Origin: Nitrosomonadales bacterium
GTDB taxonomy: Bacteria > Pseudomonadota > Gammaproteobacteria > Burkholderiales > SG8-39
Direction: 5' to 3'
NCBI GenBank assembly: GCA_005240145.1
Contig: SBAS01000019.1
Location: 1 to 64,000 of the forward strand
Length of the DNA: 64,000 bases
Shown here piece by piece: positions 1 through 64,000 of this stretch. The translations under genes and the position numbers were made by a program. A model generated the notes under the pieces. The model was given only the letters and a program-made list of their open reading frames with translations. It did not search any database and was not told where the DNA came from. The first letter of the stretch is position 1. The number at the start of each line of letters is the position of its first letter.

Positions 1-77
1 AGTATTTCGGCCGCGTCAGCGCCGCCGGCCATGGCCGCTGGGACAACACCGCGATCATGTCCCTGCTGAAGAACTAG
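1..77 (+). CDS. C-terminal end of an NAD(P)-dependent oxidoreductase, 3-hydroxyisobutyrate dehydrogenase-like (partial, truncated by window)
   Basis: Frame 3..77 reads YFGRVSAAGHGRWDNTAIMSLLKN*; the HGRWD...LL ending resembles beta-hydroxyacid dehydrogenases. Confidence 0.5.
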   Translation, partial: YFGRVSAAGHGRWDNTAIMSLLKN

Positions 78-1279
78 CGCAGGCGCTGCAACTTCCAGGA
101 CGCCAGCGGGCCGAGTAATCCGCCCAGACCCAGCGTCATCCACGCCATTCCCCAGGCGTGGGGTTGCCCCGCGAAAAGATCGAGCGTCCAACCGAATACC
201 ACCGGGCTGACGACGCCGACGCCGAAGCCGATCACCGAGCGCACCGCGTAGGCAACGCCGAGGTAGTGCGGCGGCACCGATTCGGCGAGCACCGTGGAAT
301 GGGTGGAGGAATCCGCGATGCCGGCGAAGTTGTAGAGGCAGGCCAGCGCCACCAGCAGGACGATCGGCAGCGCCATCAGCCAGCCGATGGTGAACGAGAG
401 GAAAAGGCTCACCGAGGACCACAACAGGATGGTCTGCGTGCGCCCCCAGCGATCGGCCATCGTGCCGCCCACGATGCTGCCGGCGATATTTGCAGCATAA
501 GTAAGCGCCGTAAGCAGAAGCGCATATTCAATCGAACTTCCACTCAGCAGAAGCGCGGCGGTCATGAATGCCGGCAGCCAGGCCCACATGCCGAGCAGTT
601 CCCAGTTGTGGAAGCTGTAACCCCAGATGGACAGCATGCCGCGCCGGTTGCGCCAGACTGCGGGCAGCGCCGCGAGCGCCGACTCGCCTGCCGGACGCGG
701 ATGAATACTGTTCGGCGTTTGTCGCAAAGTCACGACCGACAGCACCCAGGCGATGATCGGTAGCGCGGCCACCACGCCCAGCGCACCGCGCCAGCCGGTG
801 AACGTGAGGGCGAGGCCCGCGACCGCGAGGCAAACCGCGTAGCCGGCGCTCGAACCGGCGATGAGAAAGCCCATCGCGCGGCCGCGGCGCGCCTGCGTGA
901 CGTGCTCGTTGATGAGCGCCAGCACCGGGGTATAGGTGCCGCCGCCGCACAGACCCGTAAGCAGGTGCAGCCAGTACGCCGACCAGAAGCCGTCGGCGAA
1001 GAATACGAACAGCAGGGGACTCGCGCAGGCCGCGATGCCGGTGAGCACATAGGTGCGCTTGGCGCCGAAATGGTCGGCGAGGAAGCCGACGATGAAAAGC
1101 GAGGTCAGGTAACCAAGGTGAAAGGCCGACTGGATGAGCCCGGCTTCCTTGCCCGACAGAGCCCATGCGGCCTGGGTCAGCGGCAGCACCGCCGAATACG
1201 CGACGAACCAGGTGGCGCCCAGCACTCGGCTCAGGCACAGCGCCGCCAGCCATGCGGTCGAGCCTGGAAGAAACCTCAC
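74..1279 (-). CDS. MFS transporter
   Basis: ~12 hydrophobic segments, GFLADHFGAKRTYV and GGTMADRWGRTQTIL MFS loop motifs; GTG start at 1279 overlaps the upstream stop (GTGA). Confidence 0.9.
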   Translation of the reverse strand: MRFLPGSTAWLAALCLSRVLGATWFVAYSAVLPLTQAAWALSGKEAGLIQSAFHLGYLTSLFIVGFLADHFGAKRTYVLTGIAACASPLLFVFFADGFWSAYWLHLLTGLCGGGTYTPVLALINEHVTQARRGRAMGFLIAGSSAGYAVCLAVAGLALTFTGWRGALGVVAALPIIAWVLSVVTLRQTPNSIHPRPAGESALAALPAVWRNRRGMLSIWGYSFHNWELLGMWAWLPAFMTAALLLSGSSIEYALLLTALTYAANIAGSIVGGTMADRWGRTQTILLWSSVSLFLSFTIGWLMALPIVLLVALACLYNFAGIADSSTHSTVLAESVPPHYLGVAYAVRSVIGFGVGVVSPVVFGWTLDLFAGQPHAWGMAWMTLGLGGLLGPLASWKLQRLR

Positions 1280-2379
1280 GCCGCCGCGCCGGGGCGGGCC
1301 GCAATACGCACCGGGATGCGCCTGGAACCGAAGGGTTTGCCGAACTTCTGGTATCGCCCCGCGAGCCGTGTGCCGCAATGGCTGCAGGCGCCCTCGGCGC
1401 TCAGGCGGTAGCTGCGGATCTCGTACCAGTCGCGCACGATCTGCACGTGTTCGCACTCGGGACAGCTGGTCGAGCCGCCTTCCTCGTCGTGCACGTTGCC
1501 GGTATAGACATAGTGCAGGCCGGCGAGGCGGGCGATTTCCCGCGCGCGCGTAAGCGTCGCGGGCGGCGTCGCGGCGATGTCGGTCATTTTCCAGTCCGGA
1601 TGGAAGGCGGTGAAGTGCAGCGGCACGTCCGGGCCCAGGTGCTGCACGATCCATTTGCATTCGGCGCGCAGCTCCGCGTCTGAATCGTTCCTGCCGGGAA
1701 TGAGGAGCGTGGTGATCTCGACCCAGACCCCTGTTTCCTTCACCAGGTACTCGAGCGTATCGAGCACCGGCTGCAGCCGGCCGCCGCAGATCTTGTAATA
1801 AAACTCGTCGGTGAAGCCCTTCAGGTCGACGTTGGCGGCGTCCATCCTGGCGTAGAACTCGCGCCGCGGCTCTGCGTGCATGTAGCCCGCGGTGACCGCC
1901 ACCGCCTGCACGCCGCGGTCGTGGCAGGCATCGGCGATGTCCATCGCGTATTCGGCGAAGATCACCGGGTCGTTGTAGGTGAAGGCGACCGATTTGCAGC
2001 CCAGCTTGACCGCGGCGGCGGCGATCGTCTGCGGGGTCGCCGCGTCCATGAGGCGGTCCATTTCCTTCGACTTGGAAATGTCCCAGTTCTGGCAGAACTT
2101 GCAGGCGAGGTTGCAGCCCGCGGTGCCGAAGGAAAGGATGCTGGTGCCGGGGTAGAACTGGTTGAGCGGCTTTTTCTCCACCGGGTCGATGCAGAAACCC
2201 GAGGAGCGGCCATAGGTGCTGAGCAGCATGCGGCCGCCTTCCATCTTGCGCACGAAGCACATGCCGCGCTGGCCTTCATGCAGCTTGCAGTCGCGCGGGC
2301 AGAGGTCGCACTGGATGCGGCCGTCGGGCAGCGGGTGCCACCAGCGTCCCGGAAAACCGCTCTCCGGGACCGCGCTCAA
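1276..2379 (-). CDS. amrS: AmmeMemoRadiSam system radical SAM enzyme
   Basis: CNLACKFC (CX3CX2C) radical SAM motif, Cys-rich N-terminus CDLCPRDCKLHEGQRGMC, C-terminal CPEC...CSHC knuckle; adjacent to a MEMO1/AMMECR1 gene. Confidence 0.92.
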   Translation of the reverse strand: MSAVPESGFPGRWWHPLPDGRIQCDLCPRDCKLHEGQRGMCFVRKMEGGRMLLSTYGRSSGFCIDPVEKKPLNQFYPGTSILSFGTAGCNLACKFCQNWDISKSKEMDRLMDAATPQTIAAAAVKLGCKSVAFTYNDPVIFAEYAMDIADACHDRGVQAVAVTAGYMHAEPRREFYARMDAANVDLKGFTDEFYYKICGGRLQPVLDTLEYLVKETGVWVEITTLLIPGRNDSDAELRAECKWIVQHLGPDVPLHFTAFHPDWKMTDIAATPPATLTRAREIARLAGLHYVYTGNVHDEEGGSTSCPECEHVQIVRDWYEIRSYRLSAEGACSHCGTRLAGRYQKFGKPFGSRRIPVRIAARPGAAA

Positions 2380-3740
2380 GTGAATTTCCTCACCCGGTAG
2401 CGCCAGACCTTGCAGCGCGCCAGGCGCGTCTCGGGCGGCAATCCCGCCTTCTTCTTCAGTTCATCCAGGAACTGGCGCTTGTCGGAGAGCACCTCCCACA
2501 CCTGCGGCAGGTAGGTGGCGCGCTTGCCTTCGGCTTCGAGGATCAGGCCGTCCTCACCGACGCCGATCTGCGCCAGCAGCTCGCCCTCGTCGGCGAACAG
2601 GATCGGCTTCGGCGCGGAGAGCAGCGACACCTCGAGGCGGCACAGCGGCCATTCGTCGCGCTTCAGCTTCGGAAAACGCGGATCCTGGAAGGCCGCCGCG
2701 CGCGCGTTCGTGGCCACGTCCTCGCCGAGCGGCCGGGTCGCCGCCAGGCTGCCGATGCAGCCGCGCAGTTCGCCGTTCTTGGTCAGGGTGACGAAGCTCG
2801 CCCCTGGTTGCAGCAGCCAGGGCTGGTGGTTGCGCCTCGCCGGCACCGAGGAGAGGGCGAGCGCGTTCGCGATCGAGCCCTTGGCGATGCCGATCAATGT
2901 ACGGCCGGCATCTTCTGCCGCGATGCTGTCGCCCTCGTAGAGCGCGAACGAGGCGTAACCGACGACGCGATCCTTGCCGCCCGCGGTATCGCCCGAATTG
3001 CAGGCGGCAAGCAGCCGGATCGAGAGCTTCCTGCGCTGCGCCACCTGCAGCAGGCCGTTCAGCGCCGTCGCGCCGCAGGCCTCCTCGTAGTTGATATTGC
3101 CCGCGAAGGCCGCGATGCGCTCGAGCGTCGCGCCGTCCCTGCGCCTTGCCTCGGCGTAGCTGTGATAGTGCGACAGGTCCGTGCTGATGACGATCAGCGT
3201 CTCGGGTCCGCCCCAGAGCCGCTCGAGAACCTCCACCACTTCCTCGGTGAGCGCCGCGCCGGCGGTGAGCGGGATGAGCGAGAACTCGCCCAGCATTTTC
3301 TGCAGGAACGGCAGCTGCACTTCGAGCGAATGCTCCTGGGCATGCGCCGCTGCGCTGCGCACCACCTGTTTCAGGTCCGCCAGCAACGCGATGCCGGCCT
3401 TGTCCAGCGGCATACGGCCAAGCGGCGTCTCGAACGCGTCGCACTCTGGCAAGGCGAGGCCCCTGCCCGCGACGTAATGCGCCGGCCCGAAAAGCACCAC
3501 GCGCTTGACGGTGCCCCGCGCGGCGGCAAGCTCGTCGTAGCCATGCGCCGCGACCGCGCCCGAATACAGGTAGCCGGCGTGCGGGACGATCAGCACCTTG
3601 GGAAAGCCGAACCTCGGCTCCAGGCTGCCGACGCCGTCGAGCAGCTCCCCGATCTCAGCCGTGAGTTGCGCGGCGCTGCGCGGGTAGAACGCGCCGGCCA
3701 CGGCGGCGGGACGGATGTTCGCAGCCGGATTCACAGCCAC
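2376..3740 (-). CDS. AmmeMemoRadiSam proteins B+A fusion (MEMO1-like domain plus AMMECR1 domain)
   Basis: N-terminal MEMO motifs PHAGYLYSG and STDLSHYHSY; C-terminal AMMECR1 motif GELRGCIGSLAATRPLGEDV...NARAAAFQDPRFP. Confidence 0.92.
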   Translation of the reverse strand: MAVNPAANIRPAAVAGAFYPRSAAQLTAEIGELLDGVGSLEPRFGFPKVLIVPHAGYLYSGAVAAHGYDELAAARGTVKRVVLFGPAHYVAGRGLALPECDAFETPLGRMPLDKAGIALLADLKQVVRSAAAHAQEHSLEVQLPFLQKMLGEFSLIPLTAGAALTEEVVEVLERLWGGPETLIVISTDLSHYHSYAEARRRDGATLERIAAFAGNINYEEACGATALNGLLQVAQRRKLSIRLLAACNSGDTAGGKDRVVGYASFALYEGDSIAAEDAGRTLIGIAKGSIANALALSSVPARRNHQPWLLQPGASFVTLTKNGELRGCIGSLAATRPLGEDVATNARAAAFQDPRFPKLKRDEWPLCRLEVSLLSAPKPILFADEGELLAQIGVGEDGLILEAEGKRATYLPQVWEVLSDKRQFLDELKKKAGLPPETRLARCKVWRYRVRKFT

Positions 3741-4201
3741 TTCAGCACTCCTTGCAAGGCGTGCATCACGGATTGGCGGCGCACGCTGGTACGACCGCCC
3801 CTGAAGAGCTTCGTGTCACTGCGGATCCTGCGCCCCTGCGCCCAGCCAAAGCACACCATGCCGACCGGCTTGCCCGGCGAACCGCCGCCGGGGCCGGCGA
3901 CCCCTGTGACGGCAAGCGCGATGCTGCCGCGGCCGTTTTTGAGGGCGCCGCGCGCCATCTCGCGCGCGGCCTGCTCGCTGACCGCGCCGTGGCGCGCCAG
4001 CGTCGCCTTGCGCACGCCCAGCTCCTCGCGCTTGGCCGCATTCGAGTAGGTGACATAGCCGCGCTCGAACCAGTCCGAGGAGCCCGGCACCGAGGTCACT
4101 GCCTGCGCCACCCAGCCGCCGGTGCAGGACTCCGCCGTGACGAGCATCGAGCCGGACGCCTTGAGCTTTTTTCCCACCCGCCTTGAAATTCTTCCAATCA
4201 A
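3731..4201 (-). CDS. CinA C-terminal domain family protein (nicotinamide-nucleotide amidohydrolase-like)
   Basis: TAESCTGGWVAQAVTSVPGSSDWFERGYVTYSNAAK...ALAVTGVAGPGGGSPGKPVGMVCFG; TTG start overlapping the pgpA stop is likely. Confidence 0.9.
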   Translation of the reverse strand: MIGRISRRVGKKLKASGSMLVTAESCTGGWVAQAVTSVPGSSDWFERGYVTYSNAAKREELGVRKATLARHGAVSEQAAREMARGALKNGRGSIALAVTGVAGPGGGSPGKPVGMVCFGWAQGRRIRSDTKLFRGGRTSVRRQSVMHALQGVLKWL

Positions 4202-4686
4202 AAGAAAAGCCTCTTGCAAAGCGCCAATACCAGGAGCGTATACCCGGCGGCGAGCAGATCGTCGAACATCACGCCGAAGCCGCCCTTGAAGCGCATCTCC
4301 AGCTGCCGGATCGGCGGCGGCTTGACGACGTCGAAGGCGCGAAAGAGGAGAAACGCCGCCCCCTGCCACCAGGGCTCCTGCGGCACGACGGCGAGGATGA
4401 GGAGGAAGGCGACCACTTCATCCCAGCACATCGCGCCGTGGTCGGAGACGCCGAGGTGGCGCCCGGTCAGGTCGCAGGCCCAGATCCCGATAACGAACAG
4501 CAGGGCGAGAAATCCCAGCAGCACCAGCGGTTCATAGCCGCCGCCGATCGCCCACCACAGCGGAAACGCGACCAGGGTGCCGGCGGTGCCGGGCGCCCAG
4601 GGGAATAGCCCGGCGCCAAAGCCCAGCGCGATGAAATGCGCCGGGTGGCTGAACGTGAACTGCGCCGTGGGCCGCGCGAGGATCAC
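4198..4686 (-). CDS. pgpA: phosphatidylglycerophosphatase A
   Basis: GFGAGLFPWAPGTAGTLVAFPLWW and DDLLAAGYTLLVL motifs; GTG start overlapping the thiL stop. Confidence 0.9.
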   Translation of the reverse strand: MILARPTAQFTFSHPAHFIALGFGAGLFPWAPGTAGTLVAFPLWWAIGGGYEPLVLLGFLALLFVIGIWACDLTGRHLGVSDHGAMCWDEVVAFLLILAVVPQEPWWQGAAFLLFRAFDVVKPPPIRQLEMRFKGGFGVMFDDLLAAGYTLLVLALCKRLFF

Positions 4687-5669
4687 GGCGCGAAATGGTC
4701 GAAGCCGCGGCCGATGTGCAGCGCCTTGCCCTGTGCGTCGAGCACCTGCAGTTTTGCTTGCGCGCTCTGAATGGCGCCGACGCGGGACAGCGGCAAGTTC
4801 AGCTCGGCGGCGAGCGCCGCGAGTTCGCCGCGGTTCGCCTGCGGCGAAGTGAACACGAGCTCGTAGTCGTCGCCGCCGCACAGCACCAGCCGGGCCTGCA
4901 GATCGGCATCTGCGATTTTCCCTACCTCGGCAGGCCTGGGGAGCAACGCGTATTCGACCGTGGCCCCGACGCCGGAACGCTCGAGGATGTGGCCCAGGTC
5001 CTGGGCGAATCCATCCGAGACGTCGATCGCGGCACTTGCCAGCCCTCTCAGGCGCTCGCCCAGCTCAATGCGCGGTTCGGGTTCATCCAGCCGCTTCGCA
5101 TTCGCGGCGTTGCCGGGTTGCTCGAGCGCCAGCGCGGCGCCGCCGAGCGCACCTGAGACCCAGATGTCGTCGCCGGGCCGCGCTCCGGCACGAAAGAGGG
5201 CGAGGCCGCTGGGCACCTCACCCAGGATGGTGATGCAGATCACGATGGGGCCAGGCACGGGGCCTGGCGCGGCCGCTCGCGTGGTGTCCCCGCCGATGAG
5301 TTCGACGCCGAAGCGGTCCGCGAGGGCGAAAAATCCGCCGGCGAAGCCTTTCAGCCAGATTTCGTCTGCCGCGGGCAGCCCCAGCGCGAGCGTCGCCCAG
5401 CGCGGCGCGGCGCCCATCGCCGCCATGTCGGAGAGGTTCACCGCGAGCGCCTTGTGCCCGAGCTTGCGCGCATCCGCGCCGGCGCGAAAGTGCCTGCCTT
5501 CCAGCAGCAGGTCGGTGGATACGGCAAGTTCCATCCCGGCGCTGGGCCGCAGCAGCGCGGCGTCGTCGCCGATGCCAAGCGCGACGCGGCGCGCGCGCCG
5601 GTCGCCGGGCCGCACTTCGCGCGGCGCGCGCTCGAAGTACTTCCGGATCAGTTCAAACTCGGAGAGCAA
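4683..5669 (-). CDS. thiL: thiamine-monophosphate kinase
   Basis: LGIGDDAALL, AVSTDLLLEGRHF, NLSDMAAMGAAP, AIDVSDGFAQDLGHI, GGDDYELVFT; TTG start likely. Confidence 0.93.
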   Translation of the reverse strand: MLSEFELIRKYFERAPREVRPGDRRARRVALGIGDDAALLRPSAGMELAVSTDLLLEGRHFRAGADARKLGHKALAVNLSDMAAMGAAPRWATLALGLPAADEIWLKGFAGGFFALADRFGVELIGGDTTRAAAPGPVPGPIVICITILGEVPSGLALFRAGARPGDDIWVSGALGGAALALEQPGNAANAKRLDEPEPRIELGERLRGLASAAIDVSDGFAQDLGHILERSGVGATVEYALLPRPAEVGKIADADLQARLVLCGGDDYELVFTSPQANRGELAALAAELNLPLSRVGAIQSAQAKLQVLDAQGKALHIGRGFDHFAP

Positions 5670-5670
5670 A

Positions 5671-6129
5671 TCAGACCGCCTGCCGGACCCGCGCGAATTC
5701 CTCGGCGCGCAGTTCGAGCGCCAGCTTTTCCAGCACGCCGTTGACGAATTTGTGCCCGTCGGTGCCGCCGTAGCTCCGGCCAAGGTCGATCGCCTCGTTC
5801 AGCACCACGCGAAACGGCGTTTCCGGCCGCGCCGAGAGTTCATATGCCGCGATGAGCAGGATCACGCGCTCGATCGGAGAGAGCGAGGCGAGGCTGCGGT
5901 CGAGGTGCGGCTCGATCAACTTTTCCAGCGCGGAACTTTTCTCGACCACCTCCGCGATCAGCTGTTCGGCGCACTTCTGGTCGCAGCGCACCCAGCCCTC
6001 GAGCGTCTTCGCCTGCGCGAGCACGTCGCCGCCGGCGAGCTTCCAGGCGTAGAGCGCCTGCAGCGCGATTTCGCGCGCGCGGCGCCGCGCCGTGGTGCGC
6101 GCACCCGGCCGCGCGTCCTTCAGCGCCAC
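5671..6129 (-). CDS. nusB: transcription antitermination factor NusB
   Basis: [18 protein letters not shown]...[13 protein letters not shown]...[30 protein letters not shown]. Confidence 0.94.
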
Positions 6130-6545
6130 TTCGCCGCCAGGTCCAGCCGCAAGCGCGCCATTTCCAGCGCCACGCGCACCGCCTCGGCGCCCTTCTCCTT
6201 GCGCGCGAGCGCCTGCGCCTCGTCGTCCGTGGTCAGCACGCCGTTGGCCACGGGCAGTCCGGATTCGAGCGCGACCTCCGTGATGCCGCGCGCCGACTCG
6301 TTCGAAACCACCTCGAAATGGTAGGTGTCGCCGCGGATCACCGCGCCGAGCGCGACCAGGGCGTCGAAGCGCCCCGACTGCGCCAGCCACTGCAGGGCGA
6401 GCGGAATTTCGAGCGCGCCCGCCACGGCGACGAATTCGGCCTGGGCGCCCGCCCGCGCGAGCTCGGCGCGCGCCGATTCGAGCAGCGCGTTGCAGATTTC
6501 TTCATTGAAGCGGGAATGAACGACGCCGATTCGCGGCGGATTCAT
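6120..6545 (-). CDS. ribH: 6,7-dimethyl-8-ribityllumazine synthase
   Basis: [13 protein letters not shown]...[10 protein letters not shown]...[16 protein letters not shown]...[16 protein letters not shown]. Confidence 0.95.
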
Positions 6546-7666
6546 TTCCGTTCTCGTTCGACGTATCCCGTGACCTCGAGGCCGAAACCGGCCATGCTCG
6601 GCATCTTGCGCGGCGTGGCGAGCAGGCGCATCCTGCCCACGCCGAGGTCGCGCAGGATCTGCGCGCCGATGCCGTAGTTGCGCAAGTCCATGCTGCGGCC
6701 CGCGCGCGCGGGCCGCTGGCCGGACAACTGCGCGGCAAGCTGCGTCTGCAGCGCTTCGCCCGACTGGCTGCAGTTCATGAGCACCATCACGCCGCTGCCG
6801 GCGGCGTGGATCGCCTCGAGCGCATCGCCCACGCCCCAGGAATGCGTGCCCGAACCCGCATCGAGCAGGTCGAGCACCGACAGCGGCTCGTGCACGCGCA
6901 CCAGCGTCTCGTCCCGTGCCGCTATTTTCCCCAGCACCAGCGCGAGGTGGATCGAGCCGAGCGCGGAATCCCGGTACGAGACGAGACGGAACGATCCCCA
7001 CGGCGTGTCGATGTCGCGCTCCGCAGCGCGCTCGACCACGGACTCGTTGCGGCTGCGGTGTTCGATCAGGTCGGCGATGGTGCCGATCTTGAGCTTGTGC
7101 GCGGCGGCGAATTCCATCAGGTCGGGCAGGCGCGCCATGCTGCCGTCGGCGCGCATGATCTCGCACAGCACCGCGGCGGGCGTGAGACCCGCCAGGCGCG
7201 CGAGGTCGCAGCAGGCTTCGGTGTGCCCGGCGCGCACCAGCACGCCGCCGTCCTGCGCGATGAGCGGAAAAACGTGCCCGGGCTGGACGATGTCGCGAGC
7301 GACGGCGCCCGGCGAGGCCGCAACGCGGATCGTGAGCGCGCGGTCGTGAGCCGAGATGCCGGTGGCGATGCCCTCTGCGGCTTCGATGGAGTTGGTGAAA
7401 TTGGTGCCGTGGCGCGAGCGGTTATCGCTCACCATCGGCTTCAGGCCCAGGCGCTCGGCGTGCGCGCGCGCGAGCGGCATGCAAATCAGGCCGCGGCCGT
7501 GGGTGGCGAGGAAATTGACCTTCTCCGCCGTGACGAAATCAGCGGCGAAAACGAGGTCGCCCTCGTTCTCGCGGTCCTCGTCGTCGACCAGCACGACGAT
7601 ATTGCCGGCGCGCAGCTCGGCAATGATCTCGGCGGTCGGGCTGATGGCGGTTGTTTCGCGGCGCAT
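6542..7666 (-). CDS. ribBA: bifunctional 3,4-dihydroxy-2-butanone-4-phosphate synthase / GTP cyclohydrolase II-like protein
   Basis: [50 protein letters not shown]-terminal RibA-like half. Confidence 0.92.
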
Positions 7667-7712
7667 GGTCTAGACCTCACACCCGGCGATTATATGCCCG
7701 CAGCGGAACAAT

Positions 7713-8114
7713 TTACTCCTTCGCCGAAACCTCGGCTGCTTCGGCGGTGTCGCCGAATTTCTCCCCGATTTTCTCCCTTATGCGCGCGCTCTTGCCCGAG
7801 CGCTGGCGCAGGTAGTACAGCTTGGAGCGGCGCACTTCGCCTTTCCGCTTCACCTCGATGCCGGCGATCAGCGGCGAGTAGGTCTGGAAGGTGCGCTCGA
7901 CGCCCTCGCCTGAGGAAATCTTGCGCACGATGAAAGCCGAGCGCAGGCCGCGGTTGCGCTTGGCGATGACCACGCCTTCGAAGGACTGCTCGCGTTTCTT
8001 GTCGCCCTCGACCACGTTGACGCGCACGGCGACGGTGTCGCCCGGCGAGAACTCGGGGACGTTCTTCTTCATGCGCTGCATCTCTTCCTGCTCGAGCTTC
8101 TGGATCAGGTTCAT
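7713..8114 (-). CDS. rplS: 50S ribosomal protein L19
   Basis: [60 protein letters not shown]. Confidence 0.98.
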
Positions 8115-8881
8115 TTTCCGCTTTCTCCACGTTGCCGCTGGAAATCTTCCAGCAACTTGCGTTCGTCGTCGTTCAGCTTCCTCGCCGCGAGGAGGTCGGG
8201 CCTGCGCAGCCAGGTCCTGCCCAGCGCCTGCTGCAACCGCCAGCGCCGGATGTTCTCGTGGTGCCCGGATAGCAGCGTGCTCGGAACCTGCGCCGGCACC
8301 TTGCCGCCCGCTCCGTCCTGCGGCCACACCTCGGGCCGCGTGTACTGCGGGCAATCGAGCAGTCCATCGACAAAGGACTCTTCGAGCGCCGACTGCTCGC
8401 CGCCAAGCGCGCCGGGAATCTGGCGCACCACTGCGTCGATCACCGCCATCGCGGCCAGTTCGCCGCCCGAGAGCACGTAATCACCGATCGAGAGCTCTTC
8501 ATCCACCCGCCGCCCGATCAGGCGCTCGTCCACGCCCTCGTACCGCCCGCACAAAAAAGTCATTGCGGTCGTGCCCGCGAGTTCCATCACCATCGCGTGA
8601 TCGAGCTTCCTGCCCTGCGGCGAGAGGTAAATCACCTTGCCTCCGCCTGCCTGCCTTGCCGCATCGAGCGCCTTGTCCAGCGGCTCGGCCAGCATCACCA
8701 TTCCGGGACCGCCACCGTACGGCCGGTCATCGACCGTGCGGTAGTTGTCGCTGGTGAAATCGCGCGGGTTCCAAAGCCCCAGCGACCAGAGCCCCGCTTC
8801 CAGCGCCCGCCCGCTGATGCCGCTCGCCGTCACTGCGGCGAACATCTCCGGGAAAAGCGTCACTGCATGGAAACGGATCAC
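8111..8881 (-). CDS. trmD: tRNA (guanine-N1)-methyltransferase
   Basis: [44 protein letters not shown]; start is either GTG 8881 or ATG 8911. Confidence 0.95.
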
Positions 8882-8892
8882 CAGTCCTGCCT

Positions 8893-9426
8893 TTACCAAT
8901 CTTCCTGCCACTCCACATCGATCCGCTTATTCTGCAAATCGATCTTCTTCACGTACACCGGGACGAAAGGCAGCAACCTGGTGCGCGCATCTTCCTTCGT
9001 CCCCGCCACTTCCATCACGTCATGCACGCCGTTGGAAGACATCTGCTTCACCACGCCGAGCACCATGCCTTGTTCGTTCACCACCTCCAGCCCGATCAAA
9101 TCGGACCAGTAGTAGCGCCCTTCTCCCGCCGCCGGCCGGGGAATCTCGACCGGCCTGCCCTTCAGCTTGCGCGCGTCCTCGGGATTCTCGATGCCCTCCA
9201 GCTTCGCCAGCAGCGTGCCCGAGTGCGGCCTGGATTCCTGCACCGCCCGCGCCACGCCGCCGATCCACCAGAGCGGCGCCGCGGCGAGCAGTTCGGGTTC
9301 GTCCACCACCACCCTGAGCCAGCCGCGCACGCCATAGGGTTCGGCGACGCGCCCGTACTCGATCAACGACTGAGGAAGGCTTCCGCCTTCCGCATCCCTG
9401 CTATGCGGCTTTTTTGCTCTTGCCAA
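8893..9426 (-). CDS. rimM: ribosome maturation factor RimM
   Basis: [16 protein letters not shown]...[22 protein letters not shown]...[13 protein letters not shown]; start uncertain (TTG near 9366 possible). Confidence 0.92.
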
Positions 9427-9658
9427 ACTGCTTGACCAGTCGCGTCACCGTGGACGAGGGCTGCGCGCCCTTGCCCTTCCAGTACTTCACGCGCTCGACG
9501 TCGACGCGCAGCGACTCGCGCCCCGCGGGCGCCTTCGGGTCGTAAAAACCCACGCTCTCGATAAAGCGGCCGGTAGCCGCACGGCGTGAATCGGCCACTA
9601 CCAGATGGTAGAAAGGCCGCTTCTTGGCGCCGCCTCGCGCCAGTCGAATAACCACCAT
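9401..9658 (-). CDS. rpsP: 30S ribosomal protein S16
   Basis: [41 protein letters not shown]. Confidence 0.98.
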
Positions 9659-9756
9659 GTAAAGATCCTCTGAAACTCGCGAAAGGGAGCGGATTATACG
9701 CATGCATTTCGCTTTGCGGGGGCATTAAAGCAAAGGGAACAGTGTTACAGTATTTT

Positions 9757-10221
9757 ATGCCCACCATACGCCTGGAACAGGACGTCTTCGAGGGCCTGCA
9801 GAAGCTTGCCAAACCCTTCGTCGATTCCCCGAGCATGGTGGTCCGCCGCCTGCTCGAAGAGCGCGGCGTCTTGAGCAAGGTGCCGGAAGCGGCGAGAGGA
9901 GCACGTGCCGCACCGGATGCGCTGACGCCGCAAGCCACTTACGAAAAGTATCTCCTGCTCATCCTGCTCAAGGAGTTCGACGGCCAGGGCCACAAGCGCG
10001 ACGTGACGCACGCCATCGTCAAACGCATGATGAAGGACGGGCACATCGGCGCGGCGGACCAGGAACTGGTCAGCACCGGCGAAACCAAGGGCGAGAACAC
10101 CATCACCTGGGCGCGCAACGCGCTCAAACAGCGCGGCTACATCAGCCGGGCCGCGCGCCGCGGAATCTGGGAATTGACCGCCGAGGGCAAGAGTGCGGCA
10201 GGCAAGGTCGTGCTTCCATAA
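9757..10221 (+). CDS. small DNA-binding-like protein with a Mrr N-terminal (winged-helix)-like domain
   Basis: KYLLLILLKEFDGQGHKRDVTHAIVKRM...ETKGENTITWARNALKQRGYISRAARRGIWELTAEGKSA resembles the Mrr_N domain; N-terminus PTIRLEQDVFEGLQKLAKPF...VVRRLLEE is RHH-like; alternative start 9742. Confidence 0.55.
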   Translation: MPTIRLEQDVFEGLQKLAKPFVDSPSMVVRRLLEERGVLSKVPEAARGARAAPDALTPQATYEKYLLLILLKEFDGQGHKRDVTHAIVKRMMKDGHIGAADQELVSTGETKGENTITWARNALKQRGYISRAARRGIWELTAEGKSAAGKVVLP

Positions 10222-10583
10222 CGGGGCCCGGTCGGAGGTGTTTCAGATTGAGGTCATGATTCCTTAGCGAAGCAGCCATTCGGGTCAGGTCAACACTAGG
10301 TCCGCTAGAACCACAACGTGCCCAAAATGTCGGAAATCAAGCCATCGCTCTGTAGCGCGAATAACTCGCCCCGCCTACCGCTTGACTTGATTCCCGTATA
10401 CGTATTCGACCGATACCGTTTCTCCTGTTGGTTTCTTGACTACTCCACGACCATGAAATTTTCCATCCGAAAATGGGCCGCTCGGCCGATTTGCATCCGG
10501 ACTTCGTACTTTCCGATCTTCTCGAGCACGCCGCCAGTGCCCTCCCTAGCGAAAGGCTATCACGCAGTACTGCTGCTATCTAC

Positions 10584-11045
10584 TTAGGCAGCAGCCCGCC
10601 TGCGGCTGGCGCGGCCGGATGGGCTTCGACGAGCCCGTTTCGCCCGAAGAATGGAACGCAACGCGTCGTTGACTGATTCAGAATTCGGAAACGCCTTCTG
10701 CACGTCCGGATCCAGCAGAACGACGTTGGTTCCCTCTTCCTGAATCCGCTTGTAATACTTGCCTCTGACGCCCTTCGTATAGTCGAAGTTGTATTCGGCA
10801 CGCATCTCGTCGGCCACAGCCTTGCTCTTAAGTTTCATGGCGTTTGCGCTCGTGCCAGGCTTGGGGGTGTCGAACTTTCTGCGGAAGGCTTCAAGATCGA
10901 AGCTGCCTTTGCCACGGCGCAGCTTGCCGCGTAGCGGCGCGAGGAGCGCCCGGTTTATATGTCTTCCGCGCACGCCTTTGGATTTGAAATCCGAGAGCCT
11001 GTACTCGGGCCGCAGTTCGTCAATCGTCTTAGCCTTATTTTTCAT
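10584..11045 (-). CDS. uncharacterised third gene of a TA operon, with tandemly duplicated DELRPEY...KGVRG unit
   Basis: ATGA overlap with the upstream ParE-like stop; internal duplication MKNKAKTIDELRPEYRLSDFKSKGVRGRHINR / MKLKSKAVADEMRAEYNFD-YTKGVRGKYYKR; second unit has its own ATG at 10838. Confidence 0.65.
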   Translation of the reverse strand: MKNKAKTIDELRPEYRLSDFKSKGVRGRHINRALLAPLRGKLRRGKGSFDLEAFRRKFDTPKPGTSANAMKLKSKAVADEMRAEYNFDYTKGVRGKYYKRIQEEGTNVVLLDPDVQKAFPNSESVNDALRSILRAKRARRSPSGRASRRRAAA

Positions 11046-11386
11046 AGATTGCCCGTACCGACATTTGTATCACCGAGTAGCCAGGCAGGGATGTCGCGCT
11101 GCCCATGCATCACGCGCCAGACGTCGATGTGGTCGTCGCGCTCGATGTAAAAGACCAGATGCGGGAAGCGCGTCAGTGGCCAAGAACGCAGACCGGGGAG
11201 GTCCAATTCGTTTGCGTATCGAGGCGAGCCGGTGGCTGGATGGCGTGCGATGTGGAGATAGGCCTGTTCCAGGGCTTCGATGAAACCCAGCGCGGCCTGC
11301 TTTGCGTCCTCGCGCAAGTAGTGCCCGATGGCTTCATCGACGTCCCGGTTGGCGAGCTCGCGCGGGATGACGGTCTTGGACTTCAC
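11042..11386 (-). CDS. type II toxin, RelE/ParE family
   Basis: RDVDEAIGHYLREDAKQAALGFIEALEQAYLHIARHPATGSPRYANELDLPGLRSWPLTRFPHLVFYIERDDHIDVWRVMHGQRDIP. Confidence 0.9.
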   Translation of the reverse strand: MKSKTVIPRELANRDVDEAIGHYLREDAKQAALGFIEALEQAYLHIARHPATGSPRYANELDLPGLRSWPLTRFPHLVFYIERDDHIDVWRVMHGQRDIPAWLLGDTNVGTGNL

Positions 11387-11622
11387 CCCCGAGCGCGTCG
11401 CTGGACGCGCTTGCGCAGCGCGCCGAAATAAGCGCCATTGGCTGGTGCCGCCTGAGCGGAAGCGGCGCCGTCCAGCAGCAAACCGCGCAGATGCAACCGA
11501 TCCGCATCCTTGCGGATCAACTCGCGCACGTATTCGCTGCTGGTGCCGTAGCCGCGCCGGGTGACCTGCTCATCCACGAAATCCTTGAGCGATTCGGGCA
11601 GGGATATGTTCATCGTGCTCAT
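11383..11622 (-). CDS. type II antitoxin, ParD-like ribbon-helix-helix
   Basis: MNISLPESLKDFVDEQVTRRGYGTSSEYVRELIRKD; GTGA overlap with the toxin gene. Confidence 0.9.
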   Translation of the reverse strand: MSTMNISLPESLKDFVDEQVTRRGYGTSSEYVRELIRKDADRLHLRGLLLDGAASAQAAPANGAYFGALRKRVQRRARG

Positions 11623-11640
11623 GGACTGATGTTAAGCGCC

Positions 11641-11660
11641 TTGGCAAAATTTGGCAAGAT
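11641..11660. promoter_or_regulatory. candidate ParD operator: 10-bp tandem direct repeat
   Basis: ttggcaaaat/ttggcaagat (9/10 match), about 20 bp upstream of the parD-like start codon. Confidence 0.45.
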
Positions 11661-11700
11661 GGCCTGATTGAACCGCTCTACACAGGTCTACGGCCTCGCG

Positions 11701-12786
11701 CTAGCCGCCTGCGCTACGGTATTTCGCGATCGCGCCCTTATGCAATGTCATGCCGTGCCCGGGCCGGTCGGGGATGCGGATGTGGCCGTCCTTGCACAGC
11801 GGCAGTTCCTCGAACAGGTCGGGCGGCATCCAGTCCATGAGCTCGACGAGAAAACCGTTCGGGATCGCGCCGCTGACCTGGATTGAGATTTCGTACACGA
11901 CGTGCGGCGAAACCTGCACGCCGTGGGCCGCCGCCAGGCGCGCGATCCTGAGCGTTTCGCTGAAACCGTTGGCGCGGCACACGTCGGGCATCAGGTAGCG
12001 CGCAGCCCTGCGCTCGATCAAGTCCCTGAATTCGTATCGGTTGTAATGGTTTTCCCCGGTCGCTACCGGGATAGCGATCGATTCGGAAACCAAAGCGCAA
12101 GAAAAGTTATCGTCGGAGCTCACGGGCTCTTCGTACCAGACGAGGTCGAAATCCTCGAGTTGGCGCGCCTGGCGAATGTTGCCCTCGACATCGAGCCTCT
12201 GGTTGACGTCCACCATCATGCGCACGCCGGGGCCGAGGGCCTTTTTCACCGTCTCGACGCGCTTGCGGTTGGCGAGCGGGTCGGGATCGTGGATCTTCAT
12301 TTTGTAGTAGGCACATCCCATACCCGCGTAGCGCTCGGCTTCGGCGACAAGGTCCGCCTCCCTGTACTTGCCCCAACCGCCGCTGCCGTAGCAGGCCACG
12401 CGGTCGGTGACAGCGCCCCAGAGCTTGTACAGCGGCAGCTTCGCCGCCTTGCCGGCGATGTCCCACAGGCCGATGTCGAGCGCCGAGAGTGCCATCCCCG
12501 CGATGCCGACTCGCCGCACCCCGCGGTCACCGCGATACATCTTCTCCCACAGACTCTCGACCGAGCGCGGGTCTTCGCCGAGCAGCAGGGGCTTGAGGCG
12601 CGTCTCGAGATAGACGAGGACCGATTCCGCGCCGCCGCCGCCGAAGATGAAGCTGTAGCCCAGGCCCCGGATGCCCTCGTCCGTCGCGATCTCGGCCACC
12701 ACCAGCTTGTGGTGCGCAAACTCCAGCGCCATCTGCCTGGAAGTCGGCACTGTAAGGACGCAGCTATCGATTGCGGTGATTTTCAT
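11701..12786 (-). CDS. mandelate racemase/muconate lactonizing enzyme family (enolase superfamily) protein
   Basis: YYKMKIHDP, MMVDVNQRLD, WYEEPVSSDD, PVATGENHYN, YLMPDVCRANGFSE, VSPHVVYE. Confidence 0.92.
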   Translation of the reverse strand: MKITAIDSCVLTVPTSRQMALEFAHHKLVVAEIATDEGIRGLGYSFIFGGGGAESVLVYLETRLKPLLLGEDPRSVESLWEKMYRGDRGVRRVGIAGMALSALDIGLWDIAGKAAKLPLYKLWGAVTDRVACYGSGGWGKYREADLVAEAERYAGMGCAYYKMKIHDPDPLANRKRVETVKKALGPGVRMMVDVNQRLDVEGNIRQARQLEDFDLVWYEEPVSSDDNFSCALVSESIAIPVATGENHYNRYEFRDLIERRAARYLMPDVCRANGFSETLRIARLAAAHGVQVSPHVVYEISIQVSGAIPNGFLVELMDWMPPDLFEELPLCKDGHIRIPDRPGHGMTLHKGAIAKYRSAGG

Positions 12787-12920
12787 GAGGGGTTCGCCGG
12801 GCCAGGCGGCTCGCGCTCCTGTGCATTGTCGCCGGATTTTTTCTTCGGCCAGAAAAAATCCACCACCCAGTAGCCGATGAGGAAGAAGACCACCACCGCG
12901 AGGAGTTCAAATCCGTCCAT
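12783..12920 (-). CDS. 45-aa single-TM small membrane protein (not in supplied ORF list)
   Basis: Translation MDGFELLAVVVFFLIGYWVVDFFWPKKKSGDNAQEREPPGPANPS*; ATGA overlap with the downstream gene and 14-nt overlap with the upstream gene. Confidence 0.6.
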   Translation of the reverse strand: MDGFELLAVVVFFLIGYWVVDFFWPKKKSGDNAQEREPPGPANPS

Positions 12921-13560
12921 GGCCCGCCTCCGGCGCGAGTTGCCGCCTCAATTCGTCGAGGCGACGGTACATCTCGTCGGACTCGTCCACTTCCTGCATG
13001 GCTTCGGCGATCTGCGCCGCGAGTTCCTCGCGCGCGCGCAGACGTTCGTCCAGCGGCAGGAAGCGGATAGCGCGCCGCGCGTCGAGCGCTATGTCGAACG
13101 CGAGCCAGGCGAAGCCCAGAGCAATGAGTGGGCGCTGCGCCAGGCCCGCGGCGCGAAAACGACACCAGATCAGGGCGAGCATCGCGAGCGCATTCACATA
13201 GGCAAGCACGAGCGCGAGGAAGAACGGCCAACCCGGCGCGCGGTACAGGCACCAGGGCAAGGCGACAAAGACCAGGAGGCATTGAGCCGCGGCGGGCAGG
13301 ACGAGCGGCGTCAACGCATGCACGGCGGTGGAAACTTTCGGGCCCGAAGGCGTCGCGAAAAGCGCAAGCGTCCTCGCCACGGGAACAAAGGGCGTGAACG
13401 GATTGAGCAGCGCGACTGCCCTGCCGCGGATCTGGTAGTGATTCGACCCGAACGAAAGCGTTGCGCGCGACCAGAGCGCCTGGCCTCGCTCGAGCAGCAC
13501 AACGCAATCGAAGAGGTACAGCGCAGCGGCCAGAGCGATCACGGCCGCCTCCGTGGTCAC
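12907..13560 (-). CDS. hypothetical multi-TM membrane protein
   Basis: Hydrophobic segments (AALYLFDCVVLL, LVFVALPWCLY, FFLALVLAYVNALAMLALIW) and a C-terminal coiled region; GTGA overlap with the upstream DUF2167 gene. Confidence 0.75.
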   Translation of the reverse strand: MTTEAAVIALAAALYLFDCVVLLERGQALWSRATLSFGSNHYQIRGRAVALLNPFTPFVPVARTLALFATPSGPKVSTAVHALTPLVLPAAAQCLLVFVALPWCLYRAPGWPFFLALVLAYVNALAMLALIWCRFRAAGLAQRPLIALGFAWLAFDIALDARRAIRFLPLDERLRAREELAAQIAEAMQEVDESDEMYRRLDELRRQLAPEAGHGRI

Positions 13561-14396
13561 TGCTGTCCGGGCCCGGGCGGGGAAGATTCCTTGCGGCCAA
13601 ACAGCTTCTTCAGCAGCGCCCAGGCGACCATCAGCGCGCCGCCAGCGATGACCCAGAGGAATTTGCCCAGGGATTTGAACAGCCCCGCCTTCGCCGCGGC
13701 GGCCGCGCCTCCGCCCAGCACCAGCGCGGCGAGACCGTACTCGGCGATCCTGTCGCCGGACTTGAACTCGGCGTACTGCTCGCCGGCGACGAACTGGTAT
13801 CCGGCCAATGCGCCGTTGAAGGCCTTCATGTCCGCGTTCAGCGTCTGCGGCGAGGTCACCAGGACCGCGCTCATCACGCCGCTCCTGCCCAGCAGCCGGC
13901 TGGTGTAGTTGACGTGCAAGCCGCCCTTGTCGTCGCGCAGCCGCATGCCCCACTCCAGGCGCTTGGTGTTCGAATCGTAGTGCGGCGGCACGTGCCAGCC
14001 GTCGGTGTAGATCGGCGCCATGCCGAGGCGCTTGCGCTCCTCGTTGCCGGGAGCGTCGCCCTTCTGCAGCGATTCGAGCAGCGCCGCGGCGTCGATCTTC
14101 TCATCGTCCTTGACGTAACCGACCGCCTCGAAGGAGAACACGGCGAACCAGTCGAGGTTCGCGGGCGCAATCAGGTAGTGGCCGTCGCGCGGCGGATTGC
14201 CCATCAGTTCGAGGAAGCGGCGCGTATTGGGCTCATCCAGAAACGAATAGCCCGCGGGAATGCGGATCTTCGCCTTGGCGCCGATCGTGCCTTCGCCGGG
14301 CGCGCGCTGCCAGGCGAGCTTCTGCAGTTCCTGGATGACCTGGTCCGGGTCGCGCTGGGCCTGGACGCCGAACGCAAAGCAGGCAAGGACGCACAA
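13557..14396 (-). CDS. DUF2167 family membrane protein
   Basis: IRIPAGYSFLDEPNTRRFLELMGNPP...LDWFAVFSFEAVGYVKDDEKIDAAALLES; signal peptide and C-terminal TM; the start may lie slightly upstream. Confidence 0.8.
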   Translation of the reverse strand: MCVLACFAFGVQAQRDPDQVIQELQKLAWQRAPGEGTIGAKAKIRIPAGYSFLDEPNTRRFLELMGNPPRDGHYLIAPANLDWFAVFSFEAVGYVKDDEKIDAAALLESLQKGDAPGNEERKRLGMAPIYTDGWHVPPHYDSNTKRLEWGMRLRDDKGGLHVNYTSRLLGRSGVMSAVLVTSPQTLNADMKAFNGALAGYQFVAGEQYAEFKSGDRIAEYGLAALVLGGGAAAAAKAGLFKSLGKFLWVIAGGALMVAWALLKKLFGRKESSPPGPGQQ

Positions 14397-14430
14397 CAGC
14401 AGGGAACGCAGGATGTTCAGGGTCCGGTCC

Positions 14431-15780
14431 TCAGCGCATGCCCGGCAGCATGCCCTTCATATTGCGCATCATGCGCTGCAGGTTGCCGCCCTTCATCATT
14501 TTCATCATCTGCTGCATCTGCTCGAACTGCTTGAGCAGCCGGTTCACCTCCTGCACCTGCACGCCGGCACCGGCGGCGATGCGGCGCTTGCGCGTCGCCT
14601 TGATGATCTCGGGCTGGGCGCGCTCCTTCTTCGTCATCGAATTGATGATGCCCTCGATGCGCGCGAGCTGCCTGCCGTCCTGCAGCTGCGCCGGATTGAT
14701 CTGCCCAGCGAGCTGCGCCGGCAGCTTGTCCATGAGCGAAGCCATGCCGCCCATCTTGTTCATCTGCTGCAGCTGCTGCTTGAAGTCTTCGAGGTCGAAG
14801 CCCTTGCCCTTCCTGACCTTGTCGGCGAGCTTCTGCGCCTGTTCGACGTCGACCTGCTTATGGGCTTCCTCGACCAGTGACAGGATGTCGCCCATGCCGA
14901 GGATGCGCGAGGCCATGCGCTCGGGGTGAAACAGCTCCAGCCCGGCGAGTTTTTCGCCGGTGCCGGCGAACTTGATCGGCTTGCCGGTGACATGGCGCAC
15001 GGAGAGGGCCGCACCCCCACGCGCGTCGCCATCCAACTTCGTAAGGACAACCCCGGTGAGCGGCAGGCGTTCGCTGAAGACGCGCGCGACGTTGACCGCG
15101 TCCTGGCCCTGCATCGCATCCACCACGAACAGGGTTTCGGCCGGCTGCAGCTGCGCGTGCAGCGCTGCGATCTCCTGCATCATCGGCTCGTCGATCGAGA
15201 GGCGACCCGCGGTGTCGACGATGACGACGTCGCAATAGCGGGTTTTCGCGTATGCGAGGGTTTGCCTTGCGATATCCGAAACATTCTGGTCTGAAGTACT
15301 GGAGAAAAATTCGACGCCCGCCTGCGCAGCGACCGTCTTCAGTTGCTCGATCGCGGCCGGGCGGTAGACGTCGCAGGAAACCACCAGCACCTTCTTTTTC
15401 TGCGCCTTGAGGAAGACCGCGAGCTTGCCGACGGTGGTGGTCTTGCCCGAGCCCTGCAGGCCGGCCATCAGGATCACCGCGGGCGGCGCGACGGCGAGGT
15501 CGAGCTGCGCGTTCGCTTCGCCCATCAGGCGCGCGAGCTCGCGATGCACGATGCCCACCAGCGCCTGCCCCGGCGTGAGGCTGCCGATCACCTCCTGGCC
15601 GAGCGCCGCCACGCGCACCTGCTCGATGAAATGCTTCACCACCGGCAGCGCGACGTCAGCTTCGAGCAGCGCGATGCGCACTTCGCGCAGCGCCTCCTGC
15701 ACGTTGGCTTCGGTCAGGCGCGCTTCGCCGCGGATCGTCTTGACGATCCTGGCAAGGCGTGCGGTCAGGTTATCGAGCAT
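14431..15780 (-). CDS. ffh: signal recognition particle protein Ffh
   Basis: GLQGSGKTTTVGKLA, VSCDVYRPAAIEQL, VDTAGRLSIDEPMM, TKLDGDARGGAALS; Met-rich M domain. Confidence 0.97.
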   Translation of the reverse strand: MLDNLTARLARIVKTIRGEARLTEANVQEALREVRIALLEADVALPVVKHFIEQVRVAALGQEVIGSLTPGQALVGIVHRELARLMGEANAQLDLAVAPPAVILMAGLQGSGKTTTVGKLAVFLKAQKKKVLVVSCDVYRPAAIEQLKTVAAQAGVEFFSSTSDQNVSDIARQTLAYAKTRYCDVVIVDTAGRLSIDEPMMQEIAALHAQLQPAETLFVVDAMQGQDAVNVARVFSERLPLTGVVLTKLDGDARGGAALSVRHVTGKPIKFAGTGEKLAGLELFHPERMASRILGMGDILSLVEEAHKQVDVEQAQKLADKVRKGKGFDLEDFKQQLQQMNKMGGMASLMDKLPAQLAGQINPAQLQDGRQLARIEGIINSMTKKERAQPEIIKATRKRRIAAGAGVQVQEVNRLLKQFEQMQQMMKMMKGGNLQRMMRNMKGMLPGMR

Positions 15781-15799
15781 GGGGTGCTAAACTGAAGAC

Positions 15800-16648
15800 G
15801 TGCCCGACATTGTAATTCACGTCGTCGCGAGTACCCTGTACGCCGCGCTCGCCTTGCACTTCTGGCAAACGCGCTGGCGCGTTCAACCCGAGCGTTGGCG
15901 CCTTCGGCCGGCTGCAGCGCCAGGCGCTTCGAGCGAACTGCGCGCGTGGGAACGCGCCGCGATCCTGCTGCCCCTGCTGCTCCACGGCGGGCTCCTGTAT
16001 GAAGAAATCTTCGCCGCGCCGCAGATGCGCTTCGGTTTCGCGCAGGCGCTGTCGATGATGCTGTGGCTGGCGGTGGCGATCTGCTGGCTCGAGGGCCTCG
16101 CCTACCGCATCGAGGCGCTGTTGCCGATGGTGCTCGTGATCGCGGCCCTGTGCGCCCCGCTGCCCGGATTCTTTTCCGGCCGCGTTACGCCGGATGCGTA
16201 CTCGCTGCAATTCAAGCTGCATTTGTTCGCCGGCATGCTCGCCTACAGCCTGTTCGCCGTCGCGACGTTCCACGCCCTGCTCATTTCCTTCGTCGAGCGC
16301 CAGTTGCACCTGCACCCGAGCGTGGTCGATCGCGGCGTGCCGCCCCTGCTTTCGCTCGAAGCGCTGGTGTTCAAGCTCACCGGCGCGGCCTTCGCGGTCC
16401 TCACGCTGACCTTTGCGGTGGGCATCGCCTACTCGGAGAACATCTTCGGGCGCGCGCTACGCTTCGACCACAAGACCGTGTTCGTGGTGCTGTCATGGCT
16501 GATATTCGGCCTGCTGCTCGCCGGCCGCCTCCTCTACGGCTGGCGCGGCCGCACTGCGTTGCGCTGGACGCTCGCCGGCTTCCTCATGCTCATGCTCGCC
16601 TATCCCGGCAGCCGCTTCGTGCTCGAAGTCATCCTCGGGCGCAGCTGA
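15800..16648 (+). CDS. cytochrome c assembly (CcsA/YpjD-like) inner membrane protein
   Basis: LQFKLHLFAGMLAYSLFAVATFHALLI...LTFAVGIAYSENIFGRALRFDHKTVFVVLSWLIFGLLLAGR. Confidence 0.85.
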   Translation: MPDIVIHVVASTLYAALALHFWQTRWRVQPERWRLRPAAAPGASSELRAWERAAILLPLLLHGGLLYEEIFAAPQMRFGFAQALSMMLWLAVAICWLEGLAYRIEALLPMVLVIAALCAPLPGFFSGRVTPDAYSLQFKLHLFAGMLAYSLFAVATFHALLISFVERQLHLHPSVVDRGVPPLLSLEALVFKLTGAAFAVLTLTFAVGIAYSENIFGRALRFDHKTVFVVLSWLIFGLLLAGRLLYGWRGRTALRWTLAGFLMLMLAYPGSRFVLEVILGRS

Positions 16649-16656
16649 AGGATCGC

Positions 16657-17946
16657 TTGGACGACATCCCGCTAAGCTGGCAGATCGGCGCGCTGTGCGT
16701 GCTGCTCGCGATTTCGGCTTTCTTTTCGATCGCCGAAACGAGCATGATGGCGCTGAACCGCTACCGCCTGAAGCACCTCGTCGTCGAAGGCCACCGCGGC
16801 GCGATACGCGCCACGGCCCTGCTCAAGCATACCGACCGGTTTCTCGGCGCGGTCCTGATCGGCAACAATCTGGTGAACACGGCGGTCGCGACTCTCTCCA
16901 GCGTAATTTCGATCCGCCTGTTCGGCGAAGGCAACCTGGGCTGGGCGGTCACTGCGAGCACGGTCGCAGCCTCGTTCCTCATCGTGGTGTTTGCGGAGAT
17001 CACGCCCAAGGTGATAGGCGCCACCTACCCGGAACGTATCGGCCTGGCGATTTCCTGGCTGGTGAAGCCCGCGCAATGGCTGCTGGCGCCGGGGATCTGG
17101 CTGGTGAACCTGTTCGTGCAGCCGATGCTGAAACTGATGCGCATCCGCACCGATCCGGAAGCGCACCGCCTGTCGCCGGCGGAGATCCGCTCGCTGGTGC
17201 TGGAATCCTCCAGCTTCATGCCGAAGAAGCACTTCTCGATCCTCATGAACTTGTTCGACGTCGGCGAAATCACGGTGCACGACGTGATGGTGCCGCGCGC
17301 CAAGATCGCGGCGATCCGCCTCGACGATGAGATGGAGGTCATCGCGCGCCAGCTCACCACCAGCTATTACCGCGAGTTGCCGGTGTTCCGTGGCGGCAGC
17401 GACGAAGTCGCCGGCGTGCTGCACCTGCGCAAGGTGCTCGGGCTGCTGTTCTCCGGCGCGCTCGACAAGAAGGCGATCGAGGACGTGCTGGATGAACCCT
17501 ACTTCGTGCCCGCCACCACCCCGGCGATCGCGCAGCTGCAGTATTTCCAGGACCAGCGCGAGCGCATCGGCCTGGTGGTGGACGAATATGGCGAACTGAT
17601 GGGGCTGGTGACGCTCGAAGGCATCATCGAGGAGATCATCGGCAAGTTCACCACTTCGCTGCCCTCGGCCACCCGGGCTTTGTCCTGGGACGAGGATGGC
17701 GCCGCGACGACCGACGGCGCGACGCCGGTACGCGAGGTGAACCGCGCCCTCGGCCTCGAGTTGCCGACCGACGGGCCGAAGACCCTGAACGGCCTGATCC
17801 TAGAGCACCTGCAGGACATTCCCGAGGCCAACGTCTCGCTCAAGATTGCCGGCGTGCCGATCGAGATCCTGAGCGCTCAGGGCCGCGCAGTGAAGTCGGT
17901 GCGGCTGTTTCGCCCGCCGAGCGTGCTGCTCGAAAACCCAGCTTGA
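16657..17946 (+). CDS. HlyC/CorC (CNNM) family membrane protein with CBS domains
   Basis: AISAFFSIAETSMMALNRYRLKHL...GNNLVNTAVATL...VHDVMVPRAKIAAI...LVVDEYGELMGLVTLEGIIEEIIG; TTG start. Confidence 0.92.
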   Translation: MDDIPLSWQIGALCVLLAISAFFSIAETSMMALNRYRLKHLVVEGHRGAIRATALLKHTDRFLGAVLIGNNLVNTAVATLSSVISIRLFGEGNLGWAVTASTVAASFLIVVFAEITPKVIGATYPERIGLAISWLVKPAQWLLAPGIWLVNLFVQPMLKLMRIRTDPEAHRLSPAEIRSLVLESSSFMPKKHFSILMNLFDVGEITVHDVMVPRAKIAAIRLDDEMEVIARQLTTSYYRELPVFRGGSDEVAGVLHLRKVLGLLFSGALDKKAIEDVLDEPYFVPATTPAIAQLQYFQDQRERIGLVVDEYGELMGLVTLEGIIEEIIGKFTTSLPSATRALSWDEDGAATTDGATPVREVNRALGLELPTDGPKTLNGLILEHLQDIPEANVSLKIAGVPIEILSAQGRAVKSVRLFRPPSVLLENPA

Positions 17947-17963
17947 AGTGATTTTTCCCACAT

Positions 17964-17993
17964 TTGGCCAAGCCCTTGTATCGGCGCTAGAAT
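17964..17993 (+). promoter_or_regulatory. possible sigma70-type promoter for pilC
   Basis: TTGGCC-18 nt-TAGAAT in the 82-nt gap ahead of pilC; approximate coordinates. Confidence 0.3.
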
Positions 17994-18028
17994 CTTTCCT
18001 CACCCCGGGATCCGGGAGGGAGCAGCAC

Positions 18029-19255
18029 ATGGCGACTGCAGCGGCGGCGGCAAAGGGCGGACCCAAGGAAGTCACCTTCGTCTGGGAAGGCAAGGACAAG
18101 GCCGGCAAGACCGTGCGCGGCGAAATGCGCTCGGCCGGCGAGAACATGGTTCAGGCCGCGCTGCGCCGCCAGGGAATCACGGGCGCGAGCGTCAAGAAGC
18201 AAAAAGCCGGCCGCGGCGGCAGCGTCTCAGAAAAAGACGTCGCCCTCTTCACGCGCCAGATGGCGACGATGATGAAAGCCGGCGTGCCCCTGCTACAGGC
18301 CTTCGACATCGTCGCCAAGGGCTCCGACAACCCCGCGGTGACCAGGTTGCTGGTCGAGATCAAGACCGAGGTCGAAACGGGCTCTTCGCTCGCGCAGGCG
18401 TTCCGCAAGTACCCGCTGTATTTCGACACCCTGTACTGCAACCTGGTAGCGGCGGGCGAGGCGGCCGGTATTCTGGAAGCCCTGCTCGACCGGCTCGCGA
18501 TTTACAAGGAAAAGACGCTCGCCATCAAATCGAAGATCAAGTCGGCGCTGTTCTACCCGGTGTCGATCATCGTCGTGGCGCTGGTTATCACCTCGGTGAT
18601 CATGATTTTCGTCATCCCCGCGTTCAAGGGCGTGTTCGCGAGCTTCGGCGCGGACCTGCCGACGCCGACCCTGATCGTGATGGGCATCTCCGACTGGGTG
18701 GTGGGGAACTGGTACGTCATCTTCCCGGCGCTGGGCGGCGGCGTGTACGGCTTCCTCGAGGCCTGGAAGCGCTCTCTCGCGGTGCAAATTTTCATGGACC
18801 GGATCAGCCTGAAAGCGCCGGTATTCGGCTCGCTGCTCAGGAAGGCCGCGATCGCGCGCTGGACGCGCACGCTCTCGACGATGTTCGCCGCCGGCGTGCC
18901 GCTGGTCGAGGCGCTCGACTCGGTCGGCGGCGCCTCAGGCAACTACGTCTACCTGCAGGCGACGCTCAAGATCAAGCAGGAGGTCTCCGGCGGTACCGCG
19001 CTCACGGTCGCGATGCAGAACGCGAACGTATTCCCCTCCATGGTGCTGCAGCTGTGCCTGATCGGCGAGGAAACCGGCGCGCTCGATGCGATGCTGGGCA
19101 AGGTCGCTGACTTCTACGAGGCCGAGGTCGATGACGCGGTCGACGCGCTGTCTTCCCTCATGGAACCGATCATCATGGTGGTGCTCGGCACGCTGATCGG
19201 CGGCATGGTGATCGCGATGTACCTGCCGATCTTCAAGATGGGCGGCGCCGTCTGA
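18029..19255 (+). CDS. pilC: type IV pilus inner membrane platform protein PilC
   Basis: FTRQMATMMKAGVPLLQAFDIV...YPLYFDTLYCNLVAAGEAAGILEALLDRLA...ARWTRTLSTMFAAGVPLVEALDSV; ATG at 18029 with GGAGGG upstream. Confidence 0.96.
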   Translation: MATAAAAAKGGPKEVTFVWEGKDKAGKTVRGEMRSAGENMVQAALRRQGITGASVKKQKAGRGGSVSEKDVALFTRQMATMMKAGVPLLQAFDIVAKGSDNPAVTRLLVEIKTEVETGSSLAQAFRKYPLYFDTLYCNLVAAGEAAGILEALLDRLAIYKEKTLAIKSKIKSALFYPVSIIVVALVITSVIMIFVIPAFKGVFASFGADLPTPTLIVMGISDWVVGNWYVIFPALGGGVYGFLEAWKRSLAVQIFMDRISLKAPVFGSLLRKAAIARWTRTLSTMFAAGVPLVEALDSVGGASGNYVYLQATLKIKQEVSGGTALTVAMQNANVFPSMVLQLCLIGEETGALDAMLGKVADFYEAEVDDAVDALSSLMEPIIMVVLGTLIGGMVIAMYLPIFKMGGAV

Positions 19256-19273
19256 GCGGCTAGGGCGCCATTC

Positions 19274-20131
19274 ATGTCGGCTCTGGGCTGGTTGACCCAG
19301 CCCGCAGTCTTTCCCTGGGTCGCCCTGGTCCTGGGCCTGTGCATCGGTTCGTTCCTGAACGTGGTGATCCATCGCCTGCCGAAGATGATGGAGCGCGCCT
19401 GGCGCGCCGATTGCGCCGAACTCGCCGGGCAGCCGGTGCCGCCGGAAGGGACCTACAACCTGTGCGTGCCGCGCTCGAATTGCCCCGGCTGCGGCCGCAA
19501 CATCCGCGCGCTCGAGAACCTGCCGCTCGCGAGCTGGCTGGTATTGCGCGGCAAATGCGCCGGCTGCGGCAAGCCGATCGGGCTGCGCTACCCGCTGGTC
19601 GAATTGCTCGCGGGGCTGGGCGCGGCCTGGTCGGCGTGGCATTTCGGTTTCGGCCCCGCTGCGTTCGCCGGGATGCTTTTCATCTGGTGCACCATCGCCC
19701 TCGCCTTCATCGACCAGGCCACCGGCTATCTCCCCGACGACATCACACTGCCGCTGCTGTGGGCGGGATTGCTCTTCAATACCGCGGCGACCTTCGTGCC
19801 GCTCTACGACGCGGTGGTCGGCGCCGCCGCGGGGTACTTGTCGCTGTGGCTCATTTACTGGGCCTACTGGCTCGCCACCGGCAAAGAGGGCATGGGTTTC
19901 GGCGACTTCAAGATGAGCGCGGCGATCGGCGCTTTTTTCGGCTGGAAGCTGCTGCCGCTGGTGATCCTGCTTTCCTCGATGGTGGGCCTCGCCTTCGGCG
20001 TGCTGCAGATGGTGGCGGCGAAACGCGGCTGGGACGGCGCGTTTCGCTTTCATTTCGGGCCTTACCTCGCGATCGCCGCCATCGTGGCGATGTTCTGGGG
20101 CCAGCCCATCATGCGCTGGTACCTGAATTGA
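19274..20131 (+). CDS. pilD: prepilin peptidase PilD
   Basis: GLCIGSFLNVVIHRLP, CPGCGRNIRALENLP...CAGCGKPIGLRYPLVE, GMGFGDFKMSAAIGAFFGW. Confidence 0.96.
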   Translation: MSALGWLTQPAVFPWVALVLGLCIGSFLNVVIHRLPKMMERAWRADCAELAGQPVPPEGTYNLCVPRSNCPGCGRNIRALENLPLASWLVLRGKCAGCGKPIGLRYPLVELLAGLGAAWSAWHFGFGPAAFAGMLFIWCTIALAFIDQATGYLPDDITLPLLWAGLLFNTAATFVPLYDAVVGAAAGYLSLWLIYWAYWLATGKEGMGFGDFKMSAAIGAFFGWKLLPLVILLSSMVGLAFGVLQMVAAKRGWDGAFRFHFGPYLAIAAIVAMFWGQPIMRWYLN

Positions 20132-20730
20132 GACTCGTAGTCGGCCTCACCGGCGGCATCGGCAGCGGCAAGAGCGCGGCCGCGGAGGAACTTGCGCGCC
20201 TCGGCGCGACCGTGGTCGACACCGACGCCATCTCCCACCAGCTCACCGCGGCGGGCGGCGCGGCGGTGCCGGAAATCATGCGCCAGTTCGGCAGCGCCTT
20301 CGTCGATGCGACCGGCGCCATGAACCGCAAGCGCATGCGCGAGCTCGTGTTCGCTGACGCGGAGGAAAAGCAGCGCCTGGAAGCACTGCTGCACCCCATG
20401 ATCGGCGCCGAATCGGCGCGCCGCATCGCCGCCGCCACCGGACCCTATGCGGTGCACGTGGTGCCGCTCCTGATCGAATCGCAGGGATATCGCGAACGGG
20501 TCGGGCGCGTACTGGTCGTCGACTGCCCGGAGGATTTCCAGGTGGCCCGGGTACGCCAGCGCAGCGGCCTGCCGGAAGGCGAAATCCGCCGCATCATCGC
20601 AAGCCAGATCAAGAGGGAGAAACGCCTCGCCGCGGCGGACGATGTGATCGACAATTCGGGCTCCATTGCGGCGCTGCAGCAACAGGTTCAAAAACTGCAT
20701 GAAAAGTACCTGGCCTTGGCGAAAGCCTAG
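20128..20730 (+). CDS. coaE: dephospho-CoA kinase
   Basis: LVVGLTGGIGSGKSAAAEELARLGATVVDTDAISHQLT; TTG start overlapping the pilD stop. Confidence 0.95.
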   Translation: MRLVVGLTGGIGSGKSAAAEELARLGATVVDTDAISHQLTAAGGAAVPEIMRQFGSAFVDATGAMNRKRMRELVFADAEEKQRLEALLHPMIGAESARRIAAATGPYAVHVVPLLIESQGYRERVGRVLVVDCPEDFQVARVRQRSGLPEGEIRRIIASQIKREKRLAAADDVIDNSGSIAALQQQVQKLHEKYLALAKA

Positions 20731-20807
20731 AAGTCAATTTGTGTTGATGGCGTAAATCACTCAGAATCCTCGCATTTTCGCCCTTCGGCGAGGCGCGTCT
20801 GGCCGTC

Positions 20808-21563
20808 ATTACGTACGAGTATCCACTCAACGAGCGCATCCGGACCCTGCTGCGCCTGGAGGATCTGTTCGAGCGCTCGCGCCATTTCATTGCCCGAACC
20901 GACCCGCTCGACCACCACGTGGCGCTGCTCACGCTGTTCGAGATCCTCGAAGCGGCGGGCCGCGCCGACCTCAAATCCGACCTGCTGCAGGAACTCGGAC
21001 GGCAGAAGCAGGTGCTGCTGTCCTTCCGCAACAACCCGGATATCTCGGAAGAGGCGCTCTCGGGCGTGCTGCGCGACATCGAGCAGGCCGCGGCGGCGCT
21101 CTTCTCCATGACCGGCAGGATCGGCCAGTACCTGCGCGAGAACGAGTGGCTGATGTCGATCAAGCAGCGTACCGGCATCCCCGGCGGCGCCTGCGAGTTC
21201 GACCTGCCCTCTTACCACTACTGGCTGCACCGGCCCGCCGAGGAAAGGATCGGGCAGCTGGCGGCCTGGACCAGCCCCCTCTACCCGCTGCGCGACGGCA
21301 CCGCGATCATCCTGCGCATCCTGCGCGAGTCGGGCAAGCCACAGAGCCTCGCCGCGCCGCTGGGCACCTTTCAGCAGATGCTGGGGGGCAAGACCGCGCA
21401 GATGCTGCGCGTGCGCCTGGAGCCGGGGCTGCGCTGCGTGCCGGAAATCAGCGCCAACAAGTACGTCCTCAACATCCGTTTCCTCGCGCAAAACGGCGAG
21501 GAGACGCGCGCCAAGACCGCCGACTGGGATGTCGGCTTCGAGCTGAACTTCTGTAATCTCTAA
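20808..21563 (+). CDS. zapD: cell division protein ZapD
   Basis: ITYEYPLNERIRTLLRLEDLFERSRHF...LQELGRQKQVLLSFRNNPDISEEAL...ENEWLMSIKQRTGIPGGACEFDLPSYHYWL; no ATG/GTG/TTG at the expected start, ATT at 20808. Confidence 0.9.
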   Translation: MTYEYPLNERIRTLLRLEDLFERSRHFIARTDPLDHHVALLTLFEILEAAGRADLKSDLLQELGRQKQVLLSFRNNPDISEEALSGVLRDIEQAAAALFSMTGRIGQYLRENEWLMSIKQRTGIPGGACEFDLPSYHYWLHRPAEERIGQLAAWTSPLYPLRDGTAIILRILRESGKPQSLAAPLGTFQQMLGGKTAQMLRVRLEPGLRCVPEISANKYVLNIRFLAQNGEETRAKTADWDVGFELNFCNL

Positions 21564-21569
21564 GGCAGC

Positions 21570-21791
21570 TTGTCTGCCGCTGCCCGCACATCCAGCTTGT
21601 CTGCCGCTCCATCCAGGACGGTTCCTTGCCCGCGCTGCGGCGCGCAGGCGCCCTATGCGCCGGAGAACCCGTGGCGCCCGTTCTGCACCGAACGCTGCCG
21701 CATGATCGACCTTGGCAACTGGGCCGCCGAGACCTACCGCGTGCCCGTCCCGCCGGAGCCGCCGTCTGACGCCGAGCCGGGCGAAAAGTAA
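21570..21791 (+). CDS. yacG: DNA gyrase inhibitor YacG-like zinc-binding protein
   Basis: [42 protein letters not shown]. Confidence 0.93.
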
Positions 21792-21799
21792 ACTCTGCC

Positions 21800-22618
21800 A
21801 TGGGCTCCAAGACGCCGCAGCAGAGCATCGATACCGAGCTTGCCGGCTGGAACGAGCCGGTCGAGCGCTTGCGCCAGGCGCTCGCCAGGGATGAGCTGGC
21901 GCTGTATTGCCAGCCCATCGCCGCGCTGAACGGCGCGGTCAGGTTTCCGATGGCCGAGGTGCTGATCCGGCTGCGCGAGGAGGAGAAAGCGCTGCTGCCG
22001 CCCGGCGAGTTCTTCCCGATTTTCGAGCACTACAAGCTGATGCCCGAGCTCGACCGCTGGGTGGTGCGCCATGTGGTGCAGCACCTCGCGCGCGGCTCGC
22101 GCATCCCGCGCTTCACGGTGAACGTTTCCAGCCAGACGCTGGAAGACAAGGCCTTTCCCACGGCCGTGGCGATGGAAATGGTGTCGGCGGGCGTGCGCGG
22201 TACGGCGCTGAATTTCGAGATCGACGAAGCCGACAGCATCGACCGCCTCGATGCGGCGGTCCAGTTTTCCAGCGCCATCCGCAGCGTCGGCTGCGGCCTG
22301 CTGGTGTCGGGGTTCGGCCGGCGCACGGCGACCTTCCTGCCGCTCAAGACGCTGCGGCCCGACTACGTGAAGGTCGACGGCGTCATCGTGCGAAGGCTGC
22401 TAACCGCGCCCGCCGCGGAGAGCAAGCTCAAGGCCATCCTGCGCGTGGGCGAAGTAATGGGATTCCAGGTGATTGCCGAGATGGTCGAGGACCAGGACAT
22501 CCTCTCGCGCCTCAAGGCCCTCGGCGTGGGCTACGCGCAGGGCTTCGGCATCCAGCAGCCGCTGCCGATCGAGAAGATCGGCAGCAGCGCAGCCGCGGGC
22601 TCAACTCCAGCTGCCTGA
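21800..22618 (+). CDS. EAL domain protein with degenerate catalytic motifs
   Basis: AEVLIRL (EXL), NVSSQTL, NFEIDEAD, SGFGRR in place of DDFG, YVKVDG, AEMVED. Confidence 0.85.
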   Translation: MGSKTPQQSIDTELAGWNEPVERLRQALARDELALYCQPIAALNGAVRFPMAEVLIRLREEEKALLPPGEFFPIFEHYKLMPELDRWVVRHVVQHLARGSRIPRFTVNVSSQTLEDKAFPTAVAMEMVSAGVRGTALNFEIDEADSIDRLDAAVQFSSAIRSVGCGLLVSGFGRRTATFLPLKTLRPDYVKVDGVIVRRLLTAPAAESKLKAILRVGEVMGFQVIAEMVEDQDILSRLKALGVGYAQGFGIQQPLPIEKIGSSAAAGSTPAA

Positions 22619-23518
22619 AACCATGGCGAGGCCGTGCGCGCCCGCGCGCCGGGCTTCGTCCAGATCGGCAGGACGCAGGCCACCGATCGCGTAAACCGGA
22701 ATCGAAGCGCCTTCGGCGATGCGGCGAAAACCGTCCCAGCCGAGCAGGGTCGCGCCAGGATGCGACGCCGTAGCCTTGACCGGGCCGAGCACGACGAAGT
22801 CCAACCCGATGGCCATCGCGTGGCCCAGCTCATCGACCGTGTGGCAGGACGCCGCAATGAGCGCGCCGTTCGGCCCGGCCGCCGGCCGGGCACGCAGCAG
22901 CATCAGTTGCGCGGCGCTGAAATGAATGCCGTCGGCAGCCGGACCGCCGTTGACGAGCACCCTGGCGCCATATTGCCGGGCCATGCTGGTGACAACGTAG
23001 ATCAGACGCTTGCGTTCCCAGTTCTCCTTGTCCCGCACCTGGACCAGGCGCAGTCCGGCCTTCATGCGGGCCTCGACGAGCGCGAGCTGCTCAGCCGCGC
23101 CGATGGTCTGCGCGTCGGTGATCGCGTATTCGAGCGGCAGTGCGAGCGAGGCGAGCACCGGCGCGTTGGCCGGGAGCATCGGCTCGACGATCGGCGCATC
23201 GAGCCGTTGCCAGACGAAGCGCTGGTTCTCGTGCGCGTACGGCTCGCCGCGCCAGCGCGTGACGCGGAAAAAATTCAGGCGCACGGTGGCGTGCTCGTAG
23301 ACATGCACGCGGCAGATCCAGGGGTACGCCGTCTGCACCTCGATGCCCAGCTCCTCCCGCAGTTCGCGCGCAAGAGCGCGCTCCGCCGGTTCTCCCGCCT
23401 CGATCTTGCCGCCGGGAAACTCCCACCAGCCGGCGTAGACCTTGCCCGTGGGACGCTGCGCGAGGAGAAAGCTGCCGTCCGGCCGCTCGATGACCGCAGC
23501 GGCGACTTCGACGATCAC
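22601..23518 (-). CDS. Nudix hydrolase (MutT-like) fused to thiamine-phosphate synthase-like domain
   Basis: Nudix box GGKIEAGEPAERALARELREELGI; C-terminal TIM-barrel motifs LVQVRDKE...VVLGPVKATASHPGATLLGWDGF...IPVYAIGGL. Confidence 0.9.
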   Translation of the reverse strand: MIVEVAAAVIERPDGSFLLAQRPTGKVYAGWWEFPGGKIEAGEPAERALARELREELGIEVQTAYPWICRVHVYEHATVRLNFFRVTRWRGEPYAHENQRFVWQRLDAPIVEPMLPANAPVLASLALPLEYAITDAQTIGAAEQLALVEARMKAGLRLVQVRDKENWERKRLIYVVTSMARQYGARVLVNGGPAADGIHFSAAQLMLLRARPAAGPNGALIAASCHTVDELGHAMAIGLDFVVLGPVKATASHPGATLLGWDGFRRIAEGASIPVYAIGGLRPADLDEARRAGAHGLAMVSGSWS

Positions 23519-24382
23519 CTACTTCTTTTTCGCGTGCTGGCCCGCCCAGTCCCGGGCGAACTGGTAGGCGACGCGGCCGCTGCGCGAGCCCCTTTGCAGG
23601 GACCACTGGAGCGCCTGCTCCTTTGCATCGTGAATTTCCTTCGCCGAGCAGGCAAAAGACTTCAACCAGTGCGCCACGATGGCGAGGTATTCGTCCTGGT
23701 CGAAGGGATAGAACGTGACCCACACGCCGAAGCGCTCGGAGAGCGAGATCTTCTCCTCCACCGTTTCGCCCGGATGAATCTCGTCGCCGATGTACTTGGT
23801 CTCGAGGTTCTCGGCCATGTACTCGGGCATGAGGTGGCGGCGGTTGGAGGTGGCGTAGATGAGCATGTTCTCGGCCGTGGTCGAGATCGAACCGTCGAGC
23901 GCGACCTTGAGCGCGATGTAGCCTTCTTCCGCGCCGTGGAAGGACAGGTCGTCGCAGAACACGATGAAGCGCTCGGGGCGCCCCGCGACGCTGTCGACGA
24001 TGCTCGGCAGGTCCATGAGGTCGCTCTTCTCGACCTCGATCAGGCGCAGGCCCTGCTTGTGGTACCTGTTGAGCAGGCCCTTGACGATCGAACTCTTGCC
24101 GGTGCCGCGCGCGCCGGTGAGCAGCACGTTGTTCGCCGGCCGGCCCTCGAGGAACTGGCGCGTGTTCTGCTCCACCTTGCCGATCTGCGTGCCGATGCCC
24201 TGCAGGTCCGAAAGCTTCATGCGGTGCACATAGCGCACGGGCTGCAGCCAACCGCCACCGCTTTTGTGACCGCTTCCCTTGCGCCAGCGAAACGCAATGC
24301 TTGCCTTCCAGTCGGTAGGCGGCGGCAGGGGCGGCAGGAGCCGTTCGAGCTTCTCCAGGATCTTGTCCAGTTCCCTGCTCAA
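23519..24382 (-). CDS. DUF815-type AAA ATP-binding protein
   Basis: [21 protein letters not shown] (Walker A), [14 protein letters not shown] (Walker B), [15 protein letters not shown]. Confidence 0.9.
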
Positions 24383-25578
24383 GAGCGGTACTCCGCGTTG
24401 ATTTTCACGTAATCATAGGAGAAATCGCAGGTCCACACGGTGGCCGCGGCCTTGCCCCGATTGAGCACCGCGCGCACCGTGAATTCCGGCTTGCGCATGG
24501 CCTTTACGCCGAACTCCTCGCGGTACGCGGGGTGGCGCGCGCCGCCCTTCGCCACCAGGACGTCATCCAGGAAGAGACCCACCTTGCCGGTGTCCAGGTC
24601 GCCGATGCCGCCGTAGCCAATCGCGCAAAGAATGCGCCCCAGATTCGGGTCCGAGGCGAAGAACGCCGTCTTCACCAGCGGCGAACGGGCGATCGCGTAG
24701 GCAATCCGGCGGCACTCCGCTTCATTGCGCCCGCGTTCCACGGTCACGGTGACGAACTTGGTCGCGCCCTCGCCGTCGCGGATGATCGCCTGCGCCAGCT
24801 GTTGCGAGACTTCGAGAACCGCTGTTTCAAGGGCTTTTTTGTCTTTTTCACTCTTAACTTCAACACCAACTCCCGAAGCGATAAGCAAAAAAGAATCGTT
24901 CGTCGATGTGTCGCCATCGACCGTGATGCAGTTGAACGACTTATCTGCGACCGCCTTCACCATCTTCTTCAAATGGCCGGGGGCGACCCGGGCATCGGTC
25001 GCGACAAAGCCCAGCATCGTCGCCATGTTCGGATGGATCATGCCCGAGCCCTTCGCGATTCCCGTGACCACGGCTTCGCCACCCGAGAGTTTCACCTTCG
25101 CGGAAAACGCCTTGGGCACGGTATCAGTTGTCATGATGGCTTCGGCCGCGTCGAGCCAGCTGCCTGGCTTGAGGCTGGGGAGTGCGGCAATCAGTTTTTC
25201 CGAAGGCAGCTGCTCCATGATGACCCCGGTGGAGAACGGCAGGACCTGGGTTGCCTTGCACTGAATATTCTTCGCCACGGATTCGCAAACCAGCAGCGCG
25301 CGCTTCAGCCCCTCTTTGCCCGTCCCCGCATTTGCGTTTCCGGTGTTTACGACAAGGGCGCGCACCGGATTGCGCAGGTGCTTTTTCGCCAGCACCACCG
25401 GCGCCGCGCAGAAGCGGTTCCGCGTGAACACGCCCGCGACCGCCGCTCCCGGCGCAAGGCGCACGACGAGCAGGTCCTTGCGGCCCGGCTTCTTGATTCC
25501 CGCCATCGCCACGCCGAGCTCGACGCCGGCGACGGTATGCAGCGACTGCGGATCCGGCGGCGGCAGGTTCACGGCCAT
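24379..25578 (-). CDS. argJ: bifunctional glutamate N-acetyltransferase/amino-acid acetyltransferase
   Basis: [14 protein letters not shown]...[14 protein letters not shown]...[24 protein letters not shown]...[13 protein letters not shown]. Confidence 0.96.
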
Positions 25579-25588
25579 CCGCTCTTTC

Positions 25589-28360
<2,772 letters not shown>

Positions 28361-28443
28361 GAATACGGGGGCGCGGCTGACTTCTGCACCCCCGGAGAAA
28401 CGCCGATTTTAACATGGCGGAGCCGGCCGGCCCCACGGCGGAA

Positions 28444-29397
28444 CTACCTGGCTTTTGCTTTCGCCAGGGGAACTTGCGGATTGGCCGCGAGCAGGAAGCG
28501 GCTCGGGTTCTGCGGCGCGCCGCGGAAGCGCACTTCGAAATGCAGGTGCGGCCCGGTCGAGCGCCCGGTGTTGCCGCTGTGGGCGATGCGCCGGCCCCGC
28601 TGCAGCACGTCGCCCTCCTTCGCCAGGACCTTCGACAGGTGCGCGTAACGCGTCACGAGGTCGTTGCCGTGGTCGATGTCGATCATGTTGCCGTACTGCG
28701 GGTGGAAACCGGCGAACTGCACCACGCCGCCCGCCGCCGCCACCACGGGGGTGCCGACGTCGGTGATGAAGTCGATGCCTTCGTGCATCGCCTGCTGGCC
28801 CGAGAACGGATCGATGCGGTAGCCGAAACCCGAGGCGTTGAACGGCGCGCTCACCGGCATCATCGTCGGCATCGCTTTCTTCTTCACCGCCTGCTCGAAC
28901 AGCTGCGCTTCGAGCACGCCGAGCTGGTCGGTGCGGTTTTCCATCTGCCGCGACAGCAGCGCGACCTTCTCGTTGAACTGCGTCATCGTCAGGTTCTGCG
29001 GCGGCATGGTCGTCGACTGCGCTCCGCCCAGGCCCGGCGCCTCGGAGAAGCGGAACTCCTGCGGCTTGATGCCGGCCATCGAGGAGAGGCGCTCGCCCAG
29101 CGCATCGAGGCGCGTCAGCTGCGCCTGCATCTCGCCGATCTTGACCGCCATCGCGTTCAGGTTCTGCTGCATGAACTCGCGCGAGCGCTCGGCCTCGCCC
29201 TGCTGCGTGGCGAGCACCAACTGCGTCACGAGGGGAATTTTCAGGTCGACGGCGAAACGCAGGCTGAGCCAGTAGGTGGCTCCCGTCAGGCAAACCATGA
29301 CGGCCGTGGCCAGCGCAAAGCCCACGATCACATGACGCAGCGACAGCGTCAATGAACGCGCCTTTGCCAACCGGTTCGAGATCAAGATAACCTGCAC
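28444..29397 (-). CDS. M23 family metallopeptidase (LytM domain)
   Basis: N-terminal TM; GYRIDPFSGQQAMHEGIDFITDVGTPVVAAAGGVVQFAG...GNMIDIDHGNDLVTRYAHLSK...TGRSTGPHLHFEVR. Confidence 0.93.
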   Translation of the reverse strand: MQVILISNRLAKARSLTLSLRHVIVGFALATAVMVCLTGATYWLSLRFAVDLKIPLVTQLVLATQQGEAERSREFMQQNLNAMAVKIGEMQAQLTRLDALGERLSSMAGIKPQEFRFSEAPGLGGAQSTTMPPQNLTMTQFNEKVALLSRQMENRTDQLGVLEAQLFEQAVKKKAMPTMMPVSAPFNASGFGYRIDPFSGQQAMHEGIDFITDVGTPVVAAAGGVVQFAGFHPQYGNMIDIDHGNDLVTRYAHLSKVLAKEGDVLQRGRRIAHSGNTGRSTGPHLHFEVRFRGAPQNPSRFLLAANPQVPLAKAKAR

Positions 29398-29423
29398 GTT
29401 CCCTCCAATGACCCCCGCTACCC

Positions 29424-29861
29424 GTGCAACCTAGCAAAATCGGCAGAGTGCTTTCGTCGGACGCCAGCTTGCAGCCGGTCATCCAAAAAGCGCGCCAAAT
29501 CAATGCGCTCTCGAAGCTTTGTTTTGACTTTCTGCCACCCGCCCTGGCCCGCCTGGTTCAGGCCATCAACCTCAAGGATCGCCAGCTGGTGCTGCTCGCC
29601 GCCTCACCTGCGGCGGCCGCCAAGCTGAAACTGCTATCCGAGACACTGCGTAAACACTTGTCAGAACAGCGGGCGGAGGTTAATTCAGTTTCCGTGAGGG
29701 TGCAACCCGTGGCCGGGAACGTGCCGGAAGTCACCTCGCGGGGGCCGCGACAGCTTTCCGTGCGCGCCCTGCGGGAACTGCGGGACCTGTACGGGAAGCT
29801 AGCGGATTCCCCTGCCCGCAGTGCGTTGAAAACCCTGCTCGATCATCAGCTTAAGCAGTAG
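29424..29861 (+). CDS. DUF721/DciA-like protein
   Basis: Small basic protein LSKLCFDFLPPALARLVQAINLKDRQLVLLAASPAAAAKLKLLSETL, divergent from the M23 gene and near secA. Confidence 0.7.
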   Translation: MQPSKIGRVLSSDASLQPVIQKARQINALSKLCFDFLPPALARLVQAINLKDRQLVLLAASPAAAAKLKLLSETLRKHLSEQRAEVNSVSVRVQPVAGNVPEVTSRGPRQLSVRALRELRDLYGKLADSPARSALKTLLDHQLKQ

Positions 29862-29872
29862 TAAGGAGCGCC

Positions 29873-30790
29873 CTAGGCGCCGAGCGGCCGCAACAGGCCG
29901 GCGACACCGCTGGGGGCCTCTTCGGCGCGCTCGAACGTGACCACTTCAACCGCGGCCGGATCGGCGCTCAAATTGCGCAGCAGGCGGTTATTCAGGGCAT
30001 GGCCGGACTTGTGCGCGCTGAAGGCGGCGAGCAGCGGCCGGCCGAGCAGGTACAGGTCGCCGATCGCGTCCAGGATCTTGTGGCGGATGAACTCATCGGC
30101 GTAGCGCAGCCCTTCGGCGTTGAGGACGCGGTGCTCGTCCAGCACCACCGCGTTCTCCAGCCCGCCGCCCAGGGCGAGGCCGACGTCGCGCAGGTCTTCC
30201 ACGTCCTGCATGAAGCCGTAGGTGCGGGCGCGCGCGACTTCCTTCAGGTAGGAAGTGCTGGCGAAATCCACGGTAAGCGAAGTGTTCGACTTCTCGATCA
30301 CCGGATGGTCGTAGACGATCGAGAATGACAGCTTGAATCCCTCATAGGGCTCGAGCGCCGCCCATTTGTCGCCGTCCTTCGCCTCGATGCGCTTTTTCAC
30401 GCGCAGGAAACGCTTGGGCGCGCCCTGCTCCTCGATGCCGGACTGCTGGATGAGGAGGACGAAGGGCGCGGCGCTGCCGTCCATGATCGGCACCTCAGGT
30501 CCGTCGAGGTCCACATAGGCGTTGTCCACGCCCAGGCCCGAGAGCGCTGACATCAGGTGCTCGATCGTGTAAACCTTGGTGTCGCCGCTCACCAGGCAGG
30601 AACACAGCCGCGTCTCGCCCACCAGGTCGGCGCGCGCCGGGATACCGGCGGCGGCAGGCAGGTCCAGGCGCCGGAACACGATGCCCGTATCCGGTTGCGC
30701 CGGGCGCAGCGTGATGCGCACCTTGCGCCCGGTGTGCAGGCCGACGCCGGTGGCGCGGACCAGTGATTTCAGGGTTCTCTGGCGCAGCAT
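29873..30790 (-). CDS. lpxC: UDP-3-O-acyl-N-acetylglucosamine deacetylase
   Basis: [29 protein letters not shown]...[37 protein letters not shown]...[19 protein letters not shown]...[13 protein letters not shown]. Confidence 0.97.
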
Positions 30791-30821
30791 AGGCAGTGCG
30801 ATTCTACCAAGAGACGCCCAG

Positions 30822-31361
30822 TGCGTAGTTTTCCGGCGGCGGCGACGGCGCACCACGCGCTTTGCGCCGTATTTCGGGCTGGTATTCGCGATCGGGATGA
30901 GCCTGCGCACGGTGCAGATCATCCCGGAGTTTCTCTACGACGCGCCGGAACAGATGGCGGACCTGTTCAAGCGCATGTGGCCGGTTGCGTGGTCGTATTA
31001 CCCCAGGGGCGTGCACGACGCGCTGATAGAGACGCTGCACATCGCGACGCTCGGCACGATACTCGCGATCATCATGGCATTGCCGTTGGGGCTGCTCGCG
31101 GCCAACAACATCACGCCGAACGCCTGGCTCAACTATTTCGCCAGGCTGATGCTCGAGTCCTCGCGCTCGGTGAACTCGCTGGTGTGGGCGCTGCTGTTCG
31201 TCGCGATATTCGGCCCCGGCGCGCTCGCCGGCACCATGGCGATAGATACCGCCATGAATCTCTTCCAGTGCGAGCGCGTAGCACTGATGCTGGTCGCGAT
31301 CTTCGCGATCGTGCTCGTCGCCGAGATCGCCGTCACTTACATCCGCAAGAAAATCATCTGA
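30822..31361 (+). pseudogene. phosphonate ABC transporter permease PhnE remnant with internal in-frame deletion and no clear start codon
   Basis: [11 protein letters not shown]...YDAPEQMADLFKRMWPVAWSYYPRGVHDALIETLHIATLGTILAI...SSRSVNSLVWALLFVAIFGPGALAGTMA joined directly to IDTAMNLFQCERVALMLVAIFAIVLVAEIAVTYIRKKII. Confidence 0.7.
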
Positions 31362-31546
31362 CCCGCGCCGTTGACGTCAGGCCTGTTTTGTCTTCAATCT
31401 AAGATGTGTTGCTACGCGAGCGGAATCGCCCATTGCGCGCGAATTGCACCGATCACCCGATATTGGTCACAATCCCTGTTTTTCGCTCTGGCCTGGACAG
31501 GTCCGGACAAACCGGTTGAAATCCAGCCAGCATGGGGGGATGCGCT

Positions 31547-31654
31547 ATGACAATCCAGCGGCTGGATACGAACGCGAGGCTCTCGCAAGCCACGGTTGCC
31601 AACGGCTTCGACTTCACCGCCGGCGTGGAGATCGCGATGACCACGACGGTTTGA
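31547..31654 (+). pseudogene. N-terminal remnant of a RidA (YjgF)-like protein
   Basis: MTIQRLDTNARLSQATVANGFDFTAGVEIAMTTTV*; the first ~28 residues match the RidA N-terminal pattern and then the frame stops. Confidence 0.5.
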
Positions 31655-32511
31655 ACGCGGTGACCTGGCCGAATGGCGCACGCTTGGCGTTGTCGCTTGT
31701 CGTCAACGTCGAGGAGGGATCGGAGCTTTCCATCGCGCATGGCGATCGCGGGCCGGAGCCGGTGGACGAGTTGGGAGTGACAATAAAGAAGGCACTGCGA
31801 AATTACGGTAACGAAAGTAATTACGCATACGGCATCAAGGCCGGCGCGCCGCGCGTGATGAAGCTGCTGGAGGAGCGGGGCCTGGCCGCGACATTCACCG
31901 CGGCGGCGGTGAGCCTGGAACGCGCGCCGGAGCTGGCCCGGCGCATCGTCGGCGGCGGGCATGAGGTGTGCGCGCATGGCTGGCGCTGGGTGCACCAGTT
32001 CCACATGGACGAGGCGGCGGAACGCGACTTCATCCGCAAAGCCGTGGCATCCATCAGCCAGACCACCGGCGAACGCCCGCATGGCTGGCTTTCCCGCTAC
32101 CTGCTAACCGACAACACCCGCCGGCTGCTGGTGGAGGAAGGCTTCACCTATCACATGGACGACTATTCCGATGACGTGCCCTTCTGGGATACGGTTGATG
32201 GCAAGCCGATTCTCATCCTGCCCTATGCCCTCGACAGCAACGACATGAAGTTGTGGACCGCGCCCAGCTACACGCCGGCGGATTGGCTGCAATACGCGAC
32301 CGACAGCTTCGACTGTTTGTTGCGCGAGGGGGCGCGAGCACCGCGGATGATGTCGCTGGGTGTGCATCTACGCATCATTGGCCGACCGGGGCGTATTGGT
32401 TATTACGAGAAGTTCCTGGACCACGTCGCACGCCACGACGATGTGTGGGTCACCACGCGGCTGCGAATCGCCCGGCACTGGGAAGCGACCCATCCCTGGC
32501 CCGGGCCGTGA
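31651..32511 (+). CDS. polysaccharide deacetylase / PuuE-like (allantoinase-type) hydrolase
   Basis: LALSLVVNVEEGSE...AYGIKAGAPRVMKLLEERGLAATFTAAA...GHEVCAHGWRWVHQFHM...GWLSRYLLTDNTRRLL; TTG start 31651. Confidence 0.82.
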   Translation: MNAVTWPNGARLALSLVVNVEEGSELSIAHGDRGPEPVDELGVTIKKALRNYGNESNYAYGIKAGAPRVMKLLEERGLAATFTAAAVSLERAPELARRIVGGGHEVCAHGWRWVHQFHMDEAAERDFIRKAVASISQTTGERPHGWLSRYLLTDNTRRLLVEEGFTYHMDDYSDDVPFWDTVDGKPILILPYALDSNDMKLWTAPSYTPADWLQYATDSFDCLLREGARAPRMMSLGVHLRIIGRPGRIGYYEKFLDHVARHDDVWVTTRLRIARHWEATHPWPGP

Positions 32512-32520
32512 GGAGTGACG

Positions 32521-33885
32521 ATGAGCGACCCGATCCGCCTGTTTGCCGAACATTGCAGCCGCACGCGGTTTGAGGATTTGCCGGAGGCGGCCGTACGTGC
32601 CGCCCGCATCTTCATCCTGGATACGCTGGGCGTCGGTCTGGCCGGCACCAACGGGCCGTGCGTGACGGAGCTGATCGACTCATCGGCAGCGACGTTGGGC
32701 GACGGGAGGGCGCGCTGTTGGGGACATGAGCGCAGGCTGTCCGCGGCAGGTGCGGCGATGGTGAACGGCTACCAGATCCACAATTCCGAATTCGACTGCG
32801 TGCATGAGGCCGCCGTGCTGCACCCCGTGACCGTGTGCCTGGCCGCCGTCATGGCGCATGCCGACAGGGTGGGCGGTGTAAGCGGGCGCGAGCTGGTACG
32901 CGCCGTGGTGCTGGGCGTGGATGTGGCCTGCCACCTGGGCGTGGCAAGCACCACGGGGCTGCGCTTCTTCCGCCCGGCGACGGGGGGGATTTTTGCTGCC
33001 GCCGCGGCGTTGGGCAGCGTGTTGGGCTTTGACGCGGACCGCCAGGCTTCGCTGTTCGGCCACGTGTATGGCCAGTTGTGCGGCACGATGCAGCCGCATA
33101 CCGAGGGTTCCCCGTTGCTGGGCTTGCAGATCGGCTTCAACGCGCGCAACGCGCTGATCGCCGCCGATCTGGCGGCGCGCGGTCTACCCAGTATCGAGAA
33201 CGTGCTGCAAGGTCCGTTCGGCTATTTCGGCATGATCGAGGGCGCGGGCGATATCGCGCGCGTGCGCGGTGATATCGGCCGGGTCTGGCGCATCACCGAA
33301 GTGGCGCACAAGCCCTTCCCCAGCGGGCGCGCGACGCATGGCATGCTGGACGGGTTCATGGAGTTGCAGGCCGAACATGGGTTCAAGGCCATGGACGTCG
33401 CCAGCGCGGAGGCGCGGATACCGAAGCTCACGCATCATCTGGTCGGACGGCCGGTGAAGGACGACATGGCGGTGAACTATGCGCGGCTGTGCGGACCCTA
33501 TGTTTGCGCGTGTGCGCTGCTGCGCGGGGCGGTGGGGATCGACGATTTCAGTGACGCGCGCCGGCATGATCCGCAGACACTGGACCTGGGGCGGCGCATC
33601 GTGGCCGTGGTGGACGACAACCCCGACCCGAATGCATTGACCCCCGTGACGGTGAGCGTGCGGCTGAAGAACGGCAGGGAACTGCACCGCACGATCGCGA
33701 CGGTATACGGCAACCCCGCGAAGCCGATGAGCCGGGAGGCGCATTTGGAAAAATTCCGGCGCAACTTTGCGTCCTGCCGCGCACCGCTGCCAGCGGCGAA
33801 CGCCGAGCGGCTGATCGAAATGCTCGACCGGATCGAGCAGGTGGATGACATCCGCCGCATCGGCGATCTGCTGGTCCCCGCCTAA
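32521..33885 (+). CDS. MmgE/PrpD family protein
   Basis: ILDTLGVGLAG, NGYQIHNSEFDCVHEAAVLHPVTVCLAAV, THGMLDGFMELQ; ATG at 32521. Confidence 0.9.
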   Translation: MSDPIRLFAEHCSRTRFEDLPEAAVRAARIFILDTLGVGLAGTNGPCVTELIDSSAATLGDGRARCWGHERRLSAAGAAMVNGYQIHNSEFDCVHEAAVLHPVTVCLAAVMAHADRVGGVSGRELVRAVVLGVDVACHLGVASTTGLRFFRPATGGIFAAAAALGSVLGFDADRQASLFGHVYGQLCGTMQPHTEGSPLLGLQIGFNARNALIAADLAARGLPSIENVLQGPFGYFGMIEGAGDIARVRGDIGRVWRITEVAHKPFPSGRATHGMLDGFMELQAEHGFKAMDVASAEARIPKLTHHLVGRPVKDDMAVNYARLCGPYVCACALLRGAVGIDDFSDARRHDPQTLDLGRRIVAVVDDNPDPNALTPVTVSVRLKNGRELHRTIATVYGNPAKPMSREAHLEKFRRNFASCRAPLPAANAERLIEMLDRIEQVDDIRRIGDLLVPA

Positions 33886-33898
33886 GAGGACCGGACCC

Positions 33899-35281
33899 AT
33901 GGTGACGTACTTCCAGGAAGCGGATCCGGCGCGCATCCTGGACGAGTACCCGATCGGCGATGCCTTCATGCACGGACCCGCGCGGTTGGATGCGGTGGCG
34001 CTGCGCGCAGTGCAGGACCGTCGCTTCGCCGCGCTGATGCGGCGTGGCTGGGAGATCCCGTTCTACCGGCGGCTATGGCGCGGCGCGGGGATAGAGCCGG
34101 GTGACATCAGGCGTGTCGATGACCTGGCGAAACTCCCCTGTTTTTCCAAGACCGACCTGATGGCGAGTGTGGAGGCGTATCCACCGTTCGGCGATTTTCA
34201 TGGCATGGACGGGGCAGAAGGGCGGCGTAGCGTGGTGCTGCACACCACGAGCGGCACCACGGGCTCGCCGCAGCCGCTGTTCTTCGGCGCCTGGGACCGG
34301 GAAGTGCAGAACGCGCTGCTGGCGCGGGCCTATCTGTTACAAGGGATGACAGCGCGGGACGTGGTGCATTCCACCTACGGCTTCGGCATGGTCAATGGCG
34401 GGCACTACATTCGCGAAGCGGTGACGCATTTCGTCGGGGCCTTGTGCCTGCCAGCGGGAACAGGCCTGGAGACGCGGTCCGAACAGCAGGTGGCATTGAT
34501 GCTGCGTTTCGGCGCCACGGCGATGGTGGGCTTCGCGGACTATATTCTGAAGCTGGCAGCCATAGCGCGCGAGGCAGGACTGGAACCGGGACGCGACATT
34601 CCGATCCGGATGATCTCCGGCCATCTTGGCGCTGCTGGGCATGCCGCAATGGCGCAAGCCTGGCCGGGGTCAGCGGTGTACGACTGGTACGGTGTCGGCG
34701 ATACCGGGGTCATCGCCGCTGAGGGGCCGGACCATGACGGGTTGTATGTCTGGGAAGACGCGCATCTGGTGGAAATCCTGGACCCCGAGCGGCTGGTTCC
34801 CGTGGCGATGGGGGAGCGCGGCAATATCTGCGTGACCGTGTTGTTCAAGAACACGATCTATCCGGTGATTCGGTTTAATACCAACGATGTGTCATCGATA
34901 CTTCCGGGACACGGCGGCATCGGCATCGGGTTTCGCCGACTCGCCGGTTTCCAGGGCCGCAGCGACAACATGGTGAAGCTGCGCGGCATCAGTGTGTATC
35001 CCACAGGCATCGGCGTGATTCTGAACGAGGTCGATGGCCTGAATGGCGAGTATGTCTGCCAGCTGGTGAACCGGGATGGGCGGGAAGAGCTGATCGTGAC
35101 AGCGGAAACCGGTGCGTCCGCCACAGGTGACATGGTGGCGTTGCAACGGCGTGTGCGTGATCTGTTGCGCCAGCGGCTCGGTGTGGCGGTATTCGTGGAA
35201 CTGACACAGCCGGGCGGTACCGCGACACTCAGCCAGATCGATTCCCGGCAGAAGCCGATCCGATTGATCGACGAGCGATGA
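33899..35281 (+). CDS. phenylacetate-CoA ligase-like adenylate-forming enzyme
   Basis: HTTSGTTGSPQPLFFG, YDWYGVGDTGVIAAEG, YPVIRFNTNDVSSI, GRSDNMVKLRGISVYPTGI. Confidence 0.88.
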   Translation: MVTYFQEADPARILDEYPIGDAFMHGPARLDAVALRAVQDRRFAALMRRGWEIPFYRRLWRGAGIEPGDIRRVDDLAKLPCFSKTDLMASVEAYPPFGDFHGMDGAEGRRSVVLHTTSGTTGSPQPLFFGAWDREVQNALLARAYLLQGMTARDVVHSTYGFGMVNGGHYIREAVTHFVGALCLPAGTGLETRSEQQVALMLRFGATAMVGFADYILKLAAIAREAGLEPGRDIPIRMISGHLGAAGHAAMAQAWPGSAVYDWYGVGDTGVIAAEGPDHDGLYVWEDAHLVEILDPERLVPVAMGERGNICVTVLFKNTIYPVIRFNTNDVSSILPGHGGIGIGFRRLAGFQGRSDNMVKLRGISVYPTGIGVILNEVDGLNGEYVCQLVNRDGREELIVTAETGASATGDMVALQRRVRDLLRQRLGVAVFVELTQPGGTATLSQIDSRQKPIRLIDER

Positions 35282-35570
35282 GCGGCGTAAACGATTGGGC
35301 AGTTACAGCTGGCGCGGCCATTGCCACGGGGTGTTCCAGATCCCGGTGGCTGCCTGAATTACGAATTCGCCACCCACAGGTTTGCGTCGCATGCGCACGG
35401 CCTTGCATGCGTCGAGCAACGCATTCCCCCCGCTGCAGGGGCTACCGCAAACGCAACAGTTACTGTGCGGTCTTGTAACAGGACGTAAGTACGCGAGCTG
35501 CGATGGGCGATGAAGCGATGCGCGTGCGCGAGGCGGCGGATGCTGCAGAGGAGCGGACGTGAACCGTGGC

Positions 35571-35590
35571 AGGATGTGGTAGGATGTGTA
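35571..35590. promoter_or_regulatory. candidate antitoxin operator: 10-bp tandem direct repeat
   Basis: aggatgtggt/aggatgtgta, 25 bp upstream of the RHH antitoxin ATG at 35616. Confidence 0.45.
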
Positions 35591-35615
35591 CATTAACGCA
35601 CGAGGAGTTCCGTCG

Positions 35616-35858
35616 ATGTCCACGACCATGACAATCCGCCTAGAAGATGCAGTCAGGGACCGCCTTGACCAGCTTGCCGAGGCGACCCAGCGCAGCAAGT
35701 CGTTCCTGGCCGCAGAAGCGATCCGCGCCTTCGTCGAAACCGACGAGTGGCAGATCGGCGAAATCCGCGCTGCGTTGCACGAGGCCGATGCCGGAGACTT
35801 TGCCAGTGACAAAGACGTTGCGGCGCTGTCCAGGAAATGGAAGGTGAGTGCGCGCTAA
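35616..35858 (+). CDS. CopG/RHH-family antitoxin
   Basis: MSTTMTIRLEDAVRDRLDQLAEATQRSKSFLAAEAIRAFVETDEWQ. Confidence 0.88.
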   Translation: MSTTMTIRLEDAVRDRLDQLAEATQRSKSFLAAEAIRAFVETDEWQIGEIRAALHEADAGDFASDKDVAALSRKWKVSAR

Positions 35859-36153
35859 CGCACGAGTGCGTTCCGTTAAGTGGTTGCGCAAGGCCTTGCG
35901 CAATCTTGACGAGGAAGCCAGCTACATTGCGAGCGACGATGTGACGGCTGCGCGCCTGGTGGTGGAGCGGGTGGTCGGTGCGATGGCAATGCTTGCAGAT
36001 CAACCCGGACTTGGGCGTCCTGGCCGTGTGCCCGGCACACGCGAACTGATTGTAAAGATGACGCGTTATATCGTGCCGTACCGTGTGCGGGGCGAGACGG
36101 TCGAACTCCTGCGGGTGTTCCACACCTCGAGACGTCTGCCTGAGAAGTGGTAG
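35848..36153 (+). CDS. RelE/ParE family toxin
   Basis: VKWLRKALRNLDEEASYIASDDVTAARLVVERVVGAMAMLADQPGLGRPGRVPGTRELIVKMTRYIVPYRVRGETVELLRVFHTSRRLP. Confidence 0.9.
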   Translation: MRANARVRSVKWLRKALRNLDEEASYIASDDVTAARLVVERVVGAMAMLADQPGLGRPGRVPGTRELIVKMTRYIVPYRVRGETVELLRVFHTSRRLPEKW

Positions 36154-36197
36154 AAAAAGCTAGCCGCCGCCCCCCCGGCAAGGGTGGGGGCGGCGGC
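36152..36197 (-). terminator. rho-independent terminator of ftsZ / dcw cluster
   Basis: Perfect 12-bp inverted repeat gccgccgccccc (36163-36174) / gggggcggcggc (36186-36197), 11-nt loop, followed on the minus strand by TAGCTTTTTCT. Confidence 0.85.
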
Positions 36198-36214
36198 CCG
36201 TTCGCGAGCGCTTG

Positions 36215-37387
36215 CTAGTCCGCCTGCTTTCTCAGGAAAGCCGGGATGTCGTACTTCTCCACGCCGCTATTGGCGAGCGCCTCGACCTGCGCGGCGCGAT
36301 CGCGCTTGCGGAACACCGCGGGTGTATCCGCCATCGCGTTGTAGTCCGGCGCCGTACCGGGCATGGTCATCGCCTGGTTATCGGTCCCGGTCTTCTGCGT
36401 CACGACCAGCTGCGGCTTGGACTGGCGCACGCCCATCGGCTGGCCAAGGCCGGTAGCGATCACGGTCACGCGCAGCTCTTCGCCGAGCGTGTCGTCGTAG
36501 ACGCCGCCGTGGATGATGGTTGCATCCTCGGCCGCAAAGGCGCGGATGGTGTTCATCACTTCCTTGGTTTCGCGCAGCTTGAGGCTGTGGCGCGAAGCCG
36601 TGATGTTAACCAGCACGCCGCGCGCGCCGGCGAGGTTCACGCCTTCGAGCAACGGGCAGGCGATGGCCTGTTCCGCCGCGACCCGCGCCCGGTCGACGCC
36701 ACTCACCGCGGCGGAGCCCATCATCGCCATGCCCTGTTCGGACATCACGGTGCGCACGTCCTGGAAGTCGACGTTGACGACACCGTCGCGGTGGATGATG
36801 TCGACGATCCCGCCGACCGCGCCGCACAGTACGTTGTCCGCGGCAACGAAAGCCTCGACCTGGGTCACATCGTCGCCGAGCACCTCTTCGAGCTTGTCGT
36901 TGAGGATCACGATCAGCGAGTCGACATGCGGCGCGATTTCCTCGATGCCGGCTTCGGCGATCTTCATGCGCTTGGAGCCTTCCCAGGTGAACGGCTTGGT
37001 GACCACCGCCACCGTGAGGATGCCCAGCGAACGGGCGACCTCGGCGATGACCGGACCCGCGCCCGTACCGGTGCCGCCGCCCATGCCGGCGGTGACGAAC
37101 ACCATGTGCGAGCCCGCGATGGCCTCTTCGAGGCGCTCGCGGTCCGCGATCGCCGCGGAGCGCGCCTCCTCGGGTTTGGCCCCCGCGCCCAGCCCGCTGG
37201 TGCCGAGCTGGATCTGGTGGCGCGCCTTGTTCCTGCCGAGCACCTGCGCATCGGTGTTCACCGCAATGAACTCCACGTTCTCCACACCCTGCTCGATCAT
37301 GTGGTCGATCGCGTTGCCGCCGGCACCGCCGACGCCGATGACTTTGATCACCGGTCCTACTGAGCCTTCATTCACGATTTCGAACAT
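36215..37387 (-). CDS. ftsZ: cell division protein FtsZ
   Basis: IKVIGVGGAGGNAIDHM, GMGGGTGTGAGPVIAEVA, C-terminal YDIPAFLRKQAD. Confidence 0.99.
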   Translation of the reverse strand: MFEIVNEGSVGPVIKVIGVGGAGGNAIDHMIEQGVENVEFIAVNTDAQVLGRNKARHQIQLGTSGLGAGAKPEEARSAAIADRERLEEAIAGSHMVFVTAGMGGGTGTGAGPVIAEVARSLGILTVAVVTKPFTWEGSKRMKIAEAGIEEIAPHVDSLIVILNDKLEEVLGDDVTQVEAFVAADNVLCGAVGGIVDIIHRDGVVNVDFQDVRTVMSEQGMAMMGSAAVSGVDRARVAAEQAIACPLLEGVNLAGARGVLVNITASRHSLKLRETKEVMNTIRAFAAEDATIIHGGVYDDTLGEELRVTVIATGLGQPMGVRQSKPQLVVTQKTGTDNQAMTMPGTAPDYNAMADTPAVFRKRDRAAQVEALANSGVEKYDIPAFLRKQAD

Positions 37388-37415
37388 TTTTTTCTCCTTG
37401 CCGGTTGGACCAACA

Positions 37416-38645
37416 TCAAAAATTCCTCTGAAACCACTCGTGCATGCGGCCGAACACCGCGCGCACCGAACCGTTTTGCTTCGCCACGCGTCCCTGCTGC
37501 AGCTGGGAGGCGCCTTCGAACAGCAGGCCCATCGCCGTGGCGTAGCGCGGACTGCGCACCACTTCGGCAAGGCTGCCCTGGTACTTCGGCAGGCCGATGC
37601 GCACGGGCATGTGGAAGATCTCTTCGCCCAGCTCGACCATCCCTTGCATCATCGAGCTGCCGCCCGTGAGCACGACCCCGGAGGACAGCAGCTCCTCGTA
37701 GCCCGATTCGCGCAGCACCTGCTGCACGAGAGAAAACAGCTCCTCGGCGCGCGGTTCGATCACTTCGGCGAGCGTCTGGCGCGACATGACGCGCGGCGCG
37801 CGCTCGCCGATGCCGGGCACCTCGATCATTTCGTTCGGGTCGGCGAGCTGGCGCAGCGCCACGCCGTGGCGCATCTTGATCGCCTCGGCCTCCGCGGTCG
37901 GCGTGCGCAGCGCCATGGCAATGTCGTTGGTGATCTGGTCGCCCGCGATCGGGATCACCGCGGTGTGGCGGATCGCGCCGTGCGTGAAGATCGCGAGGTC
38001 GGTCGTGCCGCCGCCGATGTCCACCAGGCAGACGCCGAGATCGCGTTCGTCCTGCGACAGCACCGCGCCGGCGGAAGCGAGCGGCTGCAGGATCAGGTCG
38101 TTCACGTCCAGGCCGCAGCGGCGCACGCACTTGACGATGTTCTGCGCCGCCGACACCGCGCCGGTGACGATGTGCACCTTCACTTCCAGGCGCACGCCCG
38201 ACATGCCCACCGGTTCGCGCACGTCCTCCTGCCCGTCGATGATGAATTCCTGACGCAGCACGTGCAGGATCTGCTGGTCGGTGGGGATGTTCACCGCCTT
38301 CGCCGTCTCGAGCGCGCGCTCGACGTCGATCGCGCTCACTTCGCGGTCCTTCACCGCCACCATGCCGGTGGAATTGAAACTGCGGATGTGGCTGCCGGCG
38401 ATGCCGGTGAAGGCCGAGGCGATCTTGCAGTCGGCCATGAGCTCGGCTTCCTCCAGGGCGCGCTGGATGCCCGCGACGGTGGCTTCGATGTTCACCACCA
38501 CGCCCTTCTTGAGCCCCTTGGATTCATGGTTGCCCATGCCGAGCACCTGCAGCACGCCGTCGGGCCCGAGCTCGGCCACCAGCGCCACCACCTTGGAGGT
38601 GCCGATGTCCAGGCCGACGACGAGGTTGCGGCTTTCTTTCGCCAT
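37416..38645 (-). CDS. ftsA: cell division protein FtsA
   Basis: LVVGLDIGTSKVVALV, VDIGGGTTDLAIF, VLTGGSSMMQGM, C-terminal MHEWFQRNF. Confidence 0.98.
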   Translation of the reverse strand: MAKESRNLVVGLDIGTSKVVALVAELGPDGVLQVLGMGNHESKGLKKGVVVNIEATVAGIQRALEEAELMADCKIASAFTGIAGSHIRSFNSTGMVAVKDREVSAIDVERALETAKAVNIPTDQQILHVLRQEFIIDGQEDVREPVGMSGVRLEVKVHIVTGAVSAAQNIVKCVRRCGLDVNDLILQPLASAGAVLSQDERDLGVCLVDIGGGTTDLAIFTHGAIRHTAVIPIAGDQITNDIAMALRTPTAEAEAIKMRHGVALRQLADPNEMIEVPGIGERAPRVMSRQTLAEVIEPRAEELFSLVQQVLRESGYEELLSSGVVLTGGSSMMQGMVELGEEIFHMPVRIGLPKYQGSLAEVVRSPRYATAMGLLFEGASQLQQGRVAKQNGSVRAVFGRMHEWFQRNF

Positions 38646-38649
38646 CGCC

Positions 38650-39414
38650 TCAGCCCCTCCACCCGGCGACGCGCAAGGCGAAGCCATTCGGATAGCGCAG
38701 GTCCACGAAGCGGTGCCCGGCGCCGCCGCGCGGCAGGCGTCCGACCGATTCTGGATAGGCGGTGACGAAGCGCGCGAGGCGCTGCTCGACCGGCTCGGCG
38801 CCGTCGCGGCCGAGTTCCAGGTTCAGGCCGCGGTGCTCGCCCCCCGCCAGGCGCAGCTGCCAGGCGTGGCGCGGCGTGAGGACCACGCGCTCGGGGCTCG
38901 CGCCCAGCGGCGCGAGCAGCGCGACGAAGCGCCGGTAGCGGCGCGCGACCTCGGCTTCGCTGCCCGCCGGGCCGGCGAACAGCGGCAACTGCGCCGCGGC
39001 GCCCCTCTCCAGCGGCGCCGCAAAGGGCTCGCCGAAGGTGTTCACCAGGCCGCGCTGCTGGAGGTCGTCCGCGACATGGTTCCAGCGCGCGAAGGCGACA
39101 TGCTCTTCGAACGTGACTTCGATGCGGTCCGGCCAGACGCGGCGCAGATCCACGCGCCGCACCCAGGTGACCTGCTCGAGGCGTTCGCGCACCGCGGCGA
39201 GGTCGAGCGCGAAGAAATTGCCGCCGGTGCCATCCACCGCGTTCTCGATCTCGGCCGCCGCGGCGTTGTTCAGCTCGCCCCGCACCACGATTTCCTTCAG
39301 CGGGAACAGCGGCGAGCGCAGCAGCAGCTGCAGGCCGGCGAAGACAAACAGCAGCGCCGCAACGCCGGTGAGGGTATTGGCCGCAAGATTCAAAAGCCGG
39401 GGGTTATCCCACAT
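38650..39414 (-). CDS. ftsQ: cell division protein FtsQ
   Basis: Single N-terminal TM then [14 protein letters not shown] (POTRA) ...[27 protein letters not shown]. Confidence 0.95.
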
Positions 39415-40327
39415 GGGAACCCTCAAGAATCTTCACGCACAGGTCCTCGTAGGAAATTCCCACCGCCTTTGCCGCCATGGGGACCAGGCTGTGGCTCGTC
39501 ATGCCAGGCGCGGTGTTCGCTTCGAGCAGCCAGGGATCGCCCTTGGCGTCGAGCATCAGGTCGACACGTCCCCAGCCCGAACCACCCACCAGCTGGAAAG
39601 CCTTGAGCGAGAGCGCCTTGAGCGCCTCTTCCTTCTGCGCCGGCAGGCCACAGGGACAGTGGTACTGCGTGTCGTCGGTGAAGTACTTGGCCTGGTAGTC
39701 GTAGTTGCCCTGCGGCGCGTCGATGCGGATGAGCGGCAGCGCCGCATCGCCGACGATGCTCGCGGTGTATTCCGGTCCCTCGACGAGCTTCTCGGCCATC
39801 ACGACGCGGTCGTAGTTGACGGCGAGCGCATAGGCTTCGTCGAGCTCGTCCACCGCGCGCACCTTGGTGATGCCGATCGAGGAGCCTTCGTTCACCGGCT
39901 TGACGACGAGCGGCAGGCCGAGCCTAGAGGCAGCGGCGCGCAGATCGCCCTCTGCGCTGAGATACTCGCTGGGCGGCGTCGGCAGTCCGCTCGCCGTCCA
40001 GACGAGTTTCGCGCGCACCTTGTCCATGGCAAGCGCCGAGCCGAGCACGCCGCTGCCGGTATAGGGCACGCCCAGGACTTGCAGCACGCCCTGCACGGTG
40101 CCGTCCTCGCCGCCGCGGCCGTGCAGCGCGATGAAGCAGCGCTCGAAGCCATCCCGCTTGAGCTCGAACAGGTCGCGCTCGGCCGGATCGAAGGCGTGCG
40201 CGTCCACGCCCCTGGATTTGAGCGCCTTCAACACGCCGTTGCCGCTCAGGAGCGAGATCTCGCGCTCGGCGGAATTGCCCCCCATCAGCACGGCGACCCT
40301 GCCCAGGCCCGGGCGCGCGGCGCTCAC
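39404..40327 (-). CDS. ddlB: D-alanine-D-alanine ligase
   Basis: [62 protein letters not shown]. Confidence 0.97.
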
Positions 40328-41247
40328 GGCGCCTCCCCGACGATGCGCACTTCGGGAACCAGGCGCACGTCGGTCTTTTCTTCGACCACCGCCTGGACGT
40401 GAAGGATCAGGTTCTCGATGTCGGCGGCGCTGCCCGCGCCGCCCGGATTGACGATGAAATTGGCGTGCTTTTCCGACACCCACGCGCCGCCGATCGCGTG
40501 CTTGCGCAGCCCTGCGATCTGGATCAGGCGTGCCGCGGGCTTGCCTTCGGGCGGATTGCGGAACACGCTGCCCGCGTTCGGCAGCTGCAGCGGCTGCGTC
40601 GAGCGGCGCTTGGTGAGCAGCGCCTGCATGATGGCGCGCGATTCCTCGCGGTCGCCTTCGGGCAGGCGCAAATGCGCCGAGGCGAACCATTCGTCGCCGT
40701 CGCTGCTCGCGTCGGTCTTGAGCTCGCAGTGGCGGTAGCCGAATTCGAACTCTTCCCTGGCGCGGCGGCGCAGCTGGCCGCGCCGGTTGATGGTCACGAC
40801 GCGCTCGACGATGTCCCAGGTCTCGCCGCCATAGCAGCCGGCGTTGCCCGCGAGCGCGCCGCCGACGGTGCCGGGAATTCCCGTGAGCCACTCCGCACTG
40901 CCCAGGTTCTGGTCGGCGGCGAAGCGCGCCAGGCGCGGGCAGGCGACGCCGGCCTCCGCATACAGCAGCCCGTCTTCCATGCGCGGGCGCTTGCTCGCGG
41001 CATAGGTGAGGATCACCGTGCCGCGCCACCCGCCTTCGCGCACGAGCAGGTTCGAGCCCAGGCCGACAAACAGGATCGGCTCTTCGGGCGGCAGCTGGCC
41101 GAGGAACGCGGAGAGGTCCTCCAGATCCGCCGGGGCGAAGAAGCGGTCCGCGGGACCACCAGCCTTCCAGCTCACGTGGCGCGACATCGGTTCGTCGCGC
41201 CGCAGCGCGCCGCGCAGGCCCTGGAACTGGATGTTCTCGATACTCAT
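40324..41247 (-). CDS. murB: UDP-N-acetylmuramate dehydrogenase
   Basis: [56 protein letters not shown]. Confidence 0.96.
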
Positions 41248-42632
41248 GAAAGCTGCGCCGCCACGTTGCCGATCGAACCCGCGCCCATCGTGAGCACGAC
41301 GTCGCCGTCGCGCGCCACGCCCCTGATGCCATCGGCCATCCGGCCGATGTCCTCGACGAACAGCGGCTCCAGCTTGCCGGCGGCGCGCACCGCGCGCGCG
41401 AGCGACCTGCCGTCGGCGGCCGCGATGACCGGTTCGCCGGCCGCATAGACGTCGGCGAGCACCAGCGCATCGGCGCTCGAGAGCACTCTTACGAAGTCCT
41501 CGAACAGGTCGCGCGTGCGGCTGTAGCGGTGCGGCTGGAACGCCAGCACCAGGCGCCGGCCGGGAAACGCGCCGCGCGCCGCGGCGATCGTCGCCGCCAT
41601 CTCGGCCGGGTGGTGGCCATAGTCGTCCACCAGCGTGAAGCACCCGCTCGCCGGTTTGCCTGCGTTGAGCGCGATTTCGCCGCAGCGCTGGAAACGCCGG
41701 CCCACGCCGCGGAATTCGGCCAGCGCCTTGAGGATCGATGCCTCGGGGATGCCGACTTCCAGGCCAATGGCGATCGCCGCGAGCGAATTGAGCACGTTGT
41801 GGTGGCCGGGCAGGTTCAGCGTGGCAGCCATCGGCTGCGCGCCGGCGCGCCGCACACTGAAGCGCATCGTTCCCGCCGCGTGCTCGATGCCTTCGGCGCG
41901 CACCATCGCGTCGGCGGCGGTGCCATAGGTCACCGCGGACTTGGAGACGAACGGCAGGATCTCGCGCACGTGCGGGTCGTCCACGCACAGCACCGCGCTG
42001 CCGTAGAAGGGCAGGTTCTGCAGAAACCGGATGAAGGCCTGCTTCAGGCGCGCGAAATCGTGCTGGTAGGTCTCCATATGGTCGGCGTCGATGTTGGTGA
42101 CCACCGCATGCACCGGCTGCAGGTGCAGGAAGCTCGCATCCGACTCGTCGGCCTCGACGACGATGAAGTCGCCCGCGCCGAGGCGGGCGTTCGATCCGGC
42201 GGCGTTCAACCGACCGCCGATGACGAAGGTCGGATCCATGCCACCTTCGGCGAGCACGCTCGCCACCAGGCTGGTGGTGGTGGTCTTGCCGTGCGTGCCG
42301 GCGATTGCGATGCCCTGCTTGAGCCGCATCAACTCCGCCAGCATCAGCGCGCGCGGCACCACCGGGATGCGCCGTTCGCGCGCAGCGGCCACCTCGGGGT
42401 TGTCGCCCTTTACCGCGGTGGACACCACTACGGCGTCGGCGCCCTCGATGTTGCACTTGTCGTGCTTGAGCATGATCTGCGCACCCAGCTGCGCGAGGCG
42501 GCGCGTCGCCGCGTTCTGCGCCAGGTCCGAGCCGCTGACCTTGAAGCCGAGGTTGACCAGCACTTCGGCGATGCCGCTCATGCCCGAACCGCCGATGCCG
42601 ACAAAATGGATGCGCCGCAGCTTGTGCTTCAT
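41244..42632 (-). CDS. murC: UDP-N-acetylmuramate-L-alanine ligase
   Basis: [62 protein letters not shown]. Confidence 0.98.
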
Positions 42633-43702
42633 GCGGATTGCCCGGGCACGAGCTGCGCGCAACGATCGGCCACGACCCTGGCCGCATCGGGTTTTCCCAG
42701 CAACCTGGCCTTCTCCGCCATTGCCACCAGCGCCTTGCGATCGAGCGAGCGCAGGAGGCCGGCAAGGTTTTCCGGGGTGAGTTTTTCCTGCGCCAGCAGG
42801 ATCGCCGCGCCCCGCTCCGAGAGAAAGCGCGCGTTGGCGCTCTGGTGGTCGTCCACCGCGTGGGGAAACGGCACCAGCACGCTCGCCATGCCGCCCGCCG
42901 AGAGCTCGGCGATGGTCATCGCGCCAGCGCGGCAGATGACGAGGTCGGCTTCGGCGTAGCGCCGCGCCATGTCGTCGATGAAGCTGAGCAGTTCGCCCTG
43001 GATGTTTTCCTTGGCGTAGTTCTTTTGCAGGTGGTCCAGGTTCCTCTCCCCGGCCTGGTGCACGACGAGCGGCCTCTCGGCCAAAGGCAGGAGCGCCAGT
43101 GCCTGTGGCAGGGCATCGTTCAGCGCCTGGGCGCCCTGGCTGCCGCCAACCACCAGCAGGCGCAGCGGCCCGCTGCGGCCCGCGTAGCGCGCCGCGGGTT
43201 GCGCGATGGCCGCAATGTCGGCGCGCACCGGGTTACCGGTCCACTCGGCGTTCTTGAGCGCATGCGGAAAAGCCGTGAGCGCCTTGTCGGCAATGCCCGC
43301 AAGAACGCGGTTGGTCAGTCCGGCGATCGCGTTCTGCTCGTGTACCGCGAGCGGCCGGGCGAGGAGCGAGGCCATCATGCCGCCGGGAAATGCGACATAG
43401 CCGCCCATGCCGAGGACGACGTCGGGGCGGATGCGGAATATTGCGCGCGCGCTCTGCCAGAAGCCGATCAGCAGGGTGAGCGGCAGCCACAGCTTCGCCG
43501 CAAAGCCCTTGCCGCGCAGCGCCGCGGCGCGGATCCACTCCACCGGGTAGCCGCGCGCGGGAATCAGCCGGGCTTCCATGCCGCTGCGCGCGCCCATCCA
43601 GACGACGTTCCAGCCGCGGCTGCGCATCTCGTCGGCGACCGCCAGGCCTGGGAACACGTGGCCCCCGGTGCCTCCTGCCATGATTAGGATTGTTCTACTC
43701 AT
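42629..43702 (-). CDS. murG: undecaprenyldiphospho-muramoylpentapeptide beta-N-acetylglucosaminyltransferase
   Basis: [65 protein letters not shown]. Confidence 0.98.
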
Positions 43703-44859
43703 GCGTTCAAACCCCGCGCTAGCTGGCGGTTCTCCCAGTCGATGCGGATCAGGATTGCGATCGCCACGCAGTTCACGATGAGCCCCGAGCCGCCGAAACT
43801 CATGAGCGGCAGCGTCAGCCCCTTGGTAGGCAGGAGGCCCGTGTTCACGCCCATGTTGATGAGCGCCTGGAAGCCGATCCAGATGCCTATGCCCTGCGCC
43901 ACAAGCGCGGCAAAGTAGCGCTCGCGCATTGCTGCCTGGCGGCCGATGGCGAAGGCGCGCAGCACCACCCAGACGAAGAGCGTGATCACCAGCACGACGC
44001 CTGCGAGGCCCAGTTCCTCGGCGATCACGGCGAGCAGGAAATCCGTGTGCGCCTCGGGCAGGTAGTGCAGTTTCTCGATGCTCGCGCCCAGCCCTACGCC
44101 CAGCCACTCGCCGCGGCCGAACGCGATCAGCGCGTGCGACAGCTGGTAGCCCTTGCCGTAGGCGTCCGACCAGGGGTCCATGAAGCCGAAGATGCGCTGC
44201 ATGCGGTAAGGCGACGACAGCACCAGTCCCGCGAAGCCCACCGCGAGCATGCCGACCAGCGCCGTGAAATGCCGGCCATTCATGCCGCCGACGAAGAGCA
44301 CGCCGAACGCGCTCACCGCGACGACGACGAAGGCGCCGAAGTCCGGCTCGCGCAGCAGCAGCCAGGCCACCGCCAGCATCACGCCCAGCATCGGCAGCAG
44401 GCCGCGCTTGAAATTCTTCAGCACCGCGTGCTTGCGCACCGTGTAATCGGCGGCATAAAGCACCACCGCGAGCTTCATGAGCTCGGATGGCTGCATGTTG
44501 ACCAGGCCCAGGTTGAGCCAGCGCCGCGCGCCGTTCACCTCGCGCCCGATGCCCGGGATCAGCACCAGCACCAGCAGCACGATGCAGGCGCCGAAATACC
44601 ACGGCGCGGCCTTCTGCCAGATGCGCACCGGGACGAGGAACACCGCGGTCGCCGCGCACAGCGCCAGCGCGAGGAACAGGCCGTGCCGCTGCAGGAAGTA
44701 GGCGGAATTGTTGCCCGTGTAGCGGCCCGCTTCCGCGGTCGCGATCGACGAGGAGTACACCATCACCAGGCCGAGCGAAAGCAGCAGCAGCGCGCCCCAG
44801 GCGAGGGAGCGGTCGTACTCCGTCGCGGTCTTGTTTTGGGCGAAAACAAGGCTATTCAT
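43699..44859 (-). CDS. ftsW: peptidoglycan glycosyltransferase FtsW
   Basis: [56 protein letters not shown]. Confidence 0.98.
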
Positions 44860-46231
44860 GGCCGAGCGCCTTCACCGCCGCGGCAAAAACCTCGCCGCGG
44901 TGCCTGTAATCGCGGAACATGTCGAAGCTGGCGCAGGCCGGAGAGAGCAGCACCGCGCTACCCGGCGTCGCGACCTGCGCCGCACGCGCTACCGCTTTCT
45001 CCATGGAGGCCACGCGCTCCACGGTCACGCCGCTGGCGCCGATTGCTTTGCCGATCAGCGCCGCGTCGCGGCCGATGAGAAGCACGTGCTGCGCGTGTGT
45101 GCGTAGCGCCGGCACGAGCGGCGCGAAGTTCTGCCCCTTGCCCTCGCCGCCGAGAATCAGCACGGCCTTCTTCGACAATCCATTCAGGGCGGCCACGGTG
45201 GCGCCGACGTTGGTGGCTTTCGAGTCATCCAGCCACTCGACGCCGCCGCGCAGCGCAACGGGCTGCATGCGGTGCGGCAGGCCGCGGAAACTGCGCAGGC
45301 CCTGCGCCAGCGCGGCGAGCGGCGCTCCAGCGAGATGCGCGAGGGCACAAGCCGCCAGCGCATTCGACGCGTTATGCGCACCGGCCAGCGGCAATTCGCT
45401 CAGCGCAAGAATTTGTTCCGTGCCGCGTACCAGGTATTGGTCGGCGATGCCGAAATCCTCCGGCATATCCGGTACGTCAAGGCCGAAGGTGACCTGCGTG
45501 CGTCCAGGCTGTGCCAGGGCCATTGAGGCGGAATCGCAGCGATTCAGCACCTGCACGCCGCCACCCGAGAACACGCGCGCCTTCGCGCTGGCGTACTCGG
45601 CAAGCCCCGCATAGCGGTCGAGGTGGTCTTCCGAGAGGTTCAGCATCGCGGCTGCCACAGGAGCGAGCGACCATGTCGTTTCGAGCTGGTAGCTCGAGAG
45701 CTCCAGCACCCACGTGGCGGGAGGATGCGCGGGAGCCGTTTTCCTCTTCAGCAGGGCCTCAAGGGCCGGCGGGGAGATGTTTCCCGCGACTTCGCAATCG
45801 ATGCCGGCCGCGCGCAGCAGGTGCCCGGCGAGCGCGGTGACCGTGCTCTTGCCGTTGGTCCCGGTTACCGCAAGGACCTTTTCATGCACGGACCAGGCGA
45901 AGAGTTCAATGTCGCCCACTACGGGGATGTTCTTCGCGACCGCCGCCTGGACCACTTCTTCTTCGAGCGAAAGGCCCGGGCTGATGCAGACCAGGTCGAC
46001 GTCCTTCAGCAGCGCGGGCTTGAACTTTCCGCCATGCAGTTCGCCGGAAAAATCCTTCTGCCGCGGCGGCGCCGCGCGCGTGTCGGCGGCGCGCACCTGG
46101 CCGCCCTCGCGCGCGACCCACTGCGCGACCGAGAGCCCGGTGTCGCCCAGCCCGAGCACGAGCACCTTCCTGCCCTTCAGCGGCATCGCCGCAGGCTTCC
46201 TGAGCAGCGAAAACGCCGGTTCGCGCATCAT
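44852..46231 (-). CDS. murD: UDP-N-acetylmuramoylalanine-D-glutamate ligase
   Basis: [57 protein letters not shown]. Confidence 0.97.
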
Positions 46232-47319
46232 CTGAGCTTGAGCGTCGAGAGGCCGAACAGCACCAGCATCATGGTGATGATCCAGAAGCGCACCACCACC
46301 TGCGATTCCTTCCAGCCCTCGAGTTCGTAGTGGTGATGCAGCGGCGCCATGCGGAAAATCCGTTTCCCGCCGGTGGTCTTGAAATAGATCACCTGGATCA
46401 TCACCGAGAGCGTCTCGGCGACGAACACGCCGCCCATGATGAAAAGCACGATCTCCTGGCGCACGATCACGGCGATGGTGCCCAGGGCCGCGCCCAGCGC
46501 CAGCGCGCCGACGTCGCCCATGAATACTTCCGCCGGATAGGCGTTGAACCAGAGGAAGCCCAGGCCCGCGCCGACCAGCGCGCCGCAATACACCGCGAGC
46601 TCGCCCGCGCCGGCGACGTACGGCACGCCGAGGTACTTCGAGAACACCGCGTTGCCGGCGACGTAGGCGAAGATGCCGAGCGCGCCCCCCACCATGACGG
46701 TCGGCATGATGGCGAGGCCGTCCAGGCCATCGGTCAGGTTCACCGCGTTCGAGGTGCCGACGATGACGAAGTAGGTGAGGACGATGAAACCGGCGACGCC
46801 CAGCGGATAGGCGACCAATTTGAAGAACGGCACGATGAGGGTGTTCAGCGCCGGGGTGCTCTGCGCGATCCAGGCCAGGTAGCAGGCCGCGGCGAGCCCG
46901 AAGAGCGACTGCCAGGCGAACTTGGCCTTCGCCGGCAGTCCCCTGGGATTGCGGTGCACGACCTTGCGGTAGTCGTCGACCCAGCCGATGGCGCCGAAGG
47001 CCAGCGTCACCAGCAGCACCACCCAGATGAAACGGTTGCCCAGATCGCCCCACAGCAGGGTGGTGATGCCGATCGACAGCAGGATCAGCGCCCCGCCCAT
47101 GGTCGGCGTGCCGGCCTTGGTCAGGTGCGAGCGCGGGCCGTCATCGCGCACCGCCTGGCCGATCTTGTAGGCGGTGAGCTTGCGAATCACATAGGGCCCC
47201 AGGATCAGCGAGATCGCGAGCGCGGTGAGGCAGGCCAGCACCGCGCGCAGCGTCAGGTAATTGAAGACGTTGAACAGACGCACTTCCTTGGCGAGCCACT
47301 GGAAGAGTTCGAGCAGCAT
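46228..47319 (-). CDS. mraY: phospho-N-acetylmuramoyl-pentapeptide-transferase
   Basis: [74 protein letters not shown]. Confidence 0.99.
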
Positions 47320-48680
47320 CAGTGCGCCTCGCCGTTCTCGCCGCGCATCTCACCTGCCAGCGCCGCGACGACGCGCTCCATGCGCATGAAACGGGAGCCT
47401 TTGACGAGGATGGTTCTCATGGTTTTCAGATTTGCGGGAATTTCATTCCAGTCCTCGAAATGTTTTGCGCCGCTGCCGAACGCGGCGACGCTGTCCTTCG
47501 AAGCCGAACCAAATCCCAGCAATGCATGGATGCCTTTTTGCCTCGCGTACTTCCCCACCTCCGAGTGGAACTCGGGGCCCCGCGCGCCCACTTCACCCAT
47601 GTCGCCCAGGACCAGCGCCGTCGGGCCGGGACAGGAGGCGAGCACGTCGATCGCGGCGCGCACCGAATCCGGATTGGCGTTGTAGCTGTCGTCGATCAGG
47701 GTCGCGCCGGCGGTCGTGGTCTTCGGCTGCAGGCGGCCGGCGTAGGGCCGGAACGCGGCGAGGCCGGCGCCGATCGCGTCGGCCGGGACGCCGGCGGCAT
47801 GCGCGCAGGCCGCCGCCGCGAGCGCGTTGCGCACGTTGTGCAGACCGGGAATCGCGAGCCGCGCGCGCGCCTCGCCCGAGGGCGTGCTGAGGACGATTTC
47901 GCTCTCGAGCGGCTTGAGCACGTAGCGCGCCCTGACGTCACCCGCGCCAAGGCCGAATTCGACGCGCTTGCGCGCGCCCGCCTTCTGCCGGAACACGCCG
48001 GTCATCGCGTCTTCCGAGTTCAGCACGGCGATGCCGTCCGCGGGCAGCGCGTCGAACACGCTCGCGTTCTCGGCGGCCACCGCTTCGACCGACTGCATGA
48101 ATTCGAGGTGCTCGCGCTGCGCGTTGTTGACCAGCGCCATGGTCGGCCGCGCAATCTGCGCCAGCATGGCGATTTCACCCGGATGGTTCATGCCCAGTTC
48201 GACCGTGCAGTAGCGATGGCTCGCGCGAAGACCGAGCAGCGTGAGCGGCACGCCGATGTCGGTGTTCAGGTTGCCGTGCGTCGCCAGCGCGCCTGAGTCG
48301 CCGGCGTGGCGGCGCAGGATGGCGGCGAGCATCTCCTTGGTGGTGGTCTTGCCGTTCGAACCGGTGATGGCGATCAGCACGGGGGCGAAACGCATGCGCC
48401 AGTTCCGCCCCAGGCGCCCGAGCGCGCGTCTTGTGTCGTCGGTGACGAGCACCGGCAGCGGGGTTGGTCCGCAATACTTTTCGTCAACCAGTGCGGCGAC
48501 AGCGCCACGCGCCTTCGCTTGTGCCAGGAAATCATGACCGTCGAAATGCTCGCCGCGGATCGCGACGAATAGCTGCCCCTTATCAATGCTGCGGGTGTCA
48601 GTCGAGACACCGTCAAAGCGCAATTCACTCTTCGCGCTGTGCGCGTCCATGGCCACCACGGCTTCGGCGAGACTCATCAT
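47319..48680 (-). CDS. murF: UDP-N-acetylmuramoyl-tripeptide-D-alanyl-D-alanine ligase
   Basis: [51 protein letters not shown]. Confidence 0.97.
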
Positions 48681-50128
48681 CCATTCCCCCGACGGCCGAG
48701 CGCGGCGCTGGCGACCACGGCGTCGGAAAAAGGCTGCCGCTTGGCGCCGATCTCCTGAAACTGCTCGTGGCCCTTGCCGGCGATCAGCACCACGTCGGCA
48801 GGCGCCGCCGTCGCGATCACAGCCTCGATGGCTTTCGCGCGATCGGCTTCGATCTCGCACTTTCCGGCAATCCCCCGGCGGATCTCTTCGATGATCGCGA
48901 GCGGATCCTCGCTGCGCGGATTATCGGAAGTCAGCACGACGCGCTCGGCGCGCGCCGCAGCCACGCTGCCCATCACCGGCCGCTTCGCCTTGTCGCGTCC
49001 GCCGCCGGCGCCGAATACCGCGACCAGCCGCCCGCGGCGCGCCCGCGCCAGCGGCTGCAACGCCGAGAGCACCTGGTCCAGGGCATCCGGCGTATGCGCG
49101 TAATCGATCACCACCAGCGGCTGGTCCCCGATCCTCTGCATACGCCCCGGCACCTGCGGCAGCGCCTCGAGAAGGCGCACGGCGTCCTCGAACGCAATGC
49201 CCTTCGCCACCAGGCAGCCCAGCACGCCGAGCGCGTTGGCGACATTGAAGTGCCCGAGCTGGGGAATCGAAACCTCGGCGTCTCCCCACCCCGATTCTAT
49301 TTTTACCCGGTTATTTTTTTCAATTGTGGCGAAAAGAAAATCCGCAACGGGAAACGAAGATCCGGCTAGGCCGTAACCAATCGTCCTTACTCCGCGCGCC
49401 GCGGTGCGCTTCGCGAGCTGCGCGCCGAAAGGGTCGTCGAGGTTGAGCACCGCCGCGCCGAGTCCCGGCGATTCGAACAGGCGCGCCTTCGCCTCGGCGT
49501 AGGCGCCCAGCGTGCCGTGGTAGTCGAGGTGGTCGTGCGTCAGGTTGGTGAAGAGCGCGCAATCGAAAGCAACACCGTTGACGCGCCCCTGATCCAGGCC
49601 GTGCGAAGACACCTCCATCGCCACCGCGCTCGCACCGGCGGTCCTGAATTCCGCGAGCAGGCGATGCAGTTCGAGCGCCTCGGGCGTCGTGTTCTCGACC
49701 GGCGCCAGGTTCGGCCGGAAGCCTGAGCCCAGAGTGCCGACGACGCCCGTTTTGATGCTTTTCAGAGTCAGCAGGTGCGCAAGCCACTGCGCGCAGGAGG
49801 TCTTGCCGTTGGTGCCGGTGACGCCGCAGACCCACATGGACTCCGAAGGGCGGCCGTAGAACTCGTGCGCGAGGAAGCCCGCTTGCGCCTTGAGGTTCCT
49901 CACCCCGGTATTCGGCGTTTTCCAGCGCTCGTCCCAGGCAAAGTCCTCGCTTTCCCACAGGACCGCGGCGCAGCGCCGATCGATCGCCTGGGCGATGTGG
50001 CGCCGGCCGTCGGCGGCAGCGCCCGGCCAGGCAAAAAAAGCCGCGCCCGGAGCGGCACACCGGCTGTCGGAGGTGAGGCGTTCGATCACCGCTCCCTGGC
50101 GCGCGAGCAGCGCGAAGACGTTGTCAAT
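48677..50128 (-). CDS. murE: UDP-N-acetylmuramoyl-L-alanyl-D-glutamate-2,6-diaminopimelate ligase
   Basis: LTSDSRCAAPGAAFFAWPG, VTGTNGKTSCAQWLA, LTSDNPRSEDPLAII (DNPR motif), IAGKGHEQFQEI; probable ATT start at 50128, fallback GTG 50089. Confidence 0.95.
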   Translation of the reverse strand: MDNVFALLARQGAVIERLTSDSRCAAPGAAFFAWPGAAADGRRHIAQAIDRRCAAVLWESEDFAWDERWKTPNTGVRNLKAQAGFLAHEFYGRPSESMWVCGVTGTNGKTSCAQWLAHLLTLKSIKTGVVGTLGSGFRPNLAPVENTTPEALELHRLLAEFRTAGASAVAMEVSSHGLDQGRVNGVAFDCALFTNLTHDHLDYHGTLGAYAEAKARLFESPGLGAAVLNLDDPFGAQLAKRTAARGVRTIGYGLAGSSFPVADFLFATIEKNNRVKIESGWGDAEVSIPQLGHFNVANALGVLGCLVAKGIAFEDAVRLLEALPQVPGRMQRIGDQPLVVIDYAHTPDALDQVLSALQPLARARRGRLVAVFGAGGGRDKAKRPVMGSVAAARAERVVLTSDNPRSEDPLAIIEEIRRGIAGKCEIEADRAKAIEAVIATAAPADVVLIAGKGHEQFQEIGAKRQPFSDAVVASAALGRRGNG

Positions 50129-51867
50129 TACGTGTTCTCCTTTACCTCGTCGCCCTCGCCCGGCAGTTCGATCGGGGCGAGCGGCGCGTCGTGCGGGGCG
50201 CCCAGCAGGCGCAGCGCGCCCTGCATGACCTGGGAGAACACCGGCGCGGCGACCTGGCCGCCGTAGTACTGGCCGGCCGACGGTTCATCCACCATCACCG
50301 CGATCACCAGGCGCGGCGCGGACACCGGCGCGAAGCCGACGAACGAGGAGACATACTTGTGCGCCGCGTAGGCGCCGTTTTCCAGCTTGTGCGCGGTGCC
50401 GGTCTTGCCGCCCACGCGCCAGCCCACGACGCGCGCGCGCGGCGCGGTGCCACCGGGCTGCACCGCGGCTTCGAGCATGGCGCGCAGAGCGCGCGCCACC
50501 TCGGGCGAAAAGACGCGGGCGCCGGCGGCGGGTACGCCGGTCTTCACCAGCGACAGCGGCGCGAGCTCGCCGTCGCGCGCGAACACGGTGTAGGCGCGCG
50601 CGAGCTGGATCAGGCTCACCGAGATGCCGTGGCCGTAGGCCATGGTCGCCTGCTCCACCGGGCGCCAGGTCTTCGCCTCGCGCACGCGTCCGACCGCCTC
50701 GCCGGGAAAACCGAGCCGCGGCGCGGCGCCGAAGCCGACGCGCTTGAAAAGATCGTGCATTTCGTCGCGCGGCATCGCCAGCGCGATCTTGGCCGCGCCG
50801 ACATTGGACGATTTCTGGATCACCTGCGCCACCGTCATCGCGCCAGCCCCGCTTTTCTCCGCATGCGCGTCGTGGATCGTGTAGCGGCCGATGGTGAGCG
50901 TGCCGGGCGCGGTCTGGATCATGGTGTCGGGCGTGATCCTGCCGGTCTCGATGGCGAGGCCCACGGTGAACGGCTTCAGGGTCGAGCCCGGCTCGAAGCT
51001 GTCGGTCATGACGCGGTTGCGCAGCTGCGCGCCGGTCAGGCGGGCGCGGTTGTTCGGGTTGTAGGTGGGCAGGTTGGCGAGCGCGAGGACTTCGCCCGTA
51101 CGCACGTCGAGCACCACGATGGCGCCCGCCTTGGCCCGGTTCGCCTCCACCGACGACTTGAGCGCGCCGAAGGCGAGGTTCTGGATCTTGCCGTCGATGG
51201 ACAGGATGAGGTCGCGCCCGTCCTGCGCGGCGCGAATCGACTCGACGTCCTCGACGACACGGCCGAGCCGGTCCTTGATCACGCGGCGGCTGCCGGCAGC
51301 GCCCGCGAGCACCGCCTGCTGCGCGAGCTCGATGCCTTCCTGGCCGACGTCGTCGACGCCGGTGAAGCCGATCACGTGCGCCAGGGTCTCGCCGCCCGGG
51401 TAGTAGCGGCGGAATTCGTTCTGCTGGTGGATGCCCGGAATGCCCAGCTCGGCGATGCGCGCCGCGGTCTCGGGCGCGATCTGGCGCTTGAGGTAGACGA
51501 ACTCGCGCTCCGCGGACGAGAGCTTGCGCTCGAGCTCGCGCGCGTCCAGGGACAGCAGTCCGGCGAGGCTCTTCAGCTGCGCCGCGGTAACGCTCACGTC
51601 CTCCGGGATCGCCCACACCGATTTCACCGGCGTCGAGATGGCGAGCGCTTCGCCATTGCGGTCGACGACGCGGCCGCGCGTGGCCGGCACTTCGAGCACG
51701 CGCGAATAGCGCGCCTCGCCCTTGCCCTGCAGGAAGCTCGTGTTCATCGACTGCAAATAGACCGAGCGGCACGCCAGCACCAAGAAGGCGGCCAGGAGCA
51801 GCGCAACTGCCAGGCGCGCGCGCCATGCCGGCAGCCGCACCATCATCGGCACGCCGACGGCGCTCAC
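50128..51867 (-). CDS. ftsI: peptidoglycan D,D-transpeptidase FtsI (PBP3)
   Basis: GSTLKPFTV (SXXK), KSSNVGAAKI (SXN), GKTGTAHKL (KTG). Confidence 0.98.
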   Translation of the reverse strand: MSAVGVPMMVRLPAWRARLAVALLLAAFLVLACRSVYLQSMNTSFLQGKGEARYSRVLEVPATRGRVVDRNGEALAISTPVKSVWAIPEDVSVTAAQLKSLAGLLSLDARELERKLSSAEREFVYLKRQIAPETAARIAELGIPGIHQQNEFRRYYPGGETLAHVIGFTGVDDVGQEGIELAQQAVLAGAAGSRRVIKDRLGRVVEDVESIRAAQDGRDLILSIDGKIQNLAFGALKSSVEANRAKAGAIVVLDVRTGEVLALANLPTYNPNNRARLTGAQLRNRVMTDSFEPGSTLKPFTVGLAIETGRITPDTMIQTAPGTLTIGRYTIHDAHAEKSGAGAMTVAQVIQKSSNVGAAKIALAMPRDEMHDLFKRVGFGAAPRLGFPGEAVGRVREAKTWRPVEQATMAYGHGISVSLIQLARAYTVFARDGELAPLSLVKTGVPAAGARVFSPEVARALRAMLEAAVQPGGTAPRARVVGWRVGGKTGTAHKLENGAYAAHKYVSSFVGFAPVSAPRLVIAVMVDEPSAGQYYGGQVAAPVFSQVMQGALRLLGAPHDAPLAPIELPGEGDEVKENT

Positions 51868-52142
51868 GGCCTGGGCTCGCCCTTGAGCTCGACCATCCTC
51901 ACGCGGCGCGGGTCCGGCGCGCGCATGCCGAGCGCGCCGGTGGCGATCTTCTCGACGCGCGAGTGCAGGCCCCAGGTGCCCGCCTCGAGCTGCAGCTGGC
52001 CGAACTCGATGTCAAGCGCACGGGCGCGTTCCTGCTCGCGCTCGAGCTCGGTGAACAGCTTGCGCGACTCGTGACGAGAGGTGACGAGCCCGAGCGCGCA
52101 GACGATGAGAACCAGGAGGAGGAGGAGGTTCAGCTTCGCCAC
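51864..52142 (-). CDS. ftsL: cell division protein FtsL
   Basis: 92 aa, N-terminal [36 protein letters not shown]; located between rsmH and ftsI. Confidence 0.95.
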
Positions 52143-53149
52143 GCGTCGGGCCCGTGTTCGGTTAATGCGCGATTCAAGACCGCTGGATCCAGTGCTGCCG
52201 TGCTGCGCTCGGCCGCACGCAGGGTTGCGCTGCGGGCGCGCGGATTGGCCGCGATTTCCGCCGCCGAAGCGCGCAGCGCCTTGCCCACGATTCTGAGCGG
52301 CGCTTGTGGCAGATCGCGGGCGCGAATCGGCAAATCTGCGGGCAGGCCGTCGGTGGCGACCCCGCGCAGGAAGCGCTTCACGAGGCGGTCCTCGAGCGAA
52401 TGGAAGGCGATCACCACCAGCCTCCCGCCGGCAGCGAGACGCGCGGTGGCCTGGGGCAGCATCAGCGCGATCTCCTCAAGCTCCCGATTGACGAGAATCC
52501 GTAGAGCCTGAAAGGTGCGCGTCGCCGGATCCTTGCCGGCCTCGCGCCGTGTTTCCCGTTTGCGGACCGCCGCAGCCACGACAGCGGCAAGTTGCTCGGT
52601 GCGGAGGATTGGTTCGCGTGCCCGAGCAGCAACAATCGCCTTTGCAACCTGTTTAGCAAACCGTTCTTCCCCATAGCTAGCGATTGCCTCCCGGATTTGT
52701 TGTTCTGTGGCGCTGGCCAGCCAGTCCGCGGCGCCGGCACCACGGCTCGGATCCATGCGCATGTCGAGCGGTCCGTCGGCGCGGAACGAGAAGCCGCGCG
52801 CCGGGTCGTCGACCTGTGGCGACGACAGGCCGAGGTCCGCGAGCACGCCGTCCACCAGGCCCGTGCCGCTGCCCTTCAGGCGCGCGTCGAGCACCCACGC
52901 GAGCTCGCTGAACGGCGCATGGTCGATGCTGAAGCGCGGATCGGTGATGGCGCGCGCCGCCTCGACTGCCTGTGGATCCCGGTCCAGCGCGATGAGCCGG
53001 CCCGTGGGAGCGAGGCGCTGCAGGATCGCGCGGCTGTGGCCGCCGCGGCCGAAAGTGCAATCGACGTAGGTGCCCTCGGCCCGCACGGCAAGCGAGGTCA
53101 CCGCCTCTTCGAGAAGTACCGCGCGATGAGCAGGCTGCGGTGCGCTCAT
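52130..53149 (-). CDS. rsmH: 16S rRNA (cytosine(1402)-N(4))-methyltransferase
   Basis: [74 protein letters not shown]. Confidence 0.98.
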
Positions 53150-53164
53150 CGCCCGCGCCTGCCG

Positions 53165-53623
53165 TCACAGCGAGAAATTTTCCGCGCCCGGCGGCAACGA
53201 GCCGGAACCGGATAGCGCGGCGGCGTACCTCGCGTTCCACACGCCCGGATCCCAGAGCTCGAAGTAGTGGCTTTGCCCGACCAGCATGGCCTCGCGCTCG
53301 AGCTTGGCGTGCATGCGCAAGGCGCTGGAGACGAGCACGCGGCCCGAGGCGTCCGGGGTGGTGTGTTCCTCGAAGCCGAGCAGCAGGCGCTTCCACCAGC
53401 TCGCCTGCGGGTGGAAGCTGGGAAATTTCTCCACCTGGGTGCGCACGCGCTCCCAGGCCGATTCCGGATAGATGAGCGCGCAGCCCTCCGGGTGCGCGCT
53501 GAGCACGAGCGTCTTGCTCACCGCGACCAGGGCATCGCGGTGCCGCGTCGGAATGGCGAGCCTGCCCTTGGCGTCGAGCGTAAGGACAGTTGCGCCGTGG
53601 AACGTACCGACAGTGCCGCCCAT
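53165..53623 (-). CDS. mraZ: transcriptional regulator MraZ
   Basis: FHGATVLTLDAKGRLAIPTRHRDAL...LLGFEEHTTPDASGRVLVSSALR. Confidence 0.96.
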   Translation of the reverse strand: MGGTVGTFHGATVLTLDAKGRLAIPTRHRDALVAVSKTLVLSAHPEGCALIYPESAWERVRTQVEKFPSFHPQASWWKRLLLGFEEHTTPDASGRVLVSSALRMHAKLEREAMLVGQSHYFELWDPGVWNARYAAALSGSGSLPPGAENFSL

Positions 53624-53677
53624 CTTTTCTGCCCCCCCCCACTCGTCCTGCTCAGAGCTCAGTTTCCGGCATTTTTA

Positions 53678-53702
53678 AGCCACTTTTTTCTACGTTTTCC
53701 CA
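53678..53702 (-). promoter_or_regulatory. candidate MraZ operator (three boxes, 10-bp period)
   Basis: Minus strand TGGGA-AAACG-TAGAA-AAAAG-TGGCT, ~55 nt upstream of the mraZ ATG. Confidence 0.55.
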
Positions 53703-53743
53703 CTTTAATCCGAAAGACCTAGGAAGGTCAAGCTGTCTAACCG

Positions 53744-53778
53744 AATTTCCCTAGCCGAGACAACCACTTAGGGAAATT
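53744..53778. repeat. perfect 10-bp inverted repeat with 15-nt spacer in the mraZ/CoA-transferase divergent region
   Basis: AATTTCCCTA (53744-53753) ... TAGGGAAATT (53769-53778). Confidence 0.85.
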
Positions 53779-53914
53779 ATCGGGGACAACTTTTAGATTT
53801 TAATTATTATTCATTATCAATAAGTTAGCAAATTTATTCAATGTAATTTATCAGTTGTCAGTGGTTACTCACGGCAAAGGCCGAAAAACCCTTTGAGGCG
53901 ATAATTTGCACCCC

Positions 53915-54577
53915 ATGATCAATAAAATCCTCGCCGCGCCGGCCGCCGCGCTGGCCGATGTGCGCGATGGCGCGACGGTGATGATCGGCGGCTTCGGCAA
54001 TGCGGGGATGCCCGCCGAACTGATCGATTGCCTGATCGCGCAGGGCGCGAAGGACCTCACCGTGGTGAACAACAACGCGGGCAATGCCGATAGCGGGCTC
54101 GCGGCGCTGATCGGCGCCGGCCGCGTGCGCAAGATCCTCTGCTCGTTTCCGCGCCAGACCGATTCCTGGCACTTCGACCGGCTCTATCGCGCCGGCAAAC
54201 TCGAGCTCGAACTGGTTCCGCAGGGCACGCTCGCCGAGCGCATCCGCGCCGCCGGCGCGGGCGTTGGCGCCTTTTTCACGCCCACCGCCTTCGGCACGCG
54301 CCTGGCCGAGGGCAAGGAAACGCGCCACATCAACGGCCGCGATTACGTGCTCGAGTACCCGATCTACGCCGACTACGCTCTGCTCAAGGCGGACCGTGCC
54401 GACCGCTGGGGCAACCTCACCTACCGCAAGACGGCGCGCAATTTCGCGCCCATCATGGCCGCGGCGGCGAAATGCACCGTGGTGCAGGTGCGCGAGACCG
54501 TCGAGCTCGGCCAGATCGACCCCGAGCACGTGGTGACGCCGGGAATATTCGTCAACCGCGTAATAAAGGTCCTCTGA
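53915..54577 (+). CDS. 3-oxoacid/3-oxoadipate CoA-transferase subunit A
   Basis: VMIGGFGNAGMPAELIDCL...NNAGNADSGLAALIGAGRVRKILCSFPRQ...LVPQGTLAERIRAAGAGVGAFFTPTAFGT. Confidence 0.93.
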   Translation: MINKILAAPAAALADVRDGATVMIGGFGNAGMPAELIDCLIAQGAKDLTVVNNNAGNADSGLAALIGAGRVRKILCSFPRQTDSWHFDRLYRAGKLELELVPQGTLAERIRAAGAGVGAFFTPTAFGTRLAEGKETRHINGRDYVLEYPIYADYALLKADRADRWGNLTYRKTARNFAPIMAAAAKCTVVQVRETVELGQIDPEHVVTPGIFVNRVIKVL

Positions 54578-55227
54578 TGAAGCGCCTTGACCGCAACCAG
54601 ATCGCCGCGCGCGTGGCGCGCGACATCCCCGAGGGCGCCTATGTGAACCTGGGCATCGGCCTGCCCACGCTGGTGGCGAGCCACCTGCCGCAGGACCGCG
54701 AGGTCATCATCCACAGCGAGAACGGCATCCTCGGCCTCGGCCCGAAGCCCGCGCCCGGCCAGGAAGACGAGGACCTGATCGATGCCGGCAAGGCGCCGGC
54801 GACGATCCTCACGGGCGGCGCGTACTTCCACCATGCCGACAGCTTCGCCATGATCCGCGGCGGCCACATCGACATCTGCGTGCTGGGTGCTTTCCAGGTC
54901 TCCGCCGCGGGCGACATCGCTAACTGGCACACGGGGGAAGCCGACGCGATTCCGGCCGTGGGCGGCGCCATGGACCTCGCCGCGGGCGCGAAACAGGTGT
55001 TCGTCACCATGGAACACCTCACCAAGCAGGGCGAGAGCAAGGTCGTCGAGCGTTGCAGCTACCCGCTCACCGGCTTGCGCTGCGTGACGCGGATCTATAC
55101 CGATCTCGCGGTCATCGACGTCAAGTCCGACGGCCTGCACCTGGTGGAGATCGTCGCCGAGGGCCTGTCCTTCGACGAGCTGCAGCGCCTCAATGGCGTG
55201 GCGCTGAAGTACCGCGCCGCGGCCTAG
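54577..55227 (+). CDS. 3-oxoacid/3-oxoadipate CoA-transferase subunit B
   Basis: GAYVNLGIGLPTLVASHLP, HSENGILGLGP, GGHIDICVLGAFQVSAAGDIANW; ATG overlaps the subunit A stop. Confidence 0.94.
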   Translation: MKRLDRNQIAARVARDIPEGAYVNLGIGLPTLVASHLPQDREVIIHSENGILGLGPKPAPGQEDEDLIDAGKAPATILTGGAYFHHADSFAMIRGGHIDICVLGAFQVSAAGDIANWHTGEADAIPAVGGAMDLAAGAKQVFVTMEHLTKQGESKVVERCSYPLTGLRCVTRIYTDLAVIDVKSDGLHLVEIVAEGLSFDELQRLNGVALKYRAAA

Positions 55228-55255
55228 AAATCAGGGACAGACCACGTTTTCTCCC
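55228..55255. repeat. left copy of an inverted repeat pair (GGGAGAAAACGTGGTCTGTCCCTGATTT on minus strand)
   Basis: Matches 55850-55875 in opposite orientation, 21/23 over the core AAAACGTGG[T/A]CTGTCCCTG[A/T]TTT. Confidence 0.8.
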
Positions 55256-55273
55256 GGCGAGGCTCTAGACCGG

Positions 55274-55882
55274 CTATTTGCCCTCGAGGATCAGCGAGAT
55301 GCGCCGCCGGTAGCGTTGCGCCGCGGCACGATCACCGGCAGCCTCGCTGCGCCTCACCTCCACTTCCAGCCACGCCAGCAACGGCCGGTGCCAGCCCTGC
55401 GCTGAAGCGGCGTCGATTGCTGCTGCGATCTGCGTCGGCGTGACCTTACCCGCACGCATCGCGACTCCCGAACCTACAAGACGCGACAGCGGCTCATCGC
55501 TGGCGGCGCGCTCGCGCTTGCCGGCAAGAAAGTCGGCGTAGGCGACCTCTTCCGCCCCGGCGTCGGCGCGCAGCTTTTCGAACGCAGGACAGTCGTCGAA
55601 CTCTAGGCTCGCGGTGCGCGCGGCACAACGCAGGAGCTCGGTGCGCGCCAGCAGGTCGGCGCGCCCGGTCTTGCGGATCTCCGCTTTCGCCAGGGAAAAC
55701 TCGACCTCGGCGAGGTTCGTATTGCCTTCGAGGTAATGCTTCTGGAACGCCGCAAGCGACGCCGCCGCGCCAAGCTGCCAGTCGGGGGGCGGCGAGCCGC
55801 TGGCACAGGACGCAACCAGGATGGCTGCGAGCGGCACCATGCACGCTCCGAAAAACGTGGACTGTCCCTGTTTTCGGGTCAT
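55274..55882 (-). CDS. putative lipoprotein of unknown function, downstream of the MCE genes
   Basis: MTRKQGQSTFFGACMVPLAAILVASCASGSPPPDW: signal peptide with lipobox-like LVASC. Confidence 0.7.
   Translation of the reverse strand: MTRKQGQSTFFGACMVPLAAILVASCASGSPPPDWQLGAAASLAAFQKHYLEGNTNLAEVEFSLAKAEIRKTGRADLLARTELLRCAARTASLEFDDCPAFEKLRADAGAEEVAYADFLAGKRERAASDEPLSRLVGSGVAMRAGKVTPTQIAAAIDAASAQGWHRPLLAWLEVEVRRSEAAGDRAAAQRYRRRISLILEGK
55850..55875. repeat. right copy of the inverted repeat pair, inside the lipoprotein N-terminal coding region
   Basis: gaaaaacgtggactgtccctgttttc; encodes residues KQGQSTFFG on the minus strand. Confidence 0.8.
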
Positions 55883-56907
55883 GGCAATTTGATCTTCGTA
55901 TCGCGTTCGAAGGGCCACTTGCGGTTGATCTCCTCGATGAGCGAAGTGACCTTGCGCAGGCTCGTCTCGACTTCGGCGCGCAGCGCGCCGAGGTCGGCGG
56001 TCGCAGCTTTGGCGTTGGCCCCGACCACCTGTGCGTCGGCGAGGATGCCGTCGACCTTCTTCAGGCTCGCGCGCACGTCGCCGAGGATCGCATTCGCCTG
56101 CGCCACCGCTTTTTGCGTCTCGTCGATTACGCCGCCGGGGCCCAGCACGCGCTGATCGGCCTTCGTCAGCACCGTGTCCATTTTCAGCGCGACGCCGCCC
56201 AGCGAGGCGAGCAGCGCGTTGGCGCGGTCGATCGAGGCGATCACCTTGCGCGCATTGTCGTCCCCGCCCAGCACGCCGCCCAGCACGCCGTATTTGCCCG
56301 CCATGCGCTCGCTGACCGTGCGCGCGTTGCGGATGCTTTCCTGCAGGCTGGAGCCCGGGGCGGTGATCTGGTCGAGGTTTTCCAGCACCGTGCGCATCGA
56401 CGCGACCATGCGCGGAATCTCTTCCGCGGTGTCGCCGCGCAGCACCTGCCGCTCGGCGCGATCCCGCAGCGGCGGGTCCTGCAGGTTGGCGGAATAGGCG
56501 CGCAGCTTCGCCGCGCCCACCAGCGGTACTTCGATCACGAATACGCTCGATTCGCGCAGCCACCTGGCTTCGCTGACCGGAATGCGAATGCCGATGCGCA
56601 CCTTGCCGTCGTCGCGCAGGTCAATGCTGCGCACGCGCCCGACCGGAAACCCCGCAAAGGTGAGATCTGCGCCCAGGTTCACGCCCTCGGCGTTGTCGGT
56701 GATCAGCGCAAGGCGCTGCGTCTGCTCGAACACGCCGCGCGCGAACAGCACGTAGAGCACGAAACCGCCGATGACCATCACCGTGACCGCGATGAGGATG
56801 CCGACCTTCACGCCCAGGTTGCGCGGCAGCAGCGCGGCGGCGAGTTCGGCCGGCAGGCTCTCGGGGCGCTTTTCCGACGCTGACGGTTTGTCGGGTTGCT
56901 CCGCCAT
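55879..56907 (-). CDS. MlaD/MCE family protein
   Basis: N-terminal TM VKVGILIAVTVMVIGGFVLYVLF, then NAEGVNLGADLTFAGFPVGRVRSIDLRDDGKVRIGIRI. Confidence 0.9.
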   Translation of the reverse strand: MAEQPDKPSASEKRPESLPAELAAALLPRNLGVKVGILIAVTVMVIGGFVLYVLFARGVFEQTQRLALITDNAEGVNLGADLTFAGFPVGRVRSIDLRDDGKVRIGIRIPVSEARWLRESSVFVIEVPLVGAAKLRAYSANLQDPPLRDRAERQVLRGDTAEEIPRMVASMRTVLENLDQITAPGSSLQESIRNARTVSERMAGKYGVLGGVLGGDDNARKVIASIDRANALLASLGGVALKMDTVLTKADQRVLGPGGVIDETQKAVAQANAILGDVRASLKKVDGILADAQVVGANAKAATADLGALRAEVETSLRKVTSLIEEINRKWPFERDTKIKLP

Positions 56908-56909
56908 GG

Positions 56910-57683
56910 TCAACTGTATTTCACCACCAAAATCGCGAATTCGATCGCCAGGATGGCGAAGAAGAGCTTGATCAGTCCGCCCAGTACCACGGCGGGCAGC
57001 GATTTGATCACGCCGCGCTCGGCTTCCAGTCCGGTGGCCGCCGGGATGATCGCCACGGCCAGGCCGAAAAGCAGGCACTTGACGCCGAACGCGATCAGTT
57101 CGACGCCGTCGAACACATTGCCGACGACGCGCGTGAACTCCGGCAGTCCGGCCGGCGTGAAATCGTAGAACACCACGTACGACAGGAACACCGCAACGAG
57201 GCAGCCGAGCGAAGTGAGCGAGGCCACAGACAGCGCGGCGCCCGCGATGCGCGGTACCAGCTCGGCGTGCAGCGGACTCGTGCTCGCCTCGCCGGCGTCG
57301 TCGAGTTCGCCGCGCACGCTCATGAGCCCGATCTCGGCGCCGATCGCGGCGCCCGAACGCAGCGCCACGAAGAGCGCCGTCAGGAGCGGCACCAGCTCCA
57401 GCACCAGCACCTGCAGCACCAGTTCCAGCGAAAAATGCGTGACTCCGTATTTGCGCGCCGAGACCACCACCATTTCGATCAGCAGCAGGCTGAGCAGCGT
57501 CGCGGTCGCGAGATAGCCTGGCAGGATCTTCCAGGCGGTGAGGTAGATCTGCCGCACCGCGACAGCACGCGCCTCGGGGCCATAGCCCGAGGGGGAGAGC
57601 GCCGCCGCGGTGGCGAAACCGGCGAAGCGCAGCAGCCGGCGCCAGCTGCGCGGTCGGAAGATGTATTCGCCGGCGAAGGCCAT
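56910..57683 (-). CDS. MlaE-family ABC transporter permease
   Basis: [42 protein letters not shown]...[18 protein letters not shown]. Confidence 0.88.
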
Positions 57684-57723
57684 GCGGCGAGTTTACAATC
57701 TTCGCTTCCACCCGGGAGAAGCC

Positions 57724-59451
57724 GTGAAGAAAAAACAGCCACAAGAGCTGCGCAGCCACCGCTGGTTCGGTGTCAAGGACCTGCGCTCCTTCGGTCACCG
57801 CTCGCGCACCGCGCAAATGGGCTATGACCGCAGCGACTACGCGGGCAAGCCCGTGATCGCGATCATCAACACCTGGTCCGACATCAACCACTGCCACACC
57901 CACTTCAGGCAGCGCGCGGAGGAAGTGAAGCGCGGCATCTGGCAGGCGGGCGGCTTCCCGCTGGAAATGCCGGCGATGGCGCTGGCCGAAACCATGCAGA
58001 AGCCCACCACCATGATGTACCGCAACTTCCTCGCCATGGAGACCGAGGAGTTGCTGCGCTCGTATCCCGCCGACGGCTGCGTGCTGATGGGCGGCTGCGA
58101 CAAGACCACGCCCGCGCTCATCATGGGCGCGACCAGCATGAACCTGCCTTCGATCTACCTGCCCGCCGGCCCGATGCTGAACTCGCACTGGCGCGACCAG
58201 ACGCTGGGCTCGGGCTCCGACACCTGGAAGTATTGGGACGAACTGCGCGCGGGCCGCATCACCGAGCGCGAATGGCAGGACATTGAGGACACGATCGCGC
58301 GCTCTCCCGGCACCTGCATGACCATGGGCACGGCGGCGACCATGATGTCGCTCGCCGAAGCGCTGGGCTTCACCTTGCCCGGCTACTCCTCGATCCCGGC
58401 GCCGGATTCGAACCACGCCCGCATGGCCACGCTGACCGGCAAGCGCATCGTCGAAATGGTCTGGGAAGACCTGAAGCCGCGCGATTTCCTCTCTAAAGGT
58501 TCTTTCGACAACGCCATCACCACGCTGATGGCGATGGGCGGCTCTACCAACGCGATCGTGCACCTGGTAGCAATGGCGGGCCGCGCCGGCCTCGCCTTTC
58601 CGCTCGAGCGCTACAACCAGATTTCGGCCAAGACGCCGGTCATCGCCAACGTGCGGCCTTCCGGCGACAAATACCTGATGGAGGATTTCTTCTACGCCGG
58701 CGGTCTGCGGGCTTTGCTTTTCTCTTTGCAAGACCTGTTGGATCTAAATGCGAAAACAGTTAACGGCCGCACGCTCGGCGAGAACATCGAGGGGGCCAAG
58801 GTCTGGAACGCCGATGTCATCCTGCCGCGCGACAAGCCGCTGAAGAAATCGGGCGGCATCATCATGCTGCACGGCTCGCTTGCCCCCGACGGCGCGGTGC
58901 TGAAGACCAGCGCCGCGGATCCCAAGCTGCTGCAGCACACAGGCAAAGCCGTGGTGTTCGAGGACTACAACGACATGTCGGCGCGCATCGACCGCGACGA
59001 CCTCGAGGTCGACAAGGACTCGGTGCTGGTGCTGAAGAACGCTGGGCCCCTGGGGGGCCCGGGCTTCCCGGAATGGGGCATGCTGCCGATGCCGAAAAAA
59101 CTCATCAAGCAGGGCATCAAGGACATGGTGCGGATCTCAGATGGACGCATGAGCGGCACCAGTTACGGAACTTGTGTACTCCACGTCGCCCCCGAGGCTT
59201 TTGTCGGGGGCCCATTGGCTCTCGTCAAGACCGGGGATTGGATCGAATTGGACGCCGAGAAAAAGGCTTTGAATCTGAAGATAAGCGAAAGTGAACTCAA
59301 AGCCCGTCGAGAGGCCTGGAAGCGCCCGCCGCTCAAGTACGAGCGCTCATACGGGGCCATCTTCTCGCGCCACGTGAAGCAGGCGAACGAAGGCTGCGAC
59401 TTCGACTTCCTCGAGGGCACCGCGCCGACGGCGGAGCCGGAGATCCATTAG
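57724..59451 (+). CDS. IlvD/Edd family dehydratase (sugar-acid dehydratase, L-arabinonate dehydratase-like)
   Basis: [84 protein letters not shown]. Confidence 0.92.
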
Positions 59452-59460
59452 CCCCGCCGC

Positions 59461-59808
59461 TCAGCGCAGGTGCACTGCCTGCGAATCCGCCGGCGCCTCG
59501 GCGCGCTCGTTGAGGCCGTAATCGCGGAGAACCTGCGCGACGCGCAGGCGGTAGTCGGCGAAGATCGCCTGCCGTCCGGCGGCCTGGATGCGCCGATGCT
59601 CCTCGACATTGCGCCAGGCGCGCACCGCCGCCTCGTCGCGCCAGATCGACAGCGAGAGGATCTTGCCGGGCTGGGTCAGGCTCTCAAAGCGTTCGATCGA
59701 GATGAAGCCGTCCATCTTCTCGAGCAGCGGCTTCAGTCGCGCCGCCGCATCCAGGTAGGCGTCCTTGCGGCCGGCATGCGGGATTGCTTCGAAGATCACG
59801 GCGATCAT
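59461..59808 (-). CDS. antibiotic biosynthesis monooxygenase (ABM)-domain protein
   Basis: MIAVIFEAIPHAGRKDAYLDAAARLKPLLEKMDGFISIERFESLTQPGKILSLSIWRDEAAVRAWRN. Confidence 0.82.
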   Translation of the reverse strand: MIAVIFEAIPHAGRKDAYLDAAARLKPLLEKMDGFISIERFESLTQPGKILSLSIWRDEAAVRAWRNVEEHRRIQAAGRQAIFADYRLRVAQVLRDYGLNERAEAPADSQAVHLR

Positions 59809-60872
59809 GGCTGTAGCAGCTTTTCCAGCACTGCCCGCTCCACCTTCAGCTTCGCCCCCGCGGCGACGATCTCTTCCCAGGTGTTGTCATCCACCGAGAT
59901 GCCGTCGCGCTCCCTTATCGCGCGGGTTTCCCTTTCGGGGTCGCCTGCGATGCGCACCTTGTCGAAGCCGGGCGCGACCGGCGACTGGCGCAGGAAAGCG
60001 AGGAACTCGGTGGTCTCGGTGGCGAAGCTGTCGCCGGTGCCGAGGCGCCTGGGATCGATGAGGATCGTGAGCATGCCGTTCCAGACGCGTTTCCTCGAGC
60101 GGTCATCGGAATGCCAGGTACCGCCGCCGGTGAGCGCGCCGCCGAGGAGCTCGCACACCACGGCAAGGCCATAGCCCTTGTGCAGCCCGAAGGTGCGCAG
60201 CGCGCCAAATGGCTCGATGACGCCGAACCTGGGATCGGAGGTGGGATTGCCCTTGTCGTCGATGAGCCACTCGGGCGAGACCTTCTCACGCTTGTTGTGC
60301 GCGACGCGCACCTTGCCCTGCGCCACGTTGCTGGTGGCCATGTCGAGGATGAACGGCGGCTGGTTGGGGATCGGGATGCCGACCGTCATCGGATTGGTGC
60401 CGAAGCGCGCGTCCGCCCCGCCATGCGGCGCGACGATGGAGCGCGAAATCACGTTGGTGAAATGCAGCGAGATCAGGCCCGCTGCGACCGCCTGCTCGGC
60501 CCACTGGCCAATGCGGCACAGGTGGTGCGAACGGCCGAGGCCCATCACGCACATGCCATGCTGCTTCGCGCGCGCGATGCCGATCTCCATCGCCTCCAGC
60601 CCGATCACCTGGCCGTAGCCCGACTGGCCGTCGAGCGAAAGCATGGCGCCGCCGTCGAATACGATCTTCGGGTGCTGGTTCACCACCAGCCCGCCCTCAA
60701 GCAGCGAATCGACGTAGCGCGGGATCATGCCCACGCCGTGCGAGTCGTGGCCGGTCAGGTTCGCGCCGACCAGGTTCTCGGCGACGATGCGCGCCTCGCG
60801 CGCCTCACTCCCGCCGGCACTGACTATGGTTTCAACAACCTTCGTTAAAGGACTTTTTTTGATCGAAGACAT
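59805..60872 (-). CDS. malate/L-lactate (Ldh2) family dehydrogenase
   Basis: NLTGHDSHGVGMIPRYVDSL, GGADARFGTNPMTVGIP, ILDMATSNVAQGKVRVA, GLHKGYGLAVVCELLGGALTG. Confidence 0.93.
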   Translation of the reverse strand: MSSIKKSPLTKVVETIVSAGGSEAREARIVAENLVGANLTGHDSHGVGMIPRYVDSLLEGGLVVNQHPKIVFDGGAMLSLDGQSGYGQVIGLEAMEIGIARAKQHGMCVMGLGRSHHLCRIGQWAEQAVAAGLISLHFTNVISRSIVAPHGGADARFGTNPMTVGIPIPNQPPFILDMATSNVAQGKVRVAHNKREKVSPEWLIDDKGNPTSDPRFGVIEPFGALRTFGLHKGYGLAVVCELLGGALTGGGTWHSDDRSRKRVWNGMLTILIDPRRLGTGDSFATETTEFLAFLRQSPVAPGFDKVRIAGDPERETRAIRERDGISVDDNTWEEIVAAGAKLKVERAVLEKLLQP

Positions 60873-60977
60873 GCTCAGGGGTTCCTCCAGGAGAGGCGCG
60901 AGTTTACAATGCCGCGCTCAACCTTCGAAGTGGTGAAGGAATCCGGCACCAAGTTTGAATAGGAAAATGCGCTGACC

Positions 60978-61742
60978 ATGGATCTACCGCAGAACAGTTT
61001 CAAGCGCGCGCTCAAGGCCGGCAAGCCGCAAATCGGCTTGTGGTCGAGCCTCGCGTCGCACTACAGCGTCGAAATCATCGCCGGCGCCGGCTACGACTGG
61101 CTGCTGCTCGACTGCGAGCACGCGCCGAACGACCTGGAATCGCTGCTGACGCAGCTGCAGGCCGCGGCGCGCTACCCGACCACGCCCATCGTGCGCGTGC
61201 CCTGGAACGACATGGTGAACATCAAGCGCGTGCTGGACATCGGCGCGCAGACGCTGCTCATTCCGTACGTCTGCAGCGTCGCGGAAGCGAAGGCTGCGGT
61301 GGCGGCGACGCGCTACCCGCCGGAGGGCGTGCGCGGCGTCGCGGGCACCACGCGCGCGACGCAGTACGGCCGCATCAAGGACTACGCCAGGCGCGCGCAC
61401 GAGGAATTGTGCGTGCTGGTGCAGGTGGAGACCAAACCCGCGCTGGACCAGCTCGAAGCGATCTGCGCGGTCGAGGGGGTGGATGGCGTATTCATCGGGC
61501 CGGCCGACCTGCACGCCTCGATGGGCCATCCGGGGGAAACGTCGAACCCGGCGATCCTGCCTTTGATCGAGGAGGCAATGCGCCGCATCCGCAGGTGCGG
61601 CAAAGCCCCCGGCTACCTCTCGCCGCTCGAAGCCGACGCCAAGCGCATGCTCGCCGCGGGGGCCCTCTTCTGTGCGGTGGGCGCGGACATCGGCCTGCTC
61701 GCGCGGGGCGCTGAAGCCTTGCGAGGGAAATTCCAAACATGA
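60978..61742 (+). CDS. HpcH/HpaI family aldolase
   Basis: QIGLWSSLASHYSVEIIAGAGYDWLLLDCEHAPNDLESL...LLIPYVCSVAEAKAAVAATRYPPEGVRGV...VQVETKPALDQLEAI...VFIGPADL. Confidence 0.95.
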   Translation: MDLPQNSFKRALKAGKPQIGLWSSLASHYSVEIIAGAGYDWLLLDCEHAPNDLESLLTQLQAAARYPTTPIVRVPWNDMVNIKRVLDIGAQTLLIPYVCSVAEAKAAVAATRYPPEGVRGVAGTTRATQYGRIKDYARRAHEELCVLVQVETKPALDQLEAICAVEGVDGVFIGPADLHASMGHPGETSNPAILPLIEEAMRRIRRCGKAPGYLSPLEADAKRMLAAGALFCAVGADIGLLARGAEALRGKFQT

Positions 61743-62674
61743 GGAACGAGATAGTCATCACTGCCGAGGGGCATAAGGGCACGCTGGAGCGGTTGCAGAC
61801 GGAGTTTTCCGCAATCAAGCTGTGGGAGGCATCCGACCGCGACGCCGCGCTCAGGCAGGCCGCGCCGCGCGTGCGCGCGCTGGCGCACTTCGGCCACGCG
61901 AAGGTGGATGGCAAGTTCATGGACGCCCTGCCGAAGCTCGAGATCATCTCCAATTTCGGCGTCGGCGTGGACGCCATCGATCTGGATGCGGCGAGGCAGC
62001 GCAATGTCATCGTCACCAACACCCCCGACGTGCTGAACGACTGCGTCGCCGACACCGCGCTCGCGCTGGTACTCAATACCCTGCGCAAATTCCCGCAGTC
62101 GGAGAGTTACGTGCGCTCAGGACTGTGGCCGACGCGCGGCGCCTACCCGCTGACCACCTCGGTCGGCGGCAAGACGCTGGGCATCCTGGGTCTGGGCCGC
62201 ATCGGCGAAGCGATCGCGAAGCGCGCGCAGGCCTTTGGCATGAAGATCCGCTACCACAACCGCAACAAGAAGGATGTGCCCTACGCCTATGACCCCGATC
62301 CGGTGGCGCTGGCGAAGAATTCAGACGTGCTGCTGGTCGTCACGCCTGGCGGCGCCGGCACCGCAAAGCTGGTCGACGCGAAAGTGCTCGATGCGCTCGG
62401 CCCGCAGGGCTACCTGGTCAACGTGGCGCGCGGCTCGGTGGTAGACGAAGCGGTGCTGCTGCGCTATCTGCAGGAGAAAAAAATCGCCGGCGCCGGGCTC
62501 GACGTGTTCGAACACGAACCCAATGTGCCTGCCGCATTCTGGACGCTGGACAACGCGGTCCTTTTCCCGCATGTCGCAAGCGCCACGGTCGAGACGCGCA
62601 AGGCCATGGGAGATCTGCAGGTCGAGAACCTGCACCTGCATTTCGCAGGCAAGCCGGTCAAGACGCCGGTCTAG
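61739..62674 (+). CDS. D-isomer-specific 2-hydroxyacid dehydrogenase
   Basis: LGILGLGRIGEAIAKRAQAFGMKIRYHNR, LVNVARGSVVDEAVLLRYL, AGAGLDVFEHEP. Confidence 0.94.
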   Translation: MRNEIVITAEGHKGTLERLQTEFSAIKLWEASDRDAALRQAAPRVRALAHFGHAKVDGKFMDALPKLEIISNFGVGVDAIDLDAARQRNVIVTNTPDVLNDCVADTALALVLNTLRKFPQSESYVRSGLWPTRGAYPLTTSVGGKTLGILGLGRIGEAIAKRAQAFGMKIRYHNRNKKDVPYAYDPDPVALAKNSDVLLVVTPGGAGTAKLVDAKVLDALGPQGYLVNVARGSVVDEAVLLRYLQEKKIAGAGLDVFEHEPNVPAAFWTLDNAVLFPHVASATVETRKAMGDLQVENLHLHFAGKPVKTPV

Positions 62675-62701
62675 GCTAGAATTTTCCTTGGGAGTGCAAA
62701 C

Positions 62702-63694
62702 ATGTCTGCAGACCTGAAACGCCGCCGGATGCTGGCGGCGAGCGCGGCGGCACTCGCCACGCTGGCGTTCGACGTCGGCGCGCAGGCCTGGCCGTCGCGC
62801 CCGATCCGCATGATCTGCCCGTTTCCTCCGGGCGGCCTGACCGATCTCTACACGCGCGCCATCGCCGATCACTTGCAGCAGGTTCTGGGCCAGCCCGTGC
62901 TGGTCGAAAACCGGCCGGGTGCCGGCGGACTCATTGGCAACGACAGCGTCGCCAAGGCGGCGCCCGACGGCTACACCTTCCTGGTCACCATCCAGACCAC
63001 GCTGGTCCAGGGGCAGGTGCTGTACAAGAAGCTGCCCTACAACCCGGAGACCGACTTCACCTGGATCTCGGCACTCGGCGCCGGGCACCTGCCGTTCGCC
63101 GTGCCTGCCAGCCTGCCGGTGCGCAGCTTCCGCGAGTTCGTCGAGTATGCGAAGACGAACCGCACCAGCATGGGCACCTATGCCGCGGGCTCGTTCCCGC
63201 ACATGATCGCCGGCCAGCTCAACAAGCTCTATGGCACCAAGATCGAGGCGGTGCACTACAGGGGCGAAACCCCGATGTGGATCGACGTCGCGGGCGGCCA
63301 GATCCAGGGCGCGATCGGCAGCGTCGCCGGGGTCCTGCCGCACGTGCAAAAGGGCTCGGTGCGTGTCGTGGCCGTGCCGACAAATGTGCGCTCGCCGAAG
63401 CTGCCGGAGGTGCCGGAGGTGCCGACCTTCATCGAACAGGGGTTCACGGATCCGGTGTTCGCGCTGCGCGGCTGGATCGGCCTGTTCGGACCAGCGAAGC
63501 TGCCGCGGGAAATCGTGGAGCGCGTCTCGCGGCTCACCATCGAAGCCGGCGAAAGCGCGCGCCTGAAACAGATCTACGACCAGTTCGGCATCGCCGAGCG
63601 GCCCACCACGCCTGAGGAATTCCTGCGGCTCTACCGCACCGACGGACCGCAGTGGATCGCGATCACGCGGGAACTGGGCATCACGCTCGACTGA
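62702..63694 (+). CDS. Bug-family tripartite tricarboxylate transporter substrate-binding protein
   Basis: Signal peptide then [63 protein letters not shown]. Confidence 0.94.
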
Positions 63695-63708
63695 GGAGAA
63701 GACAAACC

Positions 63709-64000
63709 ATGAAATCGTTTATCGCCATCGCCGCACTCATCGTCGCCACCGGCGCACAGGCGCAAGCCTGGCCGAACAAGCCGATCAAGTACATCGTCAA
63801 TTTCGCCCCCGGCGGCACCACCGACATCCTGGCGCGCATGCTCGCGCCCAAGCTCTCCGACGCGCTCGGCCAGCCGGTAATCGTGGAGAACAAGCCGGGC
63901 CAGGCCGGCTCGGTAGGCGCGGCCGAGGTCGCGCGCTCCGCGGCCGATGGCTACACCATAGGCGCGGGCACCATCAGCTCGCACGCGATCAACGTATCGC
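63709..64000 (+). CDS. second Bug-family substrate-binding protein (partial, runs off window)
   Basis: [83 protein letters not shown]. Confidence 0.93.

Follow-up and report, generated by a model that had tools for sequence, protein, structure and literature searches.

A third gene behind parDE that appears to be an in-frame fusion of toxin-antitoxin remnants

On the minus strand of a 64,000-nucleotide stretch of Nitrosomonadales bacterium DNA (contig SBAS01000019.1; the whole stretch is called the window here), a parD-like gene, a parE-like gene and a third ORF follow one another as in a three-gene toxin-antitoxin (TA) operon. Is the third protein a working member of this module? The original prediction regarded it as an accessory antitoxin, regulator or chaperone of a ParDE pair, which arose by duplication or fusion and might exist in a full-length and a short form. 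The gene arrangement that inspired this view was found as described: parD and parE overlap by 4 nt (GTGA, 11383-11386), parE and the third ORF share another 4 nt (ATGA, 11042-11045), and an in-frame ATG is located inside the third ORF at position 10838 (Table 1). Our comparisons indicate that the third ORF is an accidental in-frame fusion of remnants from three other TA systems, and nothing in them points to a role in ParDE.

Table 1. Features of the parDE locus and of the mosaic third ORF (positions in the window)
Feature	Positions	Strand	Description
parD	11383-11622	minus	79 aa, RHH antitoxin, intact
parE	11042-11386	minus	114 aa, GTG start, toxin, intact
Third ORF	10584-11045	minus	153 aa, apparent in-frame chimera of antitoxin fragments
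5' fragment of a BrnA-type antitoxin gene (putative)	10973-11048	minus	Third-ORF residues 1 to ~26
C-terminal fragment of an AbrB/MazE-type antitoxin gene	10880-10972	minus	Third-ORF residues 25-55
Linker, ~20 bp	10860-10879	minus	No homologous DNA among the loci compared
brnT 3' end, another reading frame	10830-10859	minus	..HERKRHET*, overlaps the brnA start
Complete BrnA-type antitoxin gene	10584-10838	minus	84 aa, native ATG 10838, brnT body deleted

The first two genes evidently form an ordinary ParDE pair, as had been proposed. ParE matched the Pfam family ParE_toxin (PF05016; 1.4e-12, residues 8-98), while ParD matched TIGR02606 (2.2e-11) with 43.6 bits, narrowly under the cut-off of 46.2, and gave a weak match to Pfam RHH_1/ParD. 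The parD product is 65-82% identical in amino acids to the ParD proteins adjoining the closer ParE homologues, and the parD-parE order is the same in relatives. At the DNA level, homology of this block to relatives spans positions 11049-11675 and reaches 84.7% with G048 (L068). It ends 4 nt short of the ATG of the third ORF, so the ATGA overlap sits on a junction, where the last codon and the stop of parE are also located. A promoter-like site lies just 5' of parD (11657-11629), with one match found against 0.7 expected, which is no excess over chance. The closest parE by DNA (G048, L068:1501-2948) is split by approximately 1.1 kb containing a substrate-binding-protein-like reading frame. In G045, brnTA is present about 1 kb upstream of parD, as separate genes.

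The third ORF, whole or by halves, matched no family in Pfam, NCBIfam or PHROGs. A full-length match was confined to its own genome, and the fusion was absent from about 480 related genomes searched as well as from phage and viral contig collections; in the plasmid search, the first half had no match and the second half had a single weak one (Kovacikia). Homology to other genomes is instead distributed in sharp-edged DNA blocks, namely the parDE block, the abrB fragment (10880-10972) and the brnT tail with brnA (10639-10859). None of 98 family genomes matched across any junction, each relative covering one side per junction. The codon-position GC signal of the fused ORF is weaker than in host genes, and the structure model of the full fusion (pLDDT 47) was not good enough to search for similar folds.

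The second half (residues 70-153) bears out the antitoxin-like character ascribed to the third ORF, since it is homologous to antitoxins that partner BrnT. Its frame is free of stops and frameshifts, the near-invariant residues of the family are kept, and it is 55-62% identical in amino acids over the full length to the closest BrnT-partner antitoxins. Homologues with roughly 40-62% identity were found in about 40 of the 149 relatives searched, most of them directly behind brnT with the antitoxin start within the brnT end, and toxins upstream of these relatives matched Pfam BrnT at 2.6e-25 and 1.1e-26. The pairing of COG2929 with the RHH antitoxins COG5304/COG3514 has been described previously (Makarova et al., 2009; PMC2701414). 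The second half thus shares with BrnT/BrnA type II systems its place in relatives, directly behind BrnT with the usual short overlap; it differs in that brnT is deleted here and that its antitoxin subfamily matches no Pfam or NCBIfam model (NCBIfam assigned no A1 member to an antitoxin family, and Pfam likewise gave none for P0002). Because no BrnA model was matched, we call the second half BrnA-type by gene context. Internal initiation at position 10838, foreseen as the source of a short form, is plausible because this ATG would be the native brnA start. A PDB sequence search with the family profile matched no solved structure; designed helical proteins retrieved there (E ≥ 0.04) were rejected as chance hits. 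The second half was also modelled with AlphaFold to look for a ribbon-helix-helix fold, but the model was of low confidence (pLDDT 60, pTM 0.30) and likewise too poor to search for similar folds. An intact brnT-brnA pair, whose antitoxin is 46% identical to the orphan, is carried elsewhere in the same genome (G000:C74:28720-28956; L002:1486-1999), and this pair is a possible target for cross-neutralisation.

A subfamily profile (A2) run over named genomes retrieved 172 loci, of which 80 were kept (L128-L207); a contig scan with the single protein instead of the profile returned nothing. The loci belong mostly to uncultured Nitrospirota, Deltaproteobacteria and Planctomycetota, with some Betaproteobacteria. 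Where enough upstream DNA was available (106 loci), brnT was intact in 65, truncated or frameshifted in 25 and missing in 16, these counts being approximate as at least five genomes occur in both collections. Toxin decay with the antitoxin kept is therefore common in this BrnT-partner subfamily, about 40% of the loci being without an intact upstream brnT. The locus thereby draws attention to a group of antitoxins that has no Pfam or NCBIfam model and often no intact toxin.

What is left of brnT at our locus is its last eight codons and stop, out of frame with the third ORF. The BrnT proteins of L005, L007 and L011 end in the peptide HERKRHET* or a close variant of it, with frame and position likewise agreeing, and 19 nt (GAGCGCAAACGCCATGAAA) are exact in L007 and L009. 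Across the six frames of the whole window, a peptide of this type followed by a stop is unique. Apart from this C-terminal tail, a search for the BrnT body in 10190-11060 found nothing credible. L009 has independently undergone an internal brnT deletion ahead of a retained antitoxin.

The middle of the third ORF has a different source. An AbrB/MazE antitoxin aligns by its C-terminal part with residues 25-55 (77-84% amino-acid identity), and the DNA is 85-89% identical over 80-93 bp to abrB of L105, L104, L116 and L115. Just residues 40-70 of an 80-aa antitoxin are kept; the 5' half with the AbrB DNA-binding domain is missing (the Pfam MazE_antitoxin region covers residues 3-42), and so is the PIN toxin, for which no credible remnant was found downstream of the relic (best E 1.1). 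In intact relatives, the antitoxin matches Pfam MazE_antitoxin (5e-8 and 1e-8) and the toxin Pfam PIN (1.3e-5), with PIN after this antitoxin in seven loci. The likeness to AbrB/MazE-PIN (VapC-like) modules therefore lies in the C-terminal antitoxin part, but neither the PIN toxin nor the DNA-binding N-terminal half is present here. In the congeners G012 (L104) and G002 (L105), an intact abrB-PIN pair occupies the same site in the same orientation, beside the gene for a protein with an Mrr N-terminal domain (Mrr_N) and rpsP; hence, the abrB fragment is best read as a positional relic. In G010 (L106), the site is essentially empty, with some 17 bp between the Mrr_N and enolase-like genes. The flanking rpsP, Mrr_N, enolase-like and ffh genes keep a conserved order on both sides.

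The beginning of the third ORF, up to residue 26 or so, aligns with the N-termini of brnA-like proteins from L123-L126, with 53-67% identity and E-values of 3e-4 to 3e-3 per genome. It probably derives from a brnA subfamily other than that of the second half, an assignment made on about 27 residues and pairwise scores. This segment possibly also includes three or four terminal codons of its own brnT (IYE), a trace that was read by eye and is only suggestive. The resemblance between the two units of the third protein, noticed in the original prediction, is real and beyond chance, as their BLOSUM62 local score of 61 was reached in 0 of 5,000 shuffles. However, when compared by pairwise scores on a 30-residue segment, with no tree, the first unit scored 77 with L028 (its best match among A1 members) and 66 with both L030 and L031, versus 57 with the second unit; it was also closer to L032, L010, L021 and L005 than to the second unit. 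No direct DNA repeat of at least 14 nt was found in 10150-11750. The two units would thus be homologous because both are brnA-derived, and since they come from different subfamilies, an internal duplication does not hold; the AbrB fragment and brnT tail between them and the lack of a DNA repeat led us to reject it too. Of the proposed origin by duplication or fusion, the fusion part stands, while the duplication of one unit gives way to two different brnA-type genes.

The locus very probably consists of TA debris, with an orphan antitoxin left behind and coupled to parE. The mosaic make-up, the loss of brnT and PIN, the intact parDE genes, the intact 84-aa frame and the absence of the fusion elsewhere can be read from the sequence itself, and the following events would account for them. 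The variable gap, bounded by the Mrr_N gene adjoining rpsP and by the ffh side of the conserved neighbourhood, would be a TA graveyard. An ancestral abrB-PIN module at the site would have left the C-terminal part of abrB, and a complete ParDE pair would have inserted into the gap. Illegitimate recombination could have joined three pieces in frame: a brnA start, the C-terminal part of abrB(-PIN), and a complete brnA preceded by the final brnT codons. The fused ORF may now be transcribed with parDE from the promoter-like site. Translation coupled to the parE stop (ATGA) would yield the fusion, and initiation at 10838 would yield the 84-aa protein. The functional core of the 153-aa product, if any, would be these C-terminal 84 aa, an orphan BrnA-type antitoxin that could still bind BrnT-family toxins (anti-addiction) and would take no part in ParDE neutralisation. 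Some points weigh against a debris origin: for an ORF to stay open across three joins takes luck (odds of 1 in 10 to 1 in 30 in our own very rough estimate), the brnA part, free of stops and frameshifts, may reflect selection or just a recent origin, the first 26 residues are assigned on so short a segment, and a draft genome of 130 contigs could hold a chimeric assembly. Overall, this is mostly an ordinary instance of TA decay and fusion, though a well-resolved one. It illustrates that decay can produce a convincing look-alike of a three-gene TA operon, complete with a repeated protein, its stop/start overlap and apparent internal repeat having arisen by the joining of relics of unrelated modules. 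It also makes TA turnover traceable at one site among congeners, which is empty, holds abrB-PIN, or holds debris and parDE.

Selection could instead have kept the fusion as an orphan antitoxin, for instance for anti-addiction against incoming BrnT under the parDE promoter. We consider this unlikely, even though all three joins are in frame and the brnA half is complete with its near-invariant residues, because the fusion occurs in one genome only, which gives no measure of selection, and brnA genes orphaned by brnT decay are frequent even where no fusion has taken place. In Klebsiella, antitoxins are retained after toxin loss and some have inhibitory activity (PMC7192599). Our locus resembles these decayed loci in the antitoxin kept after toxin loss. 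What sets it apart is the in-frame fusion of the orphan with pieces from two other antitoxin genes, together with its link to a foreign parDE. It is quite improbable that the in-frame pieces of two to three antitoxin genes make up a selected composite antitoxin, coupled to parE and directed against several toxin families; if true, this would be a new antitoxin evolved by shuffling TA scrap. An assembly artefact of a draft metagenome bin is slightly less probable still: the contig number and the junctions seen in no other genome would fit it, but gene order is conserved on both flanks, the abrB relic agrees with the abrB-PIN module of congeners in position and orientation, and pieces as short as these (76-93 bp) are, in our judgement, unlike typical contig misjoins.

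Least credible of all is that the third protein is a true accessory of a three-gene ParDE system, formed by internal duplication and made in long and short forms: the ATGA overlap with parE, the significant similarity between the units and the internal ATG agree with it, but a third gene was absent behind parE in 18 of 18 other genomes with ParE homologues, the units come from different brnA subfamilies and are separated by an AbrB fragment and a brnT tail, and the family of the second half partners BrnT, its homologues belonging to BrnT operons. Lack of conservation beside TA genes had been named beforehand as one result that would refute this claim, and the third ORF is not conserved beside ParDE. 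The extra gene of PaaR-PaaA-ParE systems is a conserved upstream transcriptional regulator. Those systems (PMC8630535) have in common with our locus three genes including a ParE toxin; they differ in that the extra ORF here is downstream, not conserved and made of debris.

The Mrr_N protein (9742-10221, plus strand) adjoins rpsP in most congeners examined, and a weak RHH match below threshold was seen at the start of its L104 homologue. Between this gene and the fused ORF, about 330 bp (10252-10580) are without recognisable homology; one frame gave a MORN match below threshold (0.012). A congener has, within the same variable gap, an open frame (L105:4496-4939) that by eye resembles part of a molybdenum hydroxylase and would be more debris.
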